Source: Pyrinomonadaceae bacterium
GTDB lineage: Bacteria; Acidobacteriota; Blastocatellia; Pyrinomonadales; Pyrinomonadaceae
NCBI GenBank assembly: GCA_023717605.1
Contig: JAMQPH010000445.1
Span: forward strand, 1-43,908
Direction: 5' to 3'
Length of the DNA: 43,908 nt
A program made the translations under genes and the position numbers. The notes below the pieces were generated by a model. It was not told the origin of the DNA, did not search any database, and saw only the letters and a list, made by a program, of their open reading frames with translations. Below, piece by piece: positions 1 to 43,908 of the stretch (positions are counted from its first letter, which is position 1; each line of letters begins with the position of its first letter).

Positions 1-40
1 GTCTATAAACATCTAACTCCTACGGAGTAAAGAACCTCCG
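1..40. repeat. Possible edge of an intergenic repeat
   Basis: The left edge of the window carries a stretch with the short palindrome CTCCTACGGAG. It resembles intergenic repeats with a 'CTCCTACGGAG' core that I remember from several environmental bacteria. Only one partial copy is present, so this is a weak call. The rest of 1-92 holds nothing recognisable. Confidence 0.2.
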
Positions 41-92
41 AACAACCCCGTGGCCGCCAACAAATCGGCGTCAGGCCGGGCTCACGTATGAC

Positions 93-1511
93 TTAGGACT
101 TAGCCTTCTGTGTACCCGTACCACTAACTGCCATTGCCGGGTAACCCTTACCTTTCAACGCTGCAATCTCAACAACAATCTCTTTCTTGCCTTTGAAATT
201 GCGGGTGATTCTTCCGCTCTTCTGAGCCATCGTTTTAGGCGAAGCGACTGGCGAGGCGCTGGGAGAAGCAGTAGTTTTGGCAGTTGCCACAGCTTCCTGG
301 TCCGGCTTTCCTTTCGCATCGCGAGACATTTCCTCCAATGCTTCGAGAACCTGAGAGCGTTCTTCCTCGGTTAAGTCTTCGAGTTTGACGCCGTTCGCCT
401 CTAACACCGCGCGGAGATTCTCTTCCGTGTTGGTGTTGCGATCGTAAACGTCCCGGTAGATGTGCAGCTTCCCATCCTCTGCAACAATCGTCTCGTAACG
501 CAGTTCAACCGGCACGGGGTCGCCGAGCGTGACTTGTTTGGTTTCACTTCTGTTCTTCTTGTAGTTGGCGATATCTGCGTCAGACAGTTTCTTTCCGGCT
601 AACTGAGCCAGCACCTTGGCGAAGTCCTGGGCCAGAGCATCCGTTAGTCCAACGCATCCGTGCGAGGCAAACGTACCGAGTTTTGCGGGACTCTTACCCC
701 CATGAATCAGTGACGGTGATCCGATAGGAATCTTCAACAGACCAAGCGGGTTAAGCCTGCTGCCCGCCTCGACCTTTTCCCCGACTTTGACCTTCGACGA
801 ACGTGATTCCACCCAGGGCTCATCGGGGGGTGTCCAGGTAGGATTAAAGATGATTGCTCTGGCTTTGCGCACTCCGGTCGGCAAAGGAAACTCCGGGTAA
901 CCGATTCCCACTTTGTACGACTTGACCAGGCGCCCAGCGTCGAACACGTCCATCCTGTAGGCAGGCGCGTTAACCACGACGCGCGTGTCGGTAGGCACGG
1001 CATTGGGCGTGGTGGGGAGGGACTCTGCAGCAGCGGTCGCCTTCGCGTCCTTTGCATTAGGGTCATCGCCGCCTACGCGCCACCGCTCACTGACGAACGC
1101 CGCTAGTTGTGACTCTTTGTCCGCCCCGACGATTTGAATCACCCGGTTCGCGGCAAGCTCACGAGCGGCTGCCGTTGTGCCGCTGTGGTCGCCAGTCTCG
1201 GTTTCCCGAAGTTTGCTGGTCTCTTCCCGGGCGACTGCTCGCAGTTGAGTTATTTGGTCATCGGTCAGGCTCAGTTTTGTCTTTAGGTCGGTGGTGAACG
1301 TCTCGTCCGATGCGAAGAACGCGTCGAGCACCGGTAGGGTGATTGGCGCCGCCGAGATTTCGGGTGAGGCGGTTGGTGACGCTGATGGCGATGGCGTTGC
1401 ACGACCTGGTTCGGAATTTGAATTGCCGGTTGGTTGTGTGACGCATGCCGTTCCGAATAGGGCCAATGCGAGACCGAGCGCCAGCCCTGCTAGTTTATGA
1501 TTTCGCTTCAT
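93..1511 (-). CDS. Lipoprotein L,D-transpeptidase (YkuD domain)
   Basis: This 472-aa protein probably forms or edits 3-3 or protein-peptidoglycan cross-links in the periplasm. The N-terminus is a lipoprotein signal: basic start, hydrophobic core and a lipobox ending in Cys23 (LFGTAC), followed by a Pro/Ser/Thr-rich linker to about residue 55. Residues 60-145 are charged and helical, with no domain I can name. The YkuD domain spans roughly 176-345 and shows the expected His270 (IHGGK) and the catalytic SHGC motif at 283-286. The C-terminal 130 residues are a charged extension with a second Ser/Pro/Ala-rich segment. The ATG has an AAGGA-type ribosome site about 9 nt upstream. The next gene on this strand is an M23 peptidase 228 bp upstream, also a cell-wall enzyme. 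The fold call is firm; the exact cross-link is inferred. Confidence 0.9.
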   Translation of the reverse strand: MKRNHKLAGLALGLALALFGTACVTQPTGNSNSEPGRATPSPSASPTASPEISAAPITLPVLDAFFASDETFTTDLKTKLSLTDDQITQLRAVAREETSKLRETETGDHSGTTAAARELAANRVIQIVGADKESQLAAFVSERWRVGGDDPNAKDAKATAAAESLPTTPNAVPTDTRVVVNAPAYRMDVFDAGRLVKSYKVGIGYPEFPLPTGVRKARAIIFNPTWTPPDEPWVESRSSKVKVGEKVEAGSRLNPLGLLKIPIGSPSLIHGGKSPAKLGTFASHGCVGLTDALAQDFAKVLAQLAGKKLSDADIANYKKNRSETKQVTLGDPVPVELRYETIVAEDGKLHIYRDVYDRNTNTEENLRAVLEANGVKLEDLTEEERSQVLEALEEMSRDAKGKPDQEAVATAKTTASPSASPVASPKTMAQKSGRITRNFKGKKEIVVEIAALKGKGYPAMAVSGTGTQKAKS

Positions 1512-1739
1512 GATGATTTTTCCTTCCGTATTAGAGCTTGCCTAACTATCTTAGGCTCAGGGGTCGAGTCTCGGCTTGCGCGGAATATCCAGCAACAGGT
1601 GTTCCCACAGACGTTCTACGTGTATTGCCTCCGTTAATGCGGTCGTGACTACTGACTCTCGAACGGGCTCTGCACGATAAACGAACGCCGAGGCAGCGCC
1701 GCTAGCGAACCATACAGGCAAGCTCCAACGGTTGATCCA

Positions 1740-2477
1740 TCAGTTTCTTAACAGCGGATAGGGATTGATGTTGGTTCCTTCCCAGTAGCGCTTGGGATCG
1801 GAAACTACAGCGATTGAGAAGTGCAGGTGGTAATTACCGGGCCCGGCATTTCCTGTGTCTCCGACGTAACCAATGACTTCCCCCTGCAGCACAGATTTGC
1901 CTTCCGTTACACCGTCGGCATAGCGCTGAAGGTGCGCATAATAAAAAATCAGCTTCTTGTCCGTACTTAGCTGGTAAATCGTTGTGCCTCCGTGCTCACT
2001 CTGAAACAGCTTGACTACCTGGCCGTCCGCCGCGGCAATGACTGGCGTCCCCTGCGGCGCCGGGATATCGATTGCGTCGTGCACTCGTCCCTCGGAACGC
2101 GCGTCTGCAAAAGTGTCCACTAGCTGATTCGGCTGAACGCCTGCAACCGGCACGATAAGGTTCAGCGTTCCTACAAACCCGACCGGAGGCGCCTGCGGAC
2201 TTGAAATGTCACCAGTCGGGGACTGTGTAGGCGAAGCAGAGTAAGCTTCGGGGCTAGGGCTGCTCGAAAGCTGAGGCGATTCAGGCTTGGGCTTAGAAGA
2301 TGGTTCGGGAGAATTGGCGGTCTCTGTGGGCGCGGGTGAAGCAGGGGTAGGCTGTAGGTCGTCTATGCTGGAGCGGTAGTAACCGTAGTGTTTTTGCAGA
2401 AACGCCACAACTACGACCAGCAGGGCAATGCCAATCAGTAGAGCGAGAAAGACTCGTCCGCGCGCGGATATCTTCAA
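1740..2477 (-). CDS. Membrane-anchored M23 (LytM-type) peptidase
   Basis: This 245-aa protein is a zinc metallopeptidase-fold peptidoglycan hydrolase or a regulator of one. Residues 9-27 form a single transmembrane segment, followed by a Pro/Ser/Thr-rich periplasmic linker (about 42-98). The M23 domain is near 105-240 and keeps the metal and catalytic set: HxxxD at 133-137, His182 (AHL) and HLH at 217-219, so it is likely active. The first codon is TTG, placed 4 nt after the TAA of the flavoprotein gene at 2482, which suggests translational coupling. The ribosome site is weak, so the start is not certain. The neighbour downstream is an L,D-transpeptidase, which fits a cell-envelope role. Confidence 0.87.
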   Translation of the reverse strand: MKISARGRVFLALLIGIALLVVVVAFLQKHYGYYRSSIDDLQPTPASPAPTETANSPEPSSKPKPESPQLSSSPSPEAYSASPTQSPTGDISSPQAPPVGFVGTLNLIVPVAGVQPNQLVDTFADARSEGRVHDAIDIPAPQGTPVIAAADGQVVKLFQSEHGGTTIYQLSTDKKLIFYYAHLQRYADGVTEGKSVLQGEVIGYVGDTGNAGPGNYHLHFSIAVVSDPKRYWEGTNINPYPLLRN

Positions 2478-2481
2478 TGGC

Positions 2482-3741
2482 TTACTGCCGACTCTGAGTG
2501 TCTTGTTTTATTCCCAGGGGCAACAGGGGACGTGCGGTAGTACCTTCAAAAAACCAACTGGCCCCAACTCTCAGGCGGTGGTGCCAGGTGGGAAGGCGTG
2601 AGGTGTAAAGGGCAAAGCGTGCCTGGCGTGCGAGTGCTCCACCAAAGGCCTTGCCTCCCGCCAACACTGCCGCACGTTCAGTTCCCAAACTAACCGCTTC
2701 TCCCATTTCCTCGAAGTGTCTTGTGTGCAGTTGCCTGCCGTCGATTAAGGCGCGAATGTTGCGAGCGGCAAGGCCGGCTTGTTGGAGAGCCAGTTGGCCG
2801 GTGCCGGCCAGGATTGGACTAGCGTCTTTGAAGAAGGCGATATCGCCCAACGCAAAAACGTTCTGATGGGCGCGAACCTGGAGTGTTGGTTCTACAAGTA
2901 TTAAGCCACGATTGGTTTTCTCAATAGCCAGGCTGTCGATCACGGGATTGGCTCGAACGCCTCCAGTCCAGACGACCGCGGCGGTCTCAATTTCCGTCCG
3001 TGCACCGTTATGTTCCACGGTCACCGTGTTCTGAGTGATCTGCACCACTCGCGTAAGGGTGTGGACTTCGACGCGCGACTCGGTTAGAGCTTCCGCTACA
3101 AACTCTCGAATCGCCTCTCCCATTCCGGGTACAATCTTTTGTCCCATTTCGATCACAAGCACGCGTGGCTCGCCAGTCAACGCCCGCCGTTCGAACGCAT
3201 CGCGCAGGAGATCGGCCATTTTGGTGGAGAGTTCCACACCGCTGGCGCCAGCACCAGTCACGGCAAAGGTGAGCGCCTGGCGAGTGTCCTGCGGTGGGAG
3301 ATTAGGGGGCACATGATCGAGGGCTGCCACCATGCGACTCCGAAGCAGATCTGCGTGGGCGATCTTTCGGAATGGTATCGCAAACTCCTCGGCTCCCGGA
3401 ACGCCGGCATAGTTTGTAACTCCGCCGACGGCAAGTACCAGAATGTCGTACTCAATAGGCTCGTCCGAGGCATCAACCATGACGCGTCTTTGGGACAAAT
3501 CGATAGTTGTCACAGCACCTTGAACCAATCTGAGGTTGTCGTCGAGCAACTCCCCATATTTGGGCGCAATGTGCCACTCTTCCACCTCGCCGCTCAGATA
3601 CTCGTAGAGCATAGGCGTAAATAGGAAGTGGTCTTCGTCGCTGATGAGGGTGACGGAGCCTGCCCCCGCAAGGTCCAGGGCGGTAAACAGACCACCAAAG
3701 CCGCCGCCTACGATCACAATCCGCGGTTCTGTCGCTGGCAT
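2482..3741 (-). CDS. Type-II NADH:quinone oxidoreductase-like FAD protein
   Basis: This 419-aa protein is a pyridine-nucleotide-disulfide oxidoreductase-fold protein, probably passing electrons from NAD(P)H to quinone at the inner face of the membrane. The start MPATEPRIVIVGGGFGG gives the FAD-binding Rossmann motif at once. A second dinucleotide motif (TGAGASGVEL) lies in the middle, and a GDIA motif near the C-terminus contacts FAD. The last 60 residues (TWHHRLRVGASWFFEG region) resemble the membrane anchor of NDH-2. I chose the ATG at 3741, which has GGAG 5 nt upstream. The frame stays open to 4011, but that extension is translated from an inverted repeat and is unlikely to be protein. Sulfide:quinone reductase is an alternative, but the CxxC-type cysteines expected of that family are absent. 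Confidence 0.85.
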   Translation of the reverse strand: MPATEPRIVIVGGGFGGLFTALDLAGAGSVTLISDEDHFLFTPMLYEYLSGEVEEWHIAPKYGELLDDNLRLVQGAVTTIDLSQRRVMVDASDEPIEYDILVLAVGGVTNYAGVPGAEEFAIPFRKIAHADLLRSRMVAALDHVPPNLPPQDTRQALTFAVTGAGASGVELSTKMADLLRDAFERRALTGEPRVLVIEMGQKIVPGMGEAIREFVAEALTESRVEVHTLTRVVQITQNTVTVEHNGARTEIETAAVVWTGGVRANPVIDSLAIEKTNRGLILVEPTLQVRAHQNVFALGDIAFFKDASPILAGTGQLALQQAGLAARNIRALIDGRQLHTRHFEEMGEAVSLGTERAAVLAGGKAFGGALARQARFALYTSRLPTWHHRLRVGASWFFEGTTARPLLPLGIKQDTQSRQ

Positions 3742-3852
3742 CAATGCTCCAGGAGGAAACAAATTGTTGTCGAAACGGCCAGCTGGTAACAAACTGTACG
3801 GGATGAAGCACGGTAGTTTCCGATGACAGTTCGGATTTGTGCTAACGAAGTC

Positions 3853-3984
3853 GGTTTCACGCGAAGACGCAAAGAGGGCAAAGACGCAAAGAAGAAGGCT
3901 GTAGACGGCAAAGTTGAGGGCCATAATTTTCATTTTCCGGATCTTCTTTGCCTTTTTGTCTCCTTTGCGGCTTTGCGTGAAACC
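3853..3984. repeat. ACGCAAAG-type inverted repeat
   Basis: Two arms of about 43 nt (3853-3894 and 3942-3984) are imperfect reverse complements of each other. Both are built from short units such as ACGCAAAG and GGCAAAG, beginning GGTTTCACGC. They flank a 47-bp spacer and lie between the divergent flavoprotein gene and rpsO. Transcribed, they would fold into a long hairpin. I remember similar repeats from many environmental bacterial genomes. Confidence 0.75.
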
Positions 3985-4026
3985 GGTTGGAAGAGTCAAA
4001 TCCGCGGCCAATTTCCTGAGGCCCGC

Positions 4027-4056
4027 TGGACAGTGCCGGAATGGGCGTGTTAGATT
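4027..4056 (+). promoter_or_regulatory. Candidate sigma-70 promoter of rpsO
   Basis: TGGACA (4027-4032, five of six matches to the -35 consensus) is followed after 18 bp by TAGATT (4051-4056). The latter is preceded by TGT, an extended -10 element. Transcription would start near 4063 and give a leader of about 67 nt before the rpsO start codon. It is read by eye only. Confidence 0.4.
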
Positions 4057-4082
4057 GAATCGCTTTTTAAGTTTAGCGGTTG

Positions 4083-4096
4083 CCGTCTTTAGACGG
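4083..4096 (+). promoter_or_regulatory. Hairpin in the rpsO leader
   Basis: CCGTCTTTAGACGG is a perfect inverted repeat (five base pairs with a TTTA loop, or six with a two-base loop). It sits 14 nt before the GAGGAGG ribosome site (4111-4117) of rpsO. S15 is known to repress its own translation through leader structures in several bacteria, although those structures differ between phyla. A regulatory role here is inferred from position. Confidence 0.4.
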
Positions 4097-4129
4097 ACTT
4101 AACTGCTCCCGAGGAGGATCATCTAAGCA

Positions 4130-4399
4130 GTGGCGTTAGCAAAAGAGACGAAAGAACAGATTGTTACCGATTTTCGAACCCACGAGGCCGACACCGGCTC
4201 ACCACAGGTCCAGGTTGCTTTGTTAAGCAAGAGAATCAACGAACTAACCGAGCATTTCAAGACACACAAGAAGGATAATCATTCGCGGCGGGGCCTGCTC
4301 AAGATGGTCTCGCAGCGCAGAAGTATGCTGGATTATTTGAAACGCACAGACATAGAGCGTTACCACGAGGTAGTGAATCGTCTGGGCCTGCGTCGGTAA
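4130..4399 (+). CDS. rpsO: 30S ribosomal protein S15
   Basis: This 89-aa protein has the full length and sequence of bacterial S15: the central [11 protein letters not shown] segment, [12 protein letters not shown] and the C-terminal [10 protein letters not shown]. It binds 16S rRNA and the S6/S18 platform early in 30S assembly. The start codon is GTG, with a strong GAGGAGG 12 nt upstream. The gene is followed by a terminator and then pnp, the conserved rpsO-pnp order found across bacteria. Confidence 0.98.
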
Positions 4400-4538
4400 G
4401 AAACTATCCCTAGCGTAGTGGGAGATCTTCGAATCTCAGATTTTTATAACGCGCGTCTATCGAAGAGCTTGCGGCAGTGCCGAACGTGACGGCGACGACT
4501 GGTAGCAAGTAGACGTGTTAGGCCAAATAGTAAGCACC

Positions 4539-4580
4539 AAAGGCGGCTGAGCTTCACGGTATGAGGCTTTGCCGCCTTTT
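4539..4580 (+). terminator. Rho-independent terminator after rpsO
   Basis: AAAGGCGGC (4539-4547) pairs with GCCGCCTTT (4571-4579), and an inner AGC/TCA to TGA/GCT pairing extends the stem. The descending arm ends in TTTT. The rest of the 328-bp rpsO-pnp spacer shows no gene, only the hairpin at 4686-4702. rpsO and pnp are therefore at least partly separate transcripts. Confidence 0.75.
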
Positions 4581-4685
4581 GAATTGTCCCAGGTTTTGGA
4601 GTTCCCGACGCCTCACGTTGGCCCGGGTGGACTCGAAACGCAAAGAATTTAAACCAACAGAAGCGAGGCGGATGAGACGCCCGCG

Positions 4686-4702
4686 CGCCTGAATCTCAGG
4701 CG
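4686..4702 (+). promoter_or_regulatory. Hairpin before the pnp ribosome site
   Basis: CGCCTGA pairs with TCAGGCG over an ATC loop, 11 nt before the AAGGAG ribosome site (4714-4719) of pnp. In E. coli, PNPase controls its own mRNA through a processed leader stem. A similar role here is only a possibility. Confidence 0.35.
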
Positions 4703-4727
4703 TTATTGTCCCGAAGGAGACAAAAAC

Positions 4728-6866
4728 ATGCCAGTTAAGAAGTACCTCAACTACTCGATTAAGTTAGGAGACAAGGAACTAACTGTAGAAACTGGGCGAG
4801 TAGCCAAGCAGGCTGACGGCTCAGTCGTGGTTCGTTACGGCGATACTATGCTGTTGGTGGCTGCTGTTAGCGCTACCACCCAGCGCGAAGGAATTGATTT
4901 CTTTCCTCTGACAGTTGAATACCGCGAATCCCAGTTTGCAGCCGGTCGCATTCCCGGCAACTATTTTCGGCGGGAAGGACGGCCGAACGAAAAGGAAGTG
5001 CTAACCAGCCGACTGATTGACCGACCTTGCAGGCCGCTGTTTGCTGAAGGTTTTCGCAACGAGACGCAGGTTATTGCCAGTGTCATCTCGGCCGACCCCG
5101 ATAACAACCCGGATGTGATCGCGATTACAGGCGCGTCATGCGCGCTGTACTTGTCGGACATTCCGTTTATGAATCCCATCGCCGGCGTGCGCGTGGGTCT
5201 GATTGATGGCCGCTATATTATTAATCCGACCTACGATGAGGTGCGCGAGTCGCGTTTGAACCTAATAGTGGCCGGGACTGAAGAGGCCATTGTCATGGTA
5301 GAGGCCGGGGCTCAGGAGGTTTCAGAAGAAATCATGGTTGAAGCCCTGATGCTGGCTCATAAGGAGATCAATCGCCTGTGCCGTTGGCAAAATGAGCTCT
5401 ACAAGGCGTTGGAGATCCAGAAGCGTGAAGTAGTCCAGCCGGAGCTCAACGAAGAGATGTTGGGCGAAATACATAGAAACTATAGCGAACGCTTGCGCAC
5501 TGCACTCGACACCACCAACCAGGAAAAGCGGTCGAGCTATTCTGCCGTTGATGCCTTGAAAAAAGAGGTTGTGGAGTCCTATCCCGAAGATCAGCCGGCC
5601 CTGCAGCAGATGGCCAAGACAATCTTTGACCATTTGAAGGAGAAGATTTTCCGGGAGGATATTCTCGACAAACGGCGGCGCCCGGATGGTCGGCGGTTTT
5701 CGGAGATTCGACCAATCACTTGTGAAGTTGGCTGGCTGCCGCGCGTTCATGGTTCAGCGCTCTTCACTCGAGGAGAAACGCAGGCTCTGGTAACGACCAC
5801 CCTGGGGACGAAGGAAGATGAGCAGTATATGGACGACTTGGAAAAAGGCGAGGTCAAACGCCGCTTCCTGCTCCATTACAACTTTCCACATTACTCGGTC
5901 GGCGAGGTGGGACGGTTTGGCTCATCGAGTCGCCGCGAAATCGGACACGGCGCGCTGGCGCGGCGCGCGATTGAAGCCGTGTTGCCCGATGATTCAGTCT
6001 TCCCTTACACCATTCGCATCGTTTCGGACATTACAGAGTCAAATGGCTCCTCATCCATGGCCTCGGTTTGCGGAGGCATTCTTTCGTTGATGGACGCGGG
6101 TGTGCCGTTGAAGGCGCCGGTCGCAGGCGTGGCCATGGGCCTGGTGATGGAGGGAAACAAGTACGCCATTCTGTCAGATATCGCGGGCGCTGAAGATCAT
6201 TATGGTGATATGGATTTTAAGGTCACGGGAACGCGAGAAGGTATCACCGCTCTGCAGATGGATATCAAGATTGCCGGCATCAACGCCCAGATAATGGCGG
6301 AGGCGCTTGAACAGGCTAAGAAGGGCCGATTGTACATTCTCGATGTAATGGCCAAAGCGTTGCCTGAGCCGCGCACCGAGATTTCGTCATATGCACCGCG
6401 AATCATCCAAATCAAAATCAACCCGGACAAGATTCGAGATGTCATTGGACCAGGCGGCAAAATAATCCGTTCGCTGGTCGAAGAGACGGGAGCGAAGATT
6501 GACGTGTCTGACGATGGAACGATCTCGATTGCAACTGCCAGTGGCGAAGCAGCCGAAGCAGCTGTGGCTCGAATCCGTGGCCTCACCGCTGAGGCGGAGG
6601 TGGGCCAGAGCTACCTGGGTACGGTGTCGAGAATTGTAGACTTCGGAGCTTTTGTTGAGATCTTTCCGGGAACAGATGGTTTGTTACACATTTCGGAGAT
6701 TGCCGACCGCAGGGTCAAAGATGTGCGCGATGAGTTGAAGGAAGGACAGCAGATCCTGGTGAAGTGTATCGGAAAGGAAGGCAACAAGATTAAGCTCTCA
6801 CGCAAAGCCGTGCTGCGCGATGAGGGTCACAAAGCAGAAGCGGCTAGCGCAAGCGACAGTGATTAA
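4728..6866 (+). CDS. pnp: Polyribonucleotide nucleotidyltransferase (PNPase)
   Basis: This 712-aa enzyme degrades RNA 3' to 5' by phosphorolysis and is usually part of the RNA degradosome. The order is complete: first RNase PH domain (from LNYSIKLGDKELTVETGR), helical linker, second and catalytic RNase PH domain (starting near RPDGRRFSEIRPI, with FPHYSVGEVGRFGSS and SDITESNGSSSMASVCGG), KH domain (IRDVIGPGGKIIRSLVEE) and S1 domain (VDFGAFVEIFPGTDGLLHIS). The acidic tail after the S1 domain is short. The ATG has AAGGAG 8 nt upstream. A terminator follows at 6911. Confidence 0.98.
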   Translation: MPVKKYLNYSIKLGDKELTVETGRVAKQADGSVVVRYGDTMLLVAAVSATTQREGIDFFPLTVEYRESQFAAGRIPGNYFRREGRPNEKEVLTSRLIDRPCRPLFAEGFRNETQVIASVISADPDNNPDVIAITGASCALYLSDIPFMNPIAGVRVGLIDGRYIINPTYDEVRESRLNLIVAGTEEAIVMVEAGAQEVSEEIMVEALMLAHKEINRLCRWQNELYKALEIQKREVVQPELNEEMLGEIHRNYSERLRTALDTTNQEKRSSYSAVDALKKEVVESYPEDQPALQQMAKTIFDHLKEKIFREDILDKRRRPDGRRFSEIRPITCEVGWLPRVHGSALFTRGETQALVTTTLGTKEDEQYMDDLEKGEVKRRFLLHYNFPHYSVGEVGRFGSSSRREIGHGALARRAIEAVLPDDSVFPYTIRIVSDITESNGSSSMASVCGGILSLMDAGVPLKAPVAGVAMGLVMEGNKYAILSDIAGAEDHYGDMDFKVTGTREGITALQMDIKIAGINAQIMAEALEQAKKGRLYILDVMAKALPEPRTEISSYAPRIIQIKINPDKIRDVIGPGGKIIRSLVEETGAKIDVSDDGTISIATASGEAAEAAVARIRGLTAEAEVGQSYLGTVSRIVDFGAFVEIFPGTDGLLHISEIADRRVKDVRDELKEGQQILVKCIGKEGNKIKLSRKAVLRDEGHKAEAASASDSD

Positions 6867-6910
6867 CGCGGTTTGTTATTGCACTCACACTGCAATGCGA
6901 GCAGGAAAGG

Positions 6911-6950
6911 GCCGAGTTGGTAAAGTGGACCTTTACAACTCGGCTTCTTA
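6911..6950 (+). terminator. Terminator after pnp
   Basis: GCCGAGTTG and CAACTCGGC form a 9-bp stem that continues inward with TAAAG/CTTTA across one bulged G, then TTCTTA. The remaining spacer up to 7489 (about 540 bp) contains several short open frames on both strands but none with a convincing protein. Confidence 0.7.
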
Positions 6951-7489
6951 ATGAACTCTCCAAACGCTTTTCTATGGACCATGATTGGCCCACAGCTGTC
7001 TGAGGTCTAGAATCAGCGTCTGTGATCCGGACGATCTAACTATTCCGATCCAGGTCTTGGACCAAAAACCGTCGCTGTCGGGCCATGGCCCTCGCATTTT
7101 CGCTACCACCACCTTTGTGGATCACTATTTGCCGCAGCCAAATCGCCCAGACTGTTTTTAAGCTGATTGGCTTGGCAGTTTCTTGTTCGAGTTCACCAGG
7201 ATCACCTTGCCCCCACCCCGCCTTTTTCTTTCGCGGTGTTTCGCTGCGGCAAGCAAGCAAGTTTGGTTATCTCTCTCATCTTCTTGCAATTAAGAAGTTT
7301 GAGCTTGGACTCTGACTGGAATTGCCAGCTTATTCATCATCTCCTCCTAACACGAACGAAGCTAGTGAAGGTTTTCAAAAAAATGTAGCCGTAGGATTTT
7401 GACCAGTGCTTCTCAATGTTTAAACGATGCAAATCTTCTTCAACATGTTGTTGCCCCGAGGAAGGAATGCCAGGAGGAACTTCCACCCG

Positions 7490-8167
7490 ATGAGGAGTCG
7501 AGCTTTTCCCCCAATTGCCGCGATGCTCAGCGTCATGCTGTTGACCGGTCAGGTCAACGCTGGACCAGTTGCAATCAGCGAAGTCATACAGGTCATTGGC
7601 AGCTATCAGAATCCCCCTGAGCTCCGACTTCGGAGTTTGACCCAAACTGCGGGTACACCCGTATCAGGAGTGAAAGGATCGACTGTCACTTCGCGTGTGC
7701 AACAGTCAGGTGCTGATGGTCAAGGCACAGGTTCTGCCGGTAATGCTTCAGATTCGCTGCTTGCAGGTGTCGCAGTTGTCTCTAACGATCCCCCAGCCGG
7801 TGTTGATATCCTCGAAGGCGAATTCGAAGGAACAATTTGTGATTGTGGTGAGCTCACGGTTCCTGGCGGTTTCCCGAAATGGCCGCTGCTTTTCCTGGCA
7901 GCAATACCGTTGTTTTTTATAGACACTGACGACGATATCCTACCCAGTTTCACTCCAACGCCAACGCCACCTCCGGGTGTGGTGGACCCGCGGTCCATTC
8001 CGGCTTCCACACCACCTCCGGGTGAGGTGGACCCGCGATCCGTTCCGGTACCAGAGCCGGCATCGCTCTTACTGTTTGGTTCAGGCTTGGCTGCTATCGG
8101 AGCTGGTCTTCGCCGGCGATATGCCAAGGCAAAACTGGCGCAGGTTGACCCTACTGAGGAGGCTTAG
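7490..8167 (+). CDS. PEP-CTERM sorted surface protein
   Basis: This 225-aa secreted protein has a signal peptide (RAFPPIAAMLSVMLLTGQVNA) and a C-terminal PEP-CTERM signal: VPEPASLLLFGSGLAAIGAG then RRR. Exosortase would cut such a signal. Between them lie a Gly/Ser/Thr-rich region with a CDCGEL pair of cysteines, a second hydrophobic stretch (WPLLFLAAIPLFFI) and a Pro-rich linker with two 15-residue repeats (TPPPGxVDPRS). A 14-residue tail after the Arg cluster is unusual for this signal. The ATG at 7490 follows AGGAGG at 7472-7477; an earlier in-frame ATG at 7427 would put 21 residues before the signal peptide. It lies 5 bp before the PEGA/OmpA-like gene and should be cotranscribed with it. 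Its function beyond being a sorted surface protein is unknown. Confidence 0.8.
   Translation: MRSRAFPPIAAMLSVMLLTGQVNAGPVAISEVIQVIGSYQNPPELRLRSLTQTAGTPVSGVKGSTVTSRVQQSGADGQGTGSAGNASDSLLAGVAVVSNDPPAGVDILEGEFEGTICDCGELTVPGGFPKWPLLFLAAIPLFFIDTDDDILPSFTPTPTPPPGVVDPRSIPASTPPPGEVDPRSVPVPEPASLLLFGSGLAAIGAGLRRRYAKAKLAQVDPTEEA
7967..8051 (+). repeat. 45-bp tandem duplication in the PEP-CTERM linker
   Basis: Two nearly identical 45-bp units start at 7967 and 8012 (both begin CCACCTCCGGGTG). They encode TPPPGVVDPRSIPAS and TPPPGEVDPRSVPVP. It is an in-frame tandem duplication in the Pro-rich spacer just before the sorting signal. Confidence 0.85.
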
Positions 8168-8172
8168 TACAC

Positions 8173-9207
8173 ATGAGACCAAGCATGGCCCCGACTCGAC
8201 ATCTGACTTACGGTAAGTTCGCACTCGTTGCACTGCTCGCGATGACCTTCTGTCTGGCGTATCCGACTTCCACTGCATACGCAAAGCGGAACCCTGCTAA
8301 GTATGGCACGATCAAAGTTCAGACAGTGCCGGCTGGTCTGCCGATCGAAGTTGACGGCAAACCGGAAGGGCAGACAACAACTGACTGGCGCGCTTGGGAC
8401 CGCGGCGCCGGTGTGCACACCGTTGTAATTACCCTTCCCAACGGAAAGCGTTGGACACGTGAGATTGTTCTCGACGCCGGACGCATCAAGTGTCTGGCAC
8501 TTAATTACAGACCAGGTAAGGTTGCGGTCACGTCTCCTTGTCCCTTCCCGGTGAATCTCTCCGCACCTTCTTCGGTCAATGACGGAGAGGTTATAACCTA
8601 TACCGCGGATGTCGCTTATCGCGGAACTTCAGCGCTGAACCACACCTGGACAGTAAGTCCGTCGAACGCCAAGATTCTCAGTGGACCCGGTACTCCTACG
8701 ATTACGGTTGACTCAACTGGATTGGCAGGACAACGAATTACCGCCACTCTAGTAGTCGATGATGGATCTGGCGAGTCCACTTGCCGGCAAGTAGCGCAGG
8801 CTTCTACTTTCATACCGGCGCTGCCTCCGCGGGAAAATCCGGTTCGGGAGTTCGACGTTTGTTGCAATTGCTCGTTCGACGATCAAAAAGCTCGTCTTGA
8901 CAATCTCGCGGTTGAACTTCAAAACGATCAGTCGACTACGACTTATATCTTCGCTTACGGTGGCCGCACCAGCCGTGTCGGCCAGGCCGACCGACTTGGT
9001 GCGCGGGCGCGAGATTATCTTGTGACTCTACGAGGCATCGCCCCGGCCCGCATCATCGTTCTCAATGGCGGATTCCGTGAAGAGGATTGTGTTGAGCTGT
9101 GGATCGTTCCCAGCGGAGCCACACCTCCACAGCCCCGGCCTACGGTCCAGGCGGGCGACGTTCGACCAGCTCGCGAAACGCCTACCCGAAAGCGCAATCA
9201 CGACTAA
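8173..9207 (+). CDS. Secreted PEGA-like / OmpA-like protein
   Basis: This 344-aa exported protein begins with a signal peptide (hydrophobic LVALLAMTFCLAY, likely cut after AYA). Residues 44-120 look like a PEGA domain (GTIKVQTVPAGLPIEVDGK). Residues 125-215 form an Ig/PKD-like beta domain (LNHTWTVSPSNAKIL). Residues 235-325 resemble an OmpA C-terminal-like module: DNLAVELQND, YGGRTSRVGQADRLGARARDY, GIAPARI and VELWIVPSGATPP. This architecture is one I remember as frequent in Acidobacteria. The start follows GAGGAGG (8156-8162), which overlaps the end of the PEP-CTERM gene, so the two are coupled. It may bind peptidoglycan or polysaccharide at the surface, but that is inferred. Confidence 0.78.
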   Translation: MRPSMAPTRHLTYGKFALVALLAMTFCLAYPTSTAYAKRNPAKYGTIKVQTVPAGLPIEVDGKPEGQTTTDWRAWDRGAGVHTVVITLPNGKRWTREIVLDAGRIKCLALNYRPGKVAVTSPCPFPVNLSAPSSVNDGEVITYTADVAYRGTSALNHTWTVSPSNAKILSGPGTPTITVDSTGLAGQRITATLVVDDGSGESTCRQVAQASTFIPALPPRENPVREFDVCCNCSFDDQKARLDNLAVELQNDQSTTTYIFAYGGRTSRVGQADRLGARARDYLVTLRGIAPARIIVLNGGFREEDCVELWIVPSGATPPQPRPTVQAGDVRPARETPTRKRNHD

Positions 9208-9233
9208 GCCAGGAGTTACGGTCGGAGTTAATA

Positions 9234-9268
9234 GGAGGCAGGAGCTATCATAGCTCTTGTCTCCTTTT
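9234..9268 (+). terminator. Strong terminator of the PEP-CTERM/OmpA-like operon
   Basis: A 14-bp stem (9234-9247 with 9251-9264, two G-T pairs) closes on a TCA loop and runs into TTTTGCTTTTG. It separates the surface-protein pair from glyS. Confidence 0.9.
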
Positions 9269-9305
9269 GCTTTTGCTTACGTTGACATTTACCATTCGCT
9301 AACTT

Positions 9306-10751
9306 ATGAGTGCACCGAATATTGAAACCATCGTCTCGCTCGCCAAACGGCGAGGTTTTGTTTTTCCCTCGTCTGAGATCTACGGCGGACTCGGCAGCGC
9401 CTGGGACTATGGTCCTTTAGGCGTGGAACTTTGCAACAACGTCAAGCAAGCCTGGTGGCGTTGGATGGTCTACGAACGGGACGACATGGAAGGCTTAGAC
9501 TCGTCAATCATTCTCAATCGCCTTGTGTGGAAGTACTCAGGACATGAAGACACGTTCAGCGATCCACTGGTGGATTGTCGTGATTGCAATAGCCGGTTGC
9601 GCGCGGACAAGCTGGGATATTTGCCCACCGATGAGGAACTCCGCGAACAGACAGCGGGCGATGCTATTGCGAAAGCGATTCGGGAGCGGCGAATTGCCTG
9701 CCCAAATTGTGGATCAAAGGACCTAACTGAACCACGACCGTTTAACCTGATGTTTCGTACACATGTGGGCGCGGCAGCCGAGGATGATCCTTCCTCTCTC
9801 GTGTATCTCCGTCCGGAAACTGCGCAGGGCATCTTCATAAATTTTGCCAACGTCCTGACGACCAGTCGTCGCAAACTTCCTTTCGGCGTCGCGCAGATTG
9901 GTAAGTCATTTCGAAACGAAGTGACGCCCGGCAATTTCATCTTTCGTACGCGCGAGTTCGAGCAAATGGAAATGGAGTATTTTGTTCGACCCGGCGAAGA
10001 CGAGGAAGTGCATCAGGAATGGATCGAGAGCTGCTTCAATTGGTTCGCGAGTCTGGGAATCTCAGCGAGCAATTTGCGCTTGTACGAACAACCAAAGGCG
10101 GAACTGGCACACTATGCCAAACGCACGGTTGATATTCAGTACCGCTTTTTCCCCGAACGCGAAGAACAAGAGCGCCAATGGGACGAACTGATGGGTATCG
10201 CCAACCGCACGGACTTCGACCTCCGTACACACTCGAAGAAACCAGAAGACGCGGAAGGGAAACGACTTAATCCAGACTCGACGGAAGACCTGTCCTATTT
10301 TGATGAAGCGACCAAGGAACGCTTTTATCCATATGTGATCGAGCCAGCCGCCGGTGTGAATCGCACGGTGCTCTCCGTGCTCATGGATGCGTATTCACAA
10401 AAGACTAACGACAAGGGCGAGACTCGAGTAATCCTGAAACTTCATCCAACGCTGTCGCCCATCAAGGCTGCCATTCTGCCATTGGCAAAAAACAAACCCG
10501 AGATCGTTGGGATGGCCAAAGCAATCAAGCGCTCTCTACAGCCTGTCTTGCGCGCGGTATACGACGATACTGGCGGCATCGGGAAGTTATATGCACGGCA
10601 GGATGAGATTGGCACACCGTTCTGTGTAACCGTCGACCACCAGTCGCTGGAGGATGAAGCAGTCACCGTGCGGGACCGGGACACCTGGGAGCAGGAACGA
10701 GTTAAGGTTTCGGATTTGCAAGAGCATTTGGTGAATAGACTGAAAGGCTAG
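9306..10751 (+). CDS. glyS: Glycyl-tRNA synthetase, single-chain (class II)
   Basis: This 481-aa enzyme charges tRNA-Gly with glycine. It is the dimeric type of archaea, eukaryotes and many bacteria, not the alpha2-beta2 type. Visible features are the N-terminal IVSLAKRRGFVFPSSEIYGG, zinc-site cysteines (CRDC at 91-94 and CPNC), class II motif 2 (FRNEVTPGNFIFRTREFEQ), motif 3 (GVNRTVLSVLMDAY) and a C-terminal anticodon-binding domain. No clear ribosome site precedes the ATG, but the N-terminus matches the family. The TAG stop shares its last base with the repeat that follows. Confidence 0.96.
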   Translation: MSAPNIETIVSLAKRRGFVFPSSEIYGGLGSAWDYGPLGVELCNNVKQAWWRWMVYERDDMEGLDSSIILNRLVWKYSGHEDTFSDPLVDCRDCNSRLRADKLGYLPTDEELREQTAGDAIAKAIRERRIACPNCGSKDLTEPRPFNLMFRTHVGAAAEDDPSSLVYLRPETAQGIFINFANVLTTSRRKLPFGVAQIGKSFRNEVTPGNFIFRTREFEQMEMEYFVRPGEDEEVHQEWIESCFNWFASLGISASNLRLYEQPKAELAHYAKRTVDIQYRFFPEREEQERQWDELMGIANRTDFDLRTHSKKPEDAEGKRLNPDSTEDLSYFDEATKERFYPYVIEPAAGVNRTVLSVLMDAYSQKTNDKGETRVILKLHPTLSPIKAAILPLAKNKPEIVGMAKAIKRSLQPVLRAVYDDTGGIGKLYARQDEIGTPFCVTVDHQSLEDEAVTVRDRDTWEQERVKVSDLQEHLVNRLKG

Positions 10752-10833
10752 TCCAATGTCCAACGTCCAAAGTCCAACGTCTGTTTATTCAACTTCGTTT
10801 TTGACTTTGGACCTTGGACATTGGACTTTGGAC
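10751..10833. repeat. GTCCAA repeat cluster, copy A (inverted arms)
   Basis: Left arm 10751-10781 is made of units GTCCAATGTCCAACGTCCAA and variants. Right arm 10801-10833 is the reverse-complement type (TTGGACATTGGAC). A 19-bp AT-rich spacer separates them. The left arm begins on the last base of the glyS stop codon and the right arm ends 11 bp before the next start codon, so the repeat fills the whole spacer. Confidence 0.85.
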
Positions 10834-10844
10834 AATCTAAGGCC

Positions 10845-11207
10845 ATGCCGATAGTAAAGAAACGTAACGAACAAACAGAAACGCGGTTGCTATTGGAATC
10901 CGGCGATCCGGTGGAGTTACCGCCGGCGGAGGTTGACGAACGCGCGCTACTCGTACAGTTTGATCAGTTTAGGCCTTTCATTCCCGAACTGCTCGAAGAG
11001 TTGCGTGACGGCTGTACAGCGGAGCCAGTCGCGGTGATGAACGACGGATCCACATTCGCAATTCACGGTGATACCAAGACCTTCTGGGTGAAACTCTGGC
11101 ATGCGGCGGGAACCGAGATGACCAGGATCGACCGAGTCCAGGTGCTGAGCTGCATCCCTTCAACTCGCGGAATTCAAATCACAGTCCCCGACGAACCTGA
11201 AGAATAG
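10845..11207 (+). CDS. Hypothetical protein, 120 aa
   Basis: I do not recognise this protein. It starts MPIVKKRNEQTETR and has an acidic, soluble composition with a short Phe/Leu-rich helix (FDQFRPFIPELLEEL). The second half looks like a small alpha/beta domain (AVMNDGSTFAIHGDTKTFWV, VQVLSCIPSTRGIQITVP). There is no signal peptide or membrane segment. I use the ATG at 10845; the frame is open from a TTG at 10821, but that part lies inside the repeat. The gene sits between glyS and the CCA-adding-type gene and has GTCCAA repeats on both sides. Codon use looks like that of its neighbours, so it is probably a real native gene. Confidence 0.65.
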   Translation: MPIVKKRNEQTETRLLLESGDPVELPPAEVDERALLVQFDQFRPFIPELLEELRDGCTAEPVAVMNDGSTFAIHGDTKTFWVKLWHAAGTEMTRIDRVQVLSCIPSTRGIQITVPDEPEE

Positions 11208-11291
11208 TCCAACGTCCAATGTCCAAAGTCCAAGGTCTCAGAAATTCGCAATTGACTTTGACATTGGACGTTAGACATTGGACATTGGACT
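11207..11291. repeat. GTCCAA repeat cluster, copy B (inverted arms)
   Basis: Left arm 11207-11237 (GTCCAACGTCCAATGTCCAA) begins on the last base of a TAG stop codon, as in copy A. Right arm 11252-11291 carries the reverse units (ACATTGGACGTTAGACATTG). It ends 3 bp before the ATG of the next gene. Confidence 0.85.
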
Positions 11292-11294
11292 TCT

Positions 11295-12689
11295 ATGTCC
11301 GAGATTCCCGATAAAGTACTCAAACTTGCGAGTAGCATCGACGCGGAAGGCGGTCGGGCGCTGCTGGTCGGCGGTTGTGTGCGCGACATGCTGATGGGTG
11401 GCCAACCGAAGGACTGGGACCTCGAAGTCTATGGCATCGAGCCGGCCAAACTTCGAGAAGTGCTGGACGGCTTTGGTAGTGTCAATGTGGTCGGCGAAGC
11501 GTTCACGGTCTACAAACTGGGTCATGACATTGATATTTCTGTTCCTCGCCGAGAGCGCAAGGCTGGTCGCGGTCACAGGGCATTCGTCATTGAAGGCGAT
11601 CCCGCGATGAGTTTTGAAATGGCCGCTCGCCGCCGCGACTTCACTATCAACGCAATCATGCAGGATCCACTCACCGGCGAGATCGTTGATCCCTTCAACG
11701 GCATTCAGGACCTTGAAAATAGATTGCTGCGCGCCGTTTCGCCTGACACTTTCGGCGAAGATAGCCTGCGGGTCTTGCGAGCCGCGCAGTTCGCGACTCG
11801 CTTTGAGTTTAAGATTGAGCCGCAGACCGTTGCGCTCTGTCGCGATATCGATTTGACTGATCTGCCGTCGGAAAGAATCTGGGGAGAACTCTCAAAGCTA
11901 CTGCTGCAAGCGATGCGTCCGTCCCTCGGCCTCCTGCATTTGCGGAAGTTGGGAGCGCTGGAGCAGATCTTTCCGGAGATCAAAGCTTTGATAGATGTGC
12001 CACAGGATCCCGAATGGCATCCCGAGGGCGATGTCTTTGTACACACATTGCTGGTGGTCGATCGCGCCCGCGAGTTGATTGATGACCTTCCCTACGCTAA
12101 GCAGGTTACTGTAATGCTCGCCGCTCTCGCTCATGATTTCGGAAAGCCGGCAACAACGGAATTCGTTGACGGTCGCTTACGCTCGCGCGGACATGAGGAA
12201 GCCGGCGTCGCCCCCACCGAGAATTTCCTGAACGAGTTGAATCTCTACACGCTTGACGGCTACGATGTGCGTGCGCAAGTCATCGCTCTCGTCCGGGAGC
12301 ATCTAAAGCCCGGCGAGTTTTACAAAAGGCGCGATCAAGTGGGCGATGGGGCTTTCCGTCGTCTGGCGCGCAAGTGTGAGCCGGATTTACTTTATCGCGT
12401 AGCTCGCGCGGATTCGCTGGGACGAAACGCCGATTGGGTTCCGCGAGAGCAATGGTATGGAGCAGAAGCGCAAGAGTGGTTCATTGAGCGCGTGCGAGAG
12501 TTGCAAGTTGAGCAACGTCCACCGGCGGCGTTGTTAATGGGTCGTCACCTGCTTGAGATGGGTATGCCGCCGGGTCAGAAGATTGGCGAGATCACGCAAG
12601 CGGTGTACGAAATGCAACTGGACAATCGCGTGCGCACGTTGCCGGAAGCGAAAGCAGCCGCCCAGAGAATCATCGAATCACAAAAATAG
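11295..12689 (+). CDS. cca: CCA-adding-type tRNA nucleotidyltransferase with HD domain
   Basis: This 464-aa protein belongs to the class II polymerase-beta-like tRNA nucleotidyltransferase/poly(A) polymerase family. The head domain shows LVGGCVRDMLMG and KDWDLEVYG (the metal-binding DxD), then MAARRRDFTINAI and the DPFNGIQDLENRLLRAV segment. The RNA-binding part has ED-S-LRVLRAAQFATRF. A C-terminal HD domain (LAALAHDFGKP) with a possible phosphohydrolase role follows, as in E. coli Cca. The product most likely repairs or adds the 3' CCA of tRNAs, although the tRNA gene in this window already encodes CCA. An A-adding enzyme or a poly(A) polymerase is the main alternative. Confidence 0.85.
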   Translation: MSEIPDKVLKLASSIDAEGGRALLVGGCVRDMLMGGQPKDWDLEVYGIEPAKLREVLDGFGSVNVVGEAFTVYKLGHDIDISVPRRERKAGRGHRAFVIEGDPAMSFEMAARRRDFTINAIMQDPLTGEIVDPFNGIQDLENRLLRAVSPDTFGEDSLRVLRAAQFATRFEFKIEPQTVALCRDIDLTDLPSERIWGELSKLLLQAMRPSLGLLHLRKLGALEQIFPEIKALIDVPQDPEWHPEGDVFVHTLLVVDRARELIDDLPYAKQVTVMLAALAHDFGKPATTEFVDGRLRSRGHEEAGVAPTENFLNELNLYTLDGYDVRAQVIALVREHLKPGEFYKRRDQVGDGAFRRLARKCEPDLLYRVARADSLGRNADWVPREQWYGAEAQEWFIERVRELQVEQRPPAALLMGRHLLEMGMPPGQKIGEITQAVYEMQLDNRVRTLPEAKAAAQRIIESQK

Positions 12690-12821
12690 ACTGCTTGACA
12701 TTGCCCGAGAAAGCTACTATTGAAGGACCGACACGCTTAGTTCCTCGCTCGCATCCAAAGTCTGCCTCAGACCACTATGTTCGCAACTCTGACCTCAGCC
12801 CAACAAAGGAGTAATTGATCA

Positions 12822-14675
12822 ATGGCCAGCAAATCCTCAGTGAAATCAGCTAAGAAAAGCTCCAAGTCGACCCGCGCTTCCTCAGCAAAAAAGAAATCGT
12901 CCAAAAGCAGGATTTCGAAGAGTGAAAATGCGGCGAGCGCCGCACCCGCCTCGTTTCGAAAAAATGAGGTCGCGAGAAACGGTCTCCGCTCATTCGCGTT
13001 CCATAAAGGAGATAAAGGCGCTGGTGCCATCCTTGGGGCTATTCGCCCGCAGGTAGCCGCGCGTCGAGCCGGTGGGGCGCGCCCGAGTGCGTCAGCGGCA
13101 AGGGCTGGCGTGGGCGCGCTGGATGCTGAGTCGGCCGCACGTCATTACCTGACCAACGCTTTGGCAAGCGAACAACTGCCAACTTTCACGGCTGGTGGAC
13201 CGACCGCCGAAAAGAGTGACTTCAAATTGATTGCCGTGGAGGCTGTCCCGCTCACCGGGACACAGATGGTGAAGTTCTGCCAATACTATCGACGCACACC
13301 TGTCTATGGATCGCTCGTCGTCGTCGAGTTGGATAAAAAGAACGAACTAGTTTCCATTAACTCCACTCTCACTGAGCCCACCAATGTTGACCCGGTGGCG
13401 AGTGTGGCGCCTGCTGATGTATTGAAGACCGTGGCTGAGAGTTCGGGTCAGGACCCGCAAAAAATAGAAGCCACGCCCGGTGTCTACTATTACTTCGACC
13501 GCGATGCACAGCGCTGGCGTTTGGTGTACATCACTCGCGACGTTCCGAAGCTGAAGGGCGCTGGAGCGACCTTCGATCCGGAAGAGGTTACCGCAGGTGT
13601 CTCTAACCGACGCGCGCAGTCATATAGCACCCCTCAGGCATTTGATTATGTGGTTGATGGGCATACAGGAGAACTGGTCGCGGAGCTGCCGCGCTCTCAC
13701 AACGTGAGCGTTAAGGCCCGGGATGGCCTGAAGAATCTACGCACGATCGGATGTTCTCAAAACAGCACGGGTAACTTTCTCCACGATCCCGACCTAAACC
13801 TGCACACGTTCGACTTTGGCTTTGGAAATGTGGACGTTCTGGTGAGCAAGCTCCCCGGTACCTACGTCGCCAATCCGCCCGACCCCTGGGATGCGGCGGC
13901 TGTTAGTGCTCATGCCAACGCTGCCGACACGCTGAAGTTTCTCAGCAAGGTGTTGCTTCGCAACGGCGTCGACAATATGGGCGGACCAGTCCGCTCCAGC
14001 ATTAACTGCGTCGAGGAGAACAACACGAAAGAGTGGGACAATGCGACTTGGTTCAGAAAGCAGATGATGTATGGACAGAGCAACGTCAACGGCAAATTGC
14101 GCTCGTGGGCGCTGAGTAAGGACATCGTTGCGCATGAGCTTACTCACGGCGTCACTGACTTCAGTGCACGCCTTGAGTATTTGGGAGAGTCGGGCGCATT
14201 GAATGAATCTTATTCAGATATCTTCGGCGTGATTGTGGCCAATATCGACCAGACGGATGTGAAGAAATGGAACTGGCTGGTCGGTGAAGGGCTGTTTGGC
14301 CCGGACACCGCGCTCCGCGACATGAAGAAGCCTGAGAATTTCGACCAGCCTTCGCACATGGACGACTATAAGAAGCTTCCCAAGACCGAGGATGGCGATT
14401 GGGGCGGAGTTCATACGAACATCGGCATTCACAACAAGGTCGCTTACAACATGCTCACCGCCAAGGATGCTAAAGGGCGCTACTTGCTGAAGCCACGTGA
14501 AGTGGCCGCACTCTTCTATTTGGCTCTGACACAAAACCTTTCGCGCACGTCACGCTTCGCCGACAGTCGCCGCGGCGTCGAACTTGCTGCCCGCAGCCTC
14601 TTTGCAAACAAGAGTAACAAGCAGGCGCGGTTCAGAGCGGTAGCGAAGGCGTTCGACAAGGTGGGAATAGTCTAG
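12822..14675 (+). CDS. M4 family metallopeptidase (thermolysin-like)
   Basis: This 617-aa protein is a zinc endopeptidase with an FTP-like propeptide region (about 100-300) and an M4 catalytic domain (about 310-617). The zinc site HELTH is at 438-442 with the third ligand Glu462 (GALNESYSDIFG). The family motif GGVHTNIGIHNK carries the transition-state His. The N-terminus is odd: the first 34 residues are almost only Ser, Lys, Arg and Ala, with no hydrophobic core, so there is no recognisable Sec signal, although family members are normally secreted. The ATG at 12822 lies about 10 nt after AAAGGAG (near 12805-12811). Predicted active; location uncertain. Confidence 0.9.
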   Translation: MASKSSVKSAKKSSKSTRASSAKKKSSKSRISKSENAASAAPASFRKNEVARNGLRSFAFHKGDKGAGAILGAIRPQVAARRAGGARPSASAARAGVGALDAESAARHYLTNALASEQLPTFTAGGPTAEKSDFKLIAVEAVPLTGTQMVKFCQYYRRTPVYGSLVVVELDKKNELVSINSTLTEPTNVDPVASVAPADVLKTVAESSGQDPQKIEATPGVYYYFDRDAQRWRLVYITRDVPKLKGAGATFDPEEVTAGVSNRRAQSYSTPQAFDYVVDGHTGELVAELPRSHNVSVKARDGLKNLRTIGCSQNSTGNFLHDPDLNLHTFDFGFGNVDVLVSKLPGTYVANPPDPWDAAAVSAHANAADTLKFLSKVLLRNGVDNMGGPVRSSINCVEENNTKEWDNATWFRKQMMYGQSNVNGKLRSWALSKDIVAHELTHGVTDFSARLEYLGESGALNESYSDIFGVIVANIDQTDVKKWNWLVGEGLFGPDTALRDMKKPENFDQPSHMDDYKKLPKTEDGDWGGVHTNIGIHNKVAYNMLTAKDAKGRYLLKPREVAALFYLALTQNLSRTSRFADSRRGVELAARSLFANKSNKQARFRAVAKAFDKVGIV

Positions 14676-14679
14676 ATTT

Positions 14680-14698
14680 AGCCTGGAGCTCCAAGGCT
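14680..14698 (+). terminator. Possible hairpin terminator after the M4 gene
   Basis: AGCC-GGAG pairs with CTCC-GGCT across a small asymmetry, 4 bp after the stop codon. It lacks a clear T-run, so termination is uncertain. Confidence 0.3.
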
Positions 14699-14700
14699 CT

Positions 14701-14745
14701 TGGAGTGCGCCGGCAGAGCGCAATTGCGACGGCACTTTGGATTGG
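14701..14745 (+). repeat. Solo REP element (type A)
   Basis: This 45-bp sequence begins TGGAGTGCGCCGGCAGAGCG and ends CTTTGGATTGG. It matches the REP elements around the RAYT gene at 34.3-35.2 kb, with a few changes in the loop and the descending arm. It lies just after the M4 protease gene, about 20 kb from the RAYT. Confidence 0.8.
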
Positions 14746-14767
14746 TTATGGTGCCGGGAACAGAGGT

Positions 14768-15003
14768 TGTCGGGAAAAGGGTGCCAATTTCTCAGTCACA
14801 CCGTGGCTTCAGCCCGGTGATACGAAGGCCAATCTGAGTCGAGGAACCGTTTCAACGGTTTCTTGGCGTTTTAGCGTGTTCGGGGTAGGAAGTGTATTTT
14901 GCACCAAAAAACCGTTGAAACGGTTCACCTGTTTTTATCGCGCGCAGATCACCGGGCTGAAGCCACGGTGAGACTGAGAAGACGGCAGATGCCTTTCCCG
15001 ACA
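14768..15003. repeat. 236-bp nested palindromic element (MITE-like)
   Basis: The ends are inverted TGTCGGGAAA (14768) and TTTCCCGACA (15003). Inside, 31-nt arms at 14791-14821 and 14948-14978 are reverse complements with a single mismatch (core GTGGCTTCAGCCCGGTGA). Deeper in, two small hairpins, AACCGTTTCAACGGTT (14845-14860) and AACCGTTGAAACGGTT (14910-14925), are also reverse complements of each other. The element contains no gene and fills the spacer between the convergent M4 and agmatine deiminase genes. No target-site duplication is evident. Confidence 0.8.
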
Positions 15004-15033
15004 GACCCTAAAAAGGAGTCCAGTAAGGTCAGA

Positions 15034-16137
15034 CTAATTCGGTAGGTTCTGCGCACTGGATTCTTTGTTGAGTCTACTCACCAGAGCCGTTGGTTGCTGC
15101 TGAGTCACGCAGTGAATTGTTCCCATGCCCCACACCAGTGGCTCGCAATTAACGCCGACAACGCGTCGATCAGGAAACACTCGTTGCAAAGTTTCCAACG
15201 CCCGTGTGTCGTTGGAATGACCGAAGATCGGAGCAAGCACGACGTTGTTAGCAACGTAGAAATTTGCATAACTAGCCGGGAGTCGATCGAGTTGACGTGG
15301 AGAGGTATCGTTTGAGGCGCCAACAACGCCCGGCATGGGGAGGGTGATGATATCAAGGGCACGCCCATTGGCGTCGGTGGCGCGCTGTAATCTTTCGAGG
15401 TTATCTTCCAGCAGTTTGTAGTTGGCGTCGGCTGGGTCTTCCTCCAGCGCACAGACAATAGTTGTCGCTGACACGAATCGGGCTATATCATCGATGTGCC
15501 CGTCCGTATCGTCACCAACAATTCCTTCGCCGAGCCAGAGCACTTTCTGAACTCCAAGAAACGCCCGCAAGTAATGTTCGATGTCGCCCTGGCTCAAATT
15601 GGGATTGCGGTTTGGGTTCAACAGGCATTGTTCGGTAGTCATCACCACGCCGGCGCCGTTGACTTCAATTGAACCGCCTTCCATCACAATTCCCGGCTCA
15701 AATCGCGGCACTCTCAAAAAGTTCTCCAGTAGCGCTGGAATTGAGTCGTCTTGTTTCAGTTCCTCATACTTATTTCCCCAAGCGTTGAAAATCCAGTCGT
15801 TGTAAGCCAACTCGCCCCTGGTATTCAGAAGGAAATTTGGACCATAGTCGCGGATCCAGGAATCGACTGTTGGGATTTGATGAAAGCGAATGTTCTCGGC
15901 ACCGGCAAAATTACAACGACTGCGCACTCCCAGCTCAGCTTCGGCACTATCAACCAGCAGATTTACCGTCTCGTGAGGGGCCAGCGCAGCCATCATTTGC
16001 AGAAAAATGTCTTCTACTAGTGGCACACGATCGGGCCAGGTTAGAGGGTCTTTCGGCCACGAGAGCCATGTCGCCTGATGCCGGCGCCACTCGGCCGGCA
16101 TGTGATAACCGAGTTCAACGGGAATGGGCTTCTTCAT
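15034..16137 (-). CDS. aguA: Agmatine deiminase
   Basis: This 367-aa enzyme hydrolyses agmatine to N-carbamoylputrescine and ammonia. It shows the peptidyl-arginine-deiminase-like fold motifs: WLSWPKD near the start, DSWIRDYGP, EGGSIEVNGAG, GDDTDGHIDDIARF and the C-terminal catalytic cysteine in GMGTIHCVTQQQPT. Length is typical of the family. The ATG at 16137 overlaps the TGA of the upstream amidase gene (TGATG), so the pair is translationally coupled; a GTG one codon earlier is also possible. With its partner it forms the two-step route from agmatine to putrescine. Confidence 0.95.
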   Translation of the reverse strand: MKKPIPVELGYHMPAEWRRHQATWLSWPKDPLTWPDRVPLVEDIFLQMMAALAPHETVNLLVDSAEAELGVRSRCNFAGAENIRFHQIPTVDSWIRDYGPNFLLNTRGELAYNDWIFNAWGNKYEELKQDDSIPALLENFLRVPRFEPGIVMEGGSIEVNGAGVVMTTEQCLLNPNRNPNLSQGDIEHYLRAFLGVQKVLWLGEGIVGDDTDGHIDDIARFVSATTIVCALEEDPADANYKLLEDNLERLQRATDANGRALDIITLPMPGVVGASNDTSPRQLDRLPASYANFYVANNVVLAPIFGHSNDTRALETLQRVFPDRRVVGVNCEPLVWGMGTIHCVTQQQPTALVSRLNKESSAQNLPN

Positions 16138-17033
16138 CACTTGCTGGATGAGGGTTCAAGAAAACGTGCCGACAGGGGAGCATAGGAGTCGATGCGGCGA
16201 TCGCGAAGGAAGGGCCAGTTTTGCCGCGTCTCCTCGATCTTGCTGAGGTCGCATTCGACCACCAGTGTTTCTTCTTTGTCCGCGGATGCCTTCGCGATGA
16301 TGCGCCCGAATGGATCCGCGACGAACGACTGGCCCCAGAACGTGAGCTTGCCCTCGCGTCCGACGCGATTTACAACTACGACAAAAAGGCCGTTGGCAAT
16401 TGCGTGCGCTCGCTGGATAGTCTCCCAGGCGGAATGCTGAGCTTGATTCATCTCTTCCTTTTCACCAGGCAGCCAGCCTATCGCTGTGGGGTAGAAGAGA
16501 AACTCGGCCCCGGACAGCGCCGTCAAGCGCGCCGCCTCGGGAAACCATTGGTCCCAGCACACCAGGGCACCGACTTTCCCGAAGCGTGTGTCATGTGTTT
16601 GGAATCCCAGATCTCCGGGCGTGAAATAAAACTTCTCATAGTAGAGCGGATCGTCGGGTATGTGCATCTTGCGATACTTGCCGGCAATTTTACCGTCGGC
16701 ATTAATGATGACGGCAGTGTTGTGATAGATGCCGGGGGTTCGTTTCTCAAACAGCGATGCGATAATGACAACCTTTTTCTCCCTGGCAACTTTGGAAAGG
16801 GCCTCTGTCGAAGGTCCAGGAATAGGTTCCGCAAGCTTGAAAAGTTCGGTGTCTTCTGTCTGGCAGAAATACTGAGACCGGAAAAGCTCCTGCAGGCAAA
16901 CGATCCGCGCGCCCTTTTTCGCAGCTTCGCCGATGCGCGAAACCGCTTTCTTGAAATTCAGGTCTGGCTTATCCTCGCAACTCATCTGGACCAGCCCGAC
17001 GGATACTCTGTTTGACTTTGATTTTTTCGGCAT
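16137..17033 (-). CDS. aguB: N-carbamoylputrescine amidase
   Basis: This 298-aa nitrilase-superfamily enzyme releases putrescine, CO2 and ammonia from N-carbamoylputrescine. The catalytic triad is visible: Glu in LQELFRSQYF, Lys in GKYRKMHIPDDP and Cys in GALVCWDQWFPEAARL. The start MPKKSKSNRVSVGLVQMSC fits the family length. The frame stays open upstream to 17105, but that part translates a GTCCAA repeat. An extended -10 box (17041-17049) lies only 7 nt before the ATG and no ribosome site is present, so the message may be leaderless. Its stop overlaps the aguA start. Confidence 0.95.
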   Translation of the reverse strand: MPKKSKSNRVSVGLVQMSCEDKPDLNFKKAVSRIGEAAKKGARIVCLQELFRSQYFCQTEDTELFKLAEPIPGPSTEALSKVAREKKVVIIASLFEKRTPGIYHNTAVIINADGKIAGKYRKMHIPDDPLYYEKFYFTPGDLGFQTHDTRFGKVGALVCWDQWFPEAARLTALSGAEFLFYPTAIGWLPGEKEEMNQAQHSAWETIQRAHAIANGLFVVVVNRVGREGKLTFWGQSFVADPFGRIIAKASADKEETLVVECDLSKIEETRQNWPFLRDRRIDSYAPLSARFLEPSSSK

Positions 17034-17040
17034 GCTTGAA

Positions 17041-17049
17041 AGTATAACA
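17041..17049 (-). promoter_or_regulatory. Extended -10 promoter element of aguBA
   Basis: On the minus strand this reads TGTTATACT, a TGn-extended -10 with five of six consensus bases. Transcription would begin at or next to the A of the aguB start codon (17033). No good -35 is seen; the region upstream is a GTCCAA repeat. Confidence 0.45.
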
Positions 17050-17053
17050 CTCG

Positions 17054-17085
17054 GGACATTGGACTTTGGACATTGGACTTTGGAC
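17054..17085. repeat. GTCCAA repeat cluster, copy C (single arm)
   Basis: This 32-bp run is two tandem units of GGACATTGGACTTT type. It is the same family as copies A and B but has only one arm. It lies in the 105-bp spacer between the divergent aguB and acyl-CoA dehydrogenase genes. Confidence 0.8.
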
Positions 17086-17138
17086 TCGGTAAGATGGCCG
17101 GTCAATTATTAACCCCAAGTCCGAAGAGAGAATAACTA

Positions 17139-18368
17139 ATGATTGAATTCGAACTAACCGAAGACCATAAAGCCCTAAAACAAACTGTCCGTGAGTTCGC
17201 CCAAAAAGAGGTGGCTCCCTATATCAAAGACTGGGACGAGAAGCAGGAATTTCATCCTGAGGTGCTGAAGAAGATGGGTGAGTTAAATCTTCTCGGCGTC
17301 TGCATCCCCGAGGAGTACGGCGGTGCGGGCTTTGATTACATCTCGCTCGGTCTCGTCTGCGAAGAGCTGGAAGCCGTGGATACTTTTCTCCGTGTAGTAA
17401 TGTCAGTGCACACGGGACTCAATTCGCTGACTCTTTACTCGTGGGGTACCGAGGATCAGAAGCGTAAGTATCTCGTTCCACAAGCCAAAGGTGAGAAGCT
17501 GGCGACGTACGGTTTAACTGAACCAGGTGCAGGGTCGGACGTTGTGGGCTCGCGGTCAACTGCGCGGCGCGACGGCGACGAATATGTTCTTAACGGCGAG
17601 AAAATGTGGATCAGTCTGGCTGACATCGCCGACAACTTTCTCTTCTTCTGTTGGACTGACGAAGAGAAACGGCGGCAACGCGATCACAGTGGCATGTCCT
17701 GCTTCATTGTCGAGCGCAGCATGAAGGGATTCTCATCGGGAACGATTCACGGCAAGCTCGGCATCCGCGCCGGAAATACCGGTTACTTTTCATTGCAGGA
17801 TGTGCGTGTGCCGAAGGAAAACCTGGTCGGTGAAGAGGGCGAGGGATTCAAGATTGCGATGTTTGCTCTCGAGCAGGGTCGCTACACCGTTGCTGCCGGC
17901 GCGACGGGTGTCATTCGCGCTTCGCGAGATGCTTCGGTGTCTTACGCACTGCAGCGCGAAACCTTCGGCACGAAGATCGCGAACCATCAGCTGGTCAAAC
18001 AGAAGATCGCGGAGATGGAGGCCGACTATCAGATGGCCCATTTGCTGTGGGTGCGTGCGGGCTATCTCAAGAACACTGAGCAGGCAAACGCCCGGGCTAC
18101 CAGTTTGGCCAAATGGCAGGCCACGGTGAGGAGCGAAAAAGCGGCTTCCATGGCCATCGAGGTTCACGGGGCCAACGGTTATTCCAACGACTATCCCGTC
18201 GAACGTTACTTACGCAACTGCAAAGCCGCAATCATCTACGAAGGGACTCGCGACATACACACATTAATGCAAGCCGACTGGGCGCTGGGTTTGAAGAGTG
18301 AGAAGTCTGCGCGCAAGACGCTGCCGCCCTGGAGTCCGGTAGACGTTCGCAGAGCGGTGGCTGATTAG
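17139..18368 (+). CDS. Acyl-CoA dehydrogenase
   Basis: This 409-aa flavoenzyme introduces an alpha-beta double bond in an acyl-CoA and passes electrons to electron-transfer flavoprotein. The N-terminal helical domain begins ELTEDHKALKQTVREFAQKE. The FAD and substrate signature is YGLTEPGAGSDV, followed by NGEKMWIS and the C-terminal helical domain with FGTKIANHQLVKQKIAEME. The likely catalytic base is the Glu in YEGTRDIH. The IKDWDEKQEF and YEGTRDIHTLMQADWALG segments recall the glutaryl-CoA dehydrogenase branch, but the substrate cannot be fixed from sequence. The gene is divergent from aguB. Confidence 0.93.
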   Translation: MIEFELTEDHKALKQTVREFAQKEVAPYIKDWDEKQEFHPEVLKKMGELNLLGVCIPEEYGGAGFDYISLGLVCEELEAVDTFLRVVMSVHTGLNSLTLYSWGTEDQKRKYLVPQAKGEKLATYGLTEPGAGSDVVGSRSTARRDGDEYVLNGEKMWISLADIADNFLFFCWTDEEKRRQRDHSGMSCFIVERSMKGFSSGTIHGKLGIRAGNTGYFSLQDVRVPKENLVGEEGEGFKIAMFALEQGRYTVAAGATGVIRASRDASVSYALQRETFGTKIANHQLVKQKIAEMEADYQMAHLLWVRAGYLKNTEQANARATSLAKWQATVRSEKAASMAIEVHGANGYSNDYPVERYLRNCKAAIIYEGTRDIHTLMQADWALGLKSEKSARKTLPPWSPVDVRRAVAD

Positions 18369-18480
18369 TTGTAGGGGCGGCACTCCGTGGCCGCCCGTCG
18401 TTTGCCGTCACTCACCTCTGCCGAGAACTCGTCACTGCCGCCACTAGGGGTGCCCACGGACGGACACCCCCTACAACTAT
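18367..18480. repeat. GTAGGGG inverted repeat between convergent genes
   Basis: TAGTTGTAGGGG at 18366-18377 is mirrored by CCCCTACAACTA at 18468-18479. The inner parts are GC-rich with further partial pairing (GGGGTGCCC, GGACACCCC). The left arm begins inside the stop codon of the acyl-CoA dehydrogenase gene and the right arm ends 16 bp before the convergent methyltransferase gene. It may act as a two-way terminator. Confidence 0.65.
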
Positions 18481-18495
18481 CGAGTACGCGGCACT

Positions 18496-19572
18496 CTAGC
18501 GCTTGGCTTCAAAGATCCTGTTGAACGGTGTCTCGGTCGCGCGTCGGAATTGAGTGAAGCCACCGGCAAGCACCGTGTCACGAATGGCCGATTCCGGGGC
18601 GACGGCCCCGAGTGCTGGGCCACCGAGGGCCATCGAATTCGCCGTGCAGCAGAGTGTAGATGCGCCGGCAAAGGTGCGGCCGATGATATTGAAGTTTTCT
18701 TCGACAGTGTTTCCTGCCATTGGCTCAACTATCAATGCAGCACCGTCGTTTGCGAGCGTTGCAAACGCGCGCTTGCACGCGCTTACCGGGTCGCCCATGT
18801 CATGCAGGCAATCGAAGAAAGCAATCATGTCATATTGTTGATCCGGAAAGTCGCTGGCGTTAGCGACTTGGAAAGTGACGCGATCGGAAACACCGGCATC
18901 TTTCGCTCGTTGGCGTGCAGTCTCAATCGACTTTTCGTGATTATCAAAACCCCAGAACCTTGATGCCGGATAGGCTTGAGCCATGATGATCGTCGAAGAA
19001 CCATGGCCGCATCCGATGTCGGCTACCTTGCCCCCGGCCTTTAGCTTTTCCTCAACACCGGTGAGCGCAGGAATCCATGAAGCGATCAAATGAGCGGCGT
19101 AGCCCGGGCGGAAAAAGCGCTCCGTACCTACGAAGAGGTCTGGATCATGCTCTCCCCAGAGCATGCCGCCCCCGTTGTTAAATGCATCCTCAATTCGCGA
19201 GACCGCGGCCGTCATGGCCTTAACAACATAGAAGCCGCCGCCCACAAAAAAAGGACTTGCTTCATCCGTCAGTGCCACCGTCTGCTCCGGCGAGAGCGAA
19301 TAGCGACCGCTGGCAGCGTCATAGTCGACATACCCGCCCGCCGCCTGGTTGACCAGCCACTCGCGAATATAGCGTTCATTCGTTGAAGTCTTTTGGGCGA
19401 GCTCGGAGGGAGTTACGGACCCCTCGCCAGCTATCGCTTTGTAAAGCCCGAGCTTTTGGCCGATATAGACGAGCGCCGAACTCAGAGCCGCGCCAAAATC
19501 TCCAACCACTTTTCCAAGAAACGCATGCATCTTGTCTTCATTTATTGGTCTAACTGCACCAGCCGTTGCCAT
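18496..19572 (-). CDS. SAM-dependent methyltransferase with winged-helix N-terminus
   Basis: This 358-aa protein has an N-terminal winged-helix/dimerisation domain (SELAQKTSTNERYIREWL) and a class I Rossmann methyltransferase domain with SAM motif I VADIGCGHGSSTII near residues 188-200 and an acidic FWGFDNHEKSIE. The layout matches the Rv2258c-like family of mycobacteria and many soil bacteria, whose substrates are mostly unknown. The start is well supported by AAGGAGG 7 nt before the ATG. It is convergent with the acyl-CoA dehydrogenase gene and downstream of the response regulator gene on the same strand. The substrate is not known. Confidence 0.85.
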   Translation of the reverse strand: MATAGAVRPINEDKMHAFLGKVVGDFGAALSSALVYIGQKLGLYKAIAGEGSVTPSELAQKTSTNERYIREWLVNQAAGGYVDYDAASGRYSLSPEQTVALTDEASPFFVGGGFYVVKAMTAAVSRIEDAFNNGGGMLWGEHDPDLFVGTERFFRPGYAAHLIASWIPALTGVEEKLKAGGKVADIGCGHGSSTIIMAQAYPASRFWGFDNHEKSIETARQRAKDAGVSDRVTFQVANASDFPDQQYDMIAFFDCLHDMGDPVSACKRAFATLANDGAALIVEPMAGNTVEENFNIIGRTFAGASTLCCTANSMALGGPALGAVAPESAIRDTVLAGGFTQFRRATETPFNRIFEAKR

Positions 19573-19629
19573 TGTAAGCCTCCTTATTTTTTAAGAGCGA
19601 TTAATCTCGGATGACGGGGTTTTAGGACG

Positions 19630-19648
19630 GATGGCTTTCTAAGCCATC
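19630..19648. other. Hairpin between the response regulator and methyltransferase genes
   Basis: GATGGCTT and AAGCCATC pair over a three-base loop. There is no T-run on either strand. It may be a weak terminator of the response regulator gene or a repeat. Confidence 0.35.
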
Positions 19649-19728
19649 TGGCCCTAACAAGTCAAGAAGCCCTGACGATTCTTATCAAGACACCTTGGGG
19701 CACAAGAATCAAACAGTATGAGCGAGGC

Positions 19729-20202
19729 CTAGGTTGGTTCTGGTGACTCTTCGCGAACAGGTGAGTCTGCTGCTGCAGGTCCGTTTCCTTCGGCGGTCGA
19801 CGCGCCGTTGCTATTGTCACGCCGAGGCGAGGTGCGAATTTCCTGCCGACGGGCAATCGCGCGAACCACTGTGTCTTCTACTACTGCCAATTGAAAAGGT
19901 TTGGACAGATATGCGAATGCTCCCATTGCAAGCAGTTCTGCTGCTGCCTCGTCGTTGGATTCTCCGGAAATCACTATCACCGGGGTAGCGGGATGGTTTT
20001 CTTGAACGCGTTTTAGAATCTCGCGGCCACTCAACCCGGGCATTGAAATGTCCGTTAAGACTACGTCGTAGTTCTCGACCTCCAGATAGGCCAACGCTTG
20101 TTCCGCTCGATCCGCTGTATGACACTCGTTAGAACCCGAGAGGAGCTCGGCGAGCGTCTCGCGGATGGTGTTATCGTCGTCGACGATTAAAAGAGTGGCC
20201 AT
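19729..20202 (-). CDS. Single-domain response regulator (CheY-like receiver)
   Basis: This 157-aa protein consists of one receiver domain and a disordered tail. The acidic pocket (VDDD, residues 7-10), phospho-acceptor Asp51 (LTDISMPG), switch Ser79 (VIVISGES) and Lys101 (YLSKPF) are all present, so it should accept phosphate. After residue 125 only a Ser/Pro/Glu-rich tail follows, with no DNA-binding or enzymatic output domain. I use the ATG at 20202 because the family starts here (MATLLIVDDD); the frame is open 18 codons further. No histidine kinase gene is adjacent. Output probably goes through protein-protein contact. Confidence 0.9.
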   Translation of the reverse strand: MATLLIVDDDNTIRETLAELLSGSNECHTADRAEQALAYLEVENYDVVLTDISMPGLSGREILKRVQENHPATPVIVISGESNDEAAAELLAMGAFAYLSKPFQLAVVEDTVVRAIARRQEIRTSPRRDNSNGASTAEGNGPAAADSPVREESPEPT

Positions 20203-20331
20203 GTAAAGTCTACTCCTGCAATGCCCCAGGGCCCCTACGAGCCAAACACAGCACAACCCTGAGTAGGTTGAACTCGGGACATGTTGCCCCTAACGCAGTC
20301 TAGATGCAAGAGAGTTTTGAAAGTTTCAGAA

Positions 20332-20360
20332 CTCAGATCTGAGATCTCAAGACTGAGATC
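20332..20360. other. Overlapping palindromes downstream of ppsA
   Basis: CTCAGATCTGAG (20332-20343) is a perfect 12-bp palindrome, and GATCTCA (20343-20349) pairs with TGAGATC (20354-20360). It may end ppsA transcription on the minus strand, but no T-run follows. Confidence 0.35.
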
Positions 20361-20368
20361 GTCACAGT

Positions 20369-22867
20369 TTAGTCCGCGACCGTCTCGCTGAATGAAGGGG
20401 CGAGGCCCAGGCGTTCGCTAGTTGGTGCAATTGGCGGAGTGCTTGTTTCTTGAGTGGCGCGCCCGGTAGCAAGCTCGGCTTCTGCTTCAAGTATTATATG
20501 AGTGGTTTGAAGAACCGTGTCGGGGTTTAGCGAGATTGAGGAGATGCCCTTTTCCACAAGGAACCGGGCAAACTCGGGGTAGTCTGAGGGTGCCTGACCG
20601 CAAATTCCGATCTTCTTGCCGGCTCGATGAGCCGCTTCGATTGCCAACGTTACCATTCGTTCGACAGCCCCATCGCGCTCGTCGAATAGGTGCGCCACCA
20701 TTTCCGAATCGCGATCCAGTCCGAGTGTTAGCTGCGTCAAATCGTTTGACCCAATCGAATAGCCGTCGAAGACCCGCAGGAACTCATCGGCGTAGATTAC
20801 GTTGGCGGGCAATTCGCACATAGCGTAGATTTCGAGTTCGTGCTTGCCTTGTTTTAGTCCAAATTCCGCCATCAAGCCGACCACTCGTTCGGCTTCCGCC
20901 ACCGTCCGGCAGAAAGGAATCATGGCCTTCACATTCACCAGGCCCATCTCATCGCGCACACGCTCGAGTGCCAGGCATTCCAGCTTGAAGCCCTCTCGGT
21001 AGCGATCGTCGTAGTATCGCGACGCCCCGCGGAAGCCGAGCATCGGGTTCTCTTCCGTTGGTTCAAACTCCTGACCACCAATCAACATGGCGTACTCGTT
21101 TGATTTGAAATCAGACATACGCACGATCACCGGCTTTGGATAAAACGCCGCAGCAATGCGACCGATACCTTCGGCCAGACGGCGCACAAAGAAGTCGCGA
21201 GGATCTTCTTCTCCGATGCGACGCTCAATCTCGCGGACCACTTCAGGACTTTGCAGATGCGGATAATGCACCAGGGCCATTGGATGGATGCCGATGTGAT
21301 TGTTGATGATGAACTCCAGGCGTGCCAGTCCTACTCCGTCGTTCGGAAGTGAGGCTACCGCAAAGGCATGATCCGGATCCCCAACGTTCATCATTACTTG
21401 TGTGCGCGGCCTCTGTTCGTCGCCGACGATGCGGCGGTCAACGGCGAATTCGATCCGACCTTCGTAGATGTTTCCGTGTGCGCCTTCGGAACATGAAACA
21501 GTCACCTCAGTGCCGCTCTGCAAAACCTGAGTAGCGTTTCCGGTGCCCACAATGCAGGGAAGCCCCAGCTCCCGGCTGATAATGGCGCTGTGACAAGTCC
21601 TGCCGCCGCGGTCCGTAACAATTGCCGCGGCTCGTTTCATGATCGGTTCCCAGGCTGGGTCAGTCATCGAAGTTACCAGGACGTCACCTGCTTTGAACTC
21701 GGCCAGGTGATCGGGGTCCGCCAACACATGAACGCAACCGTGGCTGATCTTCTCGCCTACCGCAATGCCGGAAACGAGCGGTGCAGCGTGGTCGCCGGTA
21801 AGTCTGAATGTTTCGATGTAGTTCTGGTGGTTGCTTGCATGGACCGTTTCGGGCCGGGCTTGCAGAATAAAAAGCTCACCCGTGTATCCGTCTTTGGCCC
21901 ATTCGATGTCCATGGGCGTGGAGCGGCCGGCGAGTGTTGAATAGTGTTCCTCGATCAAGCAACCCCAACGGGCAAGTTCCAAAACCTCGTAGTCGCCCAA
22001 CACGAATCGGCCACGTTGGGCCTCCACCACTTCTCGCGTGCGCGTTCCGCGTCCGTCAAGTCCGTAGACCATCTTCACTTCTTTGCCACCGAGACGGCGG
22101 CTGACGATCGGACGAGCGCCGGTTTGCAGGGTGGGCTTGAAGACAACCCACTCATCAGGTGTGGCCATGCCCTGAACAATCGCTTCGCCCAGGCCCCAGG
22201 CGCCGTTGATTACCACCACATCACGGAAACCTGATTCTGTATCCAACGTGAACATTACACCTGAGCAAGCCTGATCAGAGCGCACCATCGGCTGCACCCC
22301 AATCGACAGCGCTACTTCGAAATGGTCAAAGCCGCGAGCCGCGCGATACGAAATCGCTCGATCAGTCCAAAGCGACGCGAAACAACGGTGGCAGGCCTCA
22401 ATCAAACGATCTTCGCCGCGTACATTTAGGAGCGTGTCTTGTTGCCCTGCGAACGAGGCTTCTGGTAAGTCCTCGGCGGTCGCCGACGAGCGCACTGCTA
22501 CTTCCGGTGTGCGGCCCAGGCGTTGGCAGAGTCTTCGGTAGGCGCCCAGGATCGCCTGGTCCACCTCTTTAGGTAGCGGCGTGTCGAGCATCAATGCGCG
22601 AGCTTCGCGACCGGCGTCGTTAAGCGCCCGGATATCGTTGTGATCGAGCCCACTCATCAATTCGCGCAGCCGTTCACCCAGTCCAGCCGTATTGAGAAGC
22701 AACCGGTAAGCCTCGCTGGTGGTGGCAAAGCCGTCGACGGCGCGAACCCCGCGCGGGACCAGCGTGCGAAAGAGTTCACCCAGGCTGGCACACTTGCCGC
22801 CGACGAGTTCGACGTCCGCTGCGCCAACTTCACTCAAGTCGAGCACGAGAGGTTTGGAAGATTTCAT
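20369..22867 (-). CDS. ppsA: Phosphoenolpyruvate synthase
   Basis: This 832-aa enzyme converts pyruvate, ATP and water to phosphoenolpyruvate, AMP and phosphate, the first step of gluconeogenesis from pyruvate. The N-terminal ATP-grasp domain begins VLDLSEVGAADVELVGGKCASLGEL and has VRSSATAEDLPEASFAGQQD. The phosphohistidine domain carries the carrier His in GGRTCHSAIISRELGLPC. The C-terminal TIM barrel has FGSNDLTQ-like IGSNDLTQLTLG and CGQAPSDYPEF, with the catalytic Cys. I chose the ATG at 22867, with GGAG 9 nt upstream; a TTG at 22888 is in frame. It is transcribed away from glpX, which encodes the other irreversible gluconeogenic step. Confidence 0.96.
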   Translation of the reverse strand: MKSSKPLVLDLSEVGAADVELVGGKCASLGELFRTLVPRGVRAVDGFATTSEAYRLLLNTAGLGERLRELMSGLDHNDIRALNDAGREARALMLDTPLPKEVDQAILGAYRRLCQRLGRTPEVAVRSSATAEDLPEASFAGQQDTLLNVRGEDRLIEACHRCFASLWTDRAISYRAARGFDHFEVALSIGVQPMVRSDQACSGVMFTLDTESGFRDVVVINGAWGLGEAIVQGMATPDEWVVFKPTLQTGARPIVSRRLGGKEVKMVYGLDGRGTRTREVVEAQRGRFVLGDYEVLELARWGCLIEEHYSTLAGRSTPMDIEWAKDGYTGELFILQARPETVHASNHQNYIETFRLTGDHAAPLVSGIAVGEKISHGCVHVLADPDHLAEFKAGDVLVTSMTDPAWEPIMKRAAAIVTDRGGRTCHSAIISRELGLPCIVGTGNATQVLQSGTEVTVSCSEGAHGNIYEGRIEFAVDRRIVGDEQRPRTQVMMNVGDPDHAFAVASLPNDGVGLARLEFIINNHIGIHPMALVHYPHLQSPEVVREIERRIGEEDPRDFFVRRLAEGIGRIAAAFYPKPVIVRMSDFKSNEYAMLIGGQEFEPTEENPMLGFRGASRYYDDRYREGFKLECLALERVRDEMGLVNVKAMIPFCRTVAEAERVVGLMAEFGLKQGKHELEIYAMCELPANVIYADEFLRVFDGYSIGSNDLTQLTLGLDRDSEMVAHLFDERDGAVERMVTLAIEAAHRAGKKIGICGQAPSDYPEFARFLVEKGISSISLNPDTVLQTTHIILEAEAELATGRATQETSTPPIAPTSERLGLAPSFSETVAD

Positions 22868-23255
22868 CGTTGTGGTCTCCGAGAGCAAATAACTGAACGG
22901 TGTGCCGATGGTAGGCGTCTCCGAGTTTATCCCGAACTATGGATTGCCGTCGATGCCCTGATCTACAACTTCAGGAACAAGCTGCTTTTATCTAAAGAAC
23001 AGTGCGAATACCACCGGCCTTTCAGCCAGATTCCGGGAAACTGGGAAAGCATTGCGGAAGGCCCCTCTTCCAAGGTCATCTCGGCTAACATTGACCAAAC
23101 CGTAAGGGGTTTGAAGATCCACGTCCTCCCGTCTGAAACCTTTGGCCAACTACAAATTCCCGGAGCCCTCTGTTAGTATGAGGCGCACTTCTACATTGCG
23201 AACGGCGGCAATCTTCACTGTTTCGCAGCCAATTCCGGAATCAGGAGAGATAGAA
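22868..23255. promoter_or_regulatory. Shared ppsA-glpX divergent promoter region
   Basis: These 388 bp separate two divergent gluconeogenic genes and should hold both promoters. No confident -35/-10 pair or operator is visible by eye. Short open frames here are not convincing proteins. Confidence 0.5.
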
Positions 23256-24305
23256 ATGGGTCATGAGCTAAAGACAGAGCGCGAGCTGTCTCTGGAGTTC
23301 TTGCGAGTATGCGAGGCGGCGGCGATTTCTTCGGCACGCACCATGGGCCAGGGCGATCGGAAGTACTCAGATCATGTCGCGGTCGAGGCCATGCGCGAGG
23401 TCATGGACACAGTGCCGATGCGTGGACGTATCGTGATCGGTGAAGGCGAGCGCGACGAAGCCCCAATGCTTTACATCGGCGAAGAGGTCGGCGGTGGCTT
23501 TGGCGTCAGCCAGGAACTCGCGGAATCGTGTCCTGAGGTGGACATCGCTGTCGATCCACTGGAAGGCACGAACCTCTGCGCCCTGGGCGCCAACAACGCT
23601 ATTGCCGTACTGGCGGCCGCCGAGCGCGGGGGGCTGCTTAACGCACCGGACATCTACATGGACAAGATTGTAGTTGGACCGTCATCTCGAGGAGTTATCG
23701 ACCTCGACGCGCCCGTGAAAGAGAATCTGAAGAATATTGCTCGCCGGCTGGGCCGCGATGTCGAAGACCTGACTGTTATTGTGCTCGACCGCTCGCGGCA
23801 CAAGAAATTGATCGCCGATGTCCGGGAAGCAGGGGCCCGCATTCGTCTGATTGGCGACGGCGACCTTTCTGCCGGCATCTCGGCCGCGGTCGCCGGAACG
23901 AACATCCATGCTCTACTTGGCATTGGTGGTGCGCCAGAGGGAGTGATTACCGCAGCCGCTATGAAGTGTCTGAACGGAGAGATTCAAGCGAGACTTGTAT
24001 TTGATGCTGATCGGCTGGGCGTCGACAAGAACAAGGTGCCGGCGAAGGAGGTAGTGCTGGAACGCCTGCAATCGATGGGGATTAACGATCCGAATAAGAT
24101 TTATGACACTAATGATCTGGCGCCAGGCAAGAAGATAATCTTTGCAGCCACGGGCGTGACCGATGGGGCTTTGCTCAAAGGCGTGAGATTTTTTGGAGCA
24201 GGGAAACGGACGCACTCCATGGTAATGACAACCGAGTCGCGGCACATTCGGTTTGTTGATACGCTGCACATTGAAGGTGGCCCAGACACGGTCATTAGAT
24301 TTTAG
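23256..24305 (+). CDS. glpX: Class II fructose-1,6-bisphosphatase
   Basis: This 349-aa enzyme removes the 1-phosphate of fructose 1,6-bisphosphate, the committed step of gluconeogenesis. It matches the GlpX family end to end: [27 protein letters not shown], metal and catalytic segments [15 protein letters not shown] and [12 protein letters not shown], then [14 protein letters not shown] and [18 protein letters not shown]. The ATG at 23256 follows AGGAGA; the frame is open from 23142, but the family begins at [15 protein letters not shown]. The stop codon lies within an AATCTAAAATC-type inverted repeat. Some GlpX proteins also act on sedoheptulose bisphosphate. Confidence 0.96.
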
Positions 24306-24410
24306 ATTTGTGATTTTGGATTTTTGATTGTTGATCGAAAGCCTGCGAGCTCGAAGGTCAAGTGTGTTCCTGAACAATCAAAAATCTAAAATCCAAAATC
24401 TAAAATCTGC
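24296..24410. repeat. AATCTAAAATC-type inverted repeat
   Basis: Left arm 24296-24331 (GATTTTAGATTTGTGATTTT) and right arm 24373-24410 (units AAAATCTAAAATCCAAAATC) are imperfect reverse complements around a 40-bp spacer. The left arm encodes the last codons and the stop of glpX. Transcribed, it would form a long A/U-rich hairpin that could end glpX transcription. It is a separate family from the GTCCAA and ACGCAAAG repeats. Confidence 0.8.
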
Positions 24411-24419
24411 AAAAGCGAT

Positions 24420-25034
24420 ATGTTAAGTCCTGGTCAATACGTTCCGCAGTGCGTGCCCGATCGGCGTCCACTGATAATGTGGTCGTTGGTTGTGGTTGGC
24501 GCTCTTTTGTTCGTTGGGTTACTCGTCCTTGCGCCACTCGCACAGGCGAACGGATTGCAGTGGTTCTCTTTCGCAGTCTACGAAGCGTTCAGCCATGTCT
24601 GCCATCAAGCTCCCGAGCGGTCGCTCTATATTGCCGGCTACCCATTAGCAGTTTGTGCTCGTTGCACAGGGCTTTATGTTGGCTTTGCTGCCGGAGTTGC
24701 GTTCTATCCGGTTATGACTTCGTTGAAACGCACTCACGCGCCCGAACGGAAGTGGCTCTTTATCGCGGCTGCACCGCTCGGAATCGACTTTGGACTGGGA
24801 TTCCTTGGAATCTGGGAAAACAGTCACATTTCGCGACTTCTGACGGGCGCACTCCTCGGGTTTGTCTCCGTCTTTTTCATAATGCCCGGGCTGGTGCAGT
24901 TGAGCCTCTACCAGCGACTGTTCGGTCCAGGATCAGCAAAGCAGAGCGAACTCGAAGCTGCCCGCTCCCCCGCGACCTCGGAACAAGTGACTGCAGCACC
25001 CAGCGACTACGGTGCGCCTCTTCGACGCATTTAG
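24420..25034 (+). CDS. DUF2085 membrane protein
   Basis: This 204-aa integral membrane protein has about four hydrophobic segments (near 20-42, 75-95, 112-130 and 138-160). It shows the DUF2085 signature: a CHQ motif (SHVCHQAPERS) and CARCTGLYVG, whose conserved cysteines and histidine suggest metal or redox binding. The family has no established function. The C-terminal 35 residues are polar. No clear ribosome site precedes the ATG at 24420, and an ATG at residue 20 (MWSLVVVG) is an alternative start. It is followed in the same direction by a glycosyltransferase gene 147 bp downstream. Confidence 0.82.
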   Translation: MLSPGQYVPQCVPDRRPLIMWSLVVVGALLFVGLLVLAPLAQANGLQWFSFAVYEAFSHVCHQAPERSLYIAGYPLAVCARCTGLYVGFAAGVAFYPVMTSLKRTHAPERKWLFIAAAPLGIDFGLGFLGIWENSHISRLLTGALLGFVSVFFIMPGLVQLSLYQRLFGPGSAKQSELEAARSPATSEQVTAAPSDYGAPLRRI

Positions 25035-25181
25035 GTCCTATTCGTACCATTCCGGGTGATTTGGTGGATCGTGTGCCCACACCCCGGTTTTAGGTAACGA
25101 CGCTATATGGGTTAGAATCACCTGCCCGGATCGGGGCATCACTTAGTCCAAGTAAAGCGAGGTTCTAAGTTACTGCAATTC

Positions 25182-26822
25182 ATGATGTTGTTTTCTCTTT
25201 TTCAGTCTGCAACCACGCCATCCCTTACCGGTGACCTCTGCAACGATTTCCCGGGTTACTGTGACGCGATCACGAAGACAGCCGCCAACATAAGCCCGCT
25301 CTATCGTCTCGATGGCTTTGATTGGACCATACTGATTCTCTATTTCGTCATCCTTACGGTGCTGGCAGTCTACGGTGGCTACCGCGTCAAGCAGGTCATC
25401 GATTTCTGGCGGTACCGCAAGTTTATTCCCGAGCCCAAGGGTAAGTTCGCTGAAGAAGATCTGCCGGTCATTACCGTGCAGCTTCCCCTCTTCAATGAGA
25501 TGTACGTTGTTGAGCGACTAGTTAAGGCAGTTACGGAGATCGACTACCCGAGAGAGAAATTTGAAATACAAGTCCTCGATGACTCAACGGATGAGACCGT
25601 GAAGCTCGCAGAGGCGACGGTCGCAAAGTATGCGCAGCAGGGGTTCGACATTCATTATCTGCATCGCTCCGATCGGACTGGGTTTAAGGCCGGCGCCCTG
25701 GAACAGGGACTCAAAGTCGCTAAAGGTGAACTACTGGCGATCTTCGATGCCGACTTCGTACCAAAGCCAGATTGCCTGCGCAAGCTCGTCGACTTCTTTA
25801 CAGATCCGCTGGTCGGCTGCGCCCAGATGCGTTGGTCTCACATTAACGGGGATTACAATCTGCTGACCCGCTTGCAGACCATCATGCTTGACGGTCATTT
25901 CGTTGTCGAACAGACCACTCGCAATCGTACCGGCGGCTTCTTCAATTTCAACGGCACGGCCGGAATCTGGCGGCGTCGCGCGATTGCGTTGAGTGGGGGC
26001 TGGCAGCACGACACCTTGACCGAAGATACGGACCTCAGCTTTCGCGCACAGTTGATGGGATGGAAATTTGTTTACCTGCTTGATGAAGAAGCGCCGGCCG
26101 AGATTCCGGTTGAGATCAACGCCTTCAAGGCGCAGCAGCGGCGTTGGGCGAAAGGTGTCATGCAGGTTGGGATCAAGCTTTATCCTCGGATCTGGCGCGC
26201 GCCGCTACCGTTGCGAGTTAAACTCGAGATGTTTTTCCGGTTGACCGGGAATATCAGTTACCCGCTAATGATTGTTGCCAGTTTTCTGCAGTTTCCGCTG
26301 TTGCTGGTTCGTTACAATCAACCGTTTTACCACCTGATGATTCTCGATCTCCCTCTTCTCTTTTTCTCGTCAATTTCCGTCTTTCTGTTTTATGGCACCG
26401 CAGTCTGGTACCTGGATAAGCGACGAACGCCACGAATGTTGCACCTTCCGCTGGTTATGGGACTGGGCCTGGGTCTCGCTTTCTCGAACGCGAGGGCGGT
26501 CATGGAGGCCTTGCTGGGAATCAAGTCAGACTTTGTGCGAACACCGAAGTACAGTGTGGAAGAAACGAGTGACGAAACCTGGAAGGCCAAGAAGTACAAA
26601 CGCAAGCGAGGACTGCTGCCATTGCTCGAGTTGGGCTTCTCTATTTATTTCCTGTTGGCAATTATCTATGCAGCGCATTTGCACATGTGGGGAACCATCC
26701 CATTTCTTTCGCTGTTCTTCTTTGGCTTTGGCTATATGGGCATGATGAGCATTCTCCAAACAACGAGCGGCAAGCGCGTGTTATCTCTCTGGCGTCCTGT
26801 GGAAGTAAATCGACGCCTATGA
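25182..26822 (+). CDS. Processive GT2 glycosyltransferase (cellulose/mannan synthase-like)
   Basis: This 546-aa membrane protein has one N-terminal transmembrane segment (about 48-66), a cytoplasmic GT-A domain and four or so C-terminal segments (about 355-540). The catalytic set of processive family 2 synthases is complete: DD at 133-134 (VLDDSTDET), DAD at 189-191, TED at 280-282 and QxxRW at 318-322 (QQRRWAKG). No PilZ domain is present, so it is not a BcsA. The closest remembered relatives are CslA/glucomannan-synthase-like bacterial proteins. It probably makes and exports a beta-linked polysaccharide, or glycosylates a lipid; the sugar is unknown. Two adjacent ATGs begin the gene; the ribosome site is weak. 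Confidence 0.9.
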   Translation: MMLFSLFQSATTPSLTGDLCNDFPGYCDAITKTAANISPLYRLDGFDWTILILYFVILTVLAVYGGYRVKQVIDFWRYRKFIPEPKGKFAEEDLPVITVQLPLFNEMYVVERLVKAVTEIDYPREKFEIQVLDDSTDETVKLAEATVAKYAQQGFDIHYLHRSDRTGFKAGALEQGLKVAKGELLAIFDADFVPKPDCLRKLVDFFTDPLVGCAQMRWSHINGDYNLLTRLQTIMLDGHFVVEQTTRNRTGGFFNFNGTAGIWRRRAIALSGGWQHDTLTEDTDLSFRAQLMGWKFVYLLDEEAPAEIPVEINAFKAQQRRWAKGVMQVGIKLYPRIWRAPLPLRVKLEMFFRLTGNISYPLMIVASFLQFPLLLVRYNQPFYHLMILDLPLLFFSSISVFLFYGTAVWYLDKRRTPRMLHLPLVMGLGLGLAFSNARAVMEALLGIKSDFVRTPKYSVEETSDETWKAKKYKRKRGLLPLLELGFSIYFLLAIIYAAHLHMWGTIPFLSLFFFGFGYMGMMSILQTTSGKRVLSLWRPVEVNRRL

Positions 26823-26926
26823 GGCTGCTCTTTTTTCGGGCCGGCGCGCGGCAGCGATTGGTCCGACACTCAACAACCAGTAAACCGCAATCAGTCCCAA
26901 ATTTGATGGGATGATTCGAGACCCTT

Positions 26927-26950
26927 CCGAGCCGGGGAGGCTCGGTTGTG
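26927..26950 (+). terminator. Hairpin terminator candidate after the GT2 gene
   Basis: CCGAGCC (26927-26933) pairs with GGCTCGG (26939-26945) over GGGGA and is followed by TTGTGT. The stem is strong but the T-run is weak. Confidence 0.5.
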
Positions 26951-27091
26951 TACGCTAACGAACATACGTGTTATAGTGGCGCGTCGATCATCTGTGTGAC
27001 ATCTGGACTAGTTTTTCAAATCCCGTCCTCTTGCCATTCTGTTGCTCGTTCCACTCCTCTAAACAGACAAACAGCAAAGGAACTTGGGATA

Positions 27092-28648
27092 GTGAAAATC
27101 TTACTGTATAACCCTGATAACGGCGTGACGCGTAATTTCATGCCGCATCTCTGGATGTTTTTGCTCCAATCGCTCACTCCTCCCGAACACCAGGTCCTGC
27201 TAATTGATGGTAACGCCAAGCCTCTGACTGAAGAGGAATTGGTGCAGTTTGTCCGGGACGAAGAGATTGGATTGGTGGGAATTGGCGCGATGACCCGGAT
27301 GGTGGCCAGGGCCTACCGGATGGCCGATGCCATTCGAGCCGTGGGAGTGCCGGTCGTTATGGGTGGTCCCCATGTTACAGAAGCAGCAGATGAAGCGCTC
27401 GGCCGAGACGGAGGTCCGCGACATGCGGACGCGGTGGCATTGGGTGAGGCTGATGAAACGTGGCCGAAAATTGTAGCTGATGCCGCGCGAGGCCAGCTAA
27501 AGGAAGTCTACGAGCCCGTCGATGAAACCGGCAAAGAACGCAAGCCAAGTATGACTCCTTATCCGTCCATCCCCTGGGAGACACTCGACCTCGATCAATT
27601 CAACCTGGTGCCGAAAATAGCGCGTTCGCTTCTCGAGCGACACGGCGCCGGTTGGGGAACGTTCCATATGGTTCCCATCGAATCGGGTCGCGGTTGTCCC
27701 TACGGCTGTGAGTTTTGCACGGTCACAGGGTTCTTTGGCGACTCGATTCGCTTTCGCACAAATGAAAGCGTAGTTGACGAACTTCTGCGGCTAAAGATGC
27801 GCGCGCGCAAGAACCTTGGTCAGATAGCCGTCTTTTTCATAGACGATAACTTTGCCATCAATATCAAGCGCACGAAGTCGCTTCTTAGAGACATTATTGC
27901 CGCTGGTGCCCAGCTTCCCTGGACCGCGCAGATTAGTGCCAACCTCTTGCGTGACGAAGAGCTGGTGGATCTGATCTCTGCTTCGGGTGGAAGGTGGATA
28001 TTCATTGGAATGGAATCAATCGATCCCGCCAATCTTGCGGATGTGAATAAGAACTTCAACAAGCCCGGCGAATATGCCGCGGTGCTCGAGCGACTCGCAA
28101 AACGGAATATCTACGCGATCACGTCCTTCATCTTTGGCATGGATAACGATACGCCCGGTGTGGCGGATCGAACGTTAGAGCAGATCGCGACTTGGCCTCC
28201 CGTGCTGCCCGTCTTCGGACAACTTACAGCCTTTCCCGGTACGCCGTTGTACGCCAGGTTGGGAGCTGCGGGCCGAATGACTCGGCCCCGTCACTGGATG
28301 GATTTTGCACCCTTTAAGATGGCCCACACTCCCCTGAAGATGACCATCGAAGATGCCCAGATGGAAGTGGACAAGGCATGGAGAACGTCTTATAGCGCTG
28401 AGAGCAACCAGAAGGCGCTACAGTCAATCGCTGACCGGCGTATTGATGACAGACTAATGCACCTGATTGCGCGCTTGTTCTTCCGAGGCATTTATTTCCC
28501 CCAGTTGACCAGGCGCGACTGGACCAAACTGGTGGCTCAAAATCGGCGGCCGGTTTGGAAGCTCGCCAAAGAAGCCTTCGGTCTCTATCGGGCCGCGCGC
28601 AAGAATAGTCCACGAGCCGAAGCACTCACGAGACCCCTGCAGTCGTAA
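27092..28648 (+). CDS. B12-binding-domain radical SAM protein
   Basis: This 518-aa protein has an N-terminal cobalamin-binding-like Rossmann domain (ILLYNPDNGVTRNFMPHLWM; VVMGGPHVTEAADEAL) and a radical SAM barrel with the 4Fe-4S motif CxxxCxxC at 202-209 (GCPYGCEFC). Motifs FIDDNFAIN and FIGMESIDP follow, then a C-terminal helical domain. Family members methylate or rearrange unreactive carbons in lipids, cofactors and natural products. The substrate is unknown here; a lipid or hopanoid role is one possibility. I chose GTG at 27092 because the conserved domain starts at once and AAAGGAA lies 9 nt before it; the frame is open from 26948 but that part has no domain. It follows the GT2 gene in the same direction. 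Confidence 0.88.
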   Translation: MKILLYNPDNGVTRNFMPHLWMFLLQSLTPPEHQVLLIDGNAKPLTEEELVQFVRDEEIGLVGIGAMTRMVARAYRMADAIRAVGVPVVMGGPHVTEAADEALGRDGGPRHADAVALGEADETWPKIVADAARGQLKEVYEPVDETGKERKPSMTPYPSIPWETLDLDQFNLVPKIARSLLERHGAGWGTFHMVPIESGRGCPYGCEFCTVTGFFGDSIRFRTNESVVDELLRLKMRARKNLGQIAVFFIDDNFAINIKRTKSLLRDIIAAGAQLPWTAQISANLLRDEELVDLISASGGRWIFIGMESIDPANLADVNKNFNKPGEYAAVLERLAKRNIYAITSFIFGMDNDTPGVADRTLEQIATWPPVLPVFGQLTAFPGTPLYARLGAAGRMTRPRHWMDFAPFKMAHTPLKMTIEDAQMEVDKAWRTSYSAESNQKALQSIADRRIDDRLMHLIARLFFRGIYFPQLTRRDWTKLVAQNRRPVWKLAKEAFGLYRAARKNSPRAEALTRPLQS

Positions 28649-28685
28649 GTGCTGATCGTGCGCAAATCTCCTCCCTCGCAAATCA

Positions 28686-29245
28686 TTACGTTGTTCCCGC
28701 TTCGATTTGGTGTTGAGGATCAAATTCCAGGAACGCGCGGATGAATGGATCTTCAGACTGCCACAGTTGCTCATCTGTTCCTTCGAAGATGATTCGCCCA
28801 CGGTGAAGCATTAAGAACTTTGTGTTGATGAGACAGAGCTTGTCGCCCTCCTCTGCTATTTCGGCCTGATCACCCCATGCGGCAATGATAAACTTCGATG
28901 ACAGAAAGCGCACGTCTTCGAGGCGGAAAACGACCCCCATCTTATTTCGCACGCGATTCAGATCTTCCTCGCCAAGCTTTGTGATCTCCTCACCCTCAAT
29001 GAAGATCTCGCCGCTGTGGGCTTTTCAAGACCGAGCGCGAGCTTGATAATCGTCGACTTACCACCGCCAGACTCTCCCAGCATCACCTTCATTTCGCCTG
29101 GCGCCACCTTGAAACTGACATGGTCCAGCACCATGACTCCCTCATCGAAAGCCAGAGAAACATCGCGAAACTCAATGCGTGGAGCAGGTGGCATGTCGAT
29201 GTGCTGATCAACTTCATTCGGGTTCTCGTTTTTGGTCACGGCCAT
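28686..29245 (-). pseudogene. Broken ABC transporter ATPase (MlaF/Ttg2A-like)
   Basis: The first frame (29245-28958) begins [24 protein letters not shown] and contains the Walker [10 protein letters not shown]. Near 29018 the frame shifts by one base: continuing in the other frame gives [20 protein letters not shown] then RVRNKMGVVF, as expected. Right after MGVVF (near 28925) the sequence jumps to LEDVRFLSSKF, which resembles the segment after the H-loop of such ATPases. The Q-loop, signature and Walker B region (about 95 codons by family comparison) is therefore missing. The C-terminal part (FLMLHRGRIIFEGTDEQL, DPFIRAFLEF) is intact. With no signature or Walker B it cannot be an active ATPase. 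No permease or substrate-binding gene lies nearby. Confidence 0.85.
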
Positions 29246-29276
29246 CTCTCTTAATCGTTGCTGAGCGCAGGTGCTC

Positions 29277-32129
29277 TCATGGTTTGAAGTCCTTAATTAG
29301 CACGACATCGCTGTTTACTACACCGCGTGAGAAGGCCATCTGTTTGCCATCACGTGACCAGGCAAAACCAAAGATGCGCTGGTCCTTGAAGTCAGTTAAC
29401 TGTCTCGGTGCGCCCCCGGCTAGACTCTGCAACCAGATATTGGAGACACCTCCCTTTGTATCGACATAGGTCAGGTCACGGCCGTCGGCCGTCCAATGAA
29501 TCGTTCGGCCAAAAGATCCCGGTATGTCGAACATCTTCGCTGGTTGCCCCCCGGCAAAGGGTAGTATAGCTATTTTATAAGCGCCGCCTGGCTCCTCCTG
29601 ATAATTGCAAGCGAACCACTTGCCGTCTGGTGAAATGCTAGGCAGCGCCGACTCTTTATCGGTCATTCTTACAGGCGCCCCGCCTTCGGCAGAGATCTTC
29701 CATATTGACCAAAAGCTCGAGGCCGGATCGTAGGCCGTATACAGAATCCATTTGCCATCCGGTGAATAAGCGGGAAGGTACTCGCCCACACCAGTGGTGA
29801 GTTGTCTCGAGTTTGCACCATCGAGGTCCATCCGCCAAAGGTTCGTGTTGCCACTGCGTTGGTAGGCCCAGACGATGTACCTGCCATCAGGGGAAACGAC
29901 CGGATCAAAGTTCTGACTCGCATTGGTAGACAATTGTCTTTGGCCGTTGCCGTCGGCTGCCATGATCCAAACGTTTGGGTTTCCTCCAGCGACCGAGCGA
30001 TAGATAATTTTGCCGTCAGGGGTCCAGGAAAGACCACGCATCCCGTCGTCTCTTTCGGTGCCGGAGGTGATCTGCCTGGCACTGGCGAGGTCCCCTGCGT
30101 TTGCCATCCAGATATTCACCAGGCGATCCGATCGCACAGAGACCAACGTCTTTGAATCCGCTGTCAAACCAGCATCGACATAACCATTAAGGTCGTTTGT
30201 TATTCGTTTCGCCGCTCCGCCTCCGTAAGGAAGATGCCAGAGCTGTTGCAGGCTGCCCGCCTCTTCCGTTGCCAACACGATCAACCCCTTTCCGTCCTGC
30301 AACCATGCTATCTGCCCAGCTTGCCACCATCGGTGGGTGGCAATCGGCACTTCAGCTCCGTCTGCGACACGGACGCCAACCACAGTTTCGTAGTACCCCC
30401 CAGACGTGTTTTGGTAGACACACGCGATCAGGCTTCCGTCAGGTGACCACGCCGGCGCCATCGTCGAGAAAAAATCCGGGGAGGAATGTTTGGCAAGTTC
30501 CCTTTGCTGACTACCATCGGTGTTGGCCACGACCAGCGCGTTTTCTTCAGGTGAGGAGTAGCGCACGAAGGCGAGTTGCTTTCCGTCAGGAGCGAGTGTG
30601 ATGGGACTCTGAATATCCACCAGCATCTTCCTCGCCACGCCGCCAAGGACGGGAAGTTGGTACAAGGCGCCGTTAGAATTGCTTTTGTCAACAGCGACAA
30701 AGTAAAGAAACTCTCCGTCACGAGTGAAGCTAAGACCGCGGTACTGAACCTCGGCAGGTGCAATGATCTGTACCTGGCTGGAGGCGGCAACCTGTCCAAT
30801 CCAGACACTTTGTTGCCCGGCTTCTTCTTCAACATACGCTACATGCCTGCCGTCAGGTGAAATTGCGGCATGTACCGCTTTGCCATTCGCAGTAAATCGC
30901 GTGACATTCATCGGTTGGGAAACCACCGGCGTCCTGGTGCGTGAAAGCGATTTGTATAGCCCGAAACCTCCTGCGATTACTGCAGTAGCAAACAAAGCAA
31001 GCCCGATAAATGCAAAACTCTTGTGGCGCTTGATATTGCTAACGATATATTCGGCACTTGAGGTGGAGTATGCCGATTGCGTCGTATTTGTTCGCTGCAC
31101 GATCCCATCGGCAGTTCTGGTTACATGAGAGCCGCTTGCACGACTAACTTGAGTTGCACCGCTGGCTCTGGACGAGAAAGATTCAAGCTGCATCTCAAAC
31201 TCGAGCTGCTTTTTCAGCCGCCGCAGATCAACAAGCAGATCCTTGACGCCCTGATACCGCTCATCTCGATTCTTCATCAGGCATTTCGCGACAATACGCT
31301 CAAGCTCCGCTGGAACGTCAGGCAAGATAGTGGAAAGTGGTGGCGGTTCAGATCTAAGGATGGCCGCTATGGAGTCGCTGGGCGTTTCCTGCTCAAAAGG
31401 AAGGACCCCCGCAACCATCTCATACAACAAAACTCCGCTACTCCAGATATCCGTTCGTTCATCGACCTCTTTTCCCCGTGTCTGTTCCGGAGACATGTAA
31501 ACAACTGTGCCCAGTATGGTGCCGGGCACTGTTTCCACCATTGTGGCAGCTTCTGAATTCACCTCAGGTCTCCAGGCGCCTGTCAATTTCGCCAGGCCAA
31601 AGTCCAGCACTTTCAGGATGCCGTCGCGACGCAGCATGATGTTCTCCGGCTTGATATCCCGGTGAACAATTCCTGCCTGATGTGCGGCTACCAGCGCCGA
31701 AGCAATCTGAATGGCCAGGTCTAACGCTTCCAGAATCGTCAGGCTTGTTTCCTGCAGCCGCTCGCGCAGAGTCTCTCCTTCGATAAATTCGGTAGCAATA
31801 AACAAGATCGAGTCGGCCTGGCCGATTTCGTAAATCGTAATGATATTGGGATGGTTGAGCGCGGACGCTGTTTTTGCTTCCTGAATGAAGCGTCCCATGC
31901 GCTGCTCGCTGGCGGCCACATCAGCAGGGAGGATCTTTAAGGCAACAGTTCGCTCGAGTGTCGTATCCTGGGCCAGGTAGACTTCGCCCATCCCGCCCGC
32001 TCCGATGCGGGAAAGGACACGATAACGAGAAATTACATCGCCCTCGAGGCCGTCCGATTTATTCACGATCGTGCTCGCTTGCTGGAAGGCAACCCATTGC
32101 CACTGGTACCGAGAGAATGCTGGGCGCAT
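29277..32129 (-). CDS. Serine/threonine protein kinase with TolB-like propeller
   Basis: This 950-aa membrane protein has a cytoplasmic Hanks-type kinase domain (about 35-305), a linker, one transmembrane helix (about 371-393) and an extracytoplasmic beta-propeller of TolB/WD40-like repeats (each with SPDGK or similar, about 405-945). Kinase residues are intact: GAGGMGEV at 43-50, Lys65, HRD at 156-158, DFG at 176-178 and MSPEQ in the activation segment. The likely role is sensing an outside ligand or surface and phosphorylating cytoplasmic targets. Such kinases are expanded in Acidobacteria. An ATG at 32129 is used; the first 30 residues are not conserved-looking, so a later start is possible. 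A decayed copy of the propeller lies at 38.4-39.6 kb on the other strand. Confidence 0.93.
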
Positions 32130-32174
32130 TCATCAAGATGGTCTGCTGCATAAACAGAAATTAGCTTGGACAGC

Positions 32175-32183
32175 ATTCTATCA
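32175..32183 (-). promoter_or_regulatory. Candidate extended -10 for the kinase gene
   Basis: On the minus strand this reads TGATAGAAT, a TGn-extended -10 box about 46 nt before the ATG at 32129. The expected -35 region is poor. Confidence 0.35.
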
Positions 32184-32371
32184 GACTGATGATTCCGGAA
32201 CAGAGGTCTCGTAAAATTAAGATAGGTCTTCCCGATAACCCTGTGCTATTTTTATGTTGGATCTAGCTATCTTCATTAGTTTCTCTTTTCAGACTTCTAA
32301 GCTGCAAGCGTTTTCAAAGTCCTTCGAGTCAGTTTTCGCGCTTCGGAGATAATCTTAGTCTGCAAAAATAA

Positions 32372-32655
32372 GGTGATAAGAAGGGGGAAATAATATTTAC
32401 AGATCAGCGGCTGCACAGGGTTATTAAAGTCGCGAATGGTAACGTATCAACACTGGCAGGCAATAATATTATTGACCCCTGTTCACAAAACATCGCCGGC
32501 AGAGCACAGGAAGGTTATAAAGACGGGAAAGCATTAACAGCTCTGTTCAACTTTCCGAAAGGCATCGCCTACGACAGCAAAGGAGATCTTTTCATTGCAG
32601 ACATGAGTAACCCACTGCATCCGAAAATTATCACCCGACGGAATGGTAACCACAT
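32372..32655 (+). pseudogene. NHL-repeat protein remnant
   Basis: The plus-strand frame translates as NHL-type propeller sequence: IIFTDQRLHRVIKVANGNVS-TLAG, then a DGKALTALFNFPKGIAYDSK-GDLFIAD block. NHL proteins show the pattern 'NRIRKV...TLAG...ADG...F..P.GIAVD..GNLYVAD'. An in-frame TAA lies just before 32372, no start codon begins the frame, and similarity fades near 32650 while the frame runs on to a TGA near 32720. It is a fragment of one to two repeats without signal peptide or further blades, so a pseudogene is the simplest reading. Confidence 0.7.
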
Positions 32656-32726
32656 TTGCGAAGTAGTACGCACACAAATGAAAACGGGCAGTCAAGTGGG
32701 GCTGCCCGTAACTCATTGATAGGGTT

Positions 32727-32800
32727 TGGCTGGGAGGCAGGGATTCGAACCCCGATAGGCGGATTCAGAGTCCGCAGTCCTACCGTTAGACGACCTCCCA
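32727..32800 (-). tRNA. trnQ: tRNA-Gln (anticodon CUG)
   Basis: The minus strand reads TGGGAGG at the 5' end and CCTCCCA-G-CCA at the 3' end, giving a 7-bp acceptor stem and an encoded CCA. The T-arm has GGTTCGAATCC. The anticodon stem GCGGA/TCCGC holds the loop CTCTGAA, anticodon CTG (plus-strand CAG at 32766-32768), which reads CAG glutamine codons. The D-arm contains the usual AACGGTAGGA. Confidence 0.95.
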
Positions 32801-33140
32801 ACGGGAAATTCAATGTACGTGCAAGAAGCTTTTCTTGTCAACCGCGCGCAATAATGGCAGCCAAGGTGCGCGCCGCCGTGAATCGTGAATCGCAAATCGT
32901 GAAGCGAAAGCAAGGTTACAGGTAAAAACCAAACAGTGTTTCAAGCGAATGGCCCAACATCCGCCATCCTCGATTGCAGCTTCTTGCTATTACAATTCAT
33001 TATCCAAAAATTAGTGCTTGTTCATTCCGCACAATCGAGGCACAATAGCCAAACTCACTCGCTCGCGCCCAGCAGCGATCCACGAAGACTGTAGCCCTCC
33101 CACGTTCGATAGTTAAAAACAGACCAACCGTGAGGTGTCG
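32801..33140. other. Gene-free spacer with a short GTGAATC repeat
   Basis: This 340-bp stretch upstream of the tRNA and of the HisKA gene holds no convincing gene. At 32877-32904 there is a run of CGTGAATCGTGAATCGCAAA-type units. It resembles the single arm of a fourth short-repeat family. The tRNA promoter should lie here on the minus strand but no clear boxes are visible. Confidence 0.4.
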
Positions 33141-33446
33141 ATGACTGAAGGACAGGGCCAGACTGCAGCAGTTGATAGTGAGAAACTACGTGCGCGTATT
33201 GCTGATTGCGAAGCAAGACTAGAGGAGATGACGGAGCTGGTTGCCCGCGTGCGTCACGAAATCAACAACCCGCTCACCGGAGTACTCGGACAGTCTCAAC
33301 TGCTACTGCGCGAAGAACTGAACGAGAAGGCGCGAAAGCGGGCGCAGACAATAGAAGATCTGGCTATTCGTATGAGGGATATCGTGGCTCAGTTACGTCA
33401 AGTGCAACGACAGCCTAACCATACCAGTCAGGATGGAATTGAGTGA
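33141..33446 (+). CDS. Stand-alone HisKA (dimerisation/phospho-acceptor) protein
   Basis: This 101-aa protein is a coiled-coil segment (about 12-36) plus a HisKA domain with H-box RVRHEINNPLTGVLGQSQLLL, phospho-acceptor His39, and the second helix (KARKRAQTIEDLAIRMRDIV). It stops right after the second helix. There is no ATP-binding (N, G1, G2 box) domain and no sensor or transmembrane part, so it cannot phosphorylate itself. It could accept phosphate from another kinase or a regulator, or dimerise with a full kinase. The ATG at 33141 is preceded by GAGG; a GTG two codons earlier is in frame. No kinase gene that looks like its missing half is adjacent. Confidence 0.75.
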   Translation: MTEGQGQTAAVDSEKLRARIADCEARLEEMTELVARVRHEINNPLTGVLGQSQLLLREELNEKARKRAQTIEDLAIRMRDIVAQLRQVQRQPNHTSQDGIE

Positions 33447-33478
33447 AGCGGAATAGATGTGCGATGGGTTAACCTGTT

Positions 33479-34105
33479 TCAACGACCTCGGACGACTGCC
33501 TCGCCATTCACGAACACGTTGTAGCGCTTGCCGGCCGGGATGAATGCGTCCTTACCCCGTTTAAAACCATGCAACAGCGCCACCGGCGCGATCCAAAACA
33601 GCAGGGCGCCAGTGACGACCATCTGCGTGGCTACTTTGGCAGCCTTGCTATCACCTCTCAGCCGTTCCTGAACTGCTCGCAGCGGAACCTGTGAGCCATC
33701 GACAGCCGTAACAGTCTGCATGGTCCAAACAAGCAGCCCCGCCTTGCCAAAATGCCCACCTCGTTTGGCCTTCTCGATGCGGCCGGTCGCATTTGCCCCT
33801 TGCTCAATCACGGTGACACCATTGAGCTTGATCGGATTTATCACGCGGAAACTGATCTCGTCGTTCGGCTTGAACTCTTTTGAATTGACCCGGTAAGGCG
33901 ACTCGATTTCTATCAGAGTGCCATCGGAAATCTGCACGGGTTCAGTCCCCTGAGGCGCGGAACGTGCGGGCTCTCCAGCGTTAGACGTGGTCGTGGTTTC
34001 CGACAGGTGCAGGTCTTTTCTGGCAACACTTTGTCCCGTAACCACTGCAGGTGTCGTTTGCACGAGTAGCAAAGCCACTAAAAATAACGAGATTGGCCGC
34101 GTCAT
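33479..34105 (-). CDS. Secreted hypothetical protein, 208 aa
   Basis: The N-terminus is a signal peptide (ISLFLVALLLVQTTPAVVTG). The mature part has a beta-rich domain with IEIESPYRVNSKEFKPNDEI and GRIEKAKRGGHFGKAGLL, then VDGSQVPLRAV, a hydrophobic stretch (MVVTGALLFWIAPVALL) that may span the membrane, and a closing FIPAGKRYNVFVNG. The pattern 'resistance to GRI..AK..G..G..G.L.....V...DG..VPL...FIPAG' recalls periplasmic beta-barrel modules of unknown function common in several phyla. GGAG lies about 10 nt before the ATG. No function can be assigned. Confidence 0.7.
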   Translation of the reverse strand: MTRPISLFLVALLLVQTTPAVVTGQSVARKDLHLSETTTTSNAGEPARSAPQGTEPVQISDGTLIEIESPYRVNSKEFKPNDEISFRVINPIKLNGVTVIEQGANATGRIEKAKRGGHFGKAGLLVWTMQTVTAVDGSQVPLRAVQERLRGDSKAAKVATQMVVTGALLFWIAPVALLHGFKRGKDAFIPAGKRYNVFVNGEAVVRGR

Positions 34106-34284
34106 ATGCCTGGACTCCCAAAAGTCAGGTTGAACAGCAATCAGATCTTTGCAATCACGGTGCCGTCCCCGGGCTAGACCAGTGGGAATCTGAGCCCAGC
34201 TCCGCTATCGCTATCCAATCATGATTGGGGTTGAAGAATACTGACGCTTGTTACTCTTTAATTAGTGTCACAGGAATCCCTCTA

Positions 34285-34330
34285 TGGAGTGCGCCGGCAG
34301 AGCGCAGCGGCGACGGCGCTTTGGATTGGA
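34285..34330 (+). repeat. REP element, type A
   Basis: It begins TGGAGTGCGCCGGCAGAGCG and continues through GACGGCGC to CTTTGGATTGG. The GGAG head is followed by a hairpin with GCGCCG pairing to CGGCGC. It lies about 195 bp beyond the 3' end of the RAYT gene. The region 34106-34523 otherwise holds no gene. Confidence 0.85.
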
Positions 34331-34376
34331 CGCAACTCAACCTGATCCTCGTAGGGAGGGTACCCGAGTGAGAAGA

Positions 34377-34417
34377 AATCCAAAGCGGTGTCCCGCTGCG
34401 CTTGCCACCGCACTCCA
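34377..34417 (-). repeat. REP element, type B
   Basis: On the minus strand it begins TGGAGTGCGGTGGCAAGCGC and ends ACACCGCTTTGGATT. The stem is GCGGTG/CACCGC in place of GCGCCG/CGGCGC, so both arms changed together. It lies in inverted orientation between the two type A copies. Confidence 0.85.
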
Positions 34418-34466
34418 AAAAGTTGGGAGCTTGGAGAGTTAGATGCTTCGTGGTTGGCCGGCTTTA

Positions 34467-34511
34467 TGGAGTGCGCCGGCAGAGCGCAGCGGCGACGGCG
34501 CTTTGGATTGG
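34467..34511 (+). repeat. REP element, type A
   Basis: It is nearly identical to the copy at 34285-34330 and ends 13 bp before the RAYT stop codon. With the inverted type B copy it makes a BIME-like pair. Confidence 0.85.
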
Positions 34512-34523
34512 ACGTGCAGAAGG

Positions 34524-35117
34524 CTACCACTCATCCGCGGCCTCGTAATCGTCATAAACTCTCAGGCGATCAATCTTTAGTGAGTAGATTGTCTTAATTT
34601 GTGCCGGCCGCGCGGTTCGTTCGAACCATCGCGCGGAGCACCAAGGATTCTGGTTAGCTACCATCACGAGACCGTGCTTCACAGGGTTCTGGTGGACGTA
34701 ATTGAGTCTGGCAAGATAGGACTTTTGATAAGTGAGTTTCGTTTCCCAGAAATTGTGCCATACCTGGCGTCCGCGACTGTCGTCTAAACGATTGATCCAC
34801 TTCGCGGTTTTCTCGTGGAGCAATCCGAGCATCGCCGAAAGACTTTCGGCGCTGTCGTCGTGCTCGGGCGAGTGAGCTACGAAATGATAGTGATTTGAGA
34901 AAACGGCCCAAGCCTCGAGGTTCCATCCATAATCGCGGGCGACGGTAAGTAAACCGCGATGGAGAACCTGAAGACGGTCGGCGGTGCGGAAGAAATGCTC
35001 TTTTAGGTAAGTGCCGGCTGTAACAAAGTAAGTGCCGCGACCAGAAAGTTCATGAACAGGTGCGTGAGGCCAAGGGACTTTTTTCTGGCCTTGTGAGGTA
35101 GAGGCCTTGAGGATCAT
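34524..35117 (-). CDS. REP-associated tyrosine transposase (RAYT)
   Basis: This 197-aa protein is a TnpA-REP/IS200-IS605-like Y1 HUH nuclease. The HUH-type metal motif is H76-Y-H78 (FSNHYHFVAHS) and the C-terminal signature is LNYVHQNPVKHGLV, with candidate catalytic tyrosines at 134 and 140. Length and order fit a complete enzyme. Such proteins bind and cut single-stranded REP sequences and are thought to spread them while being fixed as single-copy genes. Type A and type B REP elements lie on both sides (34285-34511 and 35129-35169). The N-terminus LSGRGTYFVTAGTY also fits the family. Confidence 0.9.
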   Translation of the reverse strand: MILKASTSQGQKKVPWPHAPVHELSGRGTYFVTAGTYLKEHFFRTADRLQVLHRGLLTVARDYGWNLEAWAVFSNHYHFVAHSPEHDDSAESLSAMLGLLHEKTAKWINRLDDSRGRQVWHNFWETKLTYQKSYLARLNYVHQNPVKHGLVMVANQNPWCSARWFERTARPAQIKTIYSLKIDRLRVYDDYEAADEW

Positions 35118-35128
35118 TTTGTTGCCTT

Positions 35129-35169
35129 AATCCAAAGCGGTGTCGCGCTCCGCTTGCCACCGCACTCCA
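35129..35169 (-). repeat. REP element, type B
   Basis: On the minus strand it begins TGGAGTGCGGTGGCAAGCGG and ends with ACACCGCTTTGGATT. It sits 11 bp upstream of the RAYT start codon and 14 bp from the stop of the radical SAM gene. Confidence 0.85.
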
Positions 35170-35183
35170 AAAGGGGCCGACGA

Positions 35184-37163
35184 TCAAACTCGAACTGTAT
35201 CTTCCTCGTGTTCTTCTACCAGGTACGGAGACACGACCTGAGGCTTGACGTCGGCGTCTTCGGCTAAGACGGCCTGGATAATCGGTAGACTGAGTGAATG
35301 CTTTCTGGAAATCCCAGGAACGTCGTGGCCCGCGGCATAGACAGCATGACGTCCGTGTTCTTCGTACCACTCGGCGAGGTCAGCGGTCTTGTGCATGTTT
35401 TCGATAATCTGCCGCCAACCCACGCCCGTGTTGTAAGCACAGAATGAGATCTCGCCTTCCTGGGTGCCGTAAGGGATCACGCACATTTCGGTGCGGCGAA
35501 AATCGTAGTTGAAGAGATCCTGGAACCACATGCCTTCGACGCAGAGCACGCGCCAGATGTCGTTGGGATCATCCTGGATTCCGGTCGTCTTCATCCGATC
35601 GTTGCGGTCTGAACTGGAGTTGGTCGACGAAGGTTTGAAGAGATTCAGAATCTGCGAAATCGGGAACCCTTCGGGCGCACGTTCAGCGTTGAAGTTTCGC
35701 AGGATCGCCATGCCGAGTTGCGCATAGGAAAGCTTCTTGCTGCGCGCCGTGTCCGTGATCGTGCCGACGTCTTTCATGAATTGCTCGTAATCGAAAAACT
35801 CAAACAGCGAAGTAAACTCACCGGTCTTTCGATTGACCACCATCAAAGTGAAGATGCCGCAATTCGGGTGGCAATTGCAGGAAGACCAACCCCAGGGCGC
35901 GTCTGCGCCTTGCAACATGTCCATCACGCTGGTGAATGCCGAGTAAGAGGAAAGTGGATACCAGTCACGCAGCGGTTGCAGTTGTCCGCGAAGTTGGTCC
36001 TTCAGATCATGAGTCATGCCGGCGAGGGTGTAACGCTGCTTGATTCGCAGTGCGTCGGAAATGTCTTCGTCGCGGCCGGTGAATGAGACGGGTTGAAACG
36101 CTATGGTCTGCACCTTGTCGATATTCTTCGCCGCGAACTCAGCAATCTGGCCTATGCCGTCATTGTTGATGGTGTTTACGATGGTCGTAACCAGCGTGAC
36201 CTTAATCCCGACGCTGGCGAGATTCTCAATCGCCTGCTGTTTCACATCAAACAAGTTGCCGACGCCGCGATGTTTGTTCTTTTCTTCACTCACGCCATCA
36301 AACTGAAGGTACACACCATGTTGGCCCGCAGCCTTCGCGGCTTTGCAGAACTCAATGTCTTCGGCGAAGCGTATGCCGTTTGTGGCGGCGAGGATTCGGT
36401 AGAAGCCAACTTTCTTCGCGTAAGCGACGGCCTCGAGGTAGTAAGGCGAAAGTGTGGGCTCACCACCGGAGAAGAGGATAATGATCTGCCGTTTTGGTTT
36501 AAACGAAACTGCGCGATCGAGAATCGCCTTCGTATCTTCATACGTGGGCTCGTGAACATACCCAACCTGGTTTGCATCCATGAAGCACGGATTGCACATC
36601 ATGTTGCAGCGGTTGGTTAGGTCAACGGTCAAAACGGCGCCACGACCAAACTTGATGTTTGATGTTCCATGGTGATGCACGTGCGAATCTTCAGCCGCGC
36701 GAAAGTCGCGTCCAAAGAACAGCGATTCGATCCGCTCGAGAAATGCCGGATCAGTTGCCATCACGTCAACAAACTCGCCGTGCTTCGGACAGGTCTTGCG
36801 CATGACCACCTGTCCGTTCTCTTCGACTATCTGAGCTTTGATTTCGCCTGGATGCTCGTTCATCAACGACTCGAGAGTCGTCTCGCCGCTGATGACGGCG
36901 TCGCGGACTTCCTTGACGCAACGCGGACAAAGGCTGTCAGTCTCACGTGGGAAGCCGAGCGGTGGAGAAGTTCGTTCATAGGATTTCAGCAGTGGTCCGG
37001 GGGCCCAGTTGGGCCGGATGGCTTCGCCTTCCGGTAGTCGACGGTTGACTGACTGAAAGGCGTTCCAGGCTACGTCTGAAAGGTTTGAGAGCAGCTTGGA
37101 GCTCTTCACGCCTGATAGCTTGCCCTTCTCGGACTCACCTCTGCGAAACTGGTCACTAAACAA
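35184..37163 (-). CDS. Tes-like radical SAM enzyme (candidate membrane-spanning lipid synthase)
   Basis: This 659-aa protein has the layout of the tetraether synthase (Tes, MJ0619-type) family: an N-terminal rubredoxin-like cysteine region (C79xxC82 and C125 in RKTCPKHGEF), the radical SAM motif C186xxxC190xxC193 (CNMMCNPC), GGEP at 233-236, and a later cysteine cluster (C429, C431, C435) that may bind an auxiliary Fe-S cluster. A C-terminal segment has LCVEGMWFQDLFNYDFRR. Archaeal Tes joins two lipid tails by C-C coupling; bacterial homologues are proposed to make membrane-spanning fatty acids such as iso-diabolic acid, abundant in Acidobacteria. The start is TTG with GGAG 8 nt upstream. The assignment rests on remembered motifs. 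Another lipid- or cofactor-modifying radical SAM role is possible. Confidence 0.8.
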   Translation of the reverse strand: MFSDQFRRGESEKGKLSGVKSSKLLSNLSDVAWNAFQSVNRRLPEGEAIRPNWAPGPLLKSYERTSPPLGFPRETDSLCPRCVKEVRDAVISGETTLESLMNEHPGEIKAQIVEENGQVVMRKTCPKHGEFVDVMATDPAFLERIESLFFGRDFRAAEDSHVHHHGTSNIKFGRGAVLTVDLTNRCNMMCNPCFMDANQVGYVHEPTYEDTKAILDRAVSFKPKRQIIILFSGGEPTLSPYYLEAVAYAKKVGFYRILAATNGIRFAEDIEFCKAAKAAGQHGVYLQFDGVSEEKNKHRGVGNLFDVKQQAIENLASVGIKVTLVTTIVNTINNDGIGQIAEFAAKNIDKVQTIAFQPVSFTGRDEDISDALRIKQRYTLAGMTHDLKDQLRGQLQPLRDWYPLSSYSAFTSVMDMLQGADAPWGWSSCNCHPNCGIFTLMVVNRKTGEFTSLFEFFDYEQFMKDVGTITDTARSKKLSYAQLGMAILRNFNAERAPEGFPISQILNLFKPSSTNSSSDRNDRMKTTGIQDDPNDIWRVLCVEGMWFQDLFNYDFRRTEMCVIPYGTQEGEISFCAYNTGVGWRQIIENMHKTADLAEWYEEHGRHAVYAAGHDVPGISRKHSLSLPIIQAVLAEDADVKPQVVSPYLVEEHEEDTVRV

Positions 37164-37552
37164 AGATCCTTCTCCTCAGGCACCTAATTTGGCGCCTCAA
37201 AAACGTTTAAGATCAACTATTACTTAAGTAAACGCCGCGTGTGGACAGCTAACTGTACCTCTTCGCGGAGTTGCCATGATAGTTTGCCGGGCAAGCAATG
37301 GCAAGCACAAAAGAAGGGCCGCTGGTCCCTCCCGCGTCGCACTTCAACTGGGCCGCTGGACCAGCATTCAATCTGGAAAGGCCAGGTTACTTGAGAAATA
37401 CGGCTCTCTCGCCCCTCGCTGCTGGCGGCGCAGATCGCTTCGTTTCAGTTCTGAGGTCTGTAGGAGACGGAGCAAATTAGAACGATCCACGAAATCACAC
37501 TAAACAGCACGAAATAACAACTTGGGAACAAAGTTTGCTTCGAAGGCCCAAG
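37164..37552. other. Gene-free spacer upstream of the Tes-like gene
   Basis: This stretch has short open frames on the plus strand (for example 37298-37480) without ribosome sites or recognisable products. The promoter of the Tes-like gene should lie here. A GGCGCC/GGTGCC pair stands just before its ribosome site. Confidence 0.4.
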
Positions 37553-37684
37553 CTATGAGCACTCGTTCTCTGTCTTATGGAGCTTATTAAAACCAAGTAT
37601 GAATATGCCTCCAACTCCGCAAGCTACCGCCGCACCGATTAGCAAAACGACTGCGAGGCAGCCAAGCAGAACCTTGTTTGACAT
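37553..37684 (-). CDS. Possible 43-aa membrane peptide
   Basis: The minus-strand frame gives MSNKVLLGCLAVVLLIGAAV followed by ACGVGGIFILGFNKLHKTEN and a short end. It is a basic start, one long hydrophobic segment with two cysteines and a charged tail, the pattern of a small membrane protein. No clear ribosome site precedes the ATG at 37684. It lies between the PEP-CTERM gene and the Tes-like gene on the same strand. It could be a real small protein or chance. Confidence 0.4.
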   Translation of the reverse strand: MSNKVLLGCLAVVLLIGAAVACGVGGIFILGFNKLHKTENECS

Positions 37685-37755
37685 AGCAATACTTTACACG
37701 GAAAGGTGCCTTAATTTCGAAGGCGACACTACCGAAGCCATAAGGAGCGTTCGGG

Positions 37756-38322
37756 TCAACGGCCGGCCCGACGCAGCATCGGCCCTTCGGGCATCTGTCG
37801 CCTGCGTCGACGAACAATCCCGGCCAGGCCAGCCAGCCCGGTCCCTAATAACAACATCGTCATCGGCTCAGGCACAGGTGCATTTGATGGCTGCACCCTG
37901 ACCGAGAAACTGAAAGGGTTTGTTTCCAGGACATTCGTGCCGTTGTTGGACAGAACTGAGAGCACTCCCGCGTACGTGCCGGCAGTAGCGCCTGCGAGCA
38001 TCTCAACCGTAAACATGTCAAGAGGCCCGAGAGTTGTCCCGGGGCCGACGGTTTGAAACAGGAAGTTAGTAACAAACGGACTATCGTCGAGAAAAAGCGT
38101 GCCGGCTCCATCATTGAAGGTGATTTGACTGGAAACAATCTGCACGGATGGCGCGGTGACGTTCAGCACGCTTCCGCCAAACGTCAGGATGCTCCCAACT
38201 GTGCCACTCTGATTTGGGTTAGTTAGCGTTAAGGTTAGTGGATCGGCCTTGGCGCTTGTTGACAGCAGTGCCAGCAGGGAGACCGCTAAGGTCGTGATTA
38301 TTAATCGTTGCGTGGTTTTCAT
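37756..38322 (-). CDS. PEP-CTERM sorted surface protein
   Basis: This 188-aa protein has a signal peptide (IITTLAVSLLALLSTSAKA) and a C-terminal PEP-CTERM signal: VPEPMTMLLLGTGLAGLAGI followed by VRRRRR. The middle is a beta-rich domain with Thr/Asn/Gly (LTLTNPNQSGTVGSILTFGG) and a SFSVRVQPS ending, like the one-domain PEP-CTERM proteins common in Acidobacteria and Nitrosomonas relatives. Like the protein at 7490 it has extra residues after the Arg cluster. I use the ATG at 38322; the frame is open from 38373, but the signal peptide begins MKTTQRL. Role unknown, probably matrix or surface. Confidence 0.8.
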   Translation of the reverse strand: MKTTQRLIITTLAVSLLALLSTSAKADPLTLTLTNPNQSGTVGSILTFGGSVLNVTAPSVQIVSSQITFNDGAGTLFLDDSPFVTNFLFQTVGPGTTLGPLDMFTVEMLAGATAGTYAGVLSVLSNNGTNVLETNPFSFSVRVQPSNAPVPEPMTMLLLGTGLAGLAGIVRRRRRQMPEGPMLRRAGR

Positions 38323-38400
38323 TTTGTCCGTCCCTTTTCCAAAGTGATTAAGACTTGACCCGATGCTTCTCATGCTTGATCACGCTTGCTCCACTACTGA

Positions 38401-39633
38401 ATCGATCGGGCCGTTTATATCGATCCCATGCGGCATACTCCTGACGGTAAGACCATCGCCATCGGCGCGAGCACGGCGGGCGGGCGCGATGAAATCCTGA
38501 CCGTGGGTGTCGCGGACGGTGTCGTCAGCAGAATCGGCGACCGTGATTGGGCCGAAGTGAGCAACGTGGTGTGGCTTGCGGACGGCAGTGGTCTGGTGAT
38601 GGTGGGCAGAGATGGAGGACGGAAGAACCAGATTTAGCTGCTTGCTTACCCGAGTGGTGAGACGCGCAAGATCACGAGCGACTTGGACCACTATCACGTC
38701 GAGAGTTTGAGTTTGTCTGCGGACGGCAAGCTGGCGGTCTTGCAGGGGCAGATTCGTCCTTCAATCTGGATTGCGCCGGATGGCGACCCCCGACAAGCAC
38801 GCCGCGTACTTGAAGGGACTGAAACCAGGCAAGAGGGGCTTAGTGGTCTGGCATGGACGCCTGGCGGACAGCTACTTTACGCAGCTTCCGTCGGCGACAG
38901 CCGAACGATCTGGGAGACGAATGGCACTGGCAGTCATCGACAACTGATACCGCATCATGCGAACGCGGTTGACCACCAGATGGCGTCACTGCTGATGGCC
39001 GTTACGTTGTCTTTCAATCCGATCGCTCCGGCAGCGTTGAAATCTGGCGCGCAACTCTGGACGGGGGCGACCTTAAGCAGTTGACCACAGGCGGCGGCAA
39101 CTCACAGCCCAGTCTTTCGCCGGACGGACGTTGGGTCGTATACACTTCGGCACGTGAAGGCATAACGACACTCTGGCGTATCCCCGTGGCCGGCGGGGAG
39201 GCTACCAAACTTGCCGGCGGACCTTCTTCATGGCCTCATGTCTCGCCCGACGGCAAGAGCATTGCCTATGCACAACCTTCCGACGTAGACCCTTCCGAAG
39301 TGCCGTTACCGAGACCCTTCGGGCGCGCTGACGTAAAATTGATGATCATTCCATTCACAGGAGGAGAACCCGTGAAGGGCTGGTCCGTTCCCATGACAGC
39401 ATCTCTGGGAGGAGGAAGTGTGACCTGGACCCTGGGATGGGAAAGCAATATTGTACAAAGACTTAGTTCAAGGGCTTTGGCGGCAGGCTTTGGATGAAGA
39501 AGAACCGCAGCCGGTCAAAGGCTATGAGGAGATTCGCGTCTATCACCTGGCACGGTCATTCGCCGTTCAGACTTTAGCGTACACGAGCGGGAATACGACA
39601 AGGGAAATTATCATTATCGAGAACTTCAGATAA
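38401..39633 (+). pseudogene. Decayed TolB-like propeller (kinase C-terminal half)
   Basis: The plus strand carries a run of propeller repeats like those of the kinase at 29277-32129: TPDGKTIAIG, WLADGSGLVMVG, LSADGKLAVL, then in a second frame TADGRYVVFQSDRSGSVEIW and SPDGRWVVYTS, and finally LAYTSGNTTREIIIIENFR, matching the kinase C-terminus. It has a TAG at 38635-38637 (in a position where Trp is usual), a frameshift near 38978 and a compensating one near 39435. The kinase domain and transmembrane helix are missing upstream. The copy is divergent from the intact kinase and inverted relative to it. Confidence 0.85.
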
Positions 39634-39898
39634 GCAGGAGCACACAGCTCGAAAACTGGTATGAGCTTACACAAACGACAAGTTGTTATGGACGAAGCAG
39701 GAAAACTGAAAACAGTCGAGCCGGCCCAATCGGCGGCCGAGTCTCAGACGACGCGCAGATCAATATCGAACGGATCGCAAGCATCGAATCCGCATCGAAA
39801 ACTTCAGAGGGGTTTCTCTCACGGTAGGTGAACTCTTTGGTTCACTCGGTCTGCGCGAGCGCGGCGGCCTCATCCGGCATGAGCACCTGCCGGACAGA
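39634..39898. other. Spacer without a recognisable gene
   Basis: A 56-codon frame (39661-39831) and an overlapping frame reading SLTVGELFGSLGLRERGGLI are present. Neither has a clear ribosome site or a domain I can name. They may be further remnants of an old gene. Confidence 0.35.
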
Positions 39899-42457
39899 TC
39901 AGGGGTCCGCAACAAACACACGGAAGTTGTCCCAACGGTTTGTCAGGGCCAAGCCGGGCCCATTATTGTACAGCCCCACCCCATCGCTATTGGATAGCAG
40001 GCTACTGTTTGTTGAATAGAGCAGCGTGCCGTTGGCGTACACGCGAACCACTCCAGCCCCCGTAGTGACTACTCGCATCGTCGTCCAGCCACTTGGCATC
40101 GAAATCTCGGATGCCAGTACTGTACGCAGTCCTGCTATGTAGTGACCTACGGTCAATGTCTGAGGCAGCGAAGCGTCCGCGCCGTCGCTGGAGTAAGCAA
40201 AAAAGTAATTGTTTGAATCGACGACTCGAAAGCTAATCCCAGTGTTGTGACCCGTACCAGAATTACGGGGACGTCGATCGGTTCTAATATCGAAATTAGT
40301 ACCGCCGGAAGCCATATTCAGCCAGGTGAGAGCTTCTGCGTTGGCGAGAAGTACTCCGCGACCGTTAAGAATTCCAAACGGCTGTGGACCGGCTCCAGCT
40401 GCATTCGTTCGCCAAGTCTTCGGTCCTGCCTCTCCTCTCTCGGAGGATCCCAGACCGCCTACACCGCCCAGCGCGTAGGTAGAATTGCGTCGCGAAAAAG
40501 AGTCAAAGATCAGAGCGCCGTTAGGGACGTTAGCGGGAGTCTCAACGGGAGCAGGCGGGAATCCTGGCTGGTGCGGGTTGGCGAAATCAGGTGCGGTTGG
40601 GTCAATCACGAACTCCGGGAGCGGGCATTCAGGACAGGGATGAAGAACTCCGTTAGCAGTGCTGCGCACCAAGCCTGGGTGCTGCCTACCGTACTGCCCA
40701 TACAAAGAAAGATCGGCGATGTTGTTAGACGGGCGGAAGAAATAGCTGAGAAGACTTCCATCTACTGAGAAGACGGTCTGCGGTGCAAAGGTTGCGAACA
40801 CCGAGCTGCCGATCGCTTCGCGTGGATTGTAGGTCTCGTAGCCGCGTACTTGAGCGATTCGCCCACGGAAATTGGCGTGGTCAGAGCCGCCGATAAGTAG
40901 CCTACCAGTGCCATGGCTACCACCTGGTGTAATTCGTGGTCCGACGAATAGAGTTTTGCCGACGGGTACGCCATTAAAATAGACGATTATGTTGCTGCCG
41001 TCCCAGCCGACGGCAAAATGGCCCCATTCATTTGGTGCAGGTCCTTCGTCGCTGCCAAAACTGGTAAGGCGCGTGCCGTTCCAAATATTACCGGCTAGTT
41101 GATAGCGACCCGGTTCTCTGGCGCCGATATGTGAAACACCGAACAATAGCGCGTGCGCTCCGCCATATCCGTCTGAGACGAGATAAGTCCCGCCCGCATT
41201 ATTGCCAGGCATCGCCCAAAACTCCCAGAAGAAATGGCCGTAGTCGAGTCCATCTGGCCAAAATAAGTTGTAGTCACCCGGTAGCGGCATACTGTGGTCC
41301 ACGCTTTTAGGCGCACCGTCGAACTCAAGAACATAGGACGGCGACAGGCTTAGATTTAGTGCCGCCGTGAAGTTTGCTACCCGGCTTTCCCCAAGCCCGG
41401 TGAGGGTGCTGGTGGCTGGTGTGAAAGAGTAATAGTCCTGGGCCTTCGAAGGGATCAAGGTGTAGTTTCCAAGCGAGGCTACGACGAAAGAATAGGTGCC
41501 GTCGCTGCGTGTGAAGGTCTCCCCGCTCTGCGGTCCACTCCAAGTTATCTTGACGCCAAAGACGCCTTGATCGTTCGTGTTACTTATGCGCCCGCTCAAT
41601 ACAATGTTTAGAGTTGCTATAAAATTTACGTGGCGATCGCCATCTATTTGCAGTAGCGAATGAATAGGAGGCTCGAAAATATAATCCTCCTTCGAAGCTG
41701 ACAATAGGTAATCGGCCGCTGATGCCGCGAGAATCGAGTAGTTGCCAGCGGTGTCCGTTAGAGTGCTCGCGGAAGCGCTGCCGCTAAGGGACACCGTAGC
41801 GCCAGCAAGAGGGTTTCCGTCGACGGTGATACGACCGCTTATAACGTAAGGCGGCGCTGGAGTGGGGTGTGATCCAGGATCATCCAACGGACCACCATCC
41901 CGATGACCTATCGCGATGCGTACTCGGTTGCTTGCCCTACCTTGGTGACTAATGCGGACCAGCACATCACCCACTCCTTCCATCTGATCGTTCAACCTCA
42001 GGCAGACAGCGCTCATCCACTGATGGCCGGGCACAGGTCTTACATACTCGACATCCATTGAGTGCTGACGGTGCAACCCGTCCTCAGCGACGGCAGTTAC
42101 ACTCGAGGGCTCCTCGCCCGGTTGCAGGTTGAGATTTAATGCAAAGAGTATGACGCGAGTGCGCGTGTCTTGTCTCCATGAAATCAGCGAAGTCAATGGG
42201 AAAGGCTCCCGCGTGAAGGTAATCGACTCCAACGCTATGGCCCGCGTAGAGGCGGTCTCGCTAATCAGCACCAACGGGCGGTTTTGACTATGTACACTCC
42301 CAGCCAACGTCAAACACAGCAACAATAGAATCCCCAGCCTTGTGTATAGCGTGGGACCAAGCGCGAAAGTTAGCAAGTCGCTCTGGCTAGCGCAGACTTT
42401 CACCGGAACGAACATGGAGCGGGTCAAGGGGCAAGAGGTGAGTGATGAGGAAAACAT
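39899..42457 (-). CDS. Large secreted protein with LamG-like and carboxypeptidase-regulatory-like domains
   Basis: This protein of about 852 aa is exported by a hydrophobic segment ending LAGSVHSQ (about residue 57). A first beta domain follows (TRTRVILFALNLNLQPGEEP; GVGDVLVRISHQGRASNRV), a type I remember from large secreted acidobacterial proteins. Then come two carboxypeptidase-regulatory-like repeats (GRITVDGNPLAGATVSLSG near 210-285; SGRISNTNDQGVFGVKITW near 290-370), a LamG/concanavalin-like domain (about 378-560, VLEFDGAPKSVD) and a second beta-sandwich domain (about 660-850) that may bind sugars. No enzymatic motif is seen. The start is unsure: an ATG at 42457 is used; TTG at 42466 and ATG at 42415 are also in frame and no ribosome site is clear. 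It may bind polysaccharide or act as an adhesin. Confidence 0.75.
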   Translation of the reverse strand: MFSSSLTSCPLTRSMFVPVKVCASQSDLLTFALGPTLYTRLGILLLLCLTLAGSVHSQNRPLVLISETASTRAIALESITFTREPFPLTSLISWRQDTRTRVILFALNLNLQPGEEPSSVTAVAEDGLHRQHSMDVEYVRPVPGHQWMSAVCLRLNDQMEGVGDVLVRISHQGRASNRVRIAIGHRDGGPLDDPGSHPTPAPPYVISGRITVDGNPLAGATVSLSGSASASTLTDTAGNYSILAASAADYLLSASKEDYIFEPPIHSLLQIDGDRHVNFIATLNIVLSGRISNTNDQGVFGVKITWSGPQSGETFTRSDGTYSFVVASLGNYTLIPSKAQDYYSFTPATSTLTGLGESRVANFTAALNLSLSPSYVLEFDGAPKSVDHSMPLPGDYNLFWPDGLDYGHFFWEFWAMPGNNAGGTYLVSDGYGGAHALLFGVSHIGAREPGRYQLAGNIWNGTRLTSFGSDEGPAPNEWGHFAVGWDGSNIIVYFNGVPVGKTLFVGPRITPGGSHGTGRLLIGGSDHANFRGRIAQVRGYETYNPREAIGSSVFATFAPQTVFSVDGSLLSYFFRPSNNIADLSLYGQYGRQHPGLVRSTANGVLHPCPECPLPEFVIDPTAPDFANPHQPGFPPAPVETPANVPNGALIFDSFSRRNSTYALGGVGGLGSSERGEAGPKTWRTNAAGAGPQPFGILNGRGVLLANAEALTWLNMASGGTNFDIRTDRRPRNSGTGHNTGISFRVVDSNNYFFAYSSDGADASLPQTLTVGHYIAGLRTVLASEISMPSGWTTMRVVTTGAGVVRVYANGTLLYSTNSSLLSNSDGVGLYNNGPGLALTNRWDNFRVFVADP

Positions 42458-42628
42458 AAGATTCAAAGTGGGAACGAGGAACTACCAGATTAACGCATAG
42501 GAACCTAACGCAAAGAGTGAGCCCGGCCTTTGAAGTATGCCATTGTCTTCTGCAGATTTCACTATTTCGTTGCGGTGCAGCTGGAGTGTCATTGCCGAAA
42601 ACGCCGCAAATCGGATAAGGTGCGACAA

Positions 42629-43726
42629 ATGACTGATCCCATGAGCGACACAGTTAGAGCGAAGAGCGTTGAGGAGTTGGCTGCCTTAATCGGCGCCCGC
42701 GCCTTAGGCGACACTCAGATTGGTATTGAAAGTGTCGCAAGCGTCGGGTCCGCAACGCTCGGGACGGTGGCGTTCGTTGAAGATCTCAAAGCCTTGGAAA
42801 ATGCGCAAGATTGTGGTGCTTCCGCTCTGATAGTGCCTGATGGCGCCGGCGAACGCGCTCGTAAGATTGCTCAGAAAGTACCTGCCATAATTGAAGTGGC
42901 GATACCTAAACTTGCCTTTGCTCTATTCGCTAAAATCCTACATCCTCAGAAGCAGCGCGAGCCTTCGATTCACTCGACTGCCGCCATTGCCGAAAGTGCC
43001 GACATCGCATTAACGGCTTACATTGGTCCACACGTCTCCATCGGCGAGAACTCAACCATCGGAACGGGGACCAGAATCGAAGCGGGAGTTGTCGTTGGTG
43101 ACGACGTAACGATCGGAATCGACTGCGTGTTGCATCCCAACGTCACGCTCTACGATGGAGTCACAATTGGCGATCGCGTCGTTCTTCATGCGGCCGTTTG
43201 CATAGGAGCTGACGGCTTTGGTTACGTGCGCGACGACGTGGCCTATCACAAGTTTCCGCAAGTCGGCACAGTAATAATTGAAGACGATGTAGAGATTGGC
43301 GCGCACACGTGTGTAGATCGCGGATCACTTGGGCGTACGCGCATCGGTCGTGGGACGAAGCTGGACAATCAGATCCACGTGGGCCACAACTGCGACATCG
43401 GAGAACGGGTTGTGATCGCCGCGCAAACCGGTATCAGTGGCAGCGTTACGATTGAAGACGACTGCGTGATCGGTGGCCAGGTTGGCTTTGGCGATCATAT
43501 CCGTGTGCAGAGCGGAGCGGTAATCGGATCAAAGGCGGGCGTGCTGCCTGGTAAGATCGTGCGGCCGGGTGTCTGGTGGGGCATTCCCATCCAGCCGCGG
43601 GATGAATACAAACGACTCAATGCCCACGTTGGGCGACTACCTCAGATGAGAGAAGAGCTTAAGGAACTACGCACGCGCGTGAAAGAATTGGAAGAAAAGC
43701 TTCTTCCAAACTCAGCGGATGATTAG
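42629..43726 (+). CDS. lpxD: UDP-3-O-acylglucosamine N-acyltransferase
   Basis: This 365-aa enzyme transfers the amide-linked acyl chain in lipid A synthesis. It has an N-terminal uridine-binding domain (SVEELAALIGARALGD; VASVGSATLGTVAFVED) and a left-handed parallel beta-helix of hexapeptide repeats (IGPHVSIGENSTIGTGTRIEAG and following). The catalytic His is in QIHVGHNCDIG. A C-terminal coiled helix (REELKELRTRVKELEEKL) ends it. The ATG at 42629 has AAGG 8 nt upstream; the frame is open from 42530 but the family starts here. Its presence shows a Gram-negative outer membrane. No other lipid A genes are in the window. Confidence 0.94.
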   Translation: MTDPMSDTVRAKSVEELAALIGARALGDTQIGIESVASVGSATLGTVAFVEDLKALENAQDCGASALIVPDGAGERARKIAQKVPAIIEVAIPKLAFALFAKILHPQKQREPSIHSTAAIAESADIALTAYIGPHVSIGENSTIGTGTRIEAGVVVGDDVTIGIDCVLHPNVTLYDGVTIGDRVVLHAAVCIGADGFGYVRDDVAYHKFPQVGTVIIEDDVEIGAHTCVDRGSLGRTRIGRGTKLDNQIHVGHNCDIGERVVIAAQTGISGSVTIEDDCVIGGQVGFGDHIRVQSGAVIGSKAGVLPGKIVRPGVWWGIPIQPRDEYKRLNAHVGRLPQMREELKELRTRVKELEEKLLPNSADD

Positions 43727-43908
43727 GGGATGCGCATCGGGTGGGGAGTCGTAGCTGCGCGGATACGAGCACTCAAGTCACAGAACCGCTTGCCGTAGCC
43801 AGCGGATCCTAGCTTTCAACATTATCGAAACTGCTCAAGCCCCTAAGACTTGGAAGTAGGGCATCAACAGCTCTTTCAGTCAAGATGTCACTTGCGTCCG
43901 CGGCGAAC
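43727..43908. other. Window edge without a recognised gene
   Basis: The last 182 bases after lpxD contain no supported gene, repeat or terminator. A following gene could begin beyond the window. Confidence 0.4.

What the first reader, a model, noticed from the sequence alone, without database searches (positions are those of the whole stretch)
35184..37163. Tes-like radical SAM enzyme in a probable acidobacterium: candidate for membrane-spanning lipid synthesis
The N-terminal rubredoxin-like cysteines, the CNMMCNPC radical SAM motif, GGEP and the CNCHPNC cluster match the layout of archaeal tetraether synthase (Tes). Acidobacteria make large amounts of iso-diabolic acid and some make branched tetraethers, and radical SAM homologues of Tes have been proposed for this. 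A complete 659-aa copy with an intact cysteine set, a strong ribosome site on a TTG start and a REP next to its stop codon makes it a good test case. It is not beside the other lipid gene (lpxD).
Basis: partly seen in the sequence, partly recalled or inferred. Interest (0 to 1): 0.7.

Follow-up and report, generated by a model that had tools for sequence, protein, structure and literature searches.

The report
Second Tes-like lipid-coupling enzyme, Acidobacteria
The gene encodes a bacterial cousin of the archaeal enzyme that joins lipid tails end to end, but it belongs to a separate bacterial branch that seems to lack one of the archaeal enzyme's iron-sulfur clusters, and it is the second, more divergent copy in its genome.

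Summary
In detail: window 35184-37163 (-) encodes a complete 659-aa radical SAM protein whose closest solved structure, by sequence and by fold, is archaeal tetraether synthase (Tes). The claim that its cysteine set matches Tes is only partly right. The rubredoxin site, radical SAM cluster and catalytic C-terminal cluster with its labile Met are conserved. The ligands of the N-terminal [Fe4S4]N cluster are missing, as in all 107 sequences (106 genes) of this acidobacterial branch in hand; 33 of 34 compared acidobacterial Tes-group proteins keep them. It scores 311 bits against a Tes cut-off of 450, so it is not Tes. The branch has two paralogues. Type A is the copy in five named SD1 genomes and the better iso-diabolic acid synthase candidate. 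Type B, this gene, is in at least 64 of 104 sampled genomes of the host's family, lies divergent from lpxD in 10 of 21 B loci, and has lost a Gln pair conserved in A and Tes. The host also carries type A. The membrane-spanning lipid idea is plausible and already in print for Acidobacteria, but this copy is probably a specialised second enzyme. I found no lipid or enzyme assay for it.

The parts
35184..37163 (-). Type-B Tes-like radical SAM protein, 659 aa, TTG start
36780..36929 (-). Rubredoxin-type Fe site: C79, C82, C125, H128
   Evidence: His at 128 in 97 of 98 aligned rows; Cys at 79, 82, 125 in every row that has those columns; ligand pattern from PMC9433317
36651..36683 (-). Place of the lost [Fe4S4]N site: residues 161-171, HVHHHGTSNIK instead of CxxxCxxCxxH
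   Evidence: motif in 0 of 107 A+B sequences and 33 of 34 Tes-group proteins
36585..36608 (-). Radical SAM cluster motif C186-x3-C190-x2-C193
36390..36476 (-). Stretch from L230 to L258, the two Leu that replace a Gln pair conserved in type A and Tes
   Evidence: Leu/Leu in 38 of 38 type B
35859..35879 (-). CNCHPNC: C429, C431, C435 (C435 aligns with an invariant Tes cysteine)
35439..35531 (-). C-terminal cluster region: M545 (= labile Met439), C561, Y565 (= Tyr459), C575
   Evidence: M545 in 98 of 98 rows, Y565 in 97 of 98
42530..43726 (+). lpxD, divergent neighbour in 10 of 21 type-B loci
34524..35117 (-). Frame with weak Y1/IS200-like (RAYT-like) transposase match, between REP copies, downstream of the gene
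   Evidence: not part of the enzyme's function

Best explanation
The gene encodes type B of an acidobacterial family homologous to Tes that most likely joins two lipid tails by a radical C-C coupling. By analogy with Tes: two phospholipids put one tail each into two hydrophobic pockets; the 5'-deoxyadenosyl radical takes H from a tail end; the carbon radical is held on a sulfur of the C-terminal cluster; a second SAM makes the second radical and the bond forms. For iso-C15 tails this would give iso-diabolic acid. Shown here by computation: fold, radical SAM site, conserved C-terminal cysteines with the labile Met, rubredoxin site, absence of the [Fe4S4]N motif, two paralogues. Inferred: all chemistry and the substrate. 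I take type A (G000:C603) to be the general iso-diabolic acid synthase and type B (this gene) to be a specialised coupling enzyme for a different chain, headgroup or linkage, because it alone lost the Gln pair in neighbouring barrel strands.
For: Tes fold (7tom E 2e-38, target TM 0.84; the next match, MoaA, E 1e-7; model pLDDT 83.8). Conserved: C435, C561, C575, M545 and SAM-site G234, D289, Q357, R364 in 98 of 98 rows, Y565 in 97 of 98 (the 98 rows hold the window and one A gene twice). Distribution (NF045702 E <= 1e-40): 78 of 78 genomes of three groups (f14, Acidobacteriaceae/SD1, 33; f27, SD3-like, 10; own class, SD4, 35) against 2 of 53 in three other large families (f26 1 of 29, f49 0 of 13, f44 1 of 11); f14, f27 and f1 named by 16S and contig length, subdivision labels recalled. 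Named genomes of Edaphobacter lichenicola, Occallatibacter savannae, Granulicella mallensis, Terriglobus albidus and Acidobacteriaceae KBS 83 have one type A and no type B. Type strains of the first two species, with other strain names, contain 11.8% and 33.2% iso-diabolic acid (PMC11354219, PMC12935467; passages). Specialisation of B: Leu/Leu in 38 of 38 B; Gln/Gln in 63 of 69 A and 30 of 34 Tes-group proteins, the others being unread at one place (8), Gln/Glu (1), or unread/His (1).
Against: No activity, lipid or expression data. The [Fe4S4]N motif is missing, so a Tes-like cycle is not guaranteed. A 2026 paper says a survey also found iso-diabolic acid in SD6 (PMC13274423, passage), yet two genomes titled Vicinamibacteria/Vicinamibacterales had no match at E <= 1e-20. 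A genome titled Acidobacterium sp. and one titled Terriglobales also had none (L084, L151), and 8 of 147 own-class genomes had none at E <= 1e-30 (2 of 99 among the more complete); incomplete assemblies may explain these. Solibacter makes brGDGTs without detectable iso-diabolic acid (PMC10087280, passage). The gene follows large clades, so the lipid correlation may be shared descent, and the families compared were chosen after seeing the table. Mixed families exist (f19 3 of 5, f48 4 of 6, f28 2 of 5). That the Gln pair faces the pocket is inferred; no coordinates were seen.
Confidence: 0.5

Rival explanations
1. Type B does the same reaction as type A; the two copies differ only in regulation or dose.
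For: Same catalytic residues; both copies in the same genomes.
Against: A and B share about 50% identity and separate deeply; 21 positions set B apart, including the Gln pair; two MAGs have B and a Tes-type protein but no A match (G440, whose B match holds one TGA, and G476).
Confidence: 0.2
2. The family acts on lipid tails but does not couple them: another radical change such as methylation, desaturation or cyclisation of iso-diabolic lipids.
For: [Fe4S4]N motif absent from all 107 A+B sequences; extra invariant C429 and C431 could saturate the C-terminal cluster and change its use; type A sits beside a second, unnamed radical SAM gene in 11 of 55 A loci (gaps -49 to 369 bp).
Against: Labile-Met and Tyr positions are kept. 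In the T. albidus genome type A was the only match to this protein at E <= 1e-3, so no other Tes-family coupling enzyme was seen there; Mss was not searched for.
Confidence: 0.2
3. Not a lipid enzyme: a pterin methylase or a cofactor or peptide maturase, as older names (HMPTM) suggest.
For: The Pfam zinc-ribbon name recalls the old pterin assignment; weak similarity to NirJ, AhbC and MoaA models.
Against: The NirJ, AhbC and MoaA matches cover about residues 146-378 only. The whole fold matches Tes. Lloyd 2022 could not corroborate the pterin assignment (passage).
Confidence: 0.07

Closest known systems
Tetraether synthase Tes / GDGT-MAS (MJ0619; PDB 7TOL, 7TOM; NCBIfam NF045702)
   Same: Fold over most of the solved chain; rubredoxin C-C-C-H; radical SAM cluster; conserved C-terminal cysteines, labile Met, Tyr459; SAM-site residues.
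   Different: 28-29% identity in the fold alignment; 311 against a 450-bit cut-off; no [Fe4S4]N motif; extra C429 and C431; Leu pair for Gln141/Gln169; about 70 more residues before the rubredoxin site.
Acidobacterial type A Tes-like proteins (probably the one Tes homologue reported for Edaphobacter aggregans in Zeng 2022; an E. aggregans-titled MAG here has a single match, type A)
   Same: Same branch, about 50% identity, same absence of the [Fe4S4]N motif, same HxHG and C-x-CHPNC-type motifs.
   Different: Type A keeps the Gln pair, is found in SD1 and SD4 genomes alike, and in 11 of 55 loci sits beside another radical SAM gene.
Bacterial membrane-spanning lipid synthase Mss (seen only as described in PMC13274423 and PMC11868695)
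   Same: Couples fatty acid tails to membrane-spanning lipids; modelled as sharing the Tes catalytic architecture (PMC13274423, passage).
   Different: Not compared: no Mss sequence was available here.
Radical SAM (seleno)protein TrsS (NF045646)
   Same: Second-best NCBIfam model, 203.6 bits.
   Different: Cut-off 490; the best stretch covers residues 107-396 only.

Membership tests
Tes (tetraether synthase) | NCBIfam equivalog cut-off of 450 bits | tested here: not met
   311.5 bits
Tes (tetraether synthase) | Falls in the clade with MJ0619 | tested here: not met
   A+B separated from 19 Tes rows by a branch with SH-aLRT 100 (101-row quick tree, long branches present)
Tes (tetraether synthase) | [Fe4S4]N ligated by C73, C77, C80 and His | tested here: not met
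   H161, H165, S168, K171; motif in 0 of 107 A+B sequences and 33 of 34 Tes-group proteins
Tes (tetraether synthase) | Rubredoxin-type CX2C...CX2H iron site | tested here: met
   C79, C82, C125, H128
Tes (tetraether synthase) | CX3CX2C radical SAM cluster and SAM-binding residues | tested here: met
   C186/190/193, F194, G234, Q357, R364
Tes (tetraether synthase) | [Fe4S4]C with labile Met439, and conserved Tyr459 | tested here: met
   C435, C561, C575, M545, Y565; that these three cysteines are the cluster ligands is inferred from conservation
Tes (tetraether synthase) | Two-pocket fold | tested here: inconclusive
   Foldseek target TM 0.84-0.85; the pockets were not measured
Tes (tetraether synthase) | Makes C-C bonds between lipid tails | not testable with these tools
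   needs enzyme or mutant
Mss | Sequence homology to known Mss proteins | not tested
   no Mss sequence in hand
TrsS | NF045646 cut-off of 490 bits | tested here: not met
   203.6 bits
Pterin methylase (HMPTM) | Methylates a hydroxymethylpterin | not testable with these tools
   only the zinc-ribbon model PF23545 matches; assignment doubted in PMC9433317

The most novel reading that the evidence does not exclude
Soil Acidobacteria carry a streamlined sp3-sp3 coupling enzyme that works without the surface cluster [Fe4S4]N. Its type B, beside lpxD and lpxB, was redirected to outer-membrane lipids, for example joining an iso-branched acyl tail of lipid A to an opposing phospholipid tail and so pinning the two leaflets together.
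Probability: 0.08. Interest if true: 0.9.

Novelty: new variant of a known kind. Interest (0 to 1): 0.52.

Why it matters
Iso-diabolic acid and brGDGTs underlie temperature and pH proxies for past climates, and in the papers seen here the enzyme that makes them in Acidobacteria was still unproven. Separating the acidobacterial Tes homologues into true Tes, type A and type B tells the bench which gene to delete first (type A in single-copy SD1 strains), predicts that [Fe4S4]N is not needed for lipid-tail coupling, and warns against counting every Tes homologue as a tetraether maker in metagenome surveys.

Tried and rejected
Rejected: membership in Tes (three tested features not met), in TrsS (cut-off not met), and the pterin methylase name. 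Thought unlikely: a recent duplication inside Pyrinomonadaceae, because type B branches near the base of the A+B clade and relatives at 64-69% identity occur in three genomes whose titles do not say Pyrinomonadaceae (G311, G440, G476). Long branches are present in that quick tree, and two long rows that I had labelled A by score (L266, L272) fell beside B, so the exact placement is unsure.

Led nowhere or limited: PlsA/Ger-type ether genes were probed with PF09989 (that this family marks them is recalled): none in the host genome, while 4 of 14 control genomes rang, Thermotoga maritima among them. An Mss comparison was not possible. The neighbourhood ORF caller hid the A gene in 6 of 55 A loci under long antisense frames (49 of 55 called), and several loci are cut by contig ends, so neighbour counts are lower bounds; L229 and L271 are the same stretch of one genome met twice.

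Rows used and dropped: the 101-row tree held 12 of 38 B plus the window's own copy again, 69 of 69 A and 18 of 34 Tes-group proteins plus MJ0619. The 98-row column counts left out L266, L272 and L276 as long branches and hold the window twice (win_B, L001) and one A gene twice (L216, L261), so 96 are distinct. One search counted all 141 proteins, the three long rows included: L276, a weak homologue, is the one Tes-group protein without the motif, and L266 is the one A without the exact HxHG.S pattern. The 34 Tes-group proteins are 30 over the Tes cut-off and four others grouped by score (L259, L268, L275, L276).

Full report
What is there. The minus-strand frame 35184-37163 encodes 659 aa from a TTG start. 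Many relatives keep the start position with ATG, GTG or TTG (20 B rows printed). NCBIfam's best model is Tes, NF045702, E 9e-93 and 311.5 bits against a curated cut-off of 450. The best PDB sequence match is 7tol, E 2e-65. An AlphaFold2 model from 52 window and locus sequences has mean pLDDT 83.8 and pTM 0.87, and Foldseek returns 7tom and 7tol at E 2e-38 and 3e-37 with target TM 0.84-0.85; the next match is MoaA at 1e-7.

The organism. The window lies in a 7.4-Mb, 909-contig genome. The protein is 92% identical to one in a MAG titled Pyrinomonadaceae bacterium BP_18 (L085, G305), whose match has the same coordinates as same-genus genome G185. A 16S tree puts the host (f1) with a Pyrinomonadaceae-titled locus. 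It is therefore an SD4 acidobacterium (the link of that family to SD4 is recalled, and Pyrinomonas is called SD4 in PMC4644332).

Two paralogues. The host has a second copy at C603, 52% identical. I call the C603 kind type A and the window kind type B. A 101-row quick tree separates A+B from 19 Tes rows, MJ0619 included, by a branch with SH-aLRT 100; B is one group at 97. Mean identity is 50% between A and B and 33-34% between either and Tes. In 147 genomes of the class, type B (75% identity or more) is in at least 64 of 104 genomes of the host's family f1, the host included; no listed match from the 43 genomes of other families reaches that level (counted; the table is cut, so 64 is a lower bound). 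In the same search 139 of 147 genomes had a match of either type at E <= 1e-30 and 8 had none.

Cofactor sites. Lloyd 2022 (PMC9433317; abstract and passages seen) gives the Tes ligands: rubredoxin C9, C12, C33, H36; [Fe4S4]N C73, C77, C80 and a His; a CX3CX2C radical SAM cluster; and [Fe4S4]C, next to the lipid, with labile Met439; the substrate carbon bonds to a sulfur of [Fe4S4]C. The chain as numbered runs 20 ahead of the paper. In P0001 the rubredoxin set is C79, C82, C125, H128. The radical SAM set is C186, C190, C193. The conserved C-terminal cysteines are C435, C561, C575, with M545 (= Met439) and Y565 (= Tyr459). The [Fe4S4]N cysteines, and the His two residues after the last of them, are absent; the stretch reads HVHHHGTSNIK. 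Over all 141 proteins in hand, CxxxCxxCxxH is in 33 of 34 Tes-group proteins, 0 of 69 A and 0 of 38 B, while an HxHG.S pattern is in 106 of the 107 A+B (two of the A rows are one gene). A and B also have invariant C429 and C431 in the aligned rows. Lloyd states that the roles of the other metallocofactors are not clear, so losing [Fe4S4]N does not by itself exclude coupling.

What sets type B apart. Twenty-one positions separate B from A. Two of them, L230 and L258, lie at like places of two barrel strands (228-233 and 256-261 in the model) and replace Gln141 and Gln169 of MJ0619. B has Leu/Leu in 38 of 38; A has Gln/Gln in 63 of 69, with 5 unread at the second place and 1 unread/His; the Tes group has Gln/Gln in 30 of 34, with 3 unread at the second place and 1 Gln/Glu. 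G234, four residues after L230, corresponds to Gly145, which binds the SAM methionine in Tes, so residue 230 probably faces the barrel interior (inference).

Neighbours. In 10 of 21 B loci, the window included, lpxD is divergent from type B, with gaps from 219 bp to 5.4 kb; lpxB-like frames are present in 6 of 21 (names checked on two lpxD and one lpxB). No A locus of 55 showed that lpxD cluster. In 11 of 55 A loci, type A sits on the same strand as, and within 370 bp of, a 339-449-aa radical SAM gene; three of these were scanned and reach no NCBIfam cut-off among the matches shown.

Distribution against lipids. In 297 acidobacterial genomes, 167 have a best match to NF045702 at E <= 1e-40 and 130 do not (counted by me from the table). 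The match is in 78 of 78 genomes of f14, f27 and the own class, and in 2 of 53 of f26, f49 and f44; of these two, G252 holds a true Tes and G248 (E 4e-63) was not looked at. Which type each of the 78 holds was not checked one by one. f14 contains Terriglobus albidus (identical 16S and contig length) and groups with Edaphobacter and Granulicella; f27 is nearest a Sulfopaludibacter-titled locus, so SD3-like. The contrast was drawn after seeing the table and the genomes are not independent, so I give no weight to the Fisher value printed. Five named SD1 genomes have one type A and no type B. Iso-diabolic acid is 11.8% in E. lichenicola and 33.2% in O. savannae, under other strain names (PMC11354219, PMC12935467; passages). 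Pyrinomonas, of SD4, also has iso-diabolic acid (PMC4644332, passage). Against: SD6 is reported to contain iso-diabolic acid (PMC13274423, passage) but two Vicinamibacteria-titled genomes lack any match at E <= 1e-20, as do seven others of 50, among them one titled Acidobacterium sp. and one titled Terriglobales.

What was known. Zeng 2022 found 456 bacterial Tes homologues, named Acidobacteria, and reported one homologue at 32% identity in E. aggregans and 40-42% homologues in Koribacter and Solibacter (passages). From the identities I infer that the first is type A and the last two are true Tes. PMC10087280 proposed that one or both Tes homologues make Solibacter brGDGTs (passages). A 2025 paper called the bacterial activity unconfirmed (PMC11868695, passages). 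Lloyd 2022 also notes bacterial homologues of unknown reaction (passage). My searches listed no paper whose title or abstract start separates types A and B or reports the loss of [Fe4S4]N; the library lacks most subscription papers, and I saw listings, abstracts and passages, not whole papers or supplements.

Verdict. A real Tes homologue of a distinct acidobacterial branch, plausible as a lipid-tail coupling enzyme. It is not Tes and not the leading iso-diabolic acid synthase candidate of its own genome. The general idea was in print; what I did not find in print is the missing cluster site, the split into A and B, the Gln-pair loss and the lpxD neighbourhood.

Noticed in passing
L208, L209, L210, L212, L215, L216, L217, L221, L239, L281, L282 (e.g. 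L209:4732-5826): A 339-449-aa radical SAM gene, of no named NCBIfam family in the three scanned, sits next to type A on the same strand, gaps -49 to 369 bp: a possible partner step in the same pathway.
   Followed up: partly
window 34280-35172: REP copies around a frame with a weak Y1 transposase match; the nearest copy is 11 bp past the stop codon of the gene; 8 places genome-wide at up to 3 mismatches.
   Followed up: yes
L242 (G253:C7), L243 (G067:C24) and G111:C21: Three Acidobacteriaceae-family (f14) genomes with a true Tes and a Tes-like (A-type) gene within a few kb, a natural test of division of labour.
   Followed up: partly
L266 (G462:C6) and L272 (G461:C210): Long-branch relatives near the base of type B; L266 reads HNHGAN and has His at the second Gln place, perhaps a third type.
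   Followed up: no
G058:C174, G223:C57, G009:C5 and G047:C70: TrsS-like proteins (316-327 bits, below the cut-off of 490) form a further Tes-related group in the host's class.
   Followed up: no
window 26948-28648: B12-binding radical SAM protein, weakly like BchE and other B12 radical SAM families, all below cut-off.
   Followed up: no
window 37756-38373: Protein with a PEP-CTERM sorting motif, about 0.6 kb upstream of the gene.
   Followed up: no
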